A DNA stretch of 63,430 bases from the NCBI GenBank assembly GCA_037139415.1, contig JBAXGN010000014.1:1-63430 (forward strand). The letters run 5' to 3'. This DNA is from Verrucomicrobiota bacterium (lineage in GTDB: Bacteria > Verrucomicrobiota > Verrucomicrobiia > Limisphaerales > Fontisphaeraceae). The translations under genes and the position numbers were made by a program. The notes below the pieces were generated by a model, which made no database searches, was not told the origin of the DNA, and saw only the letters and a program-made list of their open reading frames with translations. Shown piece after piece: positions 1-63,430 of this stretch; position 1 is the stretch's first letter; each line of letters begins with the position of its first letter.

Positions 1-53
1 ACCCGCCAATCCCCAATGGTATCAAATTATTCGGCGCAGATGCGGTGTTCTGA
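1..53 (+). CDS. Possible 3' end of a plus-strand gene cut by the window edge
   Basis: The first 50 bases stay open in one plus-strand frame and end at a TGA, reading PPIPNGIKLFGADAVF. It would converge on the lipoate ligase-family gene 2 bases away. Only 16 codons are visible, so this may be chance. Confidence 0.2.
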   Translation, partial: PPIPNGIKLFGADAVF

Positions 54-55
54 GG

Positions 56-772
56 TTAAAATTTTTCATTCCATTCCGGTTGGGAATATTTTTCCCGCGC
101 CAACTGGTCAATGCGTTGGCGGGGGAGTTCGGCAAGTGGCTCGGATGCTCCCCAAGCCTGGCATAAAGCAGCTTTGACCTGCGCCGCGTCCAAGGGCAGG
201 TTCACCACAAAGTCGGCATGTCCCCGGTTCAAGCGATAGGCGGGCTGCTGGCTGGGTGGAGGTAAAAAACGGTGGATGGCGGTCAGGTCGAAGTTCAACA
301 GGAAGGTGCCGTGAAACAGCAGACTGTTGCGGAAACGCCGTTGCGCGTTACCGGAGAATTTATGGTCGCCCAGGGTGAGGTCGGTGTGGCCCTGCACATG
401 TACGGGTTGACCCAACACTGTGGCGAGCGCCGCGGCCTGACGCTCCATGATAAACCGGTTGGCGCTGGCAATGCTGGCCAGCGATCCGGCGGGGGTGACC
501 TTTAAAATCAAGGTGTAGTTGAGACAGCCGGGACCCTGCAATACCGTGCCGCCGCCGCTGGGCCGGCGATACACCGGCACACCCGCTGCCGCACAGGCGG
601 CCAGATTGGCTTCCCGGGCCTGTTTGTTGGCATAACCGACCACCACAAACCATTCCCGCGCTTCCCAAAAGCGCAACACCTCGGGCCCGCCCTGCTCGCA
701 GGATTCAGCCAGGGCTTCGTCGCACGCGAGATTTTCCGCCGGCGTGGGCAACGTTTGGTCCAGATAGTTCAC
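56..772 (-). CDS. Lipoate-protein ligase family protein (LplA/LipM/LipB fold)
   Basis: A 238-residue cytoplasmic protein of the BPL/LplA/LipB family, which attaches or transfers lipoyl or octanoyl groups to carrier-domain lysines of 2-oxoacid dehydrogenases and GcvH. The signature is visible: RRPSGGGTVLQGPG (about residues 69-82), a following LNYTL strand, and the conserved lysine in GDHKFSGNAQRR (about 136-147) that contacts the acyl-adenylate. There is no C-terminal LplA accessory domain, so it is shorter than E. coli LplA and nearer to LipM-type octanoyltransferases or minimal ligases. Substrate and energetics cannot be told from sequence. It is followed on the same strand by unrelated membrane-protein genes. 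The family assignment is firm, the exact reaction is not. Confidence 0.85.
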   Translation of the reverse strand: MNYLDQTLPTPAENLACDEALAESCEQGGPEVLRFWEAREWFVVVGYANKQAREANLAACAAAGVPVYRRPSGGGTVLQGPGCLNYTLILKVTPAGSLASIASANRFIMERQAAALATVLGQPVHVQGHTDLTLGDHKFSGNAQRRFRNSLLFHGTFLLNFDLTAIHRFLPPPSQQPAYRLNRGHADFVVNLPLDAAQVKAALCQAWGASEPLAELPRQRIDQLAREKYSQPEWNEKF

Positions 773-831
773 GCGCTCATGGTAGCGGTAACCAGGGTTT
801 CGGGTCCATCCTGATTACGCAGGCAAAGGGA

Positions 832-2391
832 TTACTCCTCCCGCTCTTTGGGGAGGGTGGCGACGTATTTGGTCCAGAGGTCCAGTTCCACATACATCTC
901 CAGGAACACCGTGGGACGCAGCTCGTAATGGCCCACCATGAGATATTTCTTATTGGATTTCTCGTCCAAATAGGCCTGGAAACGGGAGTTGACGATGATC
1001 ACGGGCGCGTAGGGATCGGCCGGCAGCGCGTCCCACCAGCCCACTTGCGAAAAATGGCGCAAATACCACGGCAACGGCCAATAGCTTTCATTGGAAATGA
1101 CCTTGATCAACATCCGGTTGCCTTGCGGGTGTACTTTGGCGATGCCCGCCACTTTTTCCACCAACCGATAAATATCCGGCACGGTTTGCGCATAGACATA
1201 GGGATTACGCCAAGTGGCGGCGAATTGGAAGTTGGCACAGCACGCCTGCCAGCCCAAGTGCGTGCCACCACCGAGCAACAGCAGACTCAGCAACAGCTTG
1301 AGCCGGAAACCGCGCGTCCAAGTGAATAGGGCCACTACGCCCAGACCCGCCACGAGGATCATCGGTTGCAGGAAGCCCAGCAGGCACCAAGGCGTCTTGT
1401 AGCTGATCACGCTGTAGATGGCAGCGAGGAACCAGGTGTAAAACACGAGGCTCCGGGCCAGAAAGGTGTGGACGCCCGGCAGGGAAGTCCGCAAAAACGG
1501 TACGACTGACCCGACCAGCGCCAGTACCAGAATCAGCCCTTCCGACCACCGCGGGCCCTTGGGGGCCTGAAACCAGAACAGATGTTCAAAGTAAAAGTAC
1601 CAGGGATGGATATGAGGAGAATGGCCGCCCGCGCGCTTCAGCCACGGCAGGTACGTGCGCAAGGCATCCACCGGCCCGCGCGCGTTCGTGCCGAAGGAGG
1701 AGAAGAATAATTCCGCCACGACCAGCGCGGCCAAGGCGGCGACCAGCAGGTGTCGGCCCGAAACCCATCCGGCGGGCGGCCGCAACGGCTGCCCCTCGCG
1801 GCAGCGGGCCACCAGCCGGGCGGCGAACAACGCGGCGAGGGCGGCGGCGACGTTCAACACGAACGTCTCCTTGGTGGCGTACATCAACCCCAACGCGGCA
1901 CCGCCCAGAATAGCCCATCCCAACCGTGAGGATTGTGAGTAACGCCAGATCGCCGCGAGCAACAACAGGGTGAAAAACACGAACAACATCTCGTGGATGA
2001 AGTAGCGGCTGTAAAACACCATGGCCGGGGAAATGGCCGTGAGCACACCGGCGCTAAGGATTACGCCCCAGCCAAGGCCATCCCGCAAGAGGGGCAACAA
2101 CAGAATCAACGCCACACCGAAAAATACCGGGGTCAGGCGCAACGTCGCATCCTTCATTTGCGCGGCATCTTGGGCCGGACCGAGCCAGAGGAAAGGCAGC
2201 GAGAAGTAATACAGGGCGGGACCATGGTATTCATCTGGATCGTACGCGTACTGGCCTTTTTCCCAAAGCGTCTGGAGTTTGAACGCGTTGATGGCCTCGT
2301 CGTTGTGCAGGGGACGCTGGTCAAGCCGGGGCAGGCGAAACGCCAGCGCTCCCAACGCGATCAACAACAGCAGCAAAAGCCGGCGGTTCAT
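832..2391 (-). CDS. Agl23-like (TIGR03663-type) polytopic GT-C membrane protein
   Basis: A 519-residue integral membrane protein with about ten hydrophobic segments and a C-terminal soluble part of about 130 residues. The N terminus (leader helix, then RPLHNDEAINAFK) carries the acidic DE motif in the first extracytoplasmic loop that is typical of GT-C glycosyltransferases using lipid-linked sugars. The overall pattern, including YDPDEYHGPALYY and SRYFIHEMLFVF, matches the TIGR03663 family, named for archaeal Agl23. Function in bacteria is not established; a role in transferring sugar onto a lipid or protein is an inference. It ends 22 bases from the CsgG-family gene upstream, so the two are probably co-transcribed. 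The lipoate ligase-family gene follows after about 60 bases. Confidence 0.75.
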   Translation of the reverse strand: MNRRLLLLLLIALGALAFRLPRLDQRPLHNDEAINAFKLQTLWEKGQYAYDPDEYHGPALYYFSLPFLWLGPAQDAAQMKDATLRLTPVFFGVALILLLPLLRDGLGWGVILSAGVLTAISPAMVFYSRYFIHEMLFVFFTLLLLAAIWRYSQSSRLGWAILGGAALGLMYATKETFVLNVAAALAALFAARLVARCREGQPLRPPAGWVSGRHLLVAALAALVVAELFFSSFGTNARGPVDALRTYLPWLKRAGGHSPHIHPWYFYFEHLFWFQAPKGPRWSEGLILVLALVGSVVPFLRTSLPGVHTFLARSLVFYTWFLAAIYSVISYKTPWCLLGFLQPMILVAGLGVVALFTWTRGFRLKLLLSLLLLGGGTHLGWQACCANFQFAATWRNPYVYAQTVPDIYRLVEKVAGIAKVHPQGNRMLIKVISNESYWPLPWYLRHFSQVGWWDALPADPYAPVIIVNSRFQAYLDEKSNKKYLMVGHYELRPTVFLEMYVELDLWTKYVATLPKEREE

Positions 2392-2413
2392 GCCAATGGA
2401 GCAGCGCCAGGCA

Positions 2414-3376
2414 TCATTTCATCAATTCGAGCAATTGCCCACGCACGGCGGTGCCTTCCACTAATTTTGCCGTGGCGGACAACTTGCCCACTTTCTCCAC
2501 TCGAATCCGTCCGGTCTGGTTGCCGGTAATGGTGTCAATGACATTGCCGGTGGCGGGATCCGTGACGAAGCGCGGTTTCTCACGCACAAGGAATTGATCA
2601 CCCGGTTTCAGGCTCACATTCTCGCCGCCATTGACAATCACCGCGCCTTGATCAGACTCGGCCACCAAGGGATGCCAATAGTCCACGGGCAGCACCTTGA
2701 ACAGCTCCTCAATCGCCTCGGTCATCGCCCGTTCCGTGGCCTTGCCCAACGGGGTGCGCATGAACGCTTCCCCGCCAAACTTGATGTTTTTATATTGCCC
2801 CGCCGCCCCGGCGCTACCGGAAGCGGAGTGCCCTTGCCCTTTGGCCGAGCCGATGATTTCACCGGTTTCCACGTCGTAAATGCGCATGTGCAGCCCCACC
2901 TGGGACCGGCTGCCACCCCCAAAGATTTTGTACGAGGAAACACCGACTCCGCCCGACAGACCTTCACCCCCGGAAAAATCCGTGATCGCCCCGCGAATCA
3001 GATATTTGGCGTTTTTCAAGCGACCACCGGCCACGCGGCCCTCCTGCCGGGAGACCCCCTGTTTCTGCAACGCCAGCTCGCCCAGAATGTCACGGATGTT
3101 TTGGCGTTCCAACACCACCACTTTTTTCGTATCCATCAGGCGGGTGACCAGCATGTCCGCCATGCTGCTGCCCAGGTTCCATTGGGAGTTGCCGCCGCCT
3201 TGGTTTTCAAACTCCATCACGGCGACCACCGGAGGAACTTCGCAGCCTTTCTTGAACGGGATGGCACCGGGGGTTACTGGCCGGTTGTCACTGGTGGTAA
3301 AGCATCCGGAGAACGTAAAACAAACCATTCCGGCCACTGCGGCCAGGGAAAGCTGAAGCAAAGCATGTTTTTTCAT
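2414..3376 (-). CDS. CsgG/HfaB-family outer-membrane lipoprotein
   Basis: A 320-residue protein starting MKKHALLQLS, with a lipoprotein signal peptide and lipobox FSGC, so acylated and probably outer-membrane anchored. After the signal, PPVVAVMEFENQGG, the block MADMLVTRLMDTKKVVVLERQNI and the later YLIRGAITDFSGG match the CsgG/HfaB/curli-assembly fold. The last 90 residues, starting near VDYWHPLVAESDQGAVIVNGGE, form a small beta domain of the FlgT-C type seen in similar proteins. CsgG forms a secretion channel for curlin; HfaB anchors a holdfast. No curli subunits are nearby, so the partner is unknown. An in-frame ATG 36 bases upstream would spoil the signal peptide, so the later start is preferred. 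Confidence 0.8.
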   Translation of the reverse strand: MKKHALLQLSLAAVAGMVCFTFSGCFTTSDNRPVTPGAIPFKKGCEVPPVVAVMEFENQGGGNSQWNLGSSMADMLVTRLMDTKKVVVLERQNIRDILGELALQKQGVSRQEGRVAGGRLKNAKYLIRGAITDFSGGEGLSGGVGVSSYKIFGGGSRSQVGLHMRIYDVETGEIIGSAKGQGHSASGSAGAAGQYKNIKFGGEAFMRTPLGKATERAMTEAIEELFKVLPVDYWHPLVAESDQGAVIVNGGENVSLKPGDQFLVREKPRFVTDPATGNVIDTITGNQTGRIRVEKVGKLSATAKLVEGTAVRGQLLELMK

Positions 3377-3425
3377 GGGCTCAACCGTATCCCAATCCCC
3401 GGTGCCGGTCAAGCGGGCGCAACAC

Positions 3426-5147
3426 CTAATCCGTCACGGCGTGCCCGGTGTCCGCCATTTCCAGCTTGGGCCAGAAAGCGGCATAAACGGCGACCCCGAT
3501 GAAGCAAATCATGGGCATCAGGAACCCGACGCGCATCGAGTACGTGTCCGCCAGCCAGCCCATCCACAAGGGCATGATGGCTCCGCCGACAATCGCCATG
3601 ACGATCAGCGAAGAGGCCAGCTTGGTATGCTCGCCCAAACCCCGGATGCCCAGCGCAAAGATGGTCGGGAACATGATGGACATGAAGAAGAAACTCATGA
3701 AGAGGCCCGCGAGGGAAAGCCAACCCCACGGCATTATCACCAGCACCATGGCGGCGGCGCTCAGCACACAATAGACGGCCAGGGTGGAATGCGCCTTGCA
3801 GAAACGCAGCACGCCGCTGCCCGTAAACCGGCCCAGCAAAAACAGGCCGAACCCGCCAACCGAAAGCAGCAAGGTGGCCCCCTGCTCGGAAATGCGGAAC
3901 AAGGAGGCGTTCAGGTACGGGTTGCGGACAATCAGGCTGGCGGGATAAGTGTCTTCCAGCAGACGACGATTGAGGCGCGCCAAGGTTTCACCCTGGGGAT
4001 TCTGCGCGATGAGTTTTTTGGTTTCCTCCGCCAAGGTTACGCCCGCAAAGCGTTGGGCTTCATAGAGCGTGTTGGTTTGCAGTATCCGGTTGAACTCGGT
4101 TTCCAGGGCCGACACCTGTTTGCGCACCAACGTTTTCTGGTCGGCTTCCACCGCCACCGCCAGCGCTTGGGTATTGGTCGCAAATTTACCCCACAAGAAT
4201 TGGGAAACCGGCTGGGTCTTGGCATCCGCATCCTGCCTTAGCCGGGCATATAACCCTTTGGCGTCCTTGATGTCTTCCGGCGCGAACATCGCCGCCGAAT
4301 AGGTCATTTTGGCGGGCATTTTGGCGGCGGCCACCTGACTGAGGGTGGGGGTGTCACTGACGACGTAATTGATGAAAAAGCTAAAAATACCCGTCTGCGC
4401 CGCAACGTACAGGAATTGGGCCACCACCGCCATGGTGAAATGCCAGCGCTTGAAGAGCGGCTTGCCGGAGGTGGCGCCACCGCCATTGCCGCCTTCCGCT
4501 TTCGCTTCGTCTTCCGCCTGCAAATCCGGCACATTGGAAAATGCGAAAATCACAATCAGAATCGTAACGATGATGCCCACCATGAGGTAGGGCTTGTAGA
4601 GATTCTCGTTGCTGCGATTCACTTCGCCCGAGCCCGAGAACAGGAAAAAGCCGCCGATGATGGGACCGATAATCCAGCCGATGCCGTTACAGCTTTGCGC
4701 CAGGTTGATGCGCGTGGCGCCGGCTTCGGGCGGGCCAAGTACGGTCGTGTACGGATTCGCGATTGTTTCCAGGCAGGTCAGCCCCGTCGCCAAGATAAAC
4801 AAGCCGGTCAGAAATGCCCAATAGGTGCCAATATGAACCGCCGGGATGAACCAAAAGGCCCCGGTGGCGATCAGCACCAGGCCGATCATGATGCCGCCCT
4901 TGTAGCCGAAGCGCCGGGCCAGCAGGCCGGAGGGGATGGCCATCAGAAAATAACCCATGTAATTCGCCATCTGCACCAGTGCCGATTGCGTCTTGCTGAC
5001 GCTGAGCGAATTTTGAAAATGTTTATTCAACGTGTCGATCAGTCCGTTGCAAAATCCCCACAGGAGAAACAACGTGCAGATAAGCATGAATGTAACGGCG
5101 TGATTCCTCCCATCCGCCGTGCGGAACAGATTTGATACTTGCTTCAT
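3426..5147 (-). CDS. FucP-type sugar:H+ symporter with large periplasmic insertion
   Basis: A 573-residue major facilitator of the L-fucose:H+ symporter family. FLLWGFCNGLIDTLNKHFQ in TM1, the TM2-3 loop with RRFGYKGGI, and TCLETIANPY in TM4 are typical. The family norm is about 440 residues. The extra length is a hydrophilic, charged, partly helical insertion at about residues 265-410 between TM7 (FLYVAAQTGIFSFFINYV) and TM8 (ATLLLSVGGFGLFLLGRFTGSG), on the periplasmic side by FucP topology. It likely imports fucose or a related hexose. A GH95 alpha-fucosidase lies about 40 kb away in the same window, which fits fucose use. Substrate is inferred from family only. Confidence 0.85.
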   Translation of the reverse strand: MKQVSNLFRTADGRNHAVTFMLICTLFLLWGFCNGLIDTLNKHFQNSLSVSKTQSALVQMANYMGYFLMAIPSGLLARRFGYKGGIMIGLVLIATGAFWFIPAVHIGTYWAFLTGLFILATGLTCLETIANPYTTVLGPPEAGATRINLAQSCNGIGWIIGPIIGGFFLFSGSGEVNRSNENLYKPYLMVGIIVTILIVIFAFSNVPDLQAEDEAKAEGGNGGGATSGKPLFKRWHFTMAVVAQFLYVAAQTGIFSFFINYVVSDTPTLSQVAAAKMPAKMTYSAAMFAPEDIKDAKGLYARLRQDADAKTQPVSQFLWGKFATNTQALAVAVEADQKTLVRKQVSALETEFNRILQTNTLYEAQRFAGVTLAEETKKLIAQNPQGETLARLNRRLLEDTYPASLIVRNPYLNASLFRISEQGATLLLSVGGFGLFLLGRFTGSGVLRFCKAHSTLAVYCVLSAAAMVLVIMPWGWLSLAGLFMSFFFMSIMFPTIFALGIRGLGEHTKLASSLIVMAIVGGAIMPLWMGWLADTYSMRVGFLMPMICFIGVAVYAAFWPKLEMADTGHAVTD

Positions 5148-5386
5148 AGTTTTCAGTGTTCTTAAACGTTATTTATGGCCAGCCAGATAAAAAGGCGCTT
5201 TCACACCTTTCCGCCCATACACACATTTACGGCTGACCGTGCTTTGGTAACGGAATCTCACCGGCAGGTCAAGCAATCCCTTCTGCCCGTGGCGCGAGTT
5301 ACTGGCTTCACCCCGTCAGCATGAGGTGGCGGCGCGCGAAAGGAAATGGCGAGAATTGACTTGTTCCTGTCAGTTTTTGACCTGCG

Positions 5387-7285
5387 CTACGGGCGATCCT
5401 CTTTGCCAGGTGGGATGGTCCGCTTGAGCAGCAGCCAGTCCTGCCCTTTCCGGCTGAGGGAACTGGTGTAGGCCTTTTTAATAACCAGTGTAAATTCAGG
5501 GTCGGCGAGCATTTGTTTGATCAAGGCGTCATGAAACTCCGGCGCCGCGCCGCCAATGACGAAATAACGCAAGCCGGTTATTTTAACGTCTTCCAGCGTT
5601 GCTTCTCTGGGGAAAAGGGTGACGTGCCGCCTCAGTTTGGGCGGATACCACAGTTGCATCAATGGCTCACCCCAGCCGGTGATGGCGCCGATGTTCTTTT
5701 CACTGCTTGGAATTTGCGCCACGACCGCTTCGCCGCAGTAATACCGTTGGGCGAACAGGTCATATTGGCGAATTTGGCTGAGTAGTGCGGCGGGGGCATG
5801 TATTTTATCCAGCAGCGCCAGGGTGTATTTCACCGGCCAGAGCGGATTGGTCGGGGTGAAGATGATCGCCCAGGCGGAAACGGTCACCAAGAGAAGTCCC
5901 CATCGGCGAACGGAACGGAATGAAATTTGCGCCAACCCCCATAAGGCAAAGGGCATAAAAAAAATGACAAAGCCGACCAGGGAACGGGCAATGCTTCGGG
6001 CGGATACTATCAGGGAGGAGAAAATGAACCCATACACGCCCGCCCAGATCAGCCAGTAAAGCCAGCGGGGGTTTTCCATGGACGTTTTCCAAGCCATTTT
6101 GGCGCCGAGGATCATGGCCAGGGAGTAGCACAAGCCCAGGCTGGCATTATCCACCAAAGGCAATTCGTGCGTATGCAGATTAAACAGCGGCGCATAATGA
6201 GTGATTCCGTGCTGGACCAGCCATTGGTCACTCAGGGTATTCCAACGGGAGGCCAAGGGTACCAATGGGGGTTGCAGCGCATGGTAAACCATCATCACGA
6301 AATTCCCGAGAAATTTACCCAAAGGCGTGCCCTGCCACACAATTTGAGCCGGCCCGGTCCAGGAACCATACGTTTCGTAATTCATCCAAAAGCTGTTCAA
6401 GGGTGACGTCGCCAGCGCGCCGAGCCCCACCAAGGGGGCATAACGCCAATTGACCACGCGCCAAGGCCGGGAGGGGCTGAACAGAAACCATAAAACCCAA
6501 GGCAAACCAAAAACGCAATACTGGGGTTTCGTCCCGGCAGCGACGGTGAAGGCAATCAGAGAAAACCAGGGATTGAGGGGACTTTGCTTTTCCTCGAACA
6601 CCACGATGAAGTAGCCGGCGGCAATCAACAGCACGCTGGAATACATATCATTCATGCCGCGCGGGGCCTGCAACACGAATTCCATCGGCAAGGCGGCAAT
6701 CAGCGCCAGCCATCTCGCTTTTTCGGCATCATTGGTCCAAGTTCGCACCCAGGCGCCCATGATCAGATAGAACACCACCCAGGCGATCACATTGGTGACT
6801 TCAGAGTAGTTGCCATTATCAATCGTTAATAATGGCAGGGCGGCCAACCCCCAGTTGTACGGCATGGTGTTGAGCCGCTCGTCCGTGACGGGTACGTGCG
6901 TTATGTGGCCTTCTTGCAGCCAGATGAACTGCCGGGGAATCCGGTAAGACACCGAGTCATGCACGGTGGCCGGGTAAATATGGGTCACGAGCAAAAACAA
7001 CAGCACAAAGAACAAGAACGGCTTGAAGAGGAGCTGGGCTTTGAGTGGCGCCAGTTCACTGGGGGAATATTGGCGGAGCTGCCATCTGGCCCACAACAGG
7101 ATGCCGACGGTCCATGGCACCGCCGTCCAAATATTATAAGGCAAAAGTACGGCCGCACTCCAGAGATAGGCGTTTAACAACAGGCCGGCAATCCACATCA
7201 GCCAAGCCTGGACGATTACCTGCGTGACGGGAACCTTAGACACGCCACCCCCTCTCAGCCAGCCTGGCAGGCAGCCGATTTTCAA
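5387..7285 (-). CDS. Polytopic membrane protein, GT-C (GT39/ArnT-like) glycosyltransferase candidate
   Basis: A 632-residue protein (618 if GTG at 7243 is used) with about 11-12 hydrophobic segments and a soluble C-terminal part from about residue 520. The first long loop has VHDSVSYRIPRQFIWLQEGH, which resembles the Asp motif of GT39-like GT-C enzymes that use polyprenyl-phosphate sugars. No closer family is recognised. The GTG start at 7243 has a purine-rich GAGGGGG stretch about 5 bases upstream, better than anything before the ATG at 7285, and would give an N terminus running straight into the first membrane helix. The gene stands alone between fucP and the methyltransferase gene. Function remains a guess. 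Confidence 0.6.
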   Translation of the reverse strand: MKIGCLPGWLRGGGVSKVPVTQVIVQAWLMWIAGLLLNAYLWSAAVLLPYNIWTAVPWTVGILLWARWQLRQYSPSELAPLKAQLLFKPFLFFVLLFLLVTHIYPATVHDSVSYRIPRQFIWLQEGHITHVPVTDERLNTMPYNWGLAALPLLTIDNGNYSEVTNVIAWVVFYLIMGAWVRTWTNDAEKARWLALIAALPMEFVLQAPRGMNDMYSSVLLIAAGYFIVVFEEKQSPLNPWFSLIAFTVAAGTKPQYCVFGLPWVLWFLFSPSRPWRVVNWRYAPLVGLGALATSPLNSFWMNYETYGSWTGPAQIVWQGTPLGKFLGNFVMMVYHALQPPLVPLASRWNTLSDQWLVQHGITHYAPLFNLHTHELPLVDNASLGLCYSLAMILGAKMAWKTSMENPRWLYWLIWAGVYGFIFSSLIVSARSIARSLVGFVIFFMPFALWGLAQISFRSVRRWGLLLVTVSAWAIIFTPTNPLWPVKYTLALLDKIHAPAALLSQIRQYDLFAQRYYCGEAVVAQIPSSEKNIGAITGWGEPLMQLWYPPKLRRHVTLFPREATLEDVKITGLRYFVIGGAAPEFHDALIKQMLADPEFTLVIKKAYTSSLSRKGQDWLLLKRTIPPGKEDRP

Positions 7286-7377
7286 GAGTGCCGTTGGTTG
7301 TGGTGAACGGGTTCTGTCTTATATCCGCAAACACTGGTTGCCTTTATACTGGCTCCGGTAAGCTTGGCAAGGCCTAT

Positions 7378-7391
7378 TGTGTGATCACACA
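7378..7391. promoter_or_regulatory. Perfect 14-bp palindrome, possible operator
   Basis: TGTGTGATCACACA is a perfect inverted repeat about 90 bases upstream of the GT-C-like gene and 40 bases past the end of the methyltransferase gene. Its core TGTGA/TCACA resembles half-sites of CRP/FNR regulators, but without the usual 6-base spacer. One site, no regulator nearby. Confidence 0.25.
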
Positions 7392-7431
7392 GAACTGGTT
7401 GCGTAGCGTATTCCGATGAGCCCCGGCCCCC

Positions 7432-8541
7432 TCATAGCTCATCCAGAAAACGTGAAGCGCGGATGGCATTCTCAACTTGAAGACAGGCGATGCCCCCGAT
7501 CATGGGATACACCAGCTTCAGACGCGGATTGAACCACTGGCCATGTGCCTTCACCAACGCCCCGTGGTCTTGGGGACAGCCAAGAAATTCGGCTGCCATC
7601 CGGCCGGAGTGAGCGGGCTCTTTTTGAATGATATAAATCGCCGGGCAGTTCATGTGCGAACCGAAGCGGCATAGCTCATGCTTCCGCAAATTAAGGCCGA
7701 GCGTTGCGATGGCCTGGGGAATATCGCGCACGTAATCTTGCAGGATGAGCCGGCGCTTTTGAATGCGATCTCCCAGCTCGTAATCGGGCTCGATCAGGAT
7801 CAAATACGAACCGGCCACCCGATACATTTCCCGCAATGCCTGGACCGTATTAAATGGCGATTGCTCCAGGCAATGAACCGTATAGACCACATCAAACGAG
7901 TTGTCCAGAAACGGCAGTTGGAAGATGTTGCCAAGCACGGACAGTTCGATCGGAAGCCCCTGCGAGCGAGCGTAGCGCTCGCCAACCTGCAGGCGGGACC
8001 ATGACAGATCCATCCCGACGAACCGGCCGGGCGGGGAATTCCCCGAGCGTTTCCACCCGCCTACTGCCGAAGTATATTCGCCCACCCCGAGTTCCAAATA
8101 CGAGGCGGCTTTCGGATCGAGGCGGAAAACATTTTCGGCGATAAGGCTGTCAAACCCGGCAAGGTATTTATCTGAGCCAATCTTCGCCGGCACGCCGTCA
8201 AGGCAGGCAACGATCTCGTGGGGTTGGGCGAGCGAAGCTTCCCGGCTTTTGATGTATTCCCCCGCCAGTTGATCATATTTTTCGAGGACTTGGCTGAGCG
8301 TGCGTTTGCGCTTTGGCAAAGCTGCGGCCAGGGCGGATAATCCCGCCGCCAGCGAGTGTGATAACCTTCTTAAAATTCGGCTCGGAATTTTGGTGAAGTA
8401 GTGGCGCGTTATCTTGGCCCGTGCGCGCACAATATCCGCCTCTTCCACGGACGGATGCGCACCGTTTTTGCCGGTATCGCCCCTCGTAGCGCCTTGCGGC
8501 GTACTGGGGGAAGACACTACCGCGTCTAGCTTATGCTTCAT
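7432..8541 (-). CDS. Class I SAM-dependent methyltransferase with degenerate Trm112-like tail
   Basis: A 369-residue cytoplasmic protein. About residues 1-145 are a charged helical extension of unknown role. The Rossmann methyltransferase domain follows, with motif I in YLELGVGEYTS (about 158-168), motif II acid in RFVGMDLSWSRL, and motif IV DNSFDVVYTVHCLEQ (Methyltransf_11 type). The last 50 residues, FLGCPQDHGALVK through LVYPMIGGIACLQVENA, look like a Trm112/UPF0434 zinc ribbon (usual pattern LACPxCxGxL...YPIxDGIPxLL) that has kept the fold signature but lost most cysteines. Substrate unknown; enzymes of this shape act on quinones, tetrapyrroles or polysaccharide intermediates. It is the most upstream gene of the minus-strand series at the left end. 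Confidence 0.7.
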   Translation of the reverse strand: MKHKLDAVVSSPSTPQGATRGDTGKNGAHPSVEEADIVRARAKITRHYFTKIPSRILRRLSHSLAAGLSALAAALPKRKRTLSQVLEKYDQLAGEYIKSREASLAQPHEIVACLDGVPAKIGSDKYLAGFDSLIAENVFRLDPKAASYLELGVGEYTSAVGGWKRSGNSPPGRFVGMDLSWSRLQVGERYARSQGLPIELSVLGNIFQLPFLDNSFDVVYTVHCLEQSPFNTVQALREMYRVAGSYLILIEPDYELGDRIQKRRLILQDYVRDIPQAIATLGLNLRKHELCRFGSHMNCPAIYIIQKEPAHSGRMAAEFLGCPQDHGALVKAHGQWFNPRLKLVYPMIGGIACLQVENAIRASRFLDEL

Positions 8542-8942
8542 GTGTCGCCTACCGTACTTCCTGGCCTGCCAATCGTCAAGCTGGCCGACAGACTGACGGG
8601 AACCCGATCAATAAAACGGGTCACCTTATTCACGTTATTAGTGTAACCGGAGATTGCCCGACTTTAAAACGAAAAACCGCTGGCTTCTTTTTGCGCGCCC
8701 CACCTCGCTGAAATATTTGCGGGCAAAAAATCCAAAGGGCGCGGCAAAGCCGCCATGAAAGTGATCGCCGAAGATCAGGTGCGCGTGTTGCTGGTTGATC
8801 CGCCCGTGGGCCTGTCCGACCTGGAGTTCACTGGAACTGATAGAATTTGCTTTTTGGCACTGCTCATGCTTTCAATTGTCGCGTTGCGGTAACTTTTGAA
8901 CTTTGCCAAAGAAATGTCAGATCAAATGAACTCGGAGATGCC
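8542..8942. other. Intergenic region between divergent genes, holding a gene remnant
   Basis: About 400 bases separate the divergently transcribed methyltransferase and beta-helix protein genes, so promoters for both should lie here, but I cannot place -35/-10 boxes with confidence. A GGAG about 6 bases before the ATG at 8943 supports that start. The middle contains a possible coding remnant (8668-8892). Confidence 0.5.
8668..8892 (+). pseudogene. Possible C-terminal remnant of an unrecognised gene
   Basis: An open plus-strand stretch with no good start reads like real protein in its middle: HLAEIFAGKKSKGRGKAA, then AMKVIAEDQVRVLLVDPP, then VGLSDLE, before becoming hydrophobic and stopping. 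Codon use in this part matches the surrounding G+C-rich genes, while the flanks do not look coding. I read it as the decayed end of a gene lost upstream. The family is not recognised, and chance is possible. Confidence 0.25.
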
Positions 8943-11033
8943 ATGAAGAATAATTTCATCCTGCCTGCGCTGTTTCTGCTTGCCATGCTGTTCTGTGGGC
9001 AAACTCAGGCCCAGGAAAAGACGCCAGAGTCGAACAACCTGTTGGTGGCCAATGTGCGCGAGTTCGGGGCCAAAGGGGACGGCAAAACCGACGACACTGC
9101 GGCCATCGAGAAAGCCTGGCGCACCGTGTGCAAGGGGCAGAAGCCGGGGTACCGTGGCAAGGGGCCGTCACCGCGCGGGTATGCGGCCGTGAACGAACCG
9201 GCACTCTACTTCCCGCCGGGTGTGTACGTTTACAAGGGCAAGGGACTGGAATGCCCCGACGCGCAGGTGTGGCACATCAAAGGCGACGGGCCAAACCAGG
9301 CACGGATTGAGCTTTCCGGCGAGGTGTACTTCCTCACCTGTGGCCGGGTTGAGTCCACCATCTTCGAGGGGCTCTCGTTGGTCGGTGGGAAAGGGGCCTT
9401 TCGCAGCATCTGGACGAAGAACATGGTCGGCGGGCGCCACATCTTCCGCGACTGCTACTTCATTGACTACTCCGAGTGCGCGATCGGCAACAACGCCGAT
9501 GACTCGCCCTATCTTTCCGTCGAGGACTGCATCTTCTACGGGCGAGCCAAGTCGCCATCCATCGGCATTGCTTGGGGAGGATACTTCGACGACAGCCAGA
9601 TTACGCGCTGCGCCTTCGAGCAGAACAAGTATCACCTCAAGCTGGGCGACCGCCTCAGCGGCAGCCTTCAGGTTGGCCCCCGTAACAGTTTCATCTCTTT
9701 CGGTGGCACGAAGAAGGAAGCCGACATCTGGCTGGTGCCCAACAGCGATGCGAAAAGCTGGGGCGTGAACAGCGGGCAGGGCATTCTCATCAGCGACAAT
9801 AAGTTCGGCAACGAGAACCGTGACACCGACAAGCCGCGGATCCTCATCGCGCTTGAGGACAAGGCCAGCGGCAGCGACCGGCTCGCGCGCCAGCACAGCA
9901 CGACGGTCGTTCCTGGGCAGGGCAGCTACGTCACCGGCGTGAAGCTCCGCGACAATCTGCTTTCGGGATCGGGTGGCGAGCAACGCGGCATCGTGTACTC
10001 GTACATCGCCCAGGCCGGGATCAGCTTCGACCACAACTACCACTACGGCACACCGTACCCGTACCTGATCGAATTCGATCCTGGCATCAAGCGGCTGCAG
10101 GATCACACACCCGGCAACACGAGCTACGTTTACTCGCAGGAACGCGACAACAAGCAGTGGGGACCTCTCGGGCCGGCGGTCTCCAATCTTCCCGGCTACG
10201 CGATCCCGTTCGATCCCGACCTCTTCCTCGCTGGCAGCCCCGAGGCACCGGCGGTGTGGCAGCGTGGCGACGACCCTGGCTACCAGCCCATCGCCTCGCT
10301 CACCGGGAGGGACATGCTGGCCAGCGGCGCGGGGCAGCTCAAGGCCGTGGCCGACGCGCACGGCGGCGAGACTGCGGCGGAGTTTACCGCCGCCGCTAAA
10401 AACGCCGGCCTGACGGTGCGGCTGGATGACACGAAGCAGCTCCAGGAGGGGCGGGTGGGGTTCATCGAGGTCGAGTTGAAACGGTCGGACGCCGCGCCGT
10501 TGGACACCGTGTACCTGTGGCTGGTGCATAACTACGGGCAGTCCAATGAACGGGTCTCGGCGAGGACGGTTCGCCTGCAGGCCAACTGGCAGCGCATCAC
10601 CCTCCCCTTCGTGATCCGCAACCTCGACGGAGGGAGGTTCCACTTGGTTCTGCTCGCCGAACAGTTCCAGAAGGGCGAGCAGGAACGTTTCGTCTGCGGG
10701 AACGTCCGCGTGTATCATGCCACCGCACCGCATTCCGGGGTACGCGAGGGCTTGCGGAGCATTGGCGACCAGGACGCCGCGATCATGCTGGGCCGAGATC
10801 CCGAGCAGATCCATTTCGCTGCCGCACTGACCGCCGACCGCACCCTCACCTTCGCCACGCCGCATGCTTCGATCCAGCCCTTGCCCGGAACGCGGTTTCA
10901 CCTCTCGCGTTCTGGAACCGGCCCTGGCATCCTGAAGGTCGTGGGCATCGCCACCCTCACCGGGGGTGAGTGGTGCGAGGTGACGCACGATGGCACCGCC
11001 TACCGATTGACAGCCAAGGGAAGCCTGAAATAA
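8943..11033 (+). CDS. Secreted pectate-lyase-superfamily (Pectate_lyase_3) beta-helix protein
   Basis: A 696-residue exported protein. The ATG at 8943 is chosen because it has a GGAG about 6 bases upstream and opens a clean signal peptide (MKNNFILPALFLLAMLF, cleavage near TQAQE). The mature N terminus has VREFGAKGDGKTDDTAAIEK, the hallmark of Pectate_lyase_3 domains, followed by right-handed beta-helix rungs to about residue 400 (for example HIFRDCYFIDYSECAIGNN). The C-terminal 280 residues are beta-rich, with no recognised catalytic motif. Related domains occur in polysaccharide lyases, GH28/GH55-type hydrolases and phage tailspikes, so substrate is open. The gene is visibly richer in G+C than its neighbours and strongly codon-biased, which may mark transfer. 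It converges on the rhodanese gene. Confidence 0.7.
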   Translation: MKNNFILPALFLLAMLFCGQTQAQEKTPESNNLLVANVREFGAKGDGKTDDTAAIEKAWRTVCKGQKPGYRGKGPSPRGYAAVNEPALYFPPGVYVYKGKGLECPDAQVWHIKGDGPNQARIELSGEVYFLTCGRVESTIFEGLSLVGGKGAFRSIWTKNMVGGRHIFRDCYFIDYSECAIGNNADDSPYLSVEDCIFYGRAKSPSIGIAWGGYFDDSQITRCAFEQNKYHLKLGDRLSGSLQVGPRNSFISFGGTKKEADIWLVPNSDAKSWGVNSGQGILISDNKFGNENRDTDKPRILIALEDKASGSDRLARQHSTTVVPGQGSYVTGVKLRDNLLSGSGGEQRGIVYSYIAQAGISFDHNYHYGTPYPYLIEFDPGIKRLQDHTPGNTSYVYSQERDNKQWGPLGPAVSNLPGYAIPFDPDLFLAGSPEAPAVWQRGDDPGYQPIASLTGRDMLASGAGQLKAVADAHGGETAAEFTAAAKNAGLTVRLDDTKQLQEGRVGFIEVELKRSDAAPLDTVYLWLVHNYGQSNERVSARTVRLQANWQRITLPFVIRNLDGGRFHLVLLAEQFQKGEQERFVCGNVRVYHATAPHSGVREGLRSIGDQDAAIMLGRDPEQIHFAAALTADRTLTFATPHASIQPLPGTRFHLSRSGTGPGILKVVGIATLTGGEWCEVTHDGTAYRLTAKGSLK

Positions 11034-11064
11034 TCCAAGCGATCAGTGGCCGTCCCTTGCGGGA

Positions 11065-11451
11065 TCAAGGGGCGGTATCCACCTTTTCGCTGGCCTGTTT
11101 CCAGCCGGAAATGCCGGCGGACAAGTGCTTGACGTTCGTGTAGCCCAATTCCACCGCTGCTTGGGCGGCCGCCTGGTAAGCCCGGCAGCGCGGCCCGCCG
11201 CAATACGCCACAATCAGCGCCCCTTTATCCGAGGGTAGCAGCGTGGCCAAACGCTGTTTGTTGCCCTGGTAATCGATGGCTCCAGGAATGTGCCCGGCGT
11301 GCCACGATTCGCTGCCGTTTGCGTCCAGCACAACGACTTGCTTGGCCGCAATGGCCGATTTGAGGTCCGTGATGGAGATGTTGGCAAACTCGCCCGCATA
11401 AGCCGCCACCGCAAGCATCGCGGTGGCCAGGAGGAGGATCAGTTTTTTCAT
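11065..11451 (-). CDS. Periplasmic single-domain rhodanese
   Basis: A 128-residue protein with a signal peptide (MKKLILLLATAMLAVAAYA) and one rhodanese domain. The active-site loop AYCGGPRCRAYQAA has the catalytic cysteine in a C-X5-R arrangement, and the C-terminal VKHLSAGISGWKQA matches the usual end of the fold (LxGGxxxW). Rhodaneses carry sulfane sulfur on that cysteine. Periplasmic single-domain forms act in sulfur transfer or redox stress, but the partner here is unknown. The ATG at 11451 is preferred over one 126 bases upstream because only it gives a leading signal peptide. It is convergent with the beta-helix protein gene, 31 bases between stops. Confidence 0.85.
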   Translation of the reverse strand: MKKLILLLATAMLAVAAYAGEFANISITDLKSAIAAKQVVVLDANGSESWHAGHIPGAIDYQGNKQRLATLLPSDKGALIVAYCGGPRCRAYQAAAQAAVELGYTNVKHLSAGISGWKQASEKVDTAP

Positions 11452-11987
11452 GGTTTCGATTTCGATTTGAGGGTTTGGATCAGGGATGTCCGCCCCGCTC
11501 CGGGACTCCCAGGCGTGGCGGTGATGCGCAGAACACGGCTGCTCGCCATCGGGCTCAGCGCCCGGCGGATACTGCACGTTGACGTAAACTTATGCATCGC
11601 ATTAGAAGTATATATCTGAAACGCAGAATGCAAAATGCATTTTATTGCGGGTTCGCACCACTTCGCAGGCCGGCCGGGGAGGGGAAAATCGGGAAAGCTC
11701 CGGCGTTTCCCTGTGATTTTGGGGCACACGGTGCGATGGCTCAGCCCCACGCAACCACTTAAAGTGTCGTTTACATACCCAGTGTGCTAATCAAGGCAAC
11801 CTGACACCTATACGATTCAAACCCGCTGGATGTATGTTGGAATTCAGGTGTTGGGTCACGTTGCTGAGGATGGTCGGCGGGAACTGGGCTAAAATCGTGA
11901 GGTCAACCCCAGCGCTCCTGCCAGCAGGCCGATGGTGAATGGGAGACGGCATTATGAGTGGCGAATTGGCGGGACAATGGTTGCTCC
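11452..11987. other. Noncoding stretch, no convincing gene
   Basis: About 535 bases with no supported gene on either strand. It holds a perfect 12-bp palindrome AAAATGCATTTT at 11632-11643 and a G+C-rich block around 11670-11740. The region should contain the rhodanese promoter, which I cannot locate precisely. Confidence 0.5.
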
Positions 11988-12542
11988 TTATTTTTCCACG
12001 GCAGCACCGGGTGGGAGCAACCGGCAACCCTCGCATAGTACCGCCGCCGGTTCGGGTTGGGATTCGGTCCCCGGCGGCAGCACGACCGGCTGGCTGGCGG
12101 ACGGGACAGGTGGATGCGCTTTGCCGCAAACGGGACAGGCCGGGAGTCGGGAGGCAACGGAACGCAGCACACTGCGAGTCGCCTTGAGTTCGTCCGAAAG
12201 CCGATGGATACGGTCCAGGTCGCCCTTGATTTTGGCGATGGCCACGGCATTGATGACAAAACAGGTGAAGTGAACAATGTTATTCCAGTACAAATAGAAA
12301 ACACTGGAATATTTCTGACCGGTCAGGGCGTCCGCAAACCCCCACGTCAGGGTTGCCGCCAATGAAATCAGGATGCCCGGCCAACGACCCAATTGCCAGG
12401 CCGCAACGCCCACCGGGCCGGAATAAAACACAAAAAAACCAAACTCATAACCCGTGACATAGTCCACCCAGCCCAACAGGGCCAGGCAGGCCAGGCAACC
12501 GGCTAAGATGGCGATTTGGCGTAGCAACGGCATGAACGTCAT
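11988..12542 (-). CDS. Orphan MASE-like membrane sensor domain with Cys4 tail
   Basis: A 184-residue protein with about four transmembrane segments (residues 8-25, 32-50, 56-72, 82-102), then a short coiled coil (KIKGDLDRIHRLSDELKAT) and a proline-rich tail with CPVC and CEGC about 32 residues apart. The membrane part, with DYVTGYEFGFFVFY, GRWPGILISLAA and YLYWNNIVHFTCFVINA, strongly resembles the sensor segment found at the N terminus of many diguanylate cyclases and histidine kinases. Here there is no GGDEF or kinase domain; the coiled coil leads into a likely zinc-binding tail instead. I infer a truncated or repurposed sensor. Binding of zinc is inferred from the cysteine pairs only. Confidence 0.55.
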   Translation of the reverse strand: MTFMPLLRQIAILAGCLACLALLGWVDYVTGYEFGFFVFYSGPVGVAAWQLGRWPGILISLAATLTWGFADALTGQKYSSVFYLYWNNIVHFTCFVINAVAIAKIKGDLDRIHRLSDELKATRSVLRSVASRLPACPVCGKAHPPVPSASQPVVLPPGTESQPEPAAVLCEGCRLLPPGAAVEK

Positions 12543-12824
12543 TCACTGGATGGTTCATTCCACCCGTGCGAACGCGAAAGATAGTCCTTGTTTTGCGGAT
12601 TCCAAGCAACCGAAATCAGGACCGGTTTTTGTTAACACAAGGTGGTATCGAAGCTGTTTATGCCGGGTTGAGGGGGATTTGGCACTCACCTGCATCAAAC
12701 ATGCCGTTTTCGTGATTTTTGAGTTTTTTTGCGGTTAATGCCGTTTTCTATCCCGCCGACTTGGCAATCCCACTATTTGACAGCGCCCGGACGTGGGCTA
12801 CTTTGCTCCCCAGTTGACTCGCTA
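12543..12824. other. Divergent intergenic region with short direct repeat
   Basis: This 280-base gap lies between the divergent sensor and repeat-protein genes and must hold promoters for both. An 11-base direct repeat ATGCCGTTTTC occurs at 12701-12711 and 12738-12748 and could be a regulator site or chance. A T-tract lies at 12724-12730. Confidence 0.3.
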
Positions 12825-15557
12825 ATGAATATTATGAGACTAACGAATACTACGTTCTTTTGTGCGGCTGTCTTGAGCCTTGCCACCTTGGCAGGCTCAG
12901 CCCAAACCACGTTCACCAAGGTTGCCGATTATGGCACCCCTATCCCCGGGGGCACGGGTAACTTCCTCAGTTTGAGTAGTCCGCTCTTTGACGGAACCAC
13001 TGTGGTGTTTGAGAGCATCGTGGATCCTGTCTTTAGCGGGGCGGCGAAACCCGGTATCTACCGGTGGTCCGGGGGCACCCTGAAACGCGTGGCAGATGGC
13101 ACCACCACTGTACCCGGAAGCAGTGTGCTGTTTACCAATTTTGCATATGGTTTCGCCAGTTATGTGGGCAATGGGATCGTGACTTTCAAGGGCGAGAGCA
13201 GCGTGGGCGTCGGGTATTATCAACATAACGGCACCAGCCTGTCTCGGGTCTTCGATTCCAGCACGGTATCGGCGGTACCCGGTGGCACCGGGGCCTTTGC
13301 CACCTTGTACGCGCCGGTGGTTCAAGGCAATGTGGTATCCTTCATTGGTCAGGATGCCGCCGGATGGCGCGGAATCTTCCAATATAGTAATGGCACCCTT
13401 CGGGCGCTGGTACCGCCGGGAGCTGCTTATCCGGGGGGAACGGGAAAAATTTTAACCAGCAGCGACTTGGGATTTGCGGATAACCTTGTGGCGTTTTGGG
13501 CCAGTGATTCAACGAATTTCAACCGGAATGCCATTTTCGCGGTAACCGGAGGTTCCTTGATTAAAGCGGTGGAAGCTGGGATAACCACGGTGCCTGGAAA
13601 GTCTGAAAAGTTTACCGGTTTGGATAGCCCGCCTATTGTATTCGACGGAAAAATCATATTCCAAGGCCAATCCAGCAGTGGGGCCGGAATATTTTCGGTT
13701 AATCCTGACGGCACCGGCCTCACGAAACTGGTGGATTCTAAAACCGCCATACCAGGCCTGACGGGAACCATTTCATACCTCAGTTTGATCGGATACGATG
13801 GCACCAACCTGGTGTTCCAGGTGACAGTTCAGTCTAACAATAACTATTATCAAGGTTTTTATTCCCTACGGGGCGGCACCATTAAAAAAATCGTTGATAA
13901 TAAATCGATGGTGGATGGAAAACCCGTCAGTTACCTCAGTGCCTATGGTCGGGTTTATGGTGCGGATCAAATCGCGTTTCAAGTCGCATTCACCAATGGC
14001 ACAACCGGCATTTATATCGCCAAGGGTGGCACCACCGGCGGTGGTGGTGGTACCACCGACACCTCCCGTCCCAGCATCTCCATCGGAACCCCCAAGGCGA
14101 CACGTACTATCTTGACCAATGGGTTCCTGCTGGTTTCCGGCACCGCCACTGACAACGTCGGGGTGGAGCAGGTCTATTGCCGGTTGAACGGCGGCCCTTG
14201 GTATTCCGCCGTCAGCACCAACAATCGTGACTGGTCTTATGGTTTCATTGCCACCGCTGGCAGCAACACTGTGAGCGCCTATGCGGTGGATGCCCAAGGA
14301 AACGTCTCCCTGACCAACAGCGTCACCATGTTTGACATTGCCTCGGGTTCACTAACCTTAATCACGAACGGGATCGGTGGCATCGTGCGCGTGGGCTTTA
14401 CCGGTAATCAATTGGAGGTGGGCAAACAATATTCCGTGACCGCCGTACCCGGTCCGGGACAGGTCTTTTCCAACTGGTCCGGTGGCCTAGCCAGCACCAC
14501 GGCATCGTTGAGTTTTCTCATGCAAAGCAACCTTTCTTTGACGGCCAACTTTGTGCCGAATCCATTTCTGGCAAATATCGGGAATTATGCCGGCATTTTT
14601 TCGCCGAAAGGCGCGGTGTATGCCACCAATGCCGGTTATGTTTCCATCTCCCTGACGGATAAAGGTGCGTTCACCGGCAAATTAATTCTCGACGGCAGCG
14701 CCATTCCCCTGAGCGGTATGTTCAGCGTGTCGGGAGCCACCATGGTGCAGGCACGTCAAGGCACCAAATTACTACTGGTCAGTTTGCGCTTGGTTGGATC
14801 CAGCCAGATGATTTCGGGTCAAGTGTATGGAGATGGCTGGTCTGCTTATCTCGGGGCAGTTCATTTGTTGCCCGCTGCGAGCAACACCTTTGCTGGTACC
14901 TACACAATGATAGTCGCCGAGAACAGCCTGACAAAAGGCGTGGGCAGTAGCAGTCCAACAGCCTTTAGTCCCCTCACGCTGTCGGTGACCACTGCTGGGA
15001 CAGCCACCTTGAAAGGCTTTCTCGCAGATGGCATACCAGTGAGCATCCTCTCCGCGGTGACGGCCAACGGCTCAGTACCCTATTATGCATCGCTATACGG
15101 CAACAAGGGCATCCTGGTCGGTTGGTTGCAACTCAACGGCCCGCAGGCCGGTTCGGCTTATTGGACCAAGCCCGAGTCACTTAACGATAAATTCTATCCT
15201 GCGGGCTTTAACGAAATACGTCCCGTGACCGTAGCCAAATATTTAACTCCGACGCTCGGGCACAGCCCGGTGACATGGACCAACGGCGTGCTGGTCGTTG
15301 GCCAAGGAAACCTGGCCGCGCCATTGACCAACACCTTGACGGTGGTGAATAACCAGTTGCGGGCGGGTAACGGTGCCTTGAGCAATCTGGTGCTGACCGT
15401 CTCCGCACGGGACGGCCAAGTTACCGGGAACTTCAAGCTTCCGGGCGCAAAAGTTGTCACTCAGTTTAAGAGCGTCCTGATCCAAGGTGCCAACACCACA
15501 GGCGCAGGCTTTTTCCTAGGCACCAACCAATCCGGATTTGTGTGGATTAGCCAGTAA
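12825..15557 (+). CDS. Large secreted protein: seven propeller-like repeats, Ig-like and InlB-like domains, C-terminal module
   Basis: A 910-residue exported protein (signal peptide MRLTNTTFFCAAVLSLATLA, cleavage near SAQT; ATG at 12834 is an equal alternative). Residues about 36-430 hold seven repeats of about 57 residues, each with PGGTGxF (or PGSSxxF, PGKSxKF), a V-F-x-G segment, a GIY/GIF step and a K/R-V-V/A-D-x-x-T end; this spacing suggests a seven-bladed beta-propeller. A Gly linker (TTGGGGGTTD) leads to an Ig-like domain (about 425-515), an InlB-like repeat (about 520-585, SVTAVPGPGQVFSNWSGG) and a C-terminal module of about 320 residues that is also present in the kelch protein at 24.3-29.1 kb. 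No catalytic motif is seen. A strong terminator follows at once, so it is a monocistron. Confidence 0.75.
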   Translation: MNIMRLTNTTFFCAAVLSLATLAGSAQTTFTKVADYGTPIPGGTGNFLSLSSPLFDGTTVVFESIVDPVFSGAAKPGIYRWSGGTLKRVADGTTTVPGSSVLFTNFAYGFASYVGNGIVTFKGESSVGVGYYQHNGTSLSRVFDSSTVSAVPGGTGAFATLYAPVVQGNVVSFIGQDAAGWRGIFQYSNGTLRALVPPGAAYPGGTGKILTSSDLGFADNLVAFWASDSTNFNRNAIFAVTGGSLIKAVEAGITTVPGKSEKFTGLDSPPIVFDGKIIFQGQSSSGAGIFSVNPDGTGLTKLVDSKTAIPGLTGTISYLSLIGYDGTNLVFQVTVQSNNNYYQGFYSLRGGTIKKIVDNKSMVDGKPVSYLSAYGRVYGADQIAFQVAFTNGTTGIYIAKGGTTGGGGGTTDTSRPSISIGTPKATRTILTNGFLLVSGTATDNVGVEQVYCRLNGGPWYSAVSTNNRDWSYGFIATAGSNTVSAYAVDAQGNVSLTNSVTMFDIASGSLTLITNGIGGIVRVGFTGNQLEVGKQYSVTAVPGPGQVFSNWSGGLASTTASLSFLMQSNLSLTANFVPNPFLANIGNYAGIFSPKGAVYATNAGYVSISLTDKGAFTGKLILDGSAIPLSGMFSVSGATMVQARQGTKLLLVSLRLVGSSQMISGQVYGDGWSAYLGAVHLLPAASNTFAGTYTMIVAENSLTKGVGSSSPTAFSPLTLSVTTAGTATLKGFLADGIPVSILSAVTANGSVPYYASLYGNKGILVGWLQLNGPQAGSAYWTKPESLNDKFYPAGFNEIRPVTVAKYLTPTLGHSPVTWTNGVLVVGQGNLAAPLTNTLTVVNNQLRAGNGALSNLVLTVSARDGQVTGNFKLPGAKVVTQFKSVLIQGANTTGAGFFLGTNQSGFVWISQ

Positions 15558-15579
15558 TTGCTTGGTTCACCTGTTCTGC

Positions 15580-15621
15580 AAAACCGGCCACCGGCGCACG
15601 CCTCGGTGGCCGGTTTTTTTT
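15580..15621 (+). terminator. Strong rho-independent terminator
   Basis: AAAACCGGCCACC and GGTGGCCGGTTTT form a 13-bp perfect stem around a 12-base loop, followed by a run of T. It ends the propeller-repeat gene 22 bases after its stop codon. Confidence 0.92.
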
Positions 15622-15779
15622 CAGGCCCGTGATTTGCAGTTTCCTAACCCGAAATATGTATTCGTCACACCCCAACGAACTTGTGGCAGCTCTGATGGCA
15701 AACCCGTTTTGTAAATCGGTACTTGAGAGGTTTGAAATGAATTTGGGCAGTGGTGCTCTAGCAAATATGTCTGGAATCT

Positions 15780-16442
15780 TTATTTCATTCTCAAAGAAAT
15801 AACTTCCCCGCGCACTTCCACTTTGACCAGCGCGGATTCAATGGCAATCACCTTGGCTTCGCCAATCGTGTCACCCACGTACATGGTGCGATCGTTGATC
15901 ACGGCGGAGGGTTTAGACGGGCGATAGAAAATCCCCTGCAAATGCAGCACCACCGGTTCCGGCTTGGGTTGGGAATCCACCACCGGCGAGCGAATTGGCG
16001 GCGGTATCACCTTGGCCACGGGAGCGGGCGGGTTAGACCTCACCGGTTCCGGCTTGGCCGAAATCGCTGGCGGAATGACCGCAGGAGTATTCGCTACTGA
16101 AGCTGGCGGCGGCACGGGAACCGGAGGGGCCTGAGTGGGAGCCGGGGGGACCAGTTTTGGTTGAGGATTCCTGGCGACCGGAACCACCGGCGGGGAAACG
16201 ACCGCCCCCACGGGAGACCCTTTAGCGTGGCTGCGATCCCACCACCAGGATCCGACCAGCATCATCCCGCCCAGCACCAGCACCAGCACCACAATGATCA
16301 GCCAGGGACCCAAAGCATCCACCGGTCGGCGCTGGTTCAGGGTATCCACCGGACGCAGCGCCTGGCCCAGCGGCGGCGGCTCGGACGGGCGCTGTTTCTG
16401 CGCCCGGCTGGCCTGTTTCAGTGCATCGTTGATGAGGCTCAT
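15780..16442 (-). CDS. GspB-like type II secretion assembly protein
   Basis: A 220-residue inner-membrane protein. It opens MSLINDALKQASRAQKQ, the family hallmark, has one transmembrane helix at about residues 45-65 (LIIVVLVLVLGGMMLVG), a long proline-rich periplasmic linker (about 75-155), and ends with the GspB/PilP-like beta domain LQGIFYRPSKPSAVI, then NDRTMYVGDTIGEAKVIAIE. In Aeromonas ExeB works with ExeA to move the GspD secretin through peptidoglycan. The ExeA-like ATPase gene lies directly upstream with 17 bases between, so the two form an operon. No other gsp genes are in the window. Confidence 0.82.
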   Translation of the reverse strand: MSLINDALKQASRAQKQRPSEPPPLGQALRPVDTLNQRRPVDALGPWLIIVVLVLVLGGMMLVGSWWWDRSHAKGSPVGAVVSPPVVPVARNPQPKLVPPAPTQAPPVPVPPPASVANTPAVIPPAISAKPEPVRSNPPAPVAKVIPPPIRSPVVDSQPKPEPVVLHLQGIFYRPSKPSAVINDRTMYVGDTIGEAKVIAIESALVKVEVRGEVISLRMK

Positions 16443-16459
16443 GGCGCGCAGGGAGCGGT

Positions 16460-17272
16460 TTAACCCAGGTTTCCTTCCAATTCCCGAATGGCCAGGCCCA
16501 CCATGAAATAATCAATGCGGTCGCTTTGCTTGACGTATCCGGCCAGCAGGCATTTATCGCACACGGCGTTGACCAGGCGCGGAATGCCCTGGCTGTAGCG
16601 GCGGATGCGCCAGAGCGCGCCGGGAGTAAAATACGGTTGCCCGTTGCCACCCGAGACATGCAGCCGATGCTGGATGTACTGGTTGATTTCGGGGCGGGTC
16701 AGCGGCTTGAGATGGTAACGCACGGTGATGCGCTGCCGGAGCTGGCGCAGCGAGTAATCATTCAGGCGATCCCGCAACTCCGGCTGGCCCATCAGCACAA
16801 TCTGGAGCAGTTTGCGGTCATCGGTTTCCAGGTTGGAAAGCAGCCGGATTTGTTCCAGCAAATCGTTCGTCAGGTTTTGCGCCTCGTCAATGATCAGCAC
16901 GCAATCCTTGTCTTTATGCACCATCTCCAGCAGGAACTGGTTGATCAGCGAGAGCGTTTCGAGTTTGTCCCTGCGTTTGACTTCCAGGCCGAATTCCATG
17001 GCAATGGCCTTGATGAGGTGGTTGGCATCCAACACCGGGTTGAGGATCAGCGCGGTGGCGTAATGGTCGCCCAACTTTTCCATCAGGGCGCGGCAAAGGG
17101 TGGTCTTGCCCGCGCCGACTTCACCGGTCAACTGCACGAACCCCTTGCGCTCGTGAATACCGTACAATAAATGATTGAACGCCTCGCGGTGCTTGGCGCT
17201 GTAGAACAGGAACCGGGGGTTCGGCGTGATGTCGAACGGCGGCTCTTTCAACCCATAGTACTCCAAATACAC
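16460..17272 (-). CDS. ExeA/GspA-family AAA ATPase
   Basis: A 270-residue ATPase starting MYLEYYGLKEPPFDITPNP, the classic ExeA/GspA opening. Walker A is GEVGAGKTT (about residues 50-58), Walker B VLIIDEAQNL (about 128-137), with a sensor-like GQPELRDRL following. It stops at the end of the AAA domain, lacking the membrane helix and peptidoglycan-binding domain of full ExeA, so it is the short form. With the GspB-like gene next door it probably helps place a secretin. Many short ExeA homologues serve type II secretion or related envelope systems in this phylum. The two genes are transcribed together leftward. Confidence 0.85.
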   Translation of the reverse strand: MYLEYYGLKEPPFDITPNPRFLFYSAKHREAFNHLLYGIHERKGFVQLTGEVGAGKTTLCRALMEKLGDHYATALILNPVLDANHLIKAIAMEFGLEVKRRDKLETLSLINQFLLEMVHKDKDCVLIIDEAQNLTNDLLEQIRLLSNLETDDRKLLQIVLMGQPELRDRLNDYSLRQLRQRITVRYHLKPLTRPEINQYIQHRLHVSGGNGQPYFTPGALWRIRRYSQGIPRLVNAVCDKCLLAGYVKQSDRIDYFMVGLAIRELEGNLG

Positions 17273-17512
17273 GCGCCGTATTTAACCGATCACCGACGCA
17301 TTGTCGAGCAAGGAAGCAAGTGGGCGCACCTTTTAGCGGAGCCGCTTGCGGTGCGCGAACGAAATTTGGAAACCAAGGGTCTCGCCATTCGTTGTCTTTT
17401 CGGCGGGAACTACGGTAGAGTTGCTGGAGAATGATTCAGCGAAAGCCAAAGTACCGGTGCCGAAAGGAGCCGGCAAGAACATGTTTGCCAACCTGCGGGC
17501 AGACCTCGGCAA

Positions 17513-18337
17513 TTAACCCGACAACCGCTTATTGGCGGCCACCTCGATAAATCGGGTGCTGACCTTGCCCTCCGCGGCGGTACAGATAAAGAAACCCTTC
17601 TCGCTGGTACGATCATGGTTCCCGCGCTTCAGGGAGCAACAGCGATTGGTATAGATCGGCGCTGCGCCGAACTTCCGTTCGGTAAACCCGTGAAAGTGAC
17701 CACAGAAGATGGCTTGCAAGTTGAACGGCTTGAATTGCTCCAACACTTCATCCGCATTTTTCGGACGATACCGCACTTCCACTCCCAACGGAAAATGAGT
17801 GCACACCACAGTGGGTAATTTTTTATCCAGCTTGGGCAATGCATCCCGCAACCACTGCATCGTCTCGGGTTGAACGGAGGTTTTTTCGTAAAGTTTGCCT
17901 TCGGTGGTATCCAGTGCGACAAATTGCCAGCCATTGCTTTCAAACGAATAATTTCGCTGCCGCTCGTACAGCGCATCGTAATCAGCGGCGCTGCTTTGCG
18001 TCAGGTAATCGTGGTTGCCCGGCACCACGTAAAACGGTTTTCCAGAACTGCGCAACAGTTCGCGCATGGCGGCCAGGTGTTCCCGCTTGCCGTGCTCGGT
18101 GAGATCCCCGGCATGCAGAATGAAGTCAGGTTCTTCCTTTTTCATCAAATCCACCGCCCGGTTCAGCCATCTGCCGCACTCTTCGTCAATGTAATGCGTA
18201 TCGTTCACCACGATGAAACGGGCCTTGCCGGAGCGATTGGAATCTTCCGCGCGCAATCTTCCCGGCCATTGCCCGGCCAACCATAAGGCTCCAGCGCCGG
18301 CCCGAGTCAGCCAATCACGACGATTCAAACTTTGCAT
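17513..18337 (-). CDS. Tat-exported calcineurin-like metallophosphoesterase
   Basis: A 274-residue protein whose start at 18337 gives a twin-arginine leader (MQSLNRRDWLTRAGAGALWL). The five metallophosphoesterase motifs are all present: NDTHY, HAGDLTEH, GNHDY, CTHFPLG and CGHFHGF, so the di-metal site is intact. This class hydrolyses phosphomonoesters or diesters; in this phylum such exported enzymes are often annotated as phosphodiesterases with no known substrate. An upstream in-frame ATG at 18415 would add 26 residues without the Tat pattern in front and lies in repeat-rich DNA, so it is rejected. Between it and gspA are 240 bases with no supported gene. Confidence 0.85.
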   Translation of the reverse strand: MQSLNRRDWLTRAGAGALWLAGQWPGRLRAEDSNRSGKARFIVVNDTHYIDEECGRWLNRAVDLMKKEEPDFILHAGDLTEHGKREHLAAMRELLRSSGKPFYVVPGNHDYLTQSSAADYDALYERQRNYSFESNGWQFVALDTTEGKLYEKTSVQPETMQWLRDALPKLDKKLPTVVCTHFPLGVEVRYRPKNADEVLEQFKPFNLQAIFCGHFHGFTERKFGAAPIYTNRCCSLKRGNHDRTSEKGFFICTAAEGKVSTRFIEVAANKRLSG

Positions 18338-18418
18338 GGCGACAGAGTAGCGCTTTCGGCCCCGGACTGCAATTGCGCCTTGAACCCGAAATCCGAAACT
18401 GACGCGCCACCACAAAAT

Positions 18419-18661
18419 ATGCCCAGCGCTCCCGGGCGACTTCCAATTCCTCGTGGGCGCGGCGGAGTTCCTGGTTCTGCATCTCCAGTTCGACCTGGTG
18501 GACGTGCAGTTCGTGGAGCGTCCGGCGAACCTCCTTCATTTCGGATTGCGGAATGCGGAATGCGGAGGGGCGGCTGGCTCCTGGGCTTGGAGCTGGGCTT
18601 GGAGCTGGGCTTCGGCGCGGCGGCGTAAATCGGCGGGGTTGGGCGCAGGGTTTTCTTGCAT
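18419..18661 (-). pseudogene. Frameshifted N-terminal fragment of a PAS-type sensor kinase
   Basis: From the ATG at 18661 the minus strand reads MQENPAPNPADLRRRAEAQL and repeated QLQAQ, which I recognise as a common leader of PAS/histidine-kinase hybrids. The frame then stops at 18536. In the next frame MKEVRRTLHELHVHQVELEM continues, then QNQELRRAHEELEVARERWA, the coiled coil that normally precedes the first PAS domain. Homology ends near 18419. So one frameshift lies at about 18540-18565 and a truncation at about 18418. Both breakpoints coincide with TTCCGAA-type microrepeats. No kinase domain remains. Confidence 0.6.
18537..18567. repeat. CCGCATT/CCGAAAT microrepeat
   Basis: The minus strand reads repeated CCGCATT units ending in CAATCCGAAAT. 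It belongs to the same loose family as the microrepeats at 18385-18400, 37145-37176 and 46302-46360 and sits at the frameshift of the PAS-kinase remnant. Confidence 0.6.
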
Positions 18662-18718
18662 GGGTTGGCCTTTCTTTGGCGTCATCAGCTACAGGGGAGG
18701 GCGACCGCGTTTCGTACC

Positions 18719-18846
18719 GCAGACTTCCAAGTCTGCTGTGTCGCAGGTTTCTTAACCTGCGGAGGGTTAAAAATTCGCGAGCTCCAGGAAATGCCAAACC
18801 GTCTGCCGACTGGGAAGTCGGCGATACAGCAGGTTTGGAAACCTGC
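18719..18846. repeat. 128-bp dispersed repeat of four short hairpins
   Basis: Four near-perfect 18-bp hairpins with 7-8 bp stems lie at 18719-18736 (GCAGACTTCCAAGTCTGC), 18743-18760, 18805-18822 (GCCGACTGGGAAGTCGGC) and 18829-18846 (GCAGGTTTGGAAACCTGC). The pairs are each joined by a TGTGTC or TGTATC (reverse strand) spacer, so the element is two half-units in opposite orientation around a 44-base centre. The right half recurs almost exactly, inverted, at 54160-54225. This is a REP/BIME-like nonautonomous repeat; no transposase is present. Confidence 0.85.
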
Positions 18847-19061
18847 GCTACGGGGGAACCATGCCGCAGTGTTTTGCTTTCCGTATTCATCGTTTTGCAA
18901 TACCCCAAAACTTGAAGTCAGGAGGCAAGGCAGTGGGTCGTAAACGTCAGTGGTAGATGGACAGGTACACCGACCTTTAGCAAGTACTATTGCAGTATTT
19001 TTTGGGGCGGAGAACAACAGTCTCCACCAAACACAGTGTCCGAGGCGGGCGGTAGGGGATT

Positions 19062-20513
19062 TCAGTACGCCGGCAGGTCCACCATGGTGAAACCAAGCGG
19101 GGACAAATCCCGCGCGAAGGAGCCGGCCCGCACTTCAACGTCCGGCAGTTTTTCCCAGCGCGGATTGCGATCATGCAGGGCGGTACCGGTAAAGGTCCAA
19201 TTTTTGGCCAGCAGCGTTTTCTGGCTGCCGTTAATTTTTACAGTGACTTCCCGGGCGCTTTTGCCCTGGTTGGCCAGAAAGAGGGTCAGCGCCCGCGTCT
19301 GCGGGTTGCGGGTGGCAAACGCAAAGATTTCCTTGTCGCCGGTCTCCACTTTGACCATCTGGCTTTTCAGGTGTTCGTTCCAAATCGCCAGGACCTTGCC
19401 CATAGGCAGCAGGTCCCCGTCTATCGTGAACATGTTTTTCCCGCTCATTTTGGCGCAGTCGGCGGCGCGGTCGGTCCAGAAATGCATGTACTTCACGCGC
19501 GGCTCGCACAAGTTGATGCCCATGCGGATAAAATTACGCGTCGCTTCTTCCAGGTCGTTGTTGACCGGGTTGCCGGGCCGATAGGAACTGGTCTCCGTCA
19601 CGCAGATGGGCCATTCCTGTTTGCACCGGTCCGGGATGCTCGCCCGGTCCAGGCTGGTATTGGCGCGCCAGATGCCGCCTTTGCCCGTGGGCGAATAGGC
19701 GTGTGCCACCACAAAGTCAATGTCCTGCCACACCTTTGGAATGACCTGGTCGAACCAGTTGGTCGCAAACCCGCCGTTGATGCCGACCTTCGCCTGCGGG
19801 TACGCGGCCTTGATGGCCCTGGAAATCTGGACGGTGACGCTGGCGTAGTGTTCCGGCACCCATTTCCGGAGCTTCATTTTATCGCCGTCGTTCAAGTCAT
19901 TCTCATTCCCGATTTCAAACCAGATGCGCAGGCCCCGCTCCTGGCACCAGCGCGCCTGTGCTCCCGCCCCCGCCGTAATCGTCTCCAGCGGCTTGGGGAT
20001 GATCCATTGCCATTCGCCCGGCTCCGCATTGATCGCGTCTATGCCGATGATGTAGAAAAAGTCGTTGACCCCGGCGGCCTGGCCGGTGGCGATATACTCT
20101 CCGAAATCCATCGCCTTCCGGAGGGTGCCATCGGCGTTGTAGAAGTCGTTGAAATATCCGCGTCCGGGCTGGTAGCAGGTCAGGTGCGGGTTCGGTCCGG
20201 CAAATGGCGGCATGGACCAGATGATGAAGTCCCCAATGTTGCCCTCCATGCCCCGGATTGTTTTTCCGCCCAGCATGCGGAGCGTCTCCGCCTGGGAGTG
20301 ACGCCGGTTCGGGTAATGTTTATCGGAGGAGTAAAACAGGTTTTCTGAAACCCCGATGGGGCAGGCCGGCAAAGCGTCTTTGACGATCACCTCGGGCTGG
20401 ACGGAGATGGCGACCGGACCATTTGCGCCCCCAGTTTGTGCGGCGGACGCCAGGCTGGTCAGCAGCAGGATTGTGCCCCAAGCGGGTATGAGAAAGGCGT
20501 TAAATCTTTTCAT
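19062..20513 (-). CDS. Secreted clan GH-A hydrolase, GH51/arabinofuranosidase-like
   Basis: A 483-residue exported protein (signal peptide MKRFNAFLIPAWGTILLLTS, cleavage near ASAAQ). The central (beta/alpha)8 barrel carries the two glutamates expected of a retaining clan A glycosidase: E204 in WFEIGNENDL (acid/base, after a strand with the N-E pair) and E307 in ICVTETSSY (nucleophile). The last 110 residues (from about 370) form a beta-sandwich of the alpha-L-arabinofuranosidase C type, with FAFATRNPQTRALTLFLAN. GH51 is the nearest match I can name, but GH30/GH39 relatives share the layout, so the substrate is not fixed. The gene is followed by repeat-rich noncoding DNA. Confidence 0.65.
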   Translation of the reverse strand: MKRFNAFLIPAWGTILLLTSLASAAQTGGANGPVAISVQPEVIVKDALPACPIGVSENLFYSSDKHYPNRRHSQAETLRMLGGKTIRGMEGNIGDFIIWSMPPFAGPNPHLTCYQPGRGYFNDFYNADGTLRKAMDFGEYIATGQAAGVNDFFYIIGIDAINAEPGEWQWIIPKPLETITAGAGAQARWCQERGLRIWFEIGNENDLNDGDKMKLRKWVPEHYASVTVQISRAIKAAYPQAKVGINGGFATNWFDQVIPKVWQDIDFVVAHAYSPTGKGGIWRANTSLDRASIPDRCKQEWPICVTETSSYRPGNPVNNDLEEATRNFIRMGINLCEPRVKYMHFWTDRAADCAKMSGKNMFTIDGDLLPMGKVLAIWNEHLKSQMVKVETGDKEIFAFATRNPQTRALTLFLANQGKSAREVTVKINGSQKTLLAKNWTFTGTALHDRNPRWEKLPDVEVRAGSFARDLSPLGFTMVDLPAY

Positions 20514-20688
20514 GGGTTGTTTTTACCAACGGTAATACCGGTAAGGATCATCCCCGGCCTGTGGGGCCTGGCGATATTTTTCCCGTGCTGGTGGTTATCC
20601 ATGATTTCCCGCCGGTTTTCCGCGTTCCATCCAAGAGACCATCGGCCATGGGTGATTACCTGGCCCTCGGCATCGTGGACAAACGCTT

Positions 20689-21993
20689 CTATTTACCCGA
20701 CTGCACAAACCACCGATGGGTTCCGGTATCGGTCTTGAGAAATTTCAGCAGGAGCTCGGTGACCTTATGGCAGCCGGAATTGCTGGGATGCAAATGATCC
20801 TCGCGCACATCTTGTTCGGACCATATCAAGCCATCGGTTTTGCGAGGCTGGTGGCCGCATGTCCACAGATACGGTCCCCAGATGGCAATGGGTGCTTTTT
20901 CCTCGCCGCGCGCCGGATCAAAATTCAACTGCGGGTCGCCCGTGATTTGTTTTTGTATCAGCCAGCGCACACTGAAACCTGATTCGTAGGCATACGGCTC
21001 CGGGCTGCCGCTGGTGCGGCTGGACCAGCCGCCATACGTGCGGCTGGAAAACAGCGCGACCCGCAGGTTGGGAAACCGTTTTTTGGCAATGATGAGAATA
21101 TCCGCGAGGTCCGCCGTCAATGCTTTGGCATGGGCCGGGAATTCACCCAGGGCGCTGGCCCCGGCTTCGACGTGCTTCATCCAAACGGCCTGCACCTGTC
21201 CGGCACTGACCCCGGCCTCTTTCAGCCGCAATTCCAGCGTGGGCCAGGAATCCCGCTCTTGGGTGACCGCCCTGACACGCCGCCCCTGTTTGGGCATGTG
21301 GAGCACGTCCATTTCCTTATCGAGCCGTTCTTGCTCGGACGTTGGCAACACCTCCGATCCGTCATACGCCCACATAACGGCAGCGCGCCCGCCAATGGCG
21401 CCATCCACGATGGTGACCCGGGGCGACTTTTCCGGGTCGGCATCGGCGGTGCGCTTGAAGTCTTCCGATTCCATGTGGGTGTTGGAGAAACCGATGGTGA
21501 GCAGCACAATCTTGCCGTCCGGGGCTGGTCGACCGGTGGCATCCAGCGGCTGGATTTTCTCCGATTCCTTTTGGTATGCCGCCTGGTGCGCTGCCGGTGG
21601 TTCATTGTGCCCGCCACCGTACAGCCCGCCATCCTCACCCTGATAGGTGCTGGTCAAATCAGTCAATGGGATCAACCGGCTCCAATCGTTCGTGTTCCGC
21701 GGTCCGCTGGCGGCAGCGGCTGGCCGATCCGTCGGGCGTTGCCCGCTACGCTTGCGTATCTCCTGTCGCACACGATCCAGATAGGCGCGCTCTTCCGGCG
21801 TTAACGCTTCGCCACGCTGAAATTTCTGCATCAGTTCGCGGCCCCGAACTGGGTTGATCGGCTCTTCGGTGGCGGCGAATGTGCCAAGGGCGGCACCAAC
21901 CATGGCACAAAGCAAAAGCTTCAGACCAATCGGCCGGTAAGTCGCTGCGAGCGCGGAACCAAAATATCTTTGCATTGGTTGGTGAGACGCCAT
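20689..21993 (-). CDS. Secreted SGNH-like hydrolase-family protein
   Basis: A 434-residue protein with an N-terminal hydrophobic leader (about residues 22-40, LKLLLCAMVGAALGTF) and a charged helical stretch (about 45-85). The core resembles SGNH esterases: KIVLLTIGFSNTHMES (block I, with S in GFSN), DGAIGGRAA (block II glycine), and REDHLHPSNSGCHKV (block V, with D and H spaced D-x-x-H), ending FLKTDTGTHRWF. Proteins of this shape with block I as G-x-SNT occur in planctomycetes and verrucomicrobia, mostly annotated as hypothetical. If active it would deacylate a carbohydrate. The 175 bases between it and the GH51-like gene show only a short open stretch. Confidence 0.5.
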   Translation of the reverse strand: MASHQPMQRYFGSALAATYRPIGLKLLLCAMVGAALGTFAATEEPINPVRGRELMQKFQRGEALTPEERAYLDRVRQEIRKRSGQRPTDRPAAAASGPRNTNDWSRLIPLTDLTSTYQGEDGGLYGGGHNEPPAAHQAAYQKESEKIQPLDATGRPAPDGKIVLLTIGFSNTHMESEDFKRTADADPEKSPRVTIVDGAIGGRAAVMWAYDGSEVLPTSEQERLDKEMDVLHMPKQGRRVRAVTQERDSWPTLELRLKEAGVSAGQVQAVWMKHVEAGASALGEFPAHAKALTADLADILIIAKKRFPNLRVALFSSRTYGGWSSRTSGSPEPYAYESGFSVRWLIQKQITGDPQLNFDPARGEEKAPIAIWGPYLWTCGHQPRKTDGLIWSEQDVREDHLHPSNSGCHKVTELLLKFLKTDTGTHRWFVQSGK

Positions 21994-22117
21994 GCTGGAC
22001 CTTGGGGTTACACGCTAATTGATTGGCAATAAACCAATTCGGAACTGCGGATTTTGTGCTTGTCATTGAACCTTGAATCGGGTTGTATCAGGTCAGCTTA
22101 ACATTAAGCGTGTACGA

Positions 22118-22525
22118 ATGGCGCAAACTGAAAAAACAAAAGGTGCCGATAATGCGGTGGATGTTTTCATCGTGGACGACGATCCTTTACTGCGGGAATT
22201 GGCCGTGTTGTTCGTGAAAGAGACTGGGTTTTCCTATCGTGAATTTCCTAATGCCGAACATGCTTGGGAGGCTTATAAGCTTGCTGATCCGCCCCCCAGA
22301 CTGATTATCAGCGATTATTTCATGGCCAAGATGACGGGGCTGGATTTGTTGGTGCAGTCCAAAGCCATGAACCCCTCGCTCAAAACGTTGTTGGTCAGCG
22401 GTACGGTTGAGGAGTCAGTCATTCGGGGCGCCAACGTGGACGGTTTTCTTGCCAAACCATACCGACCAGAAATGCTGGTCGCCAAAATAAACGAATTCAT
22501 GAATCAAACTCGCCCTGCCGAATAG
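22118..22525 (+). CDS. Stand-alone response-regulator receiver
   Basis: A 135-residue single REC domain. The acidic pocket is VDDDP near residues 19-23, the phospho-acceptor is D66 in IISDYF, a Thr/Ser switch is in LLVSGT, and the conserved lysine is in LAKPY. There is no output domain, so it works through partner proteins, like CheY or Spo0F types. An in-frame ATG 45 bases upstream is less likely because it adds a poorly conserved tail. No histidine kinase is adjacent; the only kinase trace in the window is the broken PAS leader at 18.5 kb. It is divergent from the SGNH-like gene. Confidence 0.9.
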   Translation: MAQTEKTKGADNAVDVFIVDDDPLLRELAVLFVKETGFSYREFPNAEHAWEAYKLADPPPRLIISDYFMAKMTGLDLLVQSKAMNPSLKTLLVSGTVEESVIRGANVDGFLAKPYRPEMLVAKINEFMNQTRPAE

Positions 22526-22666
22526 CTGGTCGGTACGATTCACTTTCTCCAGGAGTCTTCGGTTTGGTGGTTCAATGTGGGAACTCATCTTTTGGAGAAT
22601 TCGCCCTCCTGAAACAACCGAAATTTTGAGGTGGAAAAACGGCGCCTCCCTTGGCACGCTCAGACA

Positions 22667-24265
22667 ATGGACTTGATTTGTCGAATGGGTTGGCCCCTCG
22701 CGGGGGTTGTTACCACCTGGATGGCAGCCAGCCTGGTCGCGTTAGCGGCCATACCCGGGGCCGTCCCCCCAAACATTTTGCTCGCGGTGGCGGACGATTG
22801 GTCGTTTGGCCATGCCGGGGTTTACGGTTGCAAATGGGTCAAGACCCCGGGGTTTGACCGCGTGGCCAAAGAAGGGATTCTTTTCAATCGCGCCTATACT
22901 CCCAATGCCAAATGCGCGCCATCCCGTGCCTGTATCCTGACGGGACGCAATCCCTGGCAGTTGGAGGCGGCTTGCAATCATTGGTGCTTTTTCCCCGCCA
23001 AATTCAAAACCTACGCCGAGGCGCTGACGGAGCATGGGTATTCCGTGGGCATGACTTGCAAGGGGTGGGCGCCGGGAGTTGCCACCAATTTGCAGGGCGC
23101 CGCCCGCGCTATGGCCGGCAAACCATTCAACAAACGCAAGGCTACGCCACCGACACCCGACATCAGCAATAATGATTACGCCGGTAACTTTGCGGATTTC
23201 CTGGAAGCCACGCCCACCAATACACCCTGGTGTTTCTGGTATGGGTCGGTCGAGCCGCATCGCGGGTACGAATACGGCAGCGGGGTGGCCAAAGGCGACA
23301 AAAAGTTGTCTGAGGTGGATTGGATTCCCGCGTATTGGCCGGACAACGAAGTGGTGCGCAATGACTTGCTCGATTATGCCTTTGAAGTGGAGCACTTTGA
23401 TCGCCACCTGGTGCGTATGTTGGAGCTGCTGGAAAAACGTGGCCAACTTGACAACACGCTGGTGATCGTGACTTCAGACAACGGCATGCCTTTCCCGCGC
23501 GCCAAAGGTCAGGCGTATGATGAATCGAATCATTTGCCGCTGGCCGCGATGTGGCGGCAGGGCATCAAAACCACCGGGCGGGTCGTGGAAGATTACGTGG
23601 CGTTTATTGATCTGGCACCCACCTTCCTGGAACTTGCCGGATTGCCTTGGGATAAGAGCGGCATGGCACCCATCACCGGACGCAGTCTCACGGATATTTT
23701 TTACTCCTCACAAACCGGCCAGGTCAACCCGGCGCGAGATCATGTGTTGCTGGGCAAGGAACGCCACGATGTGGGACGCCCAAACGATTGGGGCTATCCG
23801 ATCCGGGCGATCTTGAAAAACGAGTCGCTGTACATTCACAACTTTGAAATCGCGCGCTGGCCGGCCGGCAACCCGGAAACCGGGTATTTGAATTGCGACG
23901 GTGGCCCCACCAAAACCGAGGTGATCAAGTCTCGTTTAGAACCGGCTACCAAACGTTTCTGGGACCTTTGTTTCGGCAAACGCGGGACCGAGGAACTGTA
24001 TGACCTGCGACGCGACCCGGATTGCCTGAACAACCTGGCCGCCAGCCCAACGCAACAATCGCTCAAGGAACAACTTCAACAACAGCTTTTCAAGGAACTC
24101 AAGGAGCAGGAAGACCTGCGCATGTTCGGCCAAGGGCAAGTGTACGAGCAGTTTCCCTATGCCGATCCGACGGGGCGTAACTTCTACGAGCGCTATCGTA
24201 AAGGCGAAAAGGCCAAAGCCGGCTGGGTGAACCTCAGCGATTTTGAGAAGGTACCGCTGGAATAA
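22667..24265 (+). CDS. Secreted formylglycine-dependent sulfatase (heparan N-sulfatase-like)
   Basis: A 532-residue exported sulfatase. The leader is hydrophobic (about residues 8-28), then [16 protein letters not shown] gives the first metal ligands. The maturation motif is [12 protein letters not shown] with C83 as the residue converted to formylglycine (C-x-P-S-R). VTSDNG near residue 280 supplies the second metal-site Asp/Asn. The end has [16 protein letters not shown], typical of the family. The layout resembles SGSH/S1_8-type N-sulfoglucosamine sulfohydrolases, but polysaccharide choice in bacteria is broad. It needs a formylglycine-generating enzyme, not present in this window. The ATG at 22667 is chosen since earlier in-frame starts put charged residues before the leader. 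Confidence 0.88.
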
Positions 24266-24335
24266 ATTCGAGAGCAGAGAACCGTGTCTTTTTGTTTTGA
24301 ATTGTTCATCCGTGACAGTGAAAGTTGGCGGATGA

Positions 24336-27300
24336 CTACGGCACCAACCTCAAATTCACTGAAAATCCTTGCGGCGACACTTTATCCAGGCTGTTGCTCA
24401 GCTTCTGCCAATGCGCTACTCCATTCGTTCTGACGAAACTCACATATCCCAGCCACATGCCTTTGCCTGAGTATAGCGATTGATACATCACCACTTCGTT
24501 CTGCACAGTCAAAGGCAGCGATCCGGTCAATTTCGTTTTATCTGATAAGGTTCCGGTTAGGATTACGGTTCCAGAAGGCAGAACTGACAATTGAAAGGTT
24601 CCATTCGTATTGCCAAGCTGAGTTACCGCCGTCATCAAGTAATTCGCCTTCTGCGCTACCTTCAACACCTTATCCGCCCACAAATCAGCAGCCCAGGTCG
24701 TTCCTTGCTTGATTCTGCCAGATATTCCATTACCTCCACTCAAATCCAGATTCATCATTATTTGTAGCGCCGGATCTTTGCCACGAGCGATTGAATTCGA
24801 GAAAACCCCACCCACATCAAACGTTCCCCCTGCTGGATACGCTTTGCCTTGATAGGTGAGTTGACCAGTGAATGTGCCTTTGTCAGTTACGGTTAGTTTC
24901 AAAGTTCCGCTATTCGTCCAGTCAGCATTGGATAAATCATTGCTGGGGCTGAAAATACCCACGTAATCACCTTTGCGGGATAGGAATGCGTTGGTGATGA
25001 AGTTGGCGGTTAAGGTCAGGTTGGATCGCATAGTGAACTTTAAGATTGGTCCGCTTGTCATGACGATCCCACCGCCATTAATCCAGTTGGAGAGCTGATA
25101 GCCCATTCCCGGTGTCGCCGTCATCATATAGCTTTGCCCAAGTTCCAACAGTTTGCCGTTATAGCTGCCTTTGATCGTGCCGATGCCATTGGTCTGAACC
25201 GTTAATGTGTCACTCGCAATGTAGAGAAAACTAACGCTGTTGGTTGCGGAATAGTTGCCGGCAGCGTCCAAGGCGTATGCCTTGACCGTATTGGAGCGCG
25301 TCGTCAATGTCATTACCGCCGACCAATTAGTCCAGTTATTGACCGAGACAGCGTTGCTCCAGGCACCACCGTTCAATTGCCACAGTGCATTGGCTACTGC
25401 AATATGATCCTTGGCTGCTCCTTTGGCAGTTAATACCATATTGCTCACTCGTTGTCCCGTCACCAGATTGGTAATGCTCAGAATCGGTTTGCTTGTGTCC
25501 ACAAAGTTGGCCTTCAATACCAAATTGCTTTGCATCACGAACTGCAATGTTGCACCGTTAGTTAGTACTGTCAGCGGCGATGAAATACCGCCCATCCAGT
25601 TCGCGAAGGCAAACCCCGCTCCCGCTGTCGCTGTCATGGAATAACTCTTCCCGACTTGCATGAGTGTATTGTTGAAGTTCGGTTTCAGAGATCCCAACCC
25701 GTTGGTGCTAACCGCTAGTGCTGTGCTTAAAACTCCGATAAAACTTACACTGTTAGTTGCCGAAATGTTACCAGTGGTGTCCATCGCATAGGTTTGGATT
25801 GTGTTGGTACCCGCAATCAGGTTTACTGTCGCCGACCAGTTGCTCCAGTTATCGGTAGTCGTCGCCTTTGTCCAAGCTGTGTCGTTCAATGAATACAAAA
25901 CATTTGACACCGTTACATTGTCACCGGCCTTGCCTGTCACCGTGAATACTCCGTTGCTCCACCGTTGCCCTGACGTCGGCGAGGTGATGTTGTTGGTTGG
26001 CTTTTGAATGTCCACAAAGTTGGCCTTCAATACCAAATTACTTTGCATCACGAACTGCAATGTTGCACCGTTAGTTAGTACTGTCAGCGGCGATGAAATA
26101 CCGCCCATCCAGTTCGCGAAGGCAAACCCCGCTCCCGCTGTCGCTGTCATGGAATAACTCTTCCCGACTTGCATGAGTGTATTGTTGAAGTTCGGTTTCA
26201 GAGATCCCAACCCGTTGGTGCTAACCGCTAGTGCTGTGCTTAAAACTCCGATAAAACTTACACTGTTAGTTGCCGAAATGTTACCAGTGGTGTCCATCGC
26301 ATAGGTTTGGATTGTGTTGGTACCCGCAATCAGGTTTACTGTCGCCGACCAGTTGCTCCAGTTATCGGTAGTCGTCGCCTGATTCCAACCTGATCCATTT
26401 ATTTGATACCACACATTGGATAATTGGACATTGTCTCTGGCGGTACCCATTACGGTAATTACAGAATTGGGCCATCGCTGACCGGGCAGAGGCAAAACAA
26501 TGGTATTCGTCGGTATTCTGATATCAATAAAATTGGCTGTTAACGTGCGGTTGGTGTTAAGAACAAAAATATATTCTGGCGTCGTACTAGCCACAGTTCC
26601 ATTTTCTGTCCAGTTGGTAAATGCATAACCGGCATTAGCAGACGCGGTTACTGCTTGGGAATTACCAGCCGCAAATGTGCCGCCACCGCTAGTCATGCCA
26701 CCGATACTTGGTGATGCAGAAACACTAATTGAATACGCTAAAGTGTAAGTACCGAGAAATGCATTGGTAATGTTTTGACTAACGCTAACAGTTTGACTTG
26801 CCGGAGCAAGCCACCCGACAATGTTCTTGAATGTCACGGTGTGATTGCCAGCGGAAAGATGGTTCACCACAGCCTCGTTGGTTTGGAAAATCCTGCCATC
26901 TACTTGCCATTGCGCGCCATTGGTCACCGCCTCTGCGGGATTTAGCTTCAGTGCCAAAGAGCCGTTTGGCGTGCCCGTTGGCGGATCGAAAATCTCTGCA
27001 TGGGTACCAATGGAATCGCCTCCTGTAACTAGCACTTCGCCATTGCGCAGCAAGGTTGCCGTGTGTGCAGTACGTGCATAGACCATCGGGGTGGCTGTCG
27101 CCCAAGTTCCAATAATCGGATCGTAAAGTTCTGTGCCTACACCAAAGCCTCCGGCGACAAACACTTTGCCATTAGGCAGCAGCGTTGCGGTGTGGCTGCT
27201 GCGAGAGCTACTCATCGAACCTGTCACCGCCCACGTTCCCACAGTGGGATCATATAACTCGGAGCTGGAAAGCTTTGCACTGCCGCTATCCCCTCCCGCA

Positions 27301-29129
27301 ACCAGCACAAGCCCATTGGGCAGTAAAGTTGCCGTATGAAAACCGCGTGCAGCAGTCATTGCAGCGGTCGGTATCCAAGTTTCAGTGGATGGATTATATA
27401 GTTCTGCGCTAGAAAGATTGTTGCCAGTGGAGGGAGTGTAATAGACACCACCTGCAACCAGCACAAGCCCATTAGGCAGTAAAGTTGCAGTATGACCACA
27501 GCGTGCAGAGGCCATTGATCCCGTTTTTGACCACGCCGATGCAGCAGGGTCATATAGCTCCGCGCTAGAACGAGTATATACGGCATAAGGGACCACATCC
27601 CATGCTCCCCCGGTAACCAGCACCTTGCCGTTAGTCAGCAAGGTTGCGGTGTGGAGCCCGCGTGTGTCGTTCATTGGGCTGACTAATGCCCATGAGTTGA
27701 CAATTGGGTCATATAGCTCTGTTCTGGAAATATATACTGGGTTAACCCTCCAGGTTTCACCTCCTGCGACAAGCACCTTCCCATTGGGCAGAACCGTCCC
27801 TGAATGGAATTCGCTGGGCGTATTTAAAGGGCCGGTCGCCGTCCATGTCCCACTCGACGAATCATACAGCTCTGTGTTAGAAGCACTTGAATTGCCGCCA
27901 GCGACAAGCACATGACCATCTGTCAGCAGGTTGGCTGTATGAAAACTGTGTGAGGCAATCATCGGCCCAACCGTCGTCCAATAACCATCAGGCGCATCGT
28001 ATAGTTCAGCGCTAGAAAGGGTTGAGCAATAAGAACCAGCGTCCGGACAAATGACACCGCCGCCTGCAAGCAGCAGTTTTCCATCAGGCAGCAAGGTCGC
28101 CGTTTGTCCTCCACGCATAGTCGTTAATGGGCTAATAGTCGTCCAAACTCCACTTGGTGGATCGTAAACCTCAGCACTGGAATATGTCACCGTTGCTGCG
28201 TTGCCCCTGCGTGACCATCCGCCCGTCACAAGCACCTGTCCGTTAGGCAAAAGGGTCATCGAGTGTCCAGATCGTGGGTTTTGCATACTTGCTACCGGCG
28301 ACCATACCGGTGACCATGTTCCTGTGGCGGGATCGTATATTTCACAACTAGCCAATTCCGATGCAGACCCACTGCCTCCTGCTACCAGTACTTGGCCGTT
28401 GGGAAATAGGATTGCCGCATGACCAGAGCGATTATTATTAAGCGAACCAGTTGTTGTCCATGTCCCAGAAACCGGATCATACAGCTCTGAAATACGTCCA
28501 GCTCCCCCTGCAACTAATACCTTTCCGTTAGGTAGCAAGGTGCTTGTGAATGATGTATGTTTGGTACGCATGATCCAAGCAGTCGGAGTCCACATATCAC
28601 TCAATGGATCATATATCTCAGATGTGGAATGAAGAACATTGGGGCCACGCCACCAATTGGTTGAAGTGCCGCCTACAATCAGCACTTGCCCATTCGTCAG
28701 CAGAGTAGCTGTAAGGCTATTTCCACATGCATAATTCATTGGTCTGGTTGAAGCCCAGGTATCCGCCGCAGGATCGTAAAGCGCCGCACCGTCCCCTGCA
28801 GCACTTCCCCCCACGACTAAAACCTTACCATTGCGCATCATCACCGCCGCACCGCTACGCGAGGCGACCATGGAGCCTGTAGCGGTCCAGATCCCTGATT
28901 CGGGATCGTATATTTCAGCGTTCGCACCCGTGGTATTTCCCCCAACAATTAAAGTCTTTCCGTTGGGTAAAAGAGTGGCAGTATGATTTACGCGCGCTGT
29001 AGTCATCGCGCTAGGGACAGAGGTGGCCTTTACTGGTTGAATGACCAGTAAAATAGAAAATAATGAAACCATCACCAACGTCCGAATGAATGAAGTAATA
29101 GTTCGCGGTTGAGTTTTCATAGCTGTCAT
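24336..29129 (-). CDS. 1597-residue secreted kelch-repeat protein with PEGA, Ig-like and InlB-like modules
   Basis: Exported (signal peptide within the first 35 residues, ending near VKATSVPS). Residues about 40-715 are 14 kelch-type repeats with consensus HTATLLPNGKVLVAGG, a variable loop, then ELYDPxxGTW, enough for two seven-bladed propellers. Then come a PEGA-like domain (about 720-790), an InlB-like repeat (about 800-866), and three Ig-like/InlB-like pairs to about residue 1377. The last 220 residues match the C-terminal module of the 12.8 kb protein. Two of the Ig/InlB pairs are near identical at DNA level. The start overlaps the stop of the upstream ORF in ATGA (29126-29129); ATG at 29120 is an alternative. 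Reads AT-richer than flanks. Likely adhesion or glycan binding; no enzyme motif. Confidence 0.8.
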   Translation of the reverse strand: MTAMKTQPRTITSFIRTLVMVSLFSILLVIQPVKATSVPSAMTTARVNHTATLLPNGKTLIVGGNTTGANAEIYDPESGIWTATGSMVASRSGAAVMMRNGKVLVVGGSAAGDGAALYDPAADTWASTRPMNYACGNSLTATLLTNGQVLIVGGTSTNWWRGPNVLHSTSEIYDPLSDMWTPTAWIMRTKHTSFTSTLLPNGKVLVAGGAGRISELYDPVSGTWTTTGSLNNNRSGHAAILFPNGQVLVAGGSGSASELASCEIYDPATGTWSPVWSPVASMQNPRSGHSMTLLPNGQVLVTGGWSRRGNAATVTYSSAEVYDPPSGVWTTISPLTTMRGGQTATLLPDGKLLLAGGGVICPDAGSYCSTLSSAELYDAPDGYWTTVGPMIASHSFHTANLLTDGHVLVAGGNSSASNTELYDSSSGTWTATGPLNTPSEFHSGTVLPNGKVLVAGGETWRVNPVYISRTELYDPIVNSWALVSPMNDTRGLHTATLLTNGKVLVTGGAWDVVPYAVYTRSSAELYDPAASAWSKTGSMASARCGHTATLLPNGLVLVAGGVYYTPSTGNNLSSAELYNPSTETWIPTAAMTAARGFHTATLLPNGLVLVAGGDSGSAKLSSSELYDPTVGTWAVTGSMSSSRSSHTATLLPNGKVFVAGGFGVGTELYDPIIGTWATATPMVYARTAHTATLLRNGEVLVTGGDSIGTHAEIFDPPTGTPNGSLALKLNPAEAVTNGAQWQVDGRIFQTNEAVVNHLSAGNHTVTFKNIVGWLAPASQTVSVSQNITNAFLGTYTLAYSISVSASPSIGGMTSGGGTFAAGNSQAVTASANAGYAFTNWTENGTVASTTPEYIFVLNTNRTLTANFIDIRIPTNTIVLPLPGQRWPNSVITVMGTARDNVQLSNVWYQINGSGWNQATTTDNWSNWSATVNLIAGTNTIQTYAMDTTGNISATNSVSFIGVLSTALAVSTNGLGSLKPNFNNTLMQVGKSYSMTATAGAGFAFANWMGGISSPLTVLTNGATLQFVMQSNLVLKANFVDIQKPTNNITSPTSGQRWSNGVFTVTGKAGDNVTVSNVLYSLNDTAWTKATTTDNWSNWSATVNLIAGTNTIQTYAMDTTGNISATNSVSFIGVLSTALAVSTNGLGSLKPNFNNTLMQVGKSYSMTATAGAGFAFANWMGGISSPLTVLTNGATLQFVMQSNLVLKANFVDTSKPILSITNLVTGQRVSNMVLTAKGAAKDHIAVANALWQLNGGAWSNAVSVNNWTNWSAVMTLTTRSNTVKAYALDAAGNYSATNSVSFLYIASDTLTVQTNGIGTIKGSYNGKLLELGQSYMMTATPGMGYQLSNWINGGGIVMTSGPILKFTMRSNLTLTANFITNAFLSRKGDYVGIFSPSNDLSNADWTNSGTLKLTVTDKGTFTGQLTYQGKAYPAGGTFDVGGVFSNSIARGKDPALQIMMNLDLSGGNGISGRIKQGTTWAADLWADKVLKVAQKANYLMTAVTQLGNTNGTFQLSVLPSGTVILTGTLSDKTKLTGSLPLTVQNEVVMYQSLYSGKGMWLGYVSFVRTNGVAHWQKLSNSLDKVSPQGFSVNLRLVP
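25498..25867. repeat. Direct repeat, copy 1 (370 bp, intragenic)
   Basis: Identical, as read by eye, to 26011-26380 except for one G/A difference near position 30 of the repeat. The offset is 513 bases, exactly 171 codons, so the reading frame of the kelch protein is kept. Confidence 0.9.
26011..26380. repeat. Direct repeat, copy 2 (370 bp, intragenic)
   Basis: Second copy of the unit at 25498-25867. It covers most of an Ig-like domain and a full InlB-like repeat. Near identity between the copies against clear divergence of the third Ig/InlB pair points to a recent duplication or gene conversion. Confidence 0.9.
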
Positions 29130-29749
29130 AATCTCGCCAAAGACCTCACTTCGTCCTTAAGTTCAGACTTGTATTTACTACCTGGTTTCCACCGACGCGC
29201 GACTTCTGCGAGCGCCAGTTTCAATGCTTTCATGGCGATTCGTGGGCAGTTCTTGGTTTGCTCGCACTGCTGGGCCACCCAAGCCAGAATGAGAAGAGCA
29301 GGTGCACTGGGTAACCATCTAAAACGTGAACCACGTGCGTTGGGGTATTCCCTTTGCAGCCTAGGAGCATTAAACTCTGGGTCTAGGCAAACATCTTTGA
29401 AGAAGAGAACGTTGTGCCGCTTCAAAGAAGGTGGTAATGAGACCAGCAACTTTTTTGTACTCGTGACGATTTTCAAGTTAACTTTCTGATTGGGGCAAGC
29501 ACTTAACAATATTAATTTAGTAGCTTCCGCGATGTAGAAGCAAAAGCCAAATGACCATACCCCATTTTTCCATTGCTGCTGCAGAGCTATCATCGACTCG
29601 GGCCGTTTAAACTCGGGCCGTAACAGTTTGGTCATGCGCTGAGGATCGGATAGAAATGTTTCACGAATGGCGTTAAGAATCTCAGATTCGTTCCAGCCTT
29701 CGAAAATTTTGCTGTCCCCAAAGATTTTTACACATTCCGATTTATTCAT
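29126..29749 (-). CDS. Unrecognised 207-residue protein coupled to the kelch gene
   Basis: Starts MNKSECVKIFGDSKIFEGW; the ATG at 29749 is chosen because GAGG lies 6 bases upstream, better than the ATG at 29776. It has no signal peptide. It is helical and basic towards the C terminus (RWKPGSKYKSELKDEVR), with a moderately hydrophobic stretch ALLILAWVAQQ near residue 165. The stop codon overlaps the kelch start in TTATGA, implying translational coupling. It lies between a full kelch gene and a broken copy of one. No family is recognised. Base composition is AT-richer, like the kelch gene. It could be a mobile passenger, or a partner of the kelch protein; sequence alone does not decide. Confidence 0.55.
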   Translation of the reverse strand: MNKSECVKIFGDSKIFEGWNESEILNAIRETFLSDPQRMTKLLRPEFKRPESMIALQQQWKNGVWSFGFCFYIAEATKLILLSACPNQKVNLKIVTSTKKLLVSLPPSLKRHNVLFFKDVCLDPEFNAPRLQREYPNARGSRFRWLPSAPALLILAWVAQQCEQTKNCPRIAMKALKLALAEVARRWKPGSKYKSELKDEVRSLARL

Positions 29750-29851
29750 TGGGAACCTCGGCGTTTCGGCGTTCATATTAACAGGTGAATTGCTAGAATT
29801 TCGTTTTCTGCCGCACTATTTGCATTTACTTGGGAATGGCTATCCGAGAAG

Positions 29852-30064
29852 CTAAGCGCAAAGGCCATACCACTCAAAGGCAGAATCAGAAGAAATCTTT
29901 CCGTTGGGTATCAGATTGGCAGTATGATTTGCGCGCGCTTTAGTCATCGCCCAAGTTGGGACGGAGGTGGCCTTTACCAGTTGGATAAGACAAAGAACAA
30001 GTAGCAACTGGACCGACGCCAGCGCTCGCGCGGCAGAGGTACGATTTTCGGGATGCACTTTCAT
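29852..30064 (-). pseudogene. Truncated 5' copy of the kelch-repeat gene
   Basis: The ORF begins with a leader and then LVKATSVPTWAMTKARANHT and ANLIPNGKI, clearly paralogous to the first repeat of the full kelch protein (PVKATSVP, ARVNHTATLLPNGK). DNA homology to about 28957-29050 spans roughly 100 bases and ends abruptly near 29893, after which the frame runs into unrelated sequence (SSDSAFEWYG) and stops. The start codon overlaps the stop of the upstream PD-(D/E)XK-like gene in TTATGA, the same junction as the full-length copy has with its own upstream ORF. It is a decayed remnant, not a working protein. Confidence 0.8.
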
Positions 30065-30750
30065 AAGGGCTCGTGATGAAGATCGCCACTCCGATGTATC
30101 AAAATTCCGGCTTTATAGCATTTCTCGATTATGAGTTTCCGCGTCTGCGGGCTGCACTCGTCCTCCGCCACAACCCACGCCCCGAGCTTGTAGCCATACC
30201 CATTTTTATCTTGCTTTGGACTTGTAAATAACTCTAGTTTCAGGGCGTCGTACTCTTCGGTCTCCCGGTTGCTCCTTTTCTTGACCTCTACAACAAGCAG
30301 ATTACTTTCATCGTTTCGCCGCTCATGCACGACGATGTCTGGCGCAACTGAGAAGACGTAAAATCCGTCGTCGTCTGCCTCCAGATTCCTGCGCCTCGCC
30401 GCCTTTACGATTACCCTAATCCTCTCTTCGGCATCCGCTGCCAGCAACTTCTTTTCCCCAACGTGCCGATTGTATTCGCAGTCCACGACAATTTGGTTGG
30501 CTCCCCCCAAGCACAACCTCCGTAGTTCGCATTCGATGTAAACCGCCAAGCGATGGGCTATTGCACGCTCACTGGCTCCAGCCCAATCAGGTGAATGTTC
30601 CAGCGTGTCTTCGCTACGGGGACAAAGCAGAGTGCATGGCTCTCCACTTTGGTTGAAGCGGTCAATGCCTTTTCTAAGGCATTGCCAGACGAGGTCTTCC
30701 ACCCTGGCAGAGGTAGATCCAAGATGTTGACTATCATCCTTATTGCTCAT
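30061..30750 (-). CDS. PD-(D/E)XK nuclease-like protein
   Basis: A 229-residue cytoplasmic protein starting MSNKDDSQHLGS (an upstream in-frame ATG at 30771 lacks a better ribosome site). The central part has a possible nuclease core: VAPDIVVHERR with the first Asp, then after about 14 residues LLVVEVKKRS giving E-x-K, followed by a helix and YGYKLGAWVV, a strand. This order is the PD-(D/E)XK pattern used by restriction and repair nucleases and by inactive relatives. No helicase, methylase or specificity gene is adjacent. It is divergent from trpS. Its stop overlaps the start of the kelch remnant in ATGA. The fold is inferred from a motif, not from a recognised family. Confidence 0.5.
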   Translation of the reverse strand: MSNKDDSQHLGSTSARVEDLVWQCLRKGIDRFNQSGEPCTLLCPRSEDTLEHSPDWAGASERAIAHRLAVYIECELRRLCLGGANQIVVDCEYNRHVGEKKLLAADAEERIRVIVKAARRRNLEADDDGFYVFSVAPDIVVHERRNDESNLLVVEVKKRSNRETEEYDALKLELFTSPKQDKNGYGYKLGAWVVAEDECSPQTRKLIIEKCYKAGILIHRSGDLHHEPL

Positions 30751-30880
30751 ATGTGATGAACCTACGCCCATACCGGCTGGGGAATCAAGCGTAATTGTTT
30801 ATCGGGAAAGTCAGCAGCCGATCTGCGCCAAACTGACACTTCTCCTTGCATCCGGGCGGGGGCTGATTAAGCTGTTTCCC

Positions 30881-31849
30881 ATGCGAATTTTATCAGGCAT
30901 ACAACCGTCGGGCACGCTGCATCTCGGGAATTATTTCGGGATGATGATGCCGGCCATGGAATTGCAGTCCAAGGGCCAGGCCTATTATTTTATCGCCAAT
31001 TACCATTCCATGACCTCGCTGTTTGATGCCGAACAGCGCCGCAAAAACACCCTCGAAGTGGCCGTTGACTTTCTGGCGTGCGGTCTGGACCCCAAGCAGG
31101 CCACGTTCTTCCGGCAATCCGATGTGCCTGAAGTGTGCGAATTGACCTGGCTGCTCACCACCATCACCCCCATGGGTTTGCTGGAGCGCTGCCACAGTTA
31201 CAAGGACAAGCTGGCCAAAGGCATTTCGTTCAACCACGGTTTGTTTGCCTACCCGGTGCTCATGGCCGCCGACATCCTGATTTACGATTCCAACATCGTG
31301 CCGGTGGGGCGCGACCAAAAACAACACCTGGAAGTCGCCCGCGACATCGCCGGCAAGTTCAACGAACAATATGGCCAGACCTTTGTCATCCCGGAGCCCA
31401 TGATCCGCGAGGAGGTCGCGGAAGTGCCCGGCGTGGATGGCCAAAAGATGAGCAAGAGCTACGGCAATGCCATCGAAATCTTTGGTGACGAAAAAGTCCT
31501 GCGTAAAAAAATTATGAGCCTGGTAATGGACAGCCGTTCGCCGCAGGAACCGAAGCCGGACGCGGAAAAGAACCTGGCGATCAAGCTGCTCAAGCTGGTG
31601 GCTCCCCCTGCCGTGGCGCAGGATTTTGAAGACCGTCTGCGGGCGGGCGGGCTGGGTTATGGGGATTTGAAAAAGGCGCTGTTCGAGCATTATTGGAATT
31701 GCTTTGCCGCCGCACGCACTCGCCGGGCGGAATTGGTGGCCAACCTGGATTACGTCGAACAGGTTTTACGAGACGGCGCGCAACGCGCCCGGACGGAAGC
31801 CGTGAAAGTGCTCGACCGCGCCCGCCGCGCGTCCGGAGTATCAGCCTAG
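30881..31849 (+). CDS. trpS: Tryptophan--tRNA ligase
   Basis: A 322-residue class I aminoacyl-tRNA synthetase charging tRNA-Trp. The start MRILSGIQPSGTLHLGN contains the HIGH-type signature (TLHLGN), and QKMSKSYGN is the KMSKS loop near residue 190. GRDQKQHLEVARDIA, which binds tryptophan, and SLVMDSRSPQEPK are also typical. Length fits bacterial TrpS. An in-frame ATG 138 bases upstream is ignored because the conserved N terminus begins at 30881. The next gene starts 9 bases after the stop, so both are probably on one transcript. Confidence 0.97.
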   Translation: MRILSGIQPSGTLHLGNYFGMMMPAMELQSKGQAYYFIANYHSMTSLFDAEQRRKNTLEVAVDFLACGLDPKQATFFRQSDVPEVCELTWLLTTITPMGLLERCHSYKDKLAKGISFNHGLFAYPVLMAADILIYDSNIVPVGRDQKQHLEVARDIAGKFNEQYGQTFVIPEPMIREEVAEVPGVDGQKMSKSYGNAIEIFGDEKVLRKKIMSLVMDSRSPQEPKPDAEKNLAIKLLKLVAPPAVAQDFEDRLRAGGLGYGDLKKALFEHYWNCFAAARTRRAELVANLDYVEQVLRDGAQRARTEAVKVLDRARRASGVSA

Positions 31850-31858
31850 CAGTTCTTT

Positions 31859-33400
31859 ATGAAAACGGGGCCTGTTGTGAATCGTGCCGGGGGCCTGCAT
31901 CCGGGCCTCGGATGGACTTTGGCCACCGCTGTGGTGCTGGGCTTGCTGATCTGGTTGTTACCCCGGCAGAAAACACCCGGCGGCATGACTGGCGAGCAAC
32001 CGGCGCTGGTGGTTTATTGCGCGGCGGGCATCCAGTCACCGGTGCAGGAAGTGGCGCGGGAATTCGAGAAACTGTATGGCGTCAAAATCCAACTGCAATA
32101 CGGCGGCTCGGGAACGTTGCTTGCCAATTTGAAGGTGTCCAAGATCGGCGACCTGTTCATCCCCGGTGACGAGAGTTACATCACCCTGGGAAAACAGCAG
32201 GGCTTGCTGGCGGAAGTTCTGCCGCTTGCGCACCAGGTGCCGGTGATCATCGTGCGCCGGGGCAATCCTGCAAAGATTCAAACGGTCAAGGATTTGCTGC
32301 GGACCGGCATCAAGGTATCACTGGCCAATCCGGAAGCCGCTTCGATTGGAACGATTGTCAAGCGGGTATTAAGCGCCTCGGGCGACTGGGCCGCCTTGGA
32401 AGCCCAGACCCGGAAGTCGGGCGTATTCAAACCCACCGTCAACGATGTGGCCAACGACGTAAAGCTGGGGGCGGTGGATGCCGGCGTGGTCTGGGATGCC
32501 ACTGCCCAACAGTATCCCGCATTAGAGATGGTGCGGGTGCCGGAATTTGCCCAAGCCGGTCAAACCATCAGTGTGGCCGTCTTGAACAGCACCCGGCAGT
32601 CGGCCTTGGCGTTGCGCTTCGCGCGCTACCTGGGGGCGCGCGACAAAGGCCTCAAGGCTTTCACCCGCTGGCATTACAGCGTGGCGGAAGGTGATGCGTG
32701 GGCGGAGATCCCCCAAATCACACTGTTCAGCGGTGCAATGCTGCGACCCGGCGTCGAGCAAACCCTCAAAGATTTTGAGCAGCGCGAGGGCGTGCGCATC
32801 AACACCATTTACAACGGCTGCGGCATCCTGACCTCCCAGATGCGCGCTGGGCAGCGCCCCGACGCCTATTTTGCGTGCGACACTTCTTTCATGAAATCCG
32901 TGCAGGACCTGTACCACGACAGCGTGACCATTTCAGAAAATGAAATCCTCATCATCGTGCCCAAGGGAAACCCGCAAAAAATTCAGACGGTGGAGGATCT
33001 GACCAAACCCGGCTTGCGCCTGGGCCTGGCGCATCCGGAGAAATCCGCCATGGGCGCGCTGACGAAAAACATGCTGGTGGCGATGGGACGCTACGAAGCG
33101 GTATGCCGGAACCTGAAGTTGGATTCGCCGACCGGCGACTTCCTGATCAACCAACTACGCACCGGCTCGCTGGATGCCATCATCGCCTGCCGCAGCAACG
33201 CGCAGAATGTGCGTGAACATGTGGAGGTCATCCGCATTGACCATCCGTTGGCCACGGCGGTACAGCCCTACGGCGTGGCCAAATCCACCCAATACCAGCA
33301 ACTCATGACCCGGCTCTTGGAGATGATTGAAAGCCCCGCCTCGAGCAACCGTTTTACCGGTGCCGGTTTCTATTGGCGTTTTCAAGCCCGGACCAATTAA
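31859..33400 (+). CDS. Membrane-anchored tandem ModA-type substrate-binding protein
   Basis: A 513-residue protein with one N-terminal transmembrane helix (about residues 18-37) and two complete ModA/SBP_bac_11-type domains in line. The first starts LVVYCAAGIQSPVQEVA, contains QYGGSGTLLANL and DLFIPGDESY and runs to about residue 275; the second starts ITLFSGAMLRPGVEQTL, contains YNGCGILTSQMRAG and DAYFACDTSFM and runs to about 505. Both have GNPxKIQTVxDL followed by the LANPE/LAHPE segment. ModA domains bind molybdate or tungstate oxyanions. No permease or ATPase gene is adjacent, so partner transport proteins lie elsewhere, or it is a sensor. Transcribed with trpS, 9 bases away. Confidence 0.8.
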   Translation: MKTGPVVNRAGGLHPGLGWTLATAVVLGLLIWLLPRQKTPGGMTGEQPALVVYCAAGIQSPVQEVAREFEKLYGVKIQLQYGGSGTLLANLKVSKIGDLFIPGDESYITLGKQQGLLAEVLPLAHQVPVIIVRRGNPAKIQTVKDLLRTGIKVSLANPEAASIGTIVKRVLSASGDWAALEAQTRKSGVFKPTVNDVANDVKLGAVDAGVVWDATAQQYPALEMVRVPEFAQAGQTISVAVLNSTRQSALALRFARYLGARDKGLKAFTRWHYSVAEGDAWAEIPQITLFSGAMLRPGVEQTLKDFEQREGVRINTIYNGCGILTSQMRAGQRPDAYFACDTSFMKSVQDLYHDSVTISENEILIIVPKGNPQKIQTVEDLTKPGLRLGLAHPEKSAMGALTKNMLVAMGRYEAVCRNLKLDSPTGDFLINQLRTGSLDAIIACRSNAQNVREHVEVIRIDHPLATAVQPYGVAKSTQYQQLMTRLLEMIESPASSNRFTGAGFYWRFQARTN

Positions 33401-33414
33401 ATCCGAACTTTGGA

Positions 33415-35016
33415 TCAAACCGCCTTGCGGGCAATGCTGTTACGCTGTGCCCAGGCGGGATCGGCGTTCGGATAATCCAAATTGTGATGCAGCCCGCGGC
33501 TTTCGGGGCGTTGCAGGGCGCAACGCACCACCAATTCCGCCACCGTGGCAATGTTGCGCAATTCCAACAAGTCGCTGGTGATGCGAAAATCCCAGTAGTA
33601 CTCCTGGATTTCCGATTGCAGCAAATCAATGCGGGCCTTGGCGCGTTGCAGGCGTTTGTTGGTGCGCACAATCCCCACATAATCCCACATTACCCGGCGC
33701 AGTTCGTCCCAGTTGTGCGACACCACCACAAATTCATCCGCATTGGTGGCGTTACCATAATGCCAGTCGGGAATCTTCACCTCGGTGAGCGGCAACGGAT
33801 TGGCCACAGACTTCAGGGCCGCTCGGTGGGCGCAAACCACGGCTTCCAACAGCGAATTACTGGCGAGCCGGTTGGCACCATGCAGTCCGGTGCAGGCCAC
33901 TTCGCCAATCCCATACAGCCCGGCGATTTCCGTTTCGCCGTCCAGGTTGGTCACCACGCCACCGCATTGGTAATGGGCCGCCGGGACCACCGGGATGTAT
34001 TCCTTCGTGATATCAATGCCGTATTGCAGGCAGCTCTGGTAAATGTTGGGAAAACGGTTCATCAGGAACCGCGCAGATTTGTGCGTGATGTCCAACCAGA
34101 CGTGTTCTGCGCCGGTGCGCTTCATCTCGCTGTCAATGGCGCGGGCCACAATGTCGCGCGGGGCGAGCGACTTCAACGGATGGACGTGGTCCATGAATTC
34201 GTTGCCCTCCAAGTTTTTGAGCACTCCGCCCTCCCCGCGGACCGCCTCGCTGACGAGGAATGATTTCGCTTTGGGATGAAACAGGCAGGTGGGATGAAAC
34301 TGGACAAACTCCATGTTGGCGATGGACGCTCCCGCCCGGAACGCCATGGCCACGCCATCGCCCGTGGCGATATCAGGATTGGTGGTGTACAGATACACCT
34401 TGCCGCAACCGCCGGTGGCCAGTACCACGGTGTTGGCCGCAAAGGTGATGACCTCCCCGGATTCCTTGCTGAGCACATACGCCCCGAGGCAGCGGTTGGT
34501 CCCCACATAACCCAGCTTTTGCGTGGTGATCAGGTCCACGCCAAAATGATTCTCGAATATCTCGATGCGCGGTTCGCGGGCACAGGCTTGGAGCAACGCT
34601 TGTTCAATTTCCCGTCCGGTCATGTCCTTGGCATGCAGGATGCGGCGGTGCGAATGCCCCCCTTCCATGCCCAAATCCAGCTCTTTTTTGCCGGCGGCGT
34701 TTGGGGAGGTTTTTTCGGAGAACTGAATGCCATACTCAATCAGTTCGGCGATGCGCGCCGGGCCCTCGGAAATGATGGCGCGTACCGCCGGTTCGTTGCA
34801 CAGGCCCGCGCCTGCCGTCAGGGTATCCTGGATATGGCTGTCCAGCGAATCATCCTTGGCCATCACGGCAGCGATGCCCCCTTGGGCGTAGTTGGAATTG
34901 GATTCGGCGCTGTTCTTTTTGGTCACCACAGCCACCCGTCCGTGTTTGGACGCCTTGAGCGCGTAAAACAGCCCCGCAATGCCGCTGCCCAGTACCAGGA
35001 AATCGTATGATTTCAT
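33415..35016 (-). CDS. nadB: L-aspartate oxidase
   Basis: A 533-residue FAD enzyme oxidising L-aspartate to iminoaspartate, the first step of NAD synthesis. FAD-binding motif GSGIAGLFYALKAS is at the N terminus, then SNSNYAQGGIAAVM, and TGGCGKVYLYTTNP near residue 205. The catalytic-core HPTCLFHPKAKSFLVSEAVRGE and the C-terminal helical domain of the succinate-dehydrogenase flavoprotein family are both present. It follows panC with a 4-base ATGA overlap (35013-35016), so the two are co-translated. NadA and NadC are not in the window. Confidence 0.96.
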   Translation of the reverse strand: MKSYDFLVLGSGIAGLFYALKASKHGRVAVVTKKNSAESNSNYAQGGIAAVMAKDDSLDSHIQDTLTAGAGLCNEPAVRAIISEGPARIAELIEYGIQFSEKTSPNAAGKKELDLGMEGGHSHRRILHAKDMTGREIEQALLQACAREPRIEIFENHFGVDLITTQKLGYVGTNRCLGAYVLSKESGEVITFAANTVVLATGGCGKVYLYTTNPDIATGDGVAMAFRAGASIANMEFVQFHPTCLFHPKAKSFLVSEAVRGEGGVLKNLEGNEFMDHVHPLKSLAPRDIVARAIDSEMKRTGAEHVWLDITHKSARFLMNRFPNIYQSCLQYGIDITKEYIPVVPAAHYQCGGVVTNLDGETEIAGLYGIGEVACTGLHGANRLASNSLLEAVVCAHRAALKSVANPLPLTEVKIPDWHYGNATNADEFVVVSHNWDELRRVMWDYVGIVRTNKRLQRAKARIDLLQSEIQEYYWDFRITSDLLELRNIATVAELVVRCALQRPESRGLHHNLDYPNADPAWAQRNSIARKAV

Positions 35017-35879
35017 AGGAGTGCGTTATCAATCAAACGGGTTTTGCCAATGAATACCGCCATCGCCATGTGCGTGCCATGCCGCACCTGCGCGGCCGGT
35101 TGCAAGGTTTCCGGATCAAAAAAATGGATGTAATCCACGCGGGCATCCGGGCGGGTTTCAATTTCGGCGCGCAACGTCTGGCGCAAGGCATCTGCCGATA
35201 ACGGACGCGCGGCGGTCAGCACCGCCTTTTGCGCCGCCTGGATGGTCAGCCACAGGCACATCGCTTGCGGGCGCTGGGTAGGCGTCAGGTATTTGTTGCG
35301 TGAACTCATGGCCAGCCCATCGTTCTCGCGGCGCGTATGAGCAACCTCGATTTTCACCGGGAAATTCAAATTCTCCGTCATGCGCTGAAGGATGGCGGCC
35401 TGCTGATAATCCTTGGCACCAAACACCGCCACGTCCGGCAGCACCAGATTAAACAACTTGGCCACCACCGTGGTCACGCCGCGAAAGTGTGCGGGGCGGG
35501 ACTCGCCTTCCATGAACTGCGAAAGATTTTCCTCCACCACGTAGGTGCTGTAACGGCCTTCGGCTTTACCAGGGTACATGTCTGCGTCGTGCGGCGTGAA
35601 CAGCACATTCACCCCTGCCGCCCGGCATTGCCGGGTGTCCCCGGCCAGGTCGCGCGGATACTTGGCCAAGTCCTCATGCGGTGCGAATTGGGTGGGATTG
35701 ACATAGAGACTAAGCACCACCACGCCCTGTTTGCCGACCAATTTCCGGGCGCGCTGTACGAGGCTGAGATGCCCCTCATGCAGGTAACCCATGGTGGGTA
35801 CCAACCCCACCTTTTTACCCTGCCGACGCCATTTTAACGCCAGCAACTGCATTTTTTTCACTGATGGAATGACTTGCAT
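35013..35879 (-). CDS. panC: Pantothenate synthetase
   Basis: A 288-residue enzyme joining pantoate and beta-alanine with ATP for coenzyme A synthesis. VPTMGYLHEGHLSLVQRAR holds the HIGH-like motif (about residues 27-45), YVNPTQFAPHEDLAKYPRD binds pantoate, FGAKDYQQ is the nucleotide loop, and MSSRNKYLTPTQR replaces KMSKS. All are intact. It is the first gene of the panC-nadB pair, linking coenzyme A and NAD synthesis in one transcript. The 164 bases to the divergent oxidoreductase gene should hold both promoters. Confidence 0.97.
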   Translation of the reverse strand: MQVIPSVKKMQLLALKWRRQGKKVGLVPTMGYLHEGHLSLVQRARKLVGKQGVVVLSLYVNPTQFAPHEDLAKYPRDLAGDTRQCRAAGVNVLFTPHDADMYPGKAEGRYSTYVVEENLSQFMEGESRPAHFRGVTTVVAKLFNLVLPDVAVFGAKDYQQAAILQRMTENLNFPVKIEVAHTRRENDGLAMSSRNKYLTPTQRPQAMCLWLTIQAAQKAVLTAARPLSADALRQTLRAEIETRPDARVDYIHFFDPETLQPAAQVRHGTHMAMAVFIGKTRLIDNALL

Positions 35880-36043
35880 GACTTTGTCTCTACCGCAAAC
35901 CTAAAACAAATGCACGCTGGAAAAACAAAAATCGGGAAACGAGTTTTCCAGTTGACACGCGGCGACAATTTCCTAGAATGCCCCCCGTAAGTACGCATAA
36001 ACCATTAACATGCGGCCACCGGGCCGTTGTTCGCGATGTCATT

Positions 36044-37102
36044 ATGACTGAACGACTTCGATGCGCAGTAATTGGCACAGGGGCCATTGGCCTCGACCAT
36101 TTAAACAGTTTGCTTCATTGTCCACGCGCCACGGCGGTGGCCATCTGTGAAATCCATCCACAGCGCGCGCGGGAAGCCGCTGAACGTTATAAAATCGCCC
36201 GTAGTTACTCGGATTATCGCGAGTTGCTCGACCAGCCGGATATTGACGCGGTGATTGTGGCCGTGCCGAATCACTTGCACGCCAAAGTGGCGGTGGATGC
36301 CTTGAAGGCGCGCAAGCACGTGCTGCTCGAAAAGCCCATGGCCACCAACGCCAAGGACGCCGCCAAAATCGTGGAGACTGCCCAAGCCATGAAACAGGTG
36401 TTGATGGTGGCGCAGAATCTTCGGTTCCATCGCCATACCCAGGTGGCCCGTAGCTTCTTGCAACGCGGCGACTTGGGCCAGATTTACCACGCCCGCGCCT
36501 TCTGGCTGCGGCGCAACGGCATCCCTCGTATTGGCTCCTGGTTCACCCAGAAAAAGTTTTCCGGTGGCGGCTGCACCTATGATATCGGTGTCCACATGCT
36601 GGATTTATGCCTGCATTTACTGGGTGAATTTGAGGTGACCCGGGTGACCGGCTACCTGGCGGCAAAATTCGGGCCTCGCGGGCTGGCCGAGACAGATTGG
36701 GGGCGGAGCGAAATTGATCCTTTGAAACCTTTTGATGTGGAAGACTTTAGCACTGCTCTGCTTCAGCTCAAGAGTGGCCGCACGGTGGCCCTCGAGGCAT
36801 CCTGGGCCGGGATGCATGCGCCTGACGCGCGTGAACAAGGCGTGGACCTGTTGGGAACAACCGGCGGGTTGAGCCTGTTTCCGGCCCGGCTGTACCGGCA
36901 GGGTGCCAACGGCACCGAGGCTACCTGGTTGCACACTCCCAAGGTATCCTGCCCGGAAGACCGGGTGCATCATTTCGTCCAGTGTGTGTTGGAAGGCAAA
37001 AAGCTGCTCGTTCCCCCCGAGGAATCCTTGAAAGTTCAGCAGATTCTCGATGCGATTTACACCTCTGCTGCAACCGGCAAGGAAGTGACCTTAAAATGTT
37101 AA
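36044..37102 (+). CDS. Gfo/Idh/MocA-family NAD(P)-dependent oxidoreductase
   Basis: A 352-residue enzyme starting MTERLRCAVIGTGAIG. The Rossmann motif GTGAIGLDH, the VAVPNHLHAKVA segment and the EKPM motif (catalytic lysine, about residue 96) are intact. GGGCTYDIGVHMLDLCLHL carries the conserved Asp-x-x-x-His pair. Members oxidise or reduce sugars, inositols and related polyols; the specific substrate is not visible. An ATG 66 bases upstream is ignored because the family N terminus begins at 36044. Its stop overlaps the likely start of the PQQ-repeat protein gene by 7 bases, so the two are probably one operon. Confidence 0.93.
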   Translation: MTERLRCAVIGTGAIGLDHLNSLLHCPRATAVAICEIHPQRAREAAERYKIARSYSDYRELLDQPDIDAVIVAVPNHLHAKVAVDALKARKHVLLEKPMATNAKDAAKIVETAQAMKQVLMVAQNLRFHRHTQVARSFLQRGDLGQIYHARAFWLRRNGIPRIGSWFTQKKFSGGGCTYDIGVHMLDLCLHLLGEFEVTRVTGYLAAKFGPRGLAETDWGRSEIDPLKPFDVEDFSTALLQLKSGRTVALEASWAGMHAPDAREQGVDLLGTTGGLSLFPARLYRQGANGTEATWLHTPKVSCPEDRVHHFVQCVLEGKKLLVPPEESLKVQQILDAIYTSAATGKEVTLKC

Positions 37103-40100
37103 CCCTCAATTCCCGCCAGTCGGCCCCACCGTGTGCTGTTCGGCAATCCGAATTCCGAATTCCGAATTCCGAAATCAGGTGTTCCGCATTCTCTGCTTTC
37201 CGTCTCCTTACCTCGACGGCTACTTGGGGCTTGCTGGCCCTCACTTGCGGTTTGTTGGTCCACTCACTCCAAGCCCAATCGGCGGTGGAGGCAGGCGCTC
37301 TCGCGAAGGAGATTTTGAAGGCCACTGGTGTCAAAGGCGGCTTAATTGTGCATTTGGGCATTGGCGATGGCCAATTAACCGGCGCGCTGCGCGTCGGCGA
37401 GCAATACCAGGTGCAGGGATTGGACCGCAGTTGGCCAAAGGTGGAGGCGGCGCGCGCCAATCTTAAAAAGCTGGACGTGTATGGCCCGGTTTCCGTGGAC
37501 CGCTTGCAAGGTGGGGTGCTGCCTTACATTGATAACCTGATCAACCTCGTTGTGGTTGAGGACCTGAGCGGGATTTCCATGCCGGAAATCATGCGGGTGC
37601 TTTGCCCAAACGGGGTGGCTTATGTCAAACAGGGCGGTGCTTGGCAAAAAACCGTGAAATCCCGTCCGCCGGAAATGGACGAGTGGACCCATTACTACTA
37701 TGACGCTCGTGGTAATCCGGCATCCAAAGATCTGGTCGTGGCTCCTCCGGAACGCCTCCAGTGGGTGGGTAGCCCCCGTTGGTCACGGCATCACGACCGC
37801 ATGTCCAGCTTGAGCGCGCAGGTATCGGCAGGCGGGCGCTTGTTCTATATCATGGATGAAGGGTCGCGCATTTCGATTCTGCTGCCCTCGAAATGGTTTC
37901 TCACGGCACGTGATGCCTTCAATGGCACCATCCTTTGGAAACGGCCCATTGCCGAATGGCAAACCCATCTTTGGCCGCTAAAGTCAGGCCCCACGCAACT
38001 GGCCCGTCGCCTCGTCGCCATGGGGCAGCATGTCTATGCCACGTTATCCATCAATGACCCGGTGAGTTGCCTGGATGCCGCCACCGGTGAGACCGTGCGC
38101 GAGTATGCCAATACGGCGGGCGCCGAGGAAATCGTCATGGTCAACGGGGTGCTGTATGTGCTGGTGAACCCGGAACTGTGGGTGCTGCATGACTTTGCCC
38201 CGAAGCAAAACACGGGCGACCAAAAGCGCGTGGAAACCGAGTTCAATTGGGATGAGAAAAAGCGGTTGCTGGTGGCGGTGGAAGCGGCGACTGGGAAATT
38301 GCTATGGAAACAGGAAGCCAAAGTGGCACCGCTCACCCTGGCTGCCGATGGCCAACGGGTGGTGTATCATAATGGCGAAAGCATCGTGTCCCTTGATCCC
38401 GCCAGCGGGAAACAACAATGGAAGAGTACGCCGATGGGAAAACGCCGGTTGTTTGAATTTAATTACGGCCCGCGGGTGGTGCTGCACGGCGAGGTCGTGC
38501 TCTACGCCGGCGGGGATGGCGCGATGAAAGGCGTGGCCGCCGCGAGCGGTAAGGAACTCTGGTCCGCCCCCCATCAAAAATCCGGTTATCGCTCGCCGGA
38601 AGACCTGATTATCACTGGTGGCTTGGTGTGGAACGCCCCCACCACTTCTGGAACCATGTCGGGCGCATTCTCTGGACGCGATCCGCTTACCGGTGAGGTC
38701 AAAGTCGAATTTCCCCCCGACGTGGACACGTACTGGTTTCATCATCGTTGTTACATCGCCAAGGCCACGGAACGCTTCATCCTGCCCTCGCGTACTGGCA
38801 TTGAATTTGTGGATATCAATAAAAAGAGCTGGGAAATCAACCACTGGGTGCGTGGTGCCTGCCTCTACGGGGTCATGCCGTGCAACGGCTTGGTTTATGC
38901 CGGTCCGCATAACTGCGCGTGTTACCCCGAGGCGAAGCTGGATGGCATGAATGCCCTGGCCCCCGGCACGATGTCCGCTCATCCCAAACCCCGGCCGGAT
39001 GCGGAACGGTTTGAGCAAGGCCCGGCCTACGGGCAACCCCTCCAGGAACTTGCCGCGCATGTGAATGACTGGCCCACGTACCGTCATGATGCCGCCCGGA
39101 GCGGACATACCGATCAGCCCTTATCAGACAACCTTGAGGAATCCTGGAAAGTCGAATTGAGCGGGCGGTTGAGCGCGCCCACCATCGCCGATGGCAAGGT
39201 ATTTGTGGCGCAAGTGGACCAGCACATGGTGCATGCATTGCGCGCGGATTCCGGCGGGATACAGTGGACTTATATCGCCGGTGGACGCGTGGATTCACCG
39301 CCCACGTACTGGCAGGGCCGGGTCTTGTTCGGTTGCATGGATGGCTACGTGTATTGCCTGCGCGCGGACGATGGCGCGTTGATTTGGCGGTTCCATGCCG
39401 CCGCCATTGACCGGCGGCACACCGCGTTTGAACAGATTGAAAGTGTCTGGCCGGTGCATGGCAGTGTACTGGTCGAAAATGGCGTCGTCAGTTGCGTCGC
39501 CGGACGCTCGGTGTTCCTCGATGGTGGGCTGCGATTTGTCCGTCTGGACGCCGCTACGGGTAAAAAATTGGTGGAAACGGTGTTTAACGAAAAGGATCCG
39601 GAGACCGGCCTGAACCTGCAAACACGCGTCAAAACCCTGCAAATGCCCGTCGGTCTGAACGACGTGCTCTCCGGCGATGGACATTACATTTACCTGCGCA
39701 CGCAGAAAATCAAACCGGACGGCATCCGCGTGGATATTGGCCCGATTTCCGGCAACGCCGCCCAGCAAGGCGGCGCGCAACGGGGCGAGGGCGCGCATAT
39801 TTTCGCGCCTACCGGCTTCCTGGATGACTCCTGGTTCCACCGCAGTTACTGGGTGTACGGCAAAAGCTTTGCTGGCGGCCACAATGGGTATTACCAAGCC
39901 GGCAAATACGCGCCCTCCGGTCAAATCCTGGTGTTCGATGATAAAACTGTGTACGGCTATGGGCGCTTGTCGCAATACTTCAAGTGGACCACCACGATGG
40001 AACGCCAGATGTTCGCCGCCAGCAAAGAGGCGCCGGAGGTGCCGATCCAAGCGCTTCCAGTTGGCGGAAATCAGAAGAAGGGCAAAGCAAAAGGTAAAGC

Positions 40101-41184
40101 TGCGGTGGCTGCCCCCGGGCCCAAGACTCCGCGGATTACGTTTGATGATTCGCCAAAACTGGATCCCGCCAACCAGGCGATTACCGTTGCGGCATGGATC
40201 GAGCCTCATGACAAAGATGGCGTTATTGTGTCCCACGGCGGCGGAAATCATGGCTATGCACTGACCTTGCAAGACGCCATCCCTGCCTTCTCCGTGCGCG
40301 CTACCAAACAGGAAACCACCGCCACCGCCGCCCGGCCCTTGGGTGATGGCTGGCATCATGTCGCGGGCGTGCTGGGTCTCGATAAATCCGTATGCATCTA
40401 TGTGGATGGCCAACTGGCGGCCCAAACCAAGGCCCCGAGCCTGATCCCGCAAAAACCCAATCTCGGGCTGTTCCTTGGAGGTACCGGTAACTCGCTCGTC
40501 ACCAGCCATGGTAACGGTGAACCCTTCACCGGCACGCTGGATCAATTCTTCCTGTACCACCGCGCTTTGGACGCCGGGGAAATCGCTGAACTCATGAACC
40601 AGGGCAAGCGCGGCAATAAATCGCAGGGACTGGTCCTGGCGTGTTCGTTCGATACCGGTACCGCGCGCGATGAATCCGGCAACGGCATCCATGGCGTGGC
40701 CACCGGCACGGAAACCGCCAAGGGCAAAGTGGGAAGCGCCATGTTGTTTCCCAACCCCACCGAGAACCTCGCCGCCGCCGTCCCAGCCGGAAAAGCTGGC
40801 ATCACCAATGTCCCCGCCCGCGCCGGTTCATTCGTCAAAAACCAGTGGGAACGCAAAGTCCCCTCGTTTACCCGGGCGATGGCCATGGCCGGCAAAAAAA
40901 TCTTCATCTCTGGACCGCCCGATACCATTGATGAAGAATACGCCTTCGAGCGCCTCACCAAACATGATAAAGCCGTCAAACAAGACCTCGCTGAACAAGA
41001 TGCCGCGCTGGATGGCAAACGCGGCGCCTCCCTCTTCGCGCTGGACATGGATAGCGGCAAAATGGGTGAAGGCATTGATATGCAAAGTCCACCGGTTTGG
41101 GACGGCATGGCCGTCGCTCGCGGCTGCTTGTTCATGTCCACCCAGGACGGCAAAGTCATTTGCTACGGCAAACCGAAAAATTAA
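37096..41184 (+). CDS. Secreted methyltransferase-like / PQQ-propeller / LamG protein
   Basis: A 1362-residue exported protein. Residues about 60-165 look like a SAM-methyltransferase Rossmann fold (VHLGIGDGQLTGALR, then QGLDRSWPKVEAARANL and NLVVVEDLSG), then EMDEWTHYYYDARGNP opens two PQQ-like propeller segments (about 190-620 and 655-1000; DAATGETVREY, YIAGGRVDSPPTYW). A Lys-rich linker (KKGKAKGKAAV) precedes a LamG/concanavalin domain (about 1010-1160) and a last PQQ-like stretch. I know this architecture from planctomycetes and verrucomicrobia, where function is unproven. The start overlaps the oxidoreductase stop, but a 7-bp microrepeat runs through residues 16-28 before the hydrophobic leader, so a later non-ATG start is possible. 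Confidence 0.75.
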   Translation: MLTLNSRQSAPPCAVRQSEFRIPNSEIRCSAFSAFRLLTSTATWGLLALTCGLLVHSLQAQSAVEAGALAKEILKATGVKGGLIVHLGIGDGQLTGALRVGEQYQVQGLDRSWPKVEAARANLKKLDVYGPVSVDRLQGGVLPYIDNLINLVVVEDLSGISMPEIMRVLCPNGVAYVKQGGAWQKTVKSRPPEMDEWTHYYYDARGNPASKDLVVAPPERLQWVGSPRWSRHHDRMSSLSAQVSAGGRLFYIMDEGSRISILLPSKWFLTARDAFNGTILWKRPIAEWQTHLWPLKSGPTQLARRLVAMGQHVYATLSINDPVSCLDAATGETVREYANTAGAEEIVMVNGVLYVLVNPELWVLHDFAPKQNTGDQKRVETEFNWDEKKRLLVAVEAATGKLLWKQEAKVAPLTLAADGQRVVYHNGESIVSLDPASGKQQWKSTPMGKRRLFEFNYGPRVVLHGEVVLYAGGDGAMKGVAAASGKELWSAPHQKSGYRSPEDLIITGGLVWNAPTTSGTMSGAFSGRDPLTGEVKVEFPPDVDTYWFHHRCYIAKATERFILPSRTGIEFVDINKKSWEINHWVRGACLYGVMPCNGLVYAGPHNCACYPEAKLDGMNALAPGTMSAHPKPRPDAERFEQGPAYGQPLQELAAHVNDWPTYRHDAARSGHTDQPLSDNLEESWKVELSGRLSAPTIADGKVFVAQVDQHMVHALRADSGGIQWTYIAGGRVDSPPTYWQGRVLFGCMDGYVYCLRADDGALIWRFHAAAIDRRHTAFEQIESVWPVHGSVLVENGVVSCVAGRSVFLDGGLRFVRLDAATGKKLVETVFNEKDPETGLNLQTRVKTLQMPVGLNDVLSGDGHYIYLRTQKIKPDGIRVDIGPISGNAAQQGGAQRGEGAHIFAPTGFLDDSWFHRSYWVYGKSFAGGHNGYYQAGKYAPSGQILVFDDKTVYGYGRLSQYFKWTTTMERQMFAASKEAPEVPIQALPVGGNQKKGKAKGKAAVAAPGPKTPRITFDDSPKLDPANQAITVAAWIEPHDKDGVIVSHGGGNHGYALTLQDAIPAFSVRATKQETTATAARPLGDGWHHVAGVLGLDKSVCIYVDGQLAAQTKAPSLIPQKPNLGLFLGGTGNSLVTSHGNGEPFTGTLDQFFLYHRALDAGEIAELMNQGKRGNKSQGLVLACSFDTGTARDESGNGIHGVATGTETAKGKVGSAMLFPNPTENLAAAVPAGKAGITNVPARAGSFVKNQWERKVPSFTRAMAMAGKKIFISGPPDTIDEEYAFERLTKHDKAVKQDLAEQDAALDGKRGASLFALDMDSGKMGEGIDMQSPPVWDGMAVARGCLFMSTQDGKVICYGKPKN
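37145..37176. repeat. AATTCCG heptamer microrepeat inside a signal-peptide region
   Basis: Three exact AATTCCG units (37151-37171) flanked by AATCCG and AAATC. It lies in the coding frame of the PQQ/LamG protein and encodes EFRIPNSE. Same family as 18385-18400, 18537-18567 and 46302-46360. Confidence 0.8.
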
Positions 41185-41255
41185 TTCATGGTGTTTCGGA
41201 CATTCGGATTTTCTTTTCACTTTTCTGTCCCCCGGGTTTCAGGTTGAATGCGGTC

Positions 41256-42257
41256 ATGAAATGTTTTGTCACGGGCGGGTCCGGCTTCATCGGCGCGAAC
41301 CTGGTCCATGAACTCAATGCGCGTGGTCACCAAGTAAAAGCGTTACTGCGGCCTGGAGCGGATTTGCGCGGATTGCAGGGCGCCGACTACGAACGCGTCG
41401 AGGGCGATGTGGGCAATCCCGCGTTGCTCGAACAGGCCATGCGTGGCTGCGACTGGTGCTTTCATGTGGCCGCCAGTTACCATCTTTGGCTGAAGGAGTA
41501 CGCCCCCATGTACGCCGCCAACGTGGACGGCACACGCCATGTGCTGGAAGCGGCGGCGCGCGCGGGCTGTGCGCGAATCGTTTATACGAGCACGGTGGGT
41601 TGCATCGGCCTGCCACGGGAGGTGGATGGCAAAGTCATCCCCACGGATGAAAACACACCCGTCAGCGAGGCCCAGATGCGCAATCATTACAAGCTTTCCA
41701 AATGGCGGGCGGAAGTCGTCGCGCGCGATCTGGCGGGACGCGGCTTGCCCATCGTGATTGTGAATCCCAGCGCCCCCGTCGGCCCGCGCGACGTCAAACC
41801 CACGCCCACCGGCCAGGTGATTGTGGATTTTCTGCGCCGCAAAATGCCGGCGTATCTGGACACCGGATTGAACTGGGTACATGTGCGGGATGTGGCCATC
41901 GGGCATCTTCTCGCCGCCGAGAAAGGCCGGGTGGGCGAGCGTTATATTCTGGGGCACACCGAAGGAAACTGGACCATGAAAGAAGCGTTTAAGGTGCTCC
42001 AGGAGGTCACCGGTGTGCCCGCGCCAAAAGTGCAAATCCCGTACTGGGTGGCGCTGATGGCGGCGCATGTGGACGAAACTTTCGCCAAGGTCACTGGCAA
42101 ACCGCCCAAAGCGCCGCTGGCCGGCGTGCGCATGGCCAAATACAAAATGTTCTTCAATCCAGCCAAGGCGGTGCGCGAACTGGGCTTGCCGCAAACCCCG
42201 CCCCGGCAGGCGCTGGCCGATGCCGTCGCGTGGTTCAAGGCCAACGGCTACGCCTGA
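41256..42257 (+). CDS. hpnA: HpnA-like NAD-dependent sugar epimerase/dehydratase
   Basis: A 333-residue extended short-chain dehydrogenase starting MKCFVTGGSGFIGANLV (TGGSGFIG nucleotide motif). The catalytic Y-x-x-x-K is HYKLSK near residue 144, with STVGCIG as the serine/threonine strand. NPSAPVGPRDVKPTPTG and VDFLRRKMPAYLDTGLNWV match the hopanoid-associated sugar epimerase family (HpnA), which works on the sugar headgroup of extended hopanoids. No other hopanoid gene (shc, hpnC-H) is in the window, so the role is by family only. An in-frame ATG at 41097 overlaps the previous gene and lacks the dinucleotide motif, so it is rejected. Confidence 0.8.
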   Translation: MKCFVTGGSGFIGANLVHELNARGHQVKALLRPGADLRGLQGADYERVEGDVGNPALLEQAMRGCDWCFHVAASYHLWLKEYAPMYAANVDGTRHVLEAAARAGCARIVYTSTVGCIGLPREVDGKVIPTDENTPVSEAQMRNHYKLSKWRAEVVARDLAGRGLPIVIVNPSAPVGPRDVKPTPTGQVIVDFLRRKMPAYLDTGLNWVHVRDVAIGHLLAAEKGRVGERYILGHTEGNWTMKEAFKVLQEVTGVPAPKVQIPYWVALMAAHVDETFAKVTGKPPKAPLAGVRMAKYKMFFNPAKAVRELGLPQTPPRQALADAVAWFKANGYA

Positions 42258-42289
42258 TTTTTCAGGGCACGCTCCCGCTCTTCCGCAAG

Positions 42290-42400
42290 TTTGGAGTACC
42301 GGCTTCAGCCGGCGGCACATACGTATTCCAATGCACTTTTGAAATACTCAACACGCTTCAGAATCTCATAGCCGCACCGCCTGAAGGCGGGACTCCCAAC
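42290..42400. repeat. Second type of dispersed palindromic repeat
   Basis: Two perfect 14-bp hairpins, CCGGCTTCAGCCGG (42299-42312) and CCGCCTGAAGGCGG (42377-42390), are framed by imperfect inverted ends GTTTGGAGT and ACTCCCAAC, giving a 111-bp MITE-like unit between two convergent genes. It carries no coding capacity. It may also act as a terminator. Confidence 0.75.
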
Positions 42401-42432
42401 TCCAGCTTTACGCATTTTTCCGTTAATCTGTA

Positions 42433-43671
42433 CTACAATTTGAGGGCCTGCTCCCGCTCGATCACGGTGGGGTGCGAATAATAGAAGGCGCTATACAGCG
42501 GATGCGGCGTCAGGTTGCTCAGGTTCTTCTCGCTCAACCGGCGTAATGCGCCAACCAGAGGTGCGGCCTCACCCACCGCTTCCCGGGCGTAAGCATCCGC
42601 CTGATATTCGTATCGGCGCGACCAGAAATTCGAGAGCGGCCCGAACCAGAACGTGACCAAACCACTAACCAAACCAAAGAGCAGCAGCGCGAGCGCCACG
42701 TGGGGTTGATTGTGCCCGAACCATTCGTAAAACCACTCCTGCCGGGCTAGCCAGGCCAGCGCATAAAAACCCACGAGTGACGCCAGCGCGGAGAATGCCA
42801 ACATCTTGGGGATATGCCCTTTCTTGTAATGCCCGATCTCGTGAGCCAACACCGCCTCGAGTTCCGGTTCGGTCAGTTGTTGAACGAGCGTGTCGAATAG
42901 CACGATTTTGCGCCAGCGTCCCAGGCTGGTGAAGAAGGCGTTGGAGTGACGCGAACGTTTGCTACCGTCCATCAGGAGGATGTTGCGCGCTGTGAATCCA
43001 GTGCGTTCGCCCAAGGCTAACAATCGGTCCCGCAGGGAACCCTCAGGCAAAGGTGTGAGTTTATTGAACAATGGCAGGATGAGGACCGGCGCCAGCACGG
43101 ACATGACCAGTTGCACCAGCATCAGGCAGGCCCAGGACCAAACCCACCAATAAGCCCCCGTCCACTCCACCAATTTTAATATCAGGAGCAACAGCGGGTA
43201 ACCGAGCAGCACGGCCAGCACCAGCCCTTTGAGGCGATCCAACCACCAGAGTTTCGGCGTGGTGGTGTTAAAGCCAAACCGGGCTTCGAGCCGGAATTGA
43301 TGATGCCATTGCAGTGGCAGGCCCGCCAGGGAAAGCACGATCCCCATCGCGAACAAATACGCCGCCATCGCCCCAGCGGAGTTGCCCAGGGTGGCGACGA
43401 AGGCGTGGCAGGAAAACGGCAGCCAACCGCTAAACAACACGAGCAGCAGCACCGCCAGATCGTACCCGATTTCAAACTGGGAAAACCGGCTCTGTGCCAG
43501 CGTATACGCGATGGATTTCCGGTAGGTGGCATCGTCCATGGTATCGCGGAATGCCGCCGGGATGGCGTTTTCATGTGTACGCGCATGGCGTTGGTTCAAC
43601 TGTTCGAGCCGGAATTGAACCACCGCGCGCAACAAGAGCAGTATAAGAATGGTCAGCGCAAAAATAGACAT
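42433..43671 (-). CDS. Ste24/CAAX prenyl protease 1-like M48 metalloprotease
   Basis: A 412-residue integral membrane zinc protease. The N-terminal half has about five hydrophobic segments of the Ste24 N-domain type (NQRHARTHENAIPAAFRD, LGYPLLLLILKLVEWTGAYW). Zinc motif HEIGHYKKGH holds H277, E278 and H281, and the third ligand glutamate is expected in the later EYQADAYAREAV. LMDGSKRSRHSNAFFTSLG is the typical strand before it. In bacteria such proteins degrade membrane proteins in envelope quality control; prenyl-cysteine processing is not expected. It is convergent with the hpnA-like gene and followed upstream by the fucosidase on the same strand. Confidence 0.92.
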   Translation of the reverse strand: MSIFALTILILLLLRAVVQFRLEQLNQRHARTHENAIPAAFRDTMDDATYRKSIAYTLAQSRFSQFEIGYDLAVLLLVLFSGWLPFSCHAFVATLGNSAGAMAAYLFAMGIVLSLAGLPLQWHHQFRLEARFGFNTTTPKLWWLDRLKGLVLAVLLGYPLLLLILKLVEWTGAYWWVWSWACLMLVQLVMSVLAPVLILPLFNKLTPLPEGSLRDRLLALGERTGFTARNILLMDGSKRSRHSNAFFTSLGRWRKIVLFDTLVQQLTEPELEAVLAHEIGHYKKGHIPKMLAFSALASLVGFYALAWLARQEWFYEWFGHNQPHVALALLLFGLVSGLVTFWFGPLSNFWSRRYEYQADAYAREAVGEAAPLVGALRRLSEKNLSNLTPHPLYSAFYYSHPTVIEREQALKL

Positions 43672-43708
43672 ATAGAGGATTGGTCTCGGAAATGGACGTG
43701 TCGAGAAC

Positions 43709-46135
43709 TTAACTCTTTGGGATCAGCAGGTACCGCCCATCTTTGGCCGTCTCAAAACTTATCGCGCCTTTTCCGGATTTTACGGGAACGGGTTTGCCGG
43801 CAGACTCAACCATCACTTCGGCCCCGGTGCGTATCGCACACGATTTGCCAGCCAGAGAACGCAGCGTCGCTTTGGCCAGTTGTCCGTTCTTCCACGCCAT
43901 ATCCACTTCAAAGCCGCCACGCGCGCGCAGCCCTTTCACTTCCCCGGTGGGCCAGGCTTTGGGTAGCGCAGGCAGCAGGTGGATTTCGCCTGTATGGCTT
44001 TGCAACAGCATTTCTGCCACGCCTGCCGCCGCGCCGAAATTACCATCAATCTGAAATGGCGGATGACCATCAAACAGGTTCACGTACACACCGCCACCGG
44101 TGGAATAATTGTACCCCTCAAAATCAATCACGTTCAATAGGCTGCGTAACAGACGTTCTGCGTGGTCGCCATCCTGCAGCCGGGCCCAGAAGTTGATCTT
44201 CCACGCCTTGCTCCAGCCGGTGCCATCGTCACCCCGGGTTTCCAGCGACTTGCGGGCGGCCTCCATGAGCGCTGGCGTGCCAGGGGTAATCATGGTCCCC
44301 GGGTGCAACGCAAACAGATGAGAGACATGGCGATGATGCGGCTCAGGCTCCTTGTATTCTTGCGCCCATTCCATCAGGCGGCCATCGCTACCGATGCCGG
44401 GCAGCAACAGCTTGGCGCGGGCCTCGGCCACGCGGCGGGTGAAGTCATCCTCGATGCCCAGCACCTTCGCTGCGGCCAGCACATTGCCAAAATTTTCCCA
44501 GATGATTTCCTGTTCCATGGAAGGCCCCATGGAGAGCGATCCGCGCTGGCCGTCGGCCGTGAGGAATGCGTTTTCAGGCGAGTTGGCGGGGCCGCTCACC
44601 AGCTTGCCGGTCTTCGGATCAGGCACCAGCCAATCCAGCGAGAACTCGGAGGAACCTTTGAGCACCGGCCAGACGCGCCGCAGATAATCCAAATCGCAGG
44701 TGAATTGGTAGTGCTCCCAAAGATGCGTGGCCATCCAAGCGCCGCCGGCGGGAAACAGGCCCCAGCCGGGATGCTCGCCCGGCGCGGTAAAGCCCCAGGG
44801 ATTAAAGATGGTATGCACCGTCCAACCGCGTGCGTTGTAATGAACCTTGGCAGTTTTCGCGCCGGGACCACTCATAGCGCGGGTCAGTTCAATCAGCGGT
44901 TCATTGCATTCCAGCAGGTTGCCCACCCCGGCGGGCCAATAGTTCATCTGCACATTAATGTTGGCGTGATAATCGCAGTTCCATGGCGTCTGGATGCCGT
45001 CGGCCCAAACGCCCTGCAAGTTCGCCGCCAGATCGCCCGGTCGGGAACTGCTCATCAGCAGATACCGGCCATATTGAAAAAAAAGCGCTTCCAAACCCGG
45101 ATCAGCCGCCCCTTTGCCAAACGACGCCAACCGCTCATCCGTCGGCAGCTTGGCGTTATCCGTGCTCCCGAGATCGAGGCTCACCCGGCGGAAAAGTTTC
45201 TGGTGGTCATTAATGTGAGCGGCGCGTAAAACCGAGAAATCCAGCGCCGCCGCCGTTTTGAGTTGTCGTTCGGTGATGGCTTCCGGACTCTCGCTGCCTC
45301 GATAGTTTGGCGCATCAGCCTGGTAATCTGTCGCCGCCGTGAGCAGCAGGATGGCCTGGTCCGCGCCTTCCACGCGCCACTGGTTGCCATCCGCAATTAG
45401 TTTGCCGCCGGTCGTCAGAATTTTCAGCCGGGCGGCAAAGCGCATGCCGTTGGTGGCCTGCCCATCAAATAATTGCCCGGTCATCAGCAACTCATCGCTT
45501 CCAATGGTCCGGGTGGTACTCATTTCCGGACGAGTCAGTGCGGCGTTGAAATAAAGGAATCCCTGTTTGCTGGCACCCAGCAACACCATAATGGCCTGAT
45601 GCGGGTGGCTCGCAAAAATCTCCCGGGTAAAGGTGACATCACCCATCTGATACTCCACTTTGGCCAGCGCGGTATCCAAGTCCAGTTGCCGCCGGTATTC
45701 AGCGGGGGCCAGATTTGTGTTCCCGGAGAAGTTCAACTGCAAATCACCAAAGGTCTGGTAACAGCCAAACGGGAGTCTGGCACCCTTGGCCTGGCCCGAA
45801 CCTTTGCCGGCACAAATCAGCTTCTTCACTCCCAATTGATCGGCCTCCTTCTGTTTGCCATCCGCGAGCAGCTTGCGGATCTCCGGTAGCGCGGCGAGCG
45901 CCTCTGGGTTATTGGGTTCCTCGGGGCCGCCGGACCATAGGGAATCCTCATTGAACTGGATGCGCTCGGCCCATACGCCGCCATGCACCATGGCACCTAG
46001 GCGCCCATTGCCAATGGGCAATGCCTGCGTCCATTTTTTGGCTGGCTGACGGTACCAGAGCGCCATGTCCTCGCCACGCAAGGCACCGGGCAGCAGCACG
46101 GCACCCACCAGAACGGCAAAACCGAGATAGTTCAT
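43709..46135 (-). CDS. Secreted GH95 alpha-L-fucosidase
   Basis: An 808-residue exported enzyme (signal peptide about residues 1-20, cleavage near LRGED). [20 protein letters not shown], then [20 protein letters not shown] and DSLWSGGP are diagnostic of GH95, which removes alpha-1,2-linked and related fucose by inversion. The (alpha/alpha)6 barrel follows, with [34 protein letters not shown] and [20 protein letters not shown], then a beta-sandwich tail. Some GH95 enzymes act on L-galactose instead. The FucP-type symporter at 3.4-5.1 kb could take up the freed sugar. Confidence 0.96.
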
Positions 46136-46544
46136 GCCGTCACCATAGGGTAGTCGTTACCAGTTGGCAAGCCACCGGGCAGGCCATTCTAGCTCCTGAC
46201 TTCAAGCTCCTATCTTCAGGTCAATATTTTTCTGCCGGTTCATTTTTCTGCAAAAGTTTCCCATGCGCGTCCCTTCGCATGATTCGCGGGCTCAACTTTC
46301 TGGGTTCGAAATTCGGGTTTCGGACTTCTTTCGGTTTTCGATTTTCGGTCTTCGGATTTGTCATATTCCCTCCATTTTCCCCTTCCATCTCTCGCCCCTT
46401 TGTCTTACCTTTTTCGCAAGTTCCTGTTGTTCGTGCGTTTACTGATGAAATGGCACCTGCATAACCAGATCGTGTATGGCTTCTGTCACCGGAAGCGGAC
46501 GCTTCCCCCCACCTCATAACGCAATCACTAACACATCCATACCC
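46136..46544. other. Noncoding, pyrimidine- and microrepeat-rich spacer
   Basis: About 410 bases between the divergent fucosidase and an unknown gene. The part 46302-46360 is a run of TTCGG/TTTTCGG units. The rest is pyrimidine-rich on the plus strand (46365-46430). No gene is supported; promoters for both neighbours should lie here. Confidence 0.6.
46302..46360. repeat. TTCGGATTTCGG-type microrepeat run
   Basis: Irregular 7-12-base units such as TTCGAAATTCGGGTTTCGG and TTTTCGGTCTTCGG. Reverse-strand reading is close to the AATTCCG/CCGAAAT repeats at 18.4-18.6 kb and 37.1 kb. Confidence 0.65.
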
Positions 46545-47135
46545 ATGCCCACCCTCGTTCCTGAAAAAATCCTGAAGATCGTTGATGACATAGACACGCA
46601 AGGGAACGTGTCACTGATGCGGCTGACGGTGTTAAAAAAATGGTTTGAACACCCCGGTCGGTTACCCGCCTTTGGCCTTTGGATCGCGCGCCGGGCGGCG
46701 AGTCGCAAGGGGAAGACGGCGGGTGTGCATGGAGCCCTGCTCAATGAGGCGCGGAAACTGTTGGGCACCACGTCCACGCGGGAAAGCCTATTTCAGCAGA
46801 TTGCTCCAAAGGCGGCAGCGGATCTGCATACGCGGGCAAAGCTGGCCCAGCATGAATTCCAGAACCAACAATGGGGACGGGTGCGGATCATTCGATGCTG
46901 GCCGCTCATGCTGGTGGAGCAAGGGTTGGCCCTCCACGCCGGTCTCGCTCGCCATCCCAGCGATGGCTACAAGCTGGCCGCCGACTGGGCGCAGAACTAC
47001 GACTCCAGCTATGGCAATGGCCTGAATGGTCCCAGTCGCACCAAACTGCTTGAACTGATGCGTTTCATGTTCAACGTTGAAGCGCAGGAGGAAGAACAAT
47101 GCTCCTTTACCGCAGCGCGACAAATGAAAGCATGA
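46545..47135 (+). CDS. Unrecognised 196-residue helical cytoplasmic protein
   Basis: Starts MPTLVPEKILKIVDDIDTQG; no signal peptide or membrane segment. It looks mostly alpha-helical and basic, with WFEHPGRLPAFGLWIARRAA, SRKGKTAGVHGALLNEARKL, and a C-terminal part rich in W, Y and N (AADWAQNYDSSYGNGLNG). I recall similar hypothetical proteins in Verrucomicrobiota but no domain name, and a function should not be assumed. An upstream in-frame ATG at 46476 lies in noncoding-looking sequence, so the later start is preferred. The M6 protease gene follows after 31 bases, so they may be co-transcribed. Confidence 0.7.
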   Translation: MPTLVPEKILKIVDDIDTQGNVSLMRLTVLKKWFEHPGRLPAFGLWIARRAASRKGKTAGVHGALLNEARKLLGTTSTRESLFQQIAPKAAADLHTRAKLAQHEFQNQQWGRVRIIRCWPLMLVEQGLALHAGLARHPSDGYKLAADWAQNYDSSYGNGLNGPSRTKLLELMRFMFNVEAQEEEQCSFTAARQMKA

Positions 47136-47166
47136 ACAGTGCCGAACAGTAATTTCGTATCCGTTT

Positions 47167-50100
47167 ATGAAAACACCCGGCCGCAATCCCATGAAAAAAT
47201 TCCTATTCCTCCTCGTGATCGTAACCATCGGCGCCCTTTCGCTGCGGGCCGTGCCATTCGACCAGCAGATCAAGTTTATTCAACCGGATGGCACACCCAT
47301 CATCCTGCACGGTTGGGGTGATGAATTCCAAGCCGTGTTCGAGACGGCAGACGGCTACACGGTGGTCTTCGATCCGGCACAACGGGCTTACTGCTACGCC
47401 CAAACCGACGCCGGGGGCGATCTGGTTTCAACGGGCGTGCAAGTTCATCGCCAAAATGCGGCGACCCTGGGACTGGGTCAGCATGTGCGGATGAGCGACG
47501 CGGTGCTCAGACCAAAGGTGGAGCAGCGGCGGCAGGAGTGGGAGCGGGTGACGCAAACTACGCAGCGCTGGAACGCGCGCAAGGCGGCCATGCGGCAAGT
47601 GCTGGGGCAGCCGGCGGCTGGCGAAGGCGCGATGAGTCCGGCAGAGCTTCAGGCGGTGTCACACACCACGCTGGGAAATAAGATGGGGCTGATCGTGCTG
47701 ATTGATTTCGATGACGAACCGGCAACCATTCCACAGGCCGAGGTGATGAATTACGCGAACGGCGACAACTACACCGGCTTTGGAAACAACGGCTCCATCA
47801 AGCAGTATTTCTTAGACAACTCCAGCGGTGCGCTCACCTACAGCAACGTGGCCACGGTGTATATCCGCATTCCCAATTCGCTCCATCCCAAAAGCTATTA
47901 CAACGATCCAACCAAGAGTGCGGGCAGCATCGAAGCAGAACTTCTCCGTGACGCGATCAACATCCTGACCAACCTGCCGAATTACACGTCCGACATTCTG
48001 CCAACCTTTGCTTCGTTGACCCACGAAAGCGATGGGCGAATTGTGGCAACAAGCGTTTATTTTGCCGGTGCCAACAGCGGGGTTTGGACCAAAGGACTGT
48101 GGCCGATGTCCGGCATGTATGGCGGCCAGGAGCTTGGCAATGGCATGCATATCGGTACCTTTTGCGTCATTGATATCGGCGCCAGCCTGACCATTGGCAC
48201 CTTTTGCCACGAGAACAGCCACATGCTCCTCGGCTACCCGGACGAATATGCTTACGTTGGCAATTCATCCGGCGCGGGCAGTTGGGACCTGATGGGCTCC
48301 GGGAACTACAATGGCGGCAGCAAAAATCCCTCCCCGATCAGCGTTTACCTCAAACGGGCCTCGGGCTGGGGCACCACCATTGACCTCACGACCAACAGCT
48401 CGCTGTTGGCTTCTTCAATCTGGAGAGGCGCCGACTATGACAAATGCTACCGCTTCCAGAAGCCCGGCGTGTCCACGGAGTATTACCTGATTGAGAATCG
48501 CCAGAAGACCGGGCGCGGGGCCGATGGACCTGGTGCGGGGCTGCTGCTTTGGCATGTGGATGAACTGGGCTATCACGACTACGCGAACACCAATTACAAT
48601 ACCACCCACACCAATTACGAAAACGGCCTCGTCCAGGCGGACAACCTGTTTCAACTGGAAAACGGCAGCAATGGTGGCGATGCACAAGATCCCTTCTACC
48701 GCGGCAACCCGGCGCTGGCATACACCAACAACGCCTTCACGGATAGCACCGGCCCCAGCGCGCGGTTTTGGGACGGCAGCGCTTCCGGAATTGTGTTTGC
48801 CGATTTCAACTCGAACAACGCCACGATGACTTTTCGCGTGGGCAACGCCCGGCTGCCGTTGAGCGTGGCGTCCACGATTTTGGTGGACGGTAATGGCAAC
48901 GGTAACGTGGACCCGAATGAAACCAACCGGCTCTATGTCGTGCTCCGCAACGAAGACACCCGCACCGCCACCAACATCTCGGCGACCATTTCCTCGACCA
49001 CGGCCGGAGTGAACGTCGGCACGGCCACGGCCAGTTATCCGAATGCTGCGCCCGGCGCGCTGGTGACGAACACCACGCCGTTTATTTTCTCAACCACGCC
49101 GGGATTCGTCTGCGGCACCACGCCCCAGTTTACCAACGTGGCCAGTTGCACCGGTCTGAGCACGACCAATTCTTTTGCCCTGGCCTCAACGGCACCGTGC
49201 GTGGACGGCAGCTTCCTGCCGCCGGTGGTCACATTCACCAGTCCAACCAACAACCAAATTTTCCAGAATGGAACCGCCATCACCCTGACGGCCACCGCTA
49301 CCGACGCTGATGATGCCGTGGCGCGGGTCGAGTTCTACGATGGGACCAACTTGCTAGCGACCGCTACGTCCAGTCCTTACACTTATGTGTGGTCCGGCGC
49401 TTCCGGCGGGATGCACACCTTGAAGGCGCGGGCGGTGGATCAGTCCGGGCTATTTGCGGTAACGAACATCACTGTTGGCGTATCCGCCGGCGGCGCGCTC
49501 ACCTGGGTTGGCGCGGGTGCCAGCGATAATTGGAGCGATGCTTACAACTGGAATCTTTTCCGCGCTCCGACCAACGGCGAGCCAGTGACCTTCACCGGCG
49601 CGCTCCGCCTCACCCCGGCCAACGACGCGCTTGCTTCGCTGGGCGCAGTTACGTTGAGCAGTGGCAACTTTGTCGTCAGCGGCAACTGGCTCACGTTGTC
49701 CAACGGCATTTCCAGTTCCGGCGACAACACGTGGGCGGCGATCTCCAGGTTGGGCGCGGCCCAGAGTTTCGTCAGCAGCAGCAGCACGCTGAACGTCAGC
49801 GGCAACGTGACCAACGCCGGCTTCGGTTTGACCCTGGATGGCGCGGGCAGCGTCAGCGTCAGCGCGCCCATCTACGGTTCTGGCAACTTAACCAAGGCGG
49901 GCGCGGGCACCGCGACGCTGGGCGCCCTGACTGATACCAACGCGACCGGCACGACCACGGTCAACGCTGGGCGGCTCATCATCGCGGCGGGTGCGTCCGG
50001 ATCCGTGCGGGCAATCGGTTCCGGCCTGCTTACCGTCAACAGCGGCGCCACCGTGCAGTTCACCAAAAGCTACGGCTATGGCGGAACGGTCAGCAAACCC

Positions 50101-53100
50101 GTCACCATCAATGGCGGCACGCTCCAGTTCGACGCGTTTCAATACCTCGGTGCCTTGAACATGACTGGCGGCTCGGTCATCGGCTCCGGCTCCGTTTCTT
50201 CGCTGGCCTCGCACACCTTCAACGCCGCCACCACCACGGCGACTATTTCTGTTCCGTTCAAACTCTACTGGACCGGCGACACCACGTTCACCGTCGCCGA
50301 CGGCGCGGCGGATCCGGATCTTAACATCACCACGTCCATCACGGAGCAGACCAGCCCCGCCAATCTCGTCAAGGCCGGTGCGGGCCGCATGGCCATCGGT
50401 GGCGGCACTTATACTGGCACTACGGTCGTCAAAGCGGGCACGCTGGATTTGTGGGGCAGCTTGAGCGGCGGCGGCGGCGTGACCGTGAGCAACAGCGCCG
50501 CCCTCACCGTGAAGATTCTTGCCTCCGGAACCAGCGTCTCGGCCTCGGCACTTTCTTTGGGCAGTGGCAGCGGCAGCACCACGCTGAATTTGCTTAACTT
50601 CGCCGGCAGTCCCAACGCCCCGATTAACGTCATCACCCTGACGGCCAATGGCACCGCGACGATCAATGTTTCGGGTGGATTCACCGTCGGTCAATACCCG
50701 CTCATCAAGTATTCGGCGCTGGCGGGCACCGGATTCCCGGCTTTGCATCTCGGCACGCTGCCAATGGGCATCAGTGCCAGCCTGGTCAACAATTCTGCCA
50801 ACCTTTCCGTGGACCTGCGCATCACCGGCGTCACTCCGATGGTATGGTCGGGCACGACGAATGGAAATTGGGACATCAACACCACGACGAACTGGACTTC
50901 CGGCGGCACGCCGACCACCTATCAGGATTTCAACAGCGCGCAAATGGATGACACCGCCGGCGGCACAACGGCCATCAATCTATCCGCCACCGTCCTGCCC
51001 AGTTCGGTGCTGGTGTCCAACACCGCCAAAAGTTACAGCCTGTCCGGCAGCGGCGCGCTGGCCGGCGGCATGGGCCTGACGAAGCAGGGCAGCGGAACGC
51101 TCACGGTGGGCACGACTAACAGCTATTCTGGCGCTACCACCATCGGTGGCGGCACGGTGCAGATTGGAAACACCAGCGCGCTCGGCACCAGCACGCTGGT
51201 GGTGAGCGCCGGCACGCTCGACTTGAATGGAAACTCCATGACCGTCGGCACGCTCTCCGGCATCGGCGGCACGATCACGGATAACAGCCCGGGGGCCGGC
51301 ACCACCACGCTGGCGATCAATCAGAGCGCGAACGGAACGTTCAGCGGCGCGATTGCGGATGGCAGTTCGAAGCAACTTGCCGTCACCAAGAAAGGCTCCG
51401 GCACATTGACCTTGAGCGGCAACAACACCTTCTCCGGCGTGCTCAATGCGGACGAGGGCTTGAGCGCGGCCAACGACGGCGCGGTCAAGATCACCGCCAG
51501 CGCCGCCGTGCAGAATGTTTCCCAAATCACGCTCTACAACCCCGCCGGCGGTGCCTCCACGCTCCAACTCGACGGCTCCGGCGGCCCCATCGTGGTCAAC
51601 GCCCTCATCGCCCTGAGTTGTCGCGACGCCACCAACTCTGTTCCCCACCTCCAGAACCTCGCCGGCAACATCTCAACTTCGTCCGGTGATCCGAACAACC
51701 TCATTCAATGCGACAGTGGCACGCTAAACTTGGGCGGCATTCTGACCTGCCGGAATGGCTCCGCGACTTATACGATCCTCGGAAGCGGCGATGTCGTCGT
51801 GTCCGGCACGTTCCAAGGTTTGAGCGCCAACCCCGTGACTGTGCTGAAGACCAACAGCTCCGGCGCGCTGACTTTGAGCGGCCCCCAAACCCACAAAGGC
51901 GGGACCGTGGTTTGGGGCGGCCAATTGAACCTGAACAGCGCCACCGCGCTCGGCCACAGCAGCAGCGCCTTCACCAACGCGGGCGTCAGCACCATTGATA
52001 ACACCAGCGGCGGCTCCATCACGCTGGTCAACAACAACACCAATTACTGGAATGCGGACTTCACGTTCGTCGGCAGCAATCCTTTGAACCTCGGCAACGG
52101 CCCGGTCAATTTGGGAGCCAGCGTCCGGACGACGGTGAGCGCCAGCACCTTGACCGTGGGCGGCGCGCTCAGCGGCAGCGGTTTCGGTTTCACGAAAGCG
52201 GGCAACGGCACGCTCAGTTTGGGCGGCACCAACACCTACACCGGCCCCACCACGGTAACCGCCGGCGCGTTGAACGTGACGGGTAAACTCGCTGGCGGCG
52301 GCGCGGTCACGATCAATGACGGTGCCAGCCTGTTGGTGAACGCCAACGCGGGGCTGACGGCAGCGGGGCTGAACCTGGGCAGCAGCGGAGCCACGACTTT
52401 ATCGCTCACCAATTTCACCGCCAGCGCCAGTGCTCCCATCAATGCCACCAACCTCACGGCTAACGGCACGGTGACGGTGAATATCTCCGGCATCAGCGCG
52501 GGCGCGGGCCAATATCCGCTGATTAAATACACTTCACTCGGCGGCGCAGGATTCCCCGCCTTTGCGCTGGGCACATTGCCGCCCACCTGGCGGGCGGCCA
52601 ATCTCATCAACAACACCGCCAATCATTCCGTGGATTTGAACCTTACCGGGATCGCTCCGGCGATATTGGCGGTAACGCCCGCTTCCGCGACGGTTTACGC
52701 CGGGTCGAACGCAACCTTCACCGTTTCCGCCAGCGGTTCGTCGCTGGCTTACCAATGGCAGTATGGGGAAAACAACGTTCCCGGCGCGAACGGCACCAGC
52801 CTCACGCTGGCCGGCGCGCAGTTCACCAACGCCGGCCTTTATCGCGTCATCGTGACCAACAGCTACGGCTCCGTCACCAGCGCGATGTCCGCGCTCACAG
52901 TGATCCCATCGCAACCTTACCGGGCGCAACTGCTGGCGGATGCGCCGGTCGCGTGGTGGCGGTTGAACGAAACTTCCGGCACGACCGCTTACGATTCCGC
53001 CGCCAGTTACAACGGCGCGAACAGCGGCAGTCTGGTTCTTGGCGTCAGCGGCCCAAATGCGCCGATGTTCCCGGGAATTGAATCCGGCAACACCGCATAT

Positions 53101-54102
53101 CAATTCAGCGGTTCGGGCACGAGCATTTCCCTGCCCGCACTGAATCTCACCAGCAACATCACTCTCACCGCCTGGGTCAAACCCAACGCCGCGCAGGGTT
53201 ATTACCCGGGCGTCATCGCCTGGAGCAGCGGCGGCAATACCATCTCGTTGGGTTTTGGCAACGCCACCAATCAACTCACCTATGTTCGCAATGGTTCGGT
53301 TTACTCATCGACGTCGCAACAGGTACCCACCAACCAGTGGACGTTTATCGCGCTCGCCTTAAGCCCGACCAATGCGGTGCTTTACATGGCGACCAACTCC
53401 AATCTGGTGACATACAAACCCAGCACCACCAGCCCGGCCCTGACGTCGTTCACCAATACGGCGTATATCGGCAAAAGTCCCTATGGGAGTTACAACGGAA
53501 GCATTGACGAAGTCGCCGTCTTCAACCAGTTACTCACGCCGGCCCAAATCACCAACCTGGTTTCCGCCGCACTCCTGTCGCTGCCCGGCGTGACGCTCAC
53601 GGCCCCGGCGGATGGCAGTTCATTTCCTGTGTCCTCCAACATCGTGCTGACGGCATCCGTCACGACCAACGGCCATGCGATTTCAAAAGTGCAGTTTTTC
53701 AGCGGTGCCAGCCTGCTTGGCGAGTCCGCCGCCGCACCGTATCAATACACCTGGTCTGGCGCGACCGCTGGCGCTTACACGCTGCTCGCGCAGGTCGTTT
53801 ATGATGGCGGCAACGTTTTGGGTTCATCGCCGGCATACATCACAGTGACAAACGCACTTGTGTCCGTTTCCACCAACCCAACGAACATCCTCGCCACCAT
53901 CAGCGGCACCAATCTTATCTTAAGCTGGCCGGGTAGTCACACCGGTTGGCGCTTGCTAATGCAGACCAACAACCTGGCCAGCGGCGTCAGCAGGAACACG
54001 AACGACTGGGGCCCTGTCTCCGGCTCGACTGCCACCAATCAGATGTTCATCCCAATGGATCCCAGCAAGCTGGTGGAATTCTATCGCCTTGCTTATCCGT
54101 AA
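47167..54102 (+). CDS. Giant secreted M6-family metalloprotease with beta-strand repeats and LamG domain
   Basis: A 2311-residue exported protein (leader KKFLFLLVIVTIGALSL; ATG at 47191 is an alternative). Residues about 30-170 form a propeptide-like region; the M6 catalytic domain has FCHENSHMLLGYPDEY with H348, E349, H352 (HExxH). About 560-675 is CARDB-like and 685-775 Ig-like. About 780-1830 contains at least six autotransporter-associated beta-strand repeats (for example LTKQGSGTLTVGTTNSYSG). Then an Ig domain (1830-1920), a LamG domain (1920-2135), another Ig domain and a C-terminal tail GWRLLMQTNNL...EFYRLAYP common in this phylum. No autotransporter beta-barrel is present. It may digest glycoproteins or process surface proteins; substrate unknown. 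Confidence 0.82.
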   Translation: MKTPGRNPMKKFLFLLVIVTIGALSLRAVPFDQQIKFIQPDGTPIILHGWGDEFQAVFETADGYTVVFDPAQRAYCYAQTDAGGDLVSTGVQVHRQNAATLGLGQHVRMSDAVLRPKVEQRRQEWERVTQTTQRWNARKAAMRQVLGQPAAGEGAMSPAELQAVSHTTLGNKMGLIVLIDFDDEPATIPQAEVMNYANGDNYTGFGNNGSIKQYFLDNSSGALTYSNVATVYIRIPNSLHPKSYYNDPTKSAGSIEAELLRDAINILTNLPNYTSDILPTFASLTHESDGRIVATSVYFAGANSGVWTKGLWPMSGMYGGQELGNGMHIGTFCVIDIGASLTIGTFCHENSHMLLGYPDEYAYVGNSSGAGSWDLMGSGNYNGGSKNPSPISVYLKRASGWGTTIDLTTNSSLLASSIWRGADYDKCYRFQKPGVSTEYYLIENRQKTGRGADGPGAGLLLWHVDELGYHDYANTNYNTTHTNYENGLVQADNLFQLENGSNGGDAQDPFYRGNPALAYTNNAFTDSTGPSARFWDGSASGIVFADFNSNNATMTFRVGNARLPLSVASTILVDGNGNGNVDPNETNRLYVVLRNEDTRTATNISATISSTTAGVNVGTATASYPNAAPGALVTNTTPFIFSTTPGFVCGTTPQFTNVASCTGLSTTNSFALASTAPCVDGSFLPPVVTFTSPTNNQIFQNGTAITLTATATDADDAVARVEFYDGTNLLATATSSPYTYVWSGASGGMHTLKARAVDQSGLFAVTNITVGVSAGGALTWVGAGASDNWSDAYNWNLFRAPTNGEPVTFTGALRLTPANDALASLGAVTLSSGNFVVSGNWLTLSNGISSSGDNTWAAISRLGAAQSFVSSSSTLNVSGNVTNAGFGLTLDGAGSVSVSAPIYGSGNLTKAGAGTATLGALTDTNATGTTTVNAGRLIIAAGASGSVRAIGSGLLTVNSGATVQFTKSYGYGGTVSKPVTINGGTLQFDAFQYLGALNMTGGSVIGSGSVSSLASHTFNAATTTATISVPFKLYWTGDTTFTVADGAADPDLNITTSITEQTSPANLVKAGAGRMAIGGGTYTGTTVVKAGTLDLWGSLSGGGGVTVSNSAALTVKILASGTSVSASALSLGSGSGSTTLNLLNFAGSPNAPINVITLTANGTATINVSGGFTVGQYPLIKYSALAGTGFPALHLGTLPMGISASLVNNSANLSVDLRITGVTPMVWSGTTNGNWDINTTTNWTSGGTPTTYQDFNSAQMDDTAGGTTAINLSATVLPSSVLVSNTAKSYSLSGSGALAGGMGLTKQGSGTLTVGTTNSYSGATTIGGGTVQIGNTSALGTSTLVVSAGTLDLNGNSMTVGTLSGIGGTITDNSPGAGTTTLAINQSANGTFSGAIADGSSKQLAVTKKGSGTLTLSGNNTFSGVLNADEGLSAANDGAVKITASAAVQNVSQITLYNPAGGASTLQLDGSGGPIVVNALIALSCRDATNSVPHLQNLAGNISTSSGDPNNLIQCDSGTLNLGGILTCRNGSATYTILGSGDVVVSGTFQGLSANPVTVLKTNSSGALTLSGPQTHKGGTVVWGGQLNLNSATALGHSSSAFTNAGVSTIDNTSGGSITLVNNNTNYWNADFTFVGSNPLNLGNGPVNLGASVRTTVSASTLTVGGALSGSGFGFTKAGNGTLSLGGTNTYTGPTTVTAGALNVTGKLAGGGAVTINDGASLLVNANAGLTAAGLNLGSSGATTLSLTNFTASASAPINATNLTANGTVTVNISGISAGAGQYPLIKYTSLGGAGFPAFALGTLPPTWRAANLINNTANHSVDLNLTGIAPAILAVTPASATVYAGSNATFTVSASGSSLAYQWQYGENNVPGANGTSLTLAGAQFTNAGLYRVIVTNSYGSVTSAMSALTVIPSQPYRAQLLADAPVAWWRLNETSGTTAYDSAASYNGANSGSLVLGVSGPNAPMFPGIESGNTAYQFSGSGTSISLPALNLTSNITLTAWVKPNAAQGYYPGVIAWSSGGNTISLGFGNATNQLTYVRNGSVYSSTSQQVPTNQWTFIALALSPTNAVLYMATNSNLVTYKPSTTSPALTSFTNTAYIGKSPYGSYNGSIDEVAVFNQLLTPAQITNLVSAALLSLPGVTLTAPADGSSFPVSSNIVLTASVTTNGHAISKVQFFSGASLLGESAAAPYQYTWSGATAGAYTLLAQVVYDGGNVLGSSPAYITVTNALVSVSTNPTNILATISGTNLILSWPGSHTGWRLLMQTNNLASGVSRNTNDWGPVSGSTATNQMFIPMDPSKLVEFYRLAYP

Positions 54103-54447
54103 GGAAAACTGTCTTATACCATTTCCAGTTTGTAACTGCATCATTCAAACCGTTCAGGCGTATGCCTTGTCATCGTAGCGCAGGTTTCCAAACCTGCTGT
54201 GTCGCCGACTTCCCAGTCGGCATACCTTTAATTACACAACCACTCGCTGATTGGTAATAGTGCAATTGCATGATGAAAATGGTCTTAGCCGAAACGACCG
54301 TACAAGCGACGGGCACTACGGCGGTTGCTGGGGTGGTCCCGCCGATGCTCCGGGTTCCATAAGGAGCGTGCGCGGCAGCGTTCCTGGACAAATCATGTCC
54401 AGCGCAAATACGGCCAATGTGCTGGTTTCCGCCGCTGCCTTGGAACA
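54103..54447. other. Convergent intergenic region holding a hairpin repeat
   Basis: About 345 bases between the convergent M6 protease and GH49-like genes. The only structure is the hairpin repeat at 54160-54225. The rest has short open frames without support, and no T-tract terminator. Confidence 0.6.
54160..54225. repeat. Inverted second copy of the hairpin repeat (half unit)
   Basis: Hairpins GCAGGTTTCCAAACCTGC (54180-54197) and GCCGACTTCCCAGTCGGC (54204-54221), joined by TGTGTC, match the right half of the 18719-18846 element in reverse orientation, with only a few differences over about 50 bases. Outer ends GTATGCC and GGCATAC add a further inverted pair. Confidence 0.88.
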
Positions 54448-55917
54448 TCACTGAACATAGCGGAAGCCGGAAGTCTTTCCACGCGGAGCAATATGCGCCG
54501 GCGCATTCTTATCCGTCACCAGTTCCCCCGCGATCCGGAGATTCTCGAAGGTGACATTCGAAATTGTTCCCGGCTCGCTGCCGTTGCCGTCAAACACGCT
54601 TGGGTGAAGGGGCAACTGGGCGCTCGTGATGTTCTTTAAGATCATTCCGTCCACGCATCCCCGCCCTTCCCGGTAGCTTGCGTGGCCCGGATCTTCCGCC
54701 GCAAGCTTGATGCGCACGCCAAAGAGTTGATAGGGCCTGCCTTCGTGCCGAATGTTCTCGATGACGATATTCTTATAAACGGTGCGATTATGCATATCCA
54801 TCAAGGCGACGGCATTCGCGTTTAGCCAATCATGCTTAGTGCGGGTTCGACCCATGTCGTTGCCTATGATGTCGAGCCCATCGGCGTGCTCCCCATCCAC
54901 ACTCTGCTTGACATTCCAGCCCATCTGGAGCGCGCTGCCGGCCGCCTGCAGCCAGACGACATTATTAATCGCTTTCATGCCCGATACGTGGAAGTGGATA
55001 TTGTCATCATTGACTTTGAGAAAACAGCCTTTGACCAAACTCCCGGCGCCGCCACCGATCCCGTCAGAACATCGGGTCCACGCAAGCAACTTCACATTCT
55101 CAGCGGTGAGTCGTCCCCCACAGAAGCATCCAGGGCCGGGAGAATCGGTAACGACGATTCCTTCGACGGAGAGATCGGTCGCGGGCTTTTGCGAGGAGGC
55201 ATCAATCATGAACTGGCCAAAGGTGCCCCGATTTTCCGTGATGCCGATGCCGGAGAGCACGCCCCGACCGCGAATGGTGACACCTTGTTTACCCTGCCTG
55301 GCAGTGGTCTGTAATCGGCCCTTTACGTAGGCCCCACCGGCCAGATAGACCGTTTGGCCATCCGCAACACTATGGGGCGTGGCCCCCAGATCCGTCACGC
55401 CTGGACCAAAGTAGATCACGTTCGGCGTGGATGCAGTAGGAGCGTTAGCCTCAGGCGGATTGGCAAAGATGAACAGTGGCTCGCGCGGCTGGCCATCCAA
55501 TTCCACGAAGAGATTGGCTGGTTTCGTGAGGGTGAAGGACACCGTATTGCCGACCACAGTGGCGCGAATCTGCTTCGCCAGCGGGCGCACAGTTGCGAGC
55601 TTAACGGCGTTCCCATTCCGAACGGTTATCAGCACAGTCACCGGACCGCTGAAAGAGAAGGAGGTCCAATGGTTGGCATCCGTCGTAAAAACATTCCATG
55701 GGTTGGGGCCTTGCCGGGTGCTTTTATAGACATACGAGGGATGACTCTGGCCAGCCTGGGAGACAGTCACCTCGTAAAGGTCGGAGCCATACTGGTGATT
55801 GGGCAGTGCGGGATACACGGTCACCTCTTGAGCCTGCAAATCATCCGGGCCAGCAAAGCTCAAGCATGCCGAGAACACCATTGAAACAAGCGATGAGATG
55901 CGATGGGTGGCAATCAT
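54448..55917 (-). CDS. Secreted right-handed beta-helix hydrolase, GH49 (dextranase)-like
   Basis: A 489-residue exported protein (leader within residues 1-30, near LQAQEVTV). An N-terminal beta-domain (about 30-160) precedes a beta-helix starting VADGQTVYLAGGAYVKGRL, as in GH49 dextranases and related enzymes. CSDGIGGGAGSLVKGCFLKV, then NDDNIHFH, then EHADGLDIIGNDMG place aspartates on one helix face where GH28/GH49 enzymes have catalytic acids. I name GH49 as the nearest family but the exact substrate is open. Its start overlaps the stop of the GH5-like gene by 4 bases (ATGA at 55914-55917), so the two enzymes are made together. Confidence 0.65.
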   Translation of the reverse strand: MIATHRISSLVSMVFSACLSFAGPDDLQAQEVTVYPALPNHQYGSDLYEVTVSQAGQSHPSYVYKSTRQGPNPWNVFTTDANHWTSFSFSGPVTVLITVRNGNAVKLATVRPLAKQIRATVVGNTVSFTLTKPANLFVELDGQPREPLFIFANPPEANAPTASTPNVIYFGPGVTDLGATPHSVADGQTVYLAGGAYVKGRLQTTARQGKQGVTIRGRGVLSGIGITENRGTFGQFMIDASSQKPATDLSVEGIVVTDSPGPGCFCGGRLTAENVKLLAWTRCSDGIGGGAGSLVKGCFLKVNDDNIHFHVSGMKAINNVVWLQAAGSALQMGWNVKQSVDGEHADGLDIIGNDMGRTRTKHDWLNANAVALMDMHNRTVYKNIVIENIRHEGRPYQLFGVRIKLAAEDPGHASYREGRGCVDGMILKNITSAQLPLHPSVFDGNGSEPGTISNVTFENLRIAGELVTDKNAPAHIAPRGKTSGFRYVQ

Positions 55918-57116
55918 GGATTGGAAGTCCGGGCGAGTTTCTCATTGTGGTCGCGCAGCAATTTGAGCTGCCAGGCGCGCCGGTTCGTGGCGGTGACGTT
56001 CCGGCTGGATTCCTGCGCCGACAAGTCAAACACCCAAACCGCTGCCAAGGGAACCTGCAAGCGGTCCAGTTTGGCGAGGAACGCGGTAAAATGAGTGCGT
56101 GCTTCGGGGGAGTCCGGGGCGAAATCACTGGGAAACTGAAACTCCCCGACAAAAAGCGGCTTCCCGAGTTTTCGAGAGTCAGCCACGATGGCATCCAAAC
56201 GTTCCATGGCATTTCTGCGCTGACCGGATTTGCCCAGGAGGTCGTTGTAGCAATGCACACTGATGAGATCCATCGGGTCGGGGGCGCACAACCCGAGCAT
56301 GAATTCGCGTTGCTCCGGGTTATCGCCGATGCCGAATTTGTGTTCCTTGTAGAAATGCCAGGCATTGGTGCGCGGGAAGTCGCTGCCGCTCTCGATGAGC
56401 CGGTGCGGGTCGTCCTGGCGCACGGCCTTGCCAAACTCGCGAAAGGCAACGCCAAGGTCCGTGTGGGTGGGATAGTCGCGGGCCGTGCGAGACGCAGGAG
56501 TCCCATCTCGAGGTGAGACCGCTGGCCGGTTGTGGGCCGGGAGGTATTCCAAAGCATTGGGCAGGTCAGTATCGCTATTGAACTCGTTGCCCATTTCCCA
56601 AGCCCAGATGGCTGGGGAGGTACGGTAGCGGCTGACGACTTCATGGGTGTACTGGCGCATGAAGGCATGGGTCTTACTATTCGGGTTGCCCCATTGATCA
56701 ATGGGCTCACCCACCAAATCGGGCACGCAGGCATGGAACCAGAACAGCGATGGGATGAGGCCAATATTATGCCGCTCAGCAGCGCGCACGACACCATCAA
56801 ACCGGCGAAAATACTCCGCGCGATTGGTCTGATAGAGCTGCATATTGCGCGGCCAGAAGCCAGTGCCGGCAAAGCGCACGAATGGAATACGGTTGGTGGC
56901 CAGGACACGGAAGCCTTCCTCATACGAGGTATTGGTCGTACTCTGCAAGGTGCGATAAAAGCAGTCGAAGAAATTGATGCCCACGCCGCGATAAGGTTTG
57001 CCTTCCAACAGCACGGTGCCGTTGGGACCCTGGGTAAGGCCAAGCGGCTTTTCGGCGCAGCACACGCTGAACACCGCCCAGCAAAAACCGATGGTGAAAC
57101 AGAATTTTGTTCGCAT
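55914..57116 (-). CDS. Secreted GH5-like (clan GH-A) beta-glycanase, mannanase type
   Basis: A 400-residue exported enzyme (signal peptide MRTKFCFTIGFCWAVFSVCC). The (beta/alpha)8 barrel begins PYRGVGINFFDCFYR; the acid/base is E178 in AWEMGNEFN and the nucleophile E325 in FVGEFQFP, both in the expected strands. WGNPNSKTHAFMRQYTHEVV and ISVHCYNDLLG are further clan features. This fits a GH5 endo-acting enzyme on mannan, glucan or a similar chain. It lies 60 bases after the TolB-like gene and overlaps the GH49-like gene, forming a three-gene transcript. Confidence 0.75.
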   Translation of the reverse strand: MRTKFCFTIGFCWAVFSVCCAEKPLGLTQGPNGTVLLEGKPYRGVGINFFDCFYRTLQSTTNTSYEEGFRVLATNRIPFVRFAGTGFWPRNMQLYQTNRAEYFRRFDGVVRAAERHNIGLIPSLFWFHACVPDLVGEPIDQWGNPNSKTHAFMRQYTHEVVSRYRTSPAIWAWEMGNEFNSDTDLPNALEYLPAHNRPAVSPRDGTPASRTARDYPTHTDLGVAFREFGKAVRQDDPHRLIESGSDFPRTNAWHFYKEHKFGIGDNPEQREFMLGLCAPDPMDLISVHCYNDLLGKSGQRRNAMERLDAIVADSRKLGKPLFVGEFQFPSDFAPDSPEARTHFTAFLAKLDRLQVPLAAVWVFDLSAQESSRNVTATNRRAWQLKLLRDHNEKLARTSNP

Positions 57117-57176
57117 ATAAAGCGATTGGCAAAGACTACTTCTTCGGCAGCATAAGGTTGGCCGGGCGCTGCGTGG

Positions 57177-58694
57177 TCACGGATACACCAACTGGTAGCT
57201 GACAAAGGCCACTTTCTTGCTGTCCGGCGACCAGGAAGGAACGTTGATGGTGCCCTGTCCGCCAAAGAGTTTGGTCAGCAGCCGAATCGGTCCGCCACCC
57301 GTTGGCATTATCCGCAACATCACGTCTTTGTTGGCGGGATGGGCGTTGGCCGCAACGTCCTTGTTAAAGCTAAGAAAGACAATCCACTTGCCATCCGGCG
57401 ATGGATGCGCGAACCAGTTGTGATATCCATCGGCAGCCACGGGCTCCTGCCCTGAGCCATCGGGTTTCATCCGCCAGATCTGCATCATGCCGTCGCGTTC
57501 GGAATTGAAGTAGATGTATTTGCCATCCGGGGAATACTCCGGGCCATCGTCCAAACCCGGATTGGTGGTCAAGCGCGTTTCCTCGCCACCTGCGGCAGGA
57601 ATGGTGTAAACATCATAGTTGCCATTCCGCTCGGCACAATAGGTCAGGGTTTTCCCATCCGGCGACCAGCCATGCCAATACGATGGCGCCAACGGCGTGA
57701 TCAGCCGGGCCACGCCTCCATCAATCGGCAATACATAAATCTGCGATTTATTCCCAGCCGTCCGCGAACTGACGGCCAACTGCGTGCCGTCGAAGGAAAT
57801 GCCATGGTCATTGTTGCAGTTTGTGGCCGCACCGGTGTCGAGCAATTGCGGTGTGCTGCCGGGCACGGGTGTGGTTTTCTTGTCACCAGTGACGGGCAGT
57901 TTATAGATCCGGCCCTTGCTGTTGAAGAGGAGATATTTTCCATCAGGCGACCAATTCGGCGCCTCAATAGGATCACGCGTGCGATAAACGACGGCGCGAT
58001 CCGTGGAAGCGATGGCGATGGTTTCCACTGTACACTCGCGAACGGGTGACGCATTGGCCGGTGCGGCCAGCGGCTCAATGGTTACATTGGAAAACAGCGC
58101 CGTTTCATTCGTGCTGTTGTCGTGTGAGCAAACGCCCAGGCCAACGTACAACGGCCCCGTGATCGGAATCGGCAAGTACCCCCCGGCAGGCTTCAATTCG
58201 CCGCCTTTTTCGGCCAGCCACATTGAGAAATAATTCCCCCGTTTTTCCAAGCGCAGGCGCGGGGGCGCGGAAATATCCGAGTGGATGGTATAGGTCCGGT
58301 CTCCGGCGACTTCCCGCCATTGCAGCGCGGCCAATCCGTCGCCATGCACCACCACATCCGCATAAGCGGCCTCCGGTGCGAGCGACTGACGGACCAGCAA
58401 GCACGCCTTGCGGTGGTTGTTGCCAGCAGTGCCCAGGATGCGGACATCCGCCGTGAGCCTGAAATCGCCCGCCATCTGTTTCCATACAAAATGAAACGCG
58501 TCGTTGGTACCCCACACATTGGCTCCGCCGCCAGTGATACGGTATTCGCCGGCTGCCGCATTAAAACTTGCGGAACCCGGCTTGGCGCAGTTGCCGATGT
58601 CCGCGTGGTCGGTGAAAACTCCAAGTTCGCCCGTCTGACCATGGGCGAACAATGCCCCAGTCAAGGTGACAAGAGCAACCAGTTGACGCTTCAT
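57177..58694 (-). CDS. Secreted TolB-like beta-propeller protein with N-terminal jelly-roll domain
   Basis: A 505-residue exported protein (signal peptide [19 protein letters not shown]). Residues about 25-190 look like a DUF1349/concanavalin-like domain ([48 protein letters not shown]). The rest is WD40/PD40 (TolB-type) repeats with the classic [33 protein letters not shown] and [16 protein letters not shown], closing at [13 protein letters not shown]. It has no catalytic motif and probably binds carbohydrate or protein. An upstream in-frame ATG at 58706 would also work. It starts the transcript that includes the GH5-like and GH49-like genes. Confidence 0.8.
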
Positions 58695-58858
58695 TATTTT
58701 GATCATATACGGGCTGATATTAGTGACATGCTGGCGATCATTCAAATATTGATTTGCGACAAGATATTTCAGCGTTATGTCAGCAAGAAGAGTATGGGGT
58801 GCCGGATGCCCCCCGTTGTTAAAGCTTACGGGTTTTTCGCATTCGACCTTCAGGGTCA

Positions 58859-61105
58859 TTACTGGTTTCCCAAACTGCGGATCCACTCGGTCAGCAGGCG
58901 GACGGACGTCTCATCCACCACGGAGGAGGCCAGGGGCGGCATCTGGCGTTCCCCGCGCCGGGAGATGCGCGTGAGCAACTGCGAATGCTCGGGAGACCCG
59001 GGAACCACGATGCGGCTATCCGGGTCGCTGCCATGATCATTGAGGGGACCGTTAATAATTCCCGCCAACGACAGCGGCGTGGCCTGGCGCGCGTCCCAGA
59101 ACGTAGGGGCCGTGCCGCCGGGCTGATGGCAATAAGCACAATTGACCGCGACATACGCGTGAACCCGATCGGCCAAGCTGGCCTTTGTATCGCTGGCCGG
59201 GACCAGGCGGGGCAGGGATTGGACTTCTGGAATGGCATTGCTGAAATACCCGGCCTGGCTGAGCCGCCGCAACTGGTTGACGGTGTCGCCGGCCGGGCCG
59301 GTTTCCCGGTTCAACTGGGCGGTGTTAAAGCTGAGTGCATATCCGCCCAGCGGAGTGTGACAGGTTAAACACTCCAAGCGGCTGGGATATCGCCATACCT
59401 GGGTGCGACGCATTCCCCGATCCTGAATTTGGAGCGTTTCCTCCGCCCCCGCTTCGGGTACCAGCATGGCATTTTTCTGGGAGCGATCCCAACGGTAGGT
59501 GACGCCGTAAACGCCGTCGCGGTTGCGCACCAGAAACCGGGTTTCCAACCGGCGCCGGGAGGCGGGAACGCCGTTGGTCAGCTCCATTTCAAAGTGCTTG
59601 ATCCAGACCATCCCGGGTGGAAGCTTCCAATTTCCGGTCGGGTCAAAACCCATGGTCCGGGTGGTCTCTGGAAGGGAAAACCAGCGCTGCTTGATGGCGT
59701 GATCGGACCAAAAGGCGACGTTCGGTTCGTAGGGCACAATGCCCGGTTGCGGGGTAAGCAGGGACAGATCTTTAAAGGCCCCGGTATCCGCCAGCGTGGG
59801 CGGGAAGGGAGTGCCAGTGGGTTTCTCTTCGTAAACCAGCCGCTTAATTGTGTCGGCGCCGTGATCCGCCAGCAGTACATCGCCGTTGCGCGGATCCACC
59901 CCAAACGCGGCGACGTTCTTGTTGTCAGTCAGGTAGTCCTCAACGACGGTCTGACCGGGTTCGTAGCGCAGGGACCAAAGGTTGCCGGTCACATAGTCGC
60001 CAAAAACATACGCCCCTTTGAGTTGGGGAATCCGGTCGCCGCGATACACCACACCCCCGATCAAGGAGTTGCCCTGGTCCATTCCGCTCCCATGCGCATA
60101 TTCCCAAATGGGTGCGGAAAACTTGAAGCCGTCTGGTTCGCGGTGGGGTCCCAGGTGGTTCCCTTCCCGAAACGCCCAGCCATAATTGCCTCCCGAGGTC
60201 AGTAAATGCACGCTTTCCCACTTGTTTTGGCCCACATCGCCGCAGTACCAGCGCCCGCTGGGAGCGTCATAGGAAAAACGCCAGGGATTGCGCAGCCCCA
60301 CCGCCCAAAACTCGGTGCGCACGCGGATGGGATCCACCGGCAAACCGTTAAACCGGGTGGCGCCGACAAACGGGTTGTCCGGCGGGACGGCATAGTTGGT
60401 GCTGGCCGCCGGGTGCGGATTGGGTGGCAGGCTGCCGGGCCGCCGGTCCACGTCCAGTCGCAGCAGGCCTGAGAAAAAGTTCTTGTCAATGCGCTGGCTG
60501 TTTTCGAACTTGTCGTTGCCCGCCCCTTCATCCCCGAGCCCCACGTACAAATAACCGTCCGGACCAAAGTGCAGGTCACCGCCATTGTGATTGCGCGCCT
60601 GATCGTATTGGGTAAGGAGCGGCAGTTCCGAGGCCGGCAGCGCCCGGTTGGAATCGCCACGCGCGATCTCAAACCGGGACAGGCGATCATGCAACCCGGT
60701 CCCACCCCCGGTGGTGACGCTCGTGGTGTAGAAAACGTAGAAATAATGATTGCTGCGATATTGCGGGTGGAACGCCAGGCCGAGCAACCCTTGTTCGCCG
60801 CCATAAACGACGCGTTCCGAGATGTCCAAAAACAGGGTCCAGGTGGGCCGGGCCAGGTTTGTGATCACCGCGATGCGGCCGGCCTGTTCGACCACAAACA
60901 GCCGGTTGGTGTCACCCGGTGCGACCACCAGGCAAACCGGTTTGGCGAACTTCAAATCGCCAAAAGCTCGTTCCGTGCGGTAGCCGGTATGCGGCGGATT
61001 CAGTGGCATTTGCAACGTGGTATTGGCCACGCGTTGGAGCGGCGGCGCTCCCGCAGTCAGTGAGCACAGGCTGAACCATCCGATGAACAGGCAGAGATGC
61101 AACAT
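58859..61105 (-). CDS. PQQ-type soluble sugar dehydrogenase fused to SO2930-like diheme domain
   Basis: A 748-residue exported protein (leader [19 protein letters not shown]). Residues about 45-440 are a glucose/sorbosone dehydrogenase propeller, with [31 protein letters not shown] and [19 protein letters not shown], which in soluble GDH bind PQQ and calcium. The region from [13 protein letters not shown] and [20 protein letters not shown] to the end matches the SO2930-type diheme cytochrome family, with CLTCH and CAYCH as the two heme sites. This joins sugar oxidation to electron transfer in one polypeptide. An ATG 54 bases upstream gives a poorer leader. The next gene on the same strand, TolB-like, is 164 bases away. 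Confidence 0.85.
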
Positions 61106-61562
61106 CGAGCCAAGGGTAGCATGGGAAAAAGCGGACGCAAAATCAAACCGGTCACACACGCTGCTGCGCCAATAATTGAGATGCGCAACCGTGTGGCGCG
61201 ACTCTCATCGAAGAGCGGCAGGCCATTGACCGGAGGCGGTGGAAAGTGCCAGCCGCCACAGCCGCTGCCATACTTTAAACGGGCAATGATGCAACATTTG
61301 TGAACGTATGGAAATTACCGGCGCGCTACAACTAAACAACCATGTGCCACTTGTTTTCCGTCCGAAAAAAGAATAAGCTGGATCGAACCGATGGAATGAA
61401 GCGAGTGCGCATGGAAAGTGAAAAAATAAATAACGGTCCCAGTGTCAACGGCGGTGTCGCCATAGGCACTTCCATGCACCTCCGCCTGCGCCTGGCTTTC
61501 GAGGTTCCCAGTCTTGCCGCGCTAGTTCTCCCCGTCTCATTGCCGAAACTAATTAAATAACC
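61106..61562. other. Divergent intergenic region, no supported gene
   Basis: About 455 bases between the divergent PQQ dehydrogenase and GH79-like genes. Promoters for both must lie here. I see no repeat, operator or terminator that stands out. Short open frames on the plus strand (for example 61342-61560) lack coding character. Confidence 0.5.
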
Positions 61563-63005
61563 ATGAAACACACCCTCATCCTCCTCACCGCGTTGCGGCT
61601 CGCGCCGCTGGCCGGGCTCCACGCCGCCGACGCGCCCGCTGCGCAAACGGCACTCGTCACCGTCCATCCGGAAAAGCCGGGGGTGAAGATCCCCGCGGAT
61701 TTCCTCGGGTTCAGTTGCGAGAAAAAGATTCTGTCCATCGAATGCTTTCATCCGGGGAATTCGGTGGTGCTAAATCTGTATCGGAACTTGGGTGGCGGGG
61801 TGCTCCGCATCGGCGCCAATGAAGTGGAGTCCACCTATTGGTCCCGTACCGGGACGAATCCGCCTTCGGGCATGAAGACCATCGGCTATAACCTGAAACC
61901 GGTTACCATCGGCCCGTTATCGGTGGACAATCTTTATGCGTTTGCGAAGCAAAGTGGCTGGCGCGTCATTCACGGTTTGAATTTCGGCGCCAACGACCCG
62001 GCCATGGCTGCCGATGAGGCCGCCTACGCGCTGCAGGTCGGCGGGCCGCTGGTGCTGGCCTTCGAGGTTGGCAACGAACCCAACCTGTATCATGAAGGTT
62101 CCACTCGGCCGCCAAACTATCGCTATCCCCAATATCGCGCAGAAATTGAGAACTATAATCGGGTCATTTTGGCAAGACTGCCCAAGGCACCGCTGGCCGG
62201 ACCAGCAACGACCTGGGCTTTCGGTTGGTATAAGGAATATCTGGGGGATTTTAAATCCCGCTTGGCGCTGGCCACCGCTCATACCTATGTACTATCGGCA
62301 AAGGAGGAAAATCCGCTGGCCCCCCGGTTCGCCACCGTCGAAAATCTGTTGAGCGCAAAAAGCGCGCAAAATACGGAGAAAAATTGGCTCCCGCAGCTCG
62401 AGGCGGCCAGTGCGGCGCACCTCCCGTTCCGCATTGGGGAATGCAACTCGGCCTCGGGTGGCGGCAAGCGCGGCGTCAGCGATGCCTTCGCCTCGGCGCT
62501 CTGGAGCACCGATTTCCTTTTTGACGTGGCCGAGCATGGCGGGGCGGGCGTTAATTTTCACGGCGGGTTTGGTTCCCGGCCTGGTTATTCGCCCTTCTGC
62601 TTTATCCGCAACCGTTATTCTGCAAACCCGATCTACTACAGCATGTTGCTGTTTCATCAGGCGGCCCGGGGCCAGGTGGTGCCGGTGGAATGCCAGACCC
62701 CGGCCAACCTCACCGCCCACGCCGTCCTGGGCGATGACCACAAGCTGCGCGTGGTGCTCATCAACAAGGACCTGACGAACTCAGTCGTTGCGACCATCAT
62801 GCCGGGTACACCGCGCACGAAAGCCGAAATGATTCGCCTGCGTGCGCCCTCGGTCACGTCCACAGAGGGTGTCACCCTGGCTGGCAGTGCGGTGGCCGAG
62901 GATGGAACGTGGAAGCCTCAACCGGGCACGCCGGTGCCGTGCGCGAATGGCAAATGCGAAGTGTCATTGCCCGCCGCGAGTGCGGCGCTGCTCACGCTTG
63001 AGTAG
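61563..63005 (+). CDS. Secreted GH79-like (clan GH-A) beta-glucuronidase/heparanase-family hydrolase
   Basis: A 480-residue exported enzyme (signal peptide to about residue 22, near LHAAD). The barrel contains LRIGANEVESTYWS, the acid/base E172 in FEVGNEPNLY, and the nucleophile E293 in FRIGECNSASGGG; the E-x-N-S-x-x-x-G-G pattern is characteristic of GH79. FRIGE is followed by SDAFASALWSTDFLFDVAEH and the GVNFHGG strand. The last 110 residues are the GH79 C-terminal beta-sandwich (LRVVLINKDLTNSVVATI). Members remove glucuronic acid from glycans such as heparan or arabinogalactan. Substrate here is inferred by family only. It is convergent with the partial gene at the right edge. Confidence 0.8.
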   Translation: MKHTLILLTALRLAPLAGLHAADAPAAQTALVTVHPEKPGVKIPADFLGFSCEKKILSIECFHPGNSVVLNLYRNLGGGVLRIGANEVESTYWSRTGTNPPSGMKTIGYNLKPVTIGPLSVDNLYAFAKQSGWRVIHGLNFGANDPAMAADEAAYALQVGGPLVLAFEVGNEPNLYHEGSTRPPNYRYPQYRAEIENYNRVILARLPKAPLAGPATTWAFGWYKEYLGDFKSRLALATAHTYVLSAKEENPLAPRFATVENLLSAKSAQNTEKNWLPQLEAASAAHLPFRIGECNSASGGGKRGVSDAFASALWSTDFLFDVAEHGGAGVNFHGGFGSRPGYSPFCFIRNRYSANPIYYSMLLFHQAARGQVVPVECQTPANLTAHAVLGDDHKLRVVLINKDLTNSVVATIMPGTPRTKAEMIRLRAPSVTSTEGVTLAGSAVAEDGTWKPQPGTPVPCANGKCEVSLPAASAALLTLE

Positions 63006-63008
63006 CTT

Positions 63009-63430
63009 TCACGGTTTTCTCAACGTGGTCGTGGTCCAATCGAACACCCAGGCGGCCGTGCCCGCCGTAAATTTCCATGAGGTTCCATGGCTCTCGAACT
63101 GAACGGGGACGGGCTGCGCCGCGCCGTCGGTCCAGTTGAAGGCCGTGGCACTGCGCCAATTGGGGGCGCGTTTCTGGAGCGTCAGGCAGAATTTCTCCGT
63201 CGTGCCGTCGCCGTGGCGCGCCTTGAAAAGGAAGGGGCCGCCGCCGGCCTGAACCTGCTCGGGCGTCAATGCCTGGACAAGCAGCAGCGCCTTGTCGCCC
63301 TTGACCAGCCAGGTTCCCTGCCCTTGCGGTGCTGCCTTGGCTGACGCCGCCTCGCAGTGGAACAGGAGCTTGTAGTTAGAGCCCGTCCCGAAGCAGAATA
63401 AGCAATAGCCACTGCGACGGTTGGGATTTT
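63009..63430 (-). CDS. C-terminal end of an unrecognised protein, cut by the window
   Basis: The minus frame is open from the right edge through about 139 codons to a TGA at 63009-63011. It reads as a beta-rich domain: GSNYKLLFHCEAASAKA, GTWLVKGDKALLLVQAL, then FNWTDGAAQPVPVQFESHGT and SWKFTAGTAAWVFDWTT. This looks like a C-terminal beta-sandwich, such as ends heparinase II/III-type lyases, but no diagnostic motif is seen. It is convergent with the GH79-like gene, 3 bases from its stop. The N-terminal part is outside the window. Confidence 0.6.
   Translation of the reverse strand, partial: NPNRRSGYCLFCFGTGSNYKLLFHCEAASAKAAPQGQGTWLVKGDKALLLVQALTPEQVQAGGGPFLFKARHGDGTTEKFCLTLQKRAPNWRSATAFNWTDGAAQPVPVQFESHGTSWKFTAGTAAWVFDWTTTTLRKP

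Follow-up and report, generated by a model that had tools for sequence, protein, structure and literature searches.

The locus raises two questions: why a ModA-type solute-binding protein should carry two binding domains in one chain, and which transporter such a protein would serve. The window, that is the whole stretch of 63,430 nucleotides analysed here, encodes this tandem protein downstream of trpS (Table 1). Relatives of the permease, E1, FtsX and CxC proteins described below were not found within positions 20001-45000. Pfam SBP_bac_11 matched the chain in two stretches with 280.6 bits and also matched each half taken singly. The AlphaFold model had a mean pLDDT of 82.7, and both of its halves resembled ModA structures, with Z of about 25 over about 220 residues. 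Two complete ModA-type domains in one chain, as given in a preliminary description of this DNA, were thus confirmed; they are called domains A and B. The same A-B architecture was present in 45 genes, the window's and 44 others, over 62 stretches compared. A frameshift fusion of two ordinary genes or an assembly error was rejected on these grounds, one of the 44 further genes being located in the one-contig genome G002.

Table 1. Positions of the features discussed, in the window unless a locus of the same genome is named
Feature	Position	Strand	Basis or remark
trpS	30881..31849	+	upstream of tandem ORF, 9-base gap
Tandem two-domain solute-binding protein	31859..33400	+	513 aa, ATG start, no internal stop
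N-terminal hydrophobic helix (residues 21-32), likely membrane anchor	31919..31954	+	AlphaFold model, low confidence there
Domain A (residues 50-273), ModA fold	32006..32677	+	Pfam SBP_bac_11, structure match, alignment
Domain B (about residues 287-504), ModA fold, Cys replacing oxyanion serine	32717..33370	+	Pfam SBP_bac_11, structure match, alignment
Cys321, aligned with ModA Ser39; Cys in 45/45	32819..32821	+	alignment
Cys340, second invariant Cys of domain B (ModA position 58), 45/45	32876..32878	+	alignment
Cys444, aligned with ModA Tyr170; Tyr in 39/44, Cys in 5/44 including the window	33188..33190	+	alignment
Secreted protein, PQQ-type propeller and LamG, sub-threshold methyltransferase match near N-terminus	36982..41184	+	1400 aa
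C216 ModB-like permease (L088)	7827-6982		window's genome
C216 ATPase (L088)	about 7021-6302		about 239 aa
C216 MoeB/ThiF-like E1 (L088)	6287-5535		window's genome

The membrane anchor also held up, as a predicted helix in the window's protein and as a hydrophobic N-terminal segment in 43 of the 45 tandem genes; a simple pattern detected a lipobox-like motif in 5/45. The motif GNPxKIQTVxDL had been noted in both domains. Both copies were present, as GNPAKIQTVKDL at residues 135-146 and GNPQKIQTVEDL at residues 370-381, but the motif is nothing special to the tandem protein, because E. coli Sbp has the related version GNPKQIHDWNDL. Transcription together with trpS is plausible, since the two genes lie on the same strand with a minimal gap and a consensus scan of 30500-33600 detected no promoter- or terminator-like site, but trpS was found in none of 56 related loci by tblastn, a search without positive control. 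A Pfam search matched no output domain in the tandem chain. Known RNA families were not detected at gathering score in the window and five loci.

The distribution of the family was determined in a set of 58 genomes, comprising the window's genome and its 57 nearest. The tandem-protein search gave a match in 33 of the 58, and 17, own genome included, had an A-B chain; one more genome, G021, had a divergent one. A draw of 387 genomes from the phylum, among them the window's own, gave 31 with a match at an E value of 1e-30 or better. A scan of named genomes yielded four loci: one Verrucomicrobiota MAG, whose match was 57% identical to the window's protein, two Planctomycetota MAGs and Snuella sedimenti, of a genus that we take to belong to Bacteroidota. 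Binding proteins were told apart from permeases by domain search. Among the 45 tandem genes, L054 and L077 are truncated at contig ends and L059 has domain A only in part; some genomes contribute two of the 45. The fused D1-like pairs L142, L145 and L147 were counted among the 48 in the MAFFT alignment and dropped for the 45. In the comparisons over 58 genomes, the tandem genomes include G004, whose gene is broken by a contig boundary, and the divergent G021; G020, G025 and G048 were entered as domain A only, the match in G048 containing one in-frame TGA. G050, with a single domain of 29% identity, was kept among the other genomes.

A quick tree placed the 45 A domains and five single domains (L056, L057, L067, L141 and L143) in one clade with an SH-aLRT of 99, and the 45 B domains in another with an SH-aLRT of 100. 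These separate clades suggest that the A-B fusion is older than the spread of the family. A more distant group, L144, L146, L148 and L149, had two separate binding-protein genes ahead of one permease. Distant fused pairs occurred in either order, L142 in one and L145 and L147 in the other; beside the fused pair of L142 no permease was seen. With side-by-side pairs and fusions in both orders in this group, two sites for one pump seem to have arisen on more than one occasion.

The preliminary description had pointed to the lack of a transporter next to the gene. This is true of the window, but 34 of the 45 tandem loci have a ModB-like permease gene in the same orientation less than 2 kb downstream, in many cases followed by an ABC ATPase gene. 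For 11 of the 45, the window's locus included, no ModB-like permease was found in the fetched stretch, and contig ends account for some of these 11 at most. The genome search proposed earlier, for a ModBC-like pair without its own ModA, was successful: at C216 of the window's genome, genes for a permease, an ATPase and an E1 lie in a row without a binding protein. By BLAST, the C216 permease was 74% identical to the permease adjoining the tandem gene of L074, which encodes a protein 57% identical to the window's, and 33% identical to the ModB of its own genome at C206. BLAST identities were relied on because four other permeases of this genome stood on very long branches in the permease tree. 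Genomes G001 and G002, of the same family as the window's genome, shared the arrangement, with a tandem gene without permease, a permease-ATPase-E1 group elsewhere and a CxC protein-FtsX-ATPase group in a third place. Judged by sequence kinship, the tandem protein would pair with the C216 pump.

The single-domain genes of L056, L057 and L067 adjoined the same kind of permease as the tandem genes, and the permeases of L057 and L056 were 67% and 71% identical to that of C216. Domain B is thus dispensable, and the permease type alone does not imply a tandem protein. Among the roles proposed earlier, one transporter fed with two ligands was the best supported; the single transporter is backed by the 34 loci and by C216, and the two ligands are inferred. 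The proposal of a sensor found no support.

Pocket positions were taken from one MAFFT alignment to E. coli ModA, in which we take Ser12, Ser39 and Tyr170 to be the oxyanion ligands. In domain A of the window, Gly57 aligned with Ser12, Ser84 with Ser39, Trp212 with Tyr170 and Cys54 with position 9. Most of this pattern was widespread in the family, with Gly at position 12 in 39/44, Ser at position 39 in 38/44, Cys at position 9 in 41/44 and Trp at position 170 in 39/48; position 152 was Val in 44/44. Domain B of the window showed Met, Cys and Cys at positions 12, 39 and 170. Its two invariant cysteines each directly follow a strand of one common lobe in the structure model, and both probably point into the cleft. 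Genes from Verrucomicrobiota, Planctomycetota and Bacteroidota alike encode the invariant cysteine that replaces the oxyanion serine. Loss of the ligand residues from both halves, which would have spoken against the earlier description, was not observed, as domain A keeps the pocket serine at position 39, but its positions 12 and 170 and all three positions of domain B are changed. Since the positions are altered in both halves, differently in each, and domain B has two invariant cysteines, the ligand may be other than molybdate. Excerpts of a study of P. aeruginosa ModA describe four residues that bind via main-chain NH groups, with Asn33 and Thr60 also binding by side chain (PMC9171197); by analogy, domain A could still bind an oxyanion despite its altered residues. 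The GGSG serine and the tryptophan of domain A aligned with Ser45 and Trp192 of Sbp, both named as sulfate contacts in the excerpted text of PMC7177696. The Ser130-Gly131-Gly132 (SSGG) loop of Sbp was absent from domain A, which has AASIG there.

Profile scores placed the system near known families and mostly below their thresholds. The whole tandem chain reached 95.9 bits with NCBIfam modA (TIGR01256, cut-off 62.5); the halves alone, with 56.6 and 43.4 bits, remained below it. Scores against the sulfate-binding model TIGR00971 (32.8 bits) and WtpA TIGR03730 (10.6 bits) were below the curated values of 155.5 and 242.75. The C216 permease scored 155.3 bits with ModB TIGR02141, below 182.6, and 199.3 bits with TIGR01581 Mo_ABC_porter, for which the cut-off is 210.3. 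The C216 E1 did not reach the threshold of any listed MoeB or ThiF model, with 149.2 bits for MoeB TIGR02355 (376.55) and 192.5 bits for a MoeB model; the small domain TIGR03882 gave 38.4 bits at a cut-off of 36.9.

Compared with ModA and WtpA systems, the ModA fold is present in both halves, and Mo_ABC_porter and WtpC are the top-scoring models for permease and ATPase. However, there are two domains per chain, the Ser12 and Tyr170 positions are changed in domain A and Ser39 is replaced by Cys in domain B, the C216 ATPase matches only the first 210 of 347 positions of WtpC, and the adjacent modB and modC genes by which a ModA is recognised are missing in the window. Domain A shares the GGSG serine and the pocket tryptophan with Sbp and CysP, but lacks the SSGG loop and scores far below the family cut-off, and there is one permease gene. 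The E1 matches a MoeB model and, in 13 loci, has a MoaD-like partner with a GG end, as in the MoeB/ThiF and MoaD/ThiS systems, but it is linked to a transporter and sharply separate in profile score. The tandem gene is real and ordinary in fold, and we class it as a variant of the ModA-class ABC importers and not as a ModA; its unusual traits are the architecture, the cysteine site and the link to sulphur-carrier genes. Tandem binding domains that offer one pump two ligands have been described for the amino-acid importer GlnPQ, in which, according to excerpts of PMC8025302, two unlike domains in tandem serve one ABC importer. The tandem of unlike domains is common to both systems, but the GlnPQ domains are amino-acid binders joined to the transmembrane domain, whereas the protein here is separate and of the ModA class. 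A tandem binding protein of the ModA class did not appear among the matches listed in open PMC text.

The companion genes of the tandem genes hint at sulphur-carrier chemistry. Of the fetched stretches around the 45 tandem genes, 21 contained an E1, 25 a secreted CxC protein and 17 an FtsX-like permease. Over the 58 genomes, the E1 occurred in 15, all of them with a tandem gene, and in none of the 40 others; it was missing in three of the 18 tandem genomes (Fisher p 2.7e-11, with relatives that are not independent). The tandem genomes without an intact E1 were G036, G021 and G055. All three genomes with domain A only lacked the E1 (p 0.015). These p values are optimistic because linked genes were among the seeds of the profile and the relatives are not independent. 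Against its own profile, in which 5 of 14 rows came from five of the 15 positive genomes and partly from genes beside tandem genes, the E1 scored 355 bits or more and the next proteins of the 58 genomes 212 or less. The profiles for CxC and MoaD-like proteins were likewise partly seeded from tandem-gene neighbours; two of the three profiles, A4 and A3, each drew 5 of 14 rows from the 58 genomes. The E1 and domain B thus tend to co-occur. MoaD-like proteins with AGG or SGG at the end were detected in 13 of the 72 loci that were searched; 10 of these 13 had served as profile seeds. The window's own order accounted for 37 loci, among them C216, and none of these had such a protein.

The CxC motif was conserved in 18 of 19 FtsX proteins and in 25 of 26 secreted proteins, 24 of which have CSC. 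The secreted CxC protein was found in 13 of the 58 genomes, 11 of these with a tandem gene; a structure model of the L074 protein was unusable, with a mean pLDDT of 37.7. The FtsX proteins resemble the LolCDE/MacB systems in their FtsX and MacB_PCD matches and in the LolD-like ATPase beside FtsX in L076, but differ by the conserved CxC and the secreted CxC partner. The FtsX-CxC permease of the window's genome is encoded in a third place, C173. Directly after it follows a ModF-like double ABC ATPase (L155 1971-3545, 371.6 bits at a cut-off of 459); in G001 and G002 this position is taken by a LolD-like ATPase. A second CxC-protein gene of the window's genome, at C13 (L156), adjoins a gene for a propeller protein, a paralogue with 57% identity to the large propeller protein of the window (Table 1). 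The cluster of the latter was represented in 18 of the 62 stretches, and it is uncertain whether this protein is part of the system here. A rhodanese lipoprotein adjoined a tandem or single-domain binding-protein gene in L132, L135 and L141. The same three stretches also encoded a protein of about 970 aa. From linkage and co-occurrence, the pump, the E1 and the CxC proteins would form one pathway.

We consider it probable that the tandem protein is a two-site binding protein for one importer, located at C216 here and tied to sulphur-carrier chemistry. It would be the binding subunit of a type I ABC importer of the molybdate/tungstate/sulfate class, held in the membrane by its helix, with domains A and B both supplying one permease-ATPase pair. 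In the window's genome this pair would be encoded apart, together with the MoeB/ThiF-like E1. Domain A would take up a tetrahedral oxyanion. Domain B would be a derived second site, probably for a thiol-reactive or soft-metal ligand, or serve redox gating, because the oxyanion serine is replaced by cysteine and a second cysteine is invariant. The importer may work alongside sulphur-carrier chemistry, represented by the E1 and in some relatives by the MoaD-like protein, and alongside the CxC-bearing FtsX-type permease and the secreted CxC protein. What the analysis established is the predicted fold, the tandem architecture, the conservation of the cysteines, the gene linkage and co-occurrence, and the existence of a permease-ATPase pair lacking a binding protein of its own; the pairing with C216, transport, the ligands and the role of the sulphur carrier are inferred.

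Among the alternatives, a plain molybdate/tungstate importer, taking the place of ModABC and supplying molybdenum cofactor synthesis, would make the E1 and the MoaD-like protein ordinary cofactor parts. This is rather unlikely, even though the best NCBIfam models for binding protein, permease, ATPase and E1 were ModA, Mo_ABC_porter, WtpC and MoeB, and the MoaD-like proteins matched SAMP1 and MoaD models. Among the 43 genomes without canonical ModB, a subset picked after the data were seen, MoaC was present in 16/19 with a tandem or A gene and in 11/24 without (p 0.013). Canonical ModB was rarer in genomes with tandem or A-type genes (2/21 against 13/37 others, p 0.059). Over all 58 genomes, however, the link to MoaC was not significant (17/21 against 23/37, p 0.16). 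Neither the window's genome nor G001, which both have the system, yielded MoaC, MoeA or MoaE. The absence of a gene from a draft genome counts for little as evidence, though, and in G002 the three genes are adjacent, so that one assembly gap could hide them all. Nor are the relatives compared here independent of one another. Furthermore, the window's genome already holds a ModABC-like set at C206 (L167 1370-4172), the ModB of which exceeds the model's cut-off, as well as an ordinary MoeB-rhodanese at C83, and the pocket residues are unlike those of ModA. A link to AOR tungsten enzymes was rejected, as no AOR-type enzyme was found in the window's genome.

An import of sulphur oxyanions, with domain A as a sulfate or thiosulfate binder in a second system of this kind, appears unlikely. 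The serine and tryptophan shared with the Sbp sulfate contacts fit it, as do the E1, MoaD-like, MoeB-rhodanese and rhodanese lipoprotein neighbours in relatives. The loop from Ser130 to Gly132 of Sbp is not kept, however, and the two best permease models, Mo_ABC_porter and modB, rank above the sulfate model. Sulfate importers have two permease genes, and a single one is present here. Even less probable is a redox switch formed by the cysteines of domain B, by which B would gate or sense while A binds. In its favour, both invariant cysteines of domain B belong to the same lobe and one of them occupies a ligand position, and domain A occurs alone beside such a permease in three loci. A precedent is the redox-sensitive disulfide of A. 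baumannii ModA, the formation of which lowers molybdate affinity from 0.177 to 30 nM according to excerpts of PMC11734730. The positions differ, however, 39 and 58 here against Cys141 and Cys189 in the protein numbering of A. baumannii, and a cysteine in place of a ligand residue suggests a changed ligand and not an added switch. A role outside transport, as a membrane-anchored sensor or a periplasmic chaperone for metal or sulphur, is improbable. The hydrophobic N-terminus agrees with it, as do the 11 tandem loci in which no permease was found and the stretches of L132, L135 and L136, which have a CxC protein, in two cases with a rhodanese, and no permease; against it stand the permeases close downstream in the other loci and the lack of a matched output domain.

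The invariant cysteines and their link with the dedicated sulphur-carrier E1 and the CxC envelope proteins suggest a so far undescribed envelope pathway, perhaps for uptake linked to sulphur or metal. A more specific version is speculative and has a small chance of being right. In this version, the importer would combine an oxyanion pocket with a cysteine-lined pocket for a soft metal, persulfide or thio-anion, e.g., thiomolybdate or thiotungstate, and, tied to the E1/MoaD-like carrier and the CxC FtsX module, would make or recycle an envelope metal-sulphur cofactor.

Further observations concerned genes outside the proposed system. The genome that carries the ModABC-like set at C206 yielded no MoaC, MoeA or MoaE. 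Molybdopterin-family frames with one in-frame TGA were located at G005:C148, G021:C17, G025:C43, G030:C113 and G055:C136, as expected of selenocysteine formate dehydrogenases. In the window, upstream of trpS, an ORF of 1597 aa at 24336-29129 encodes many Kelch-like repeats, and long identical internal repeats were seen by eye in its second half.
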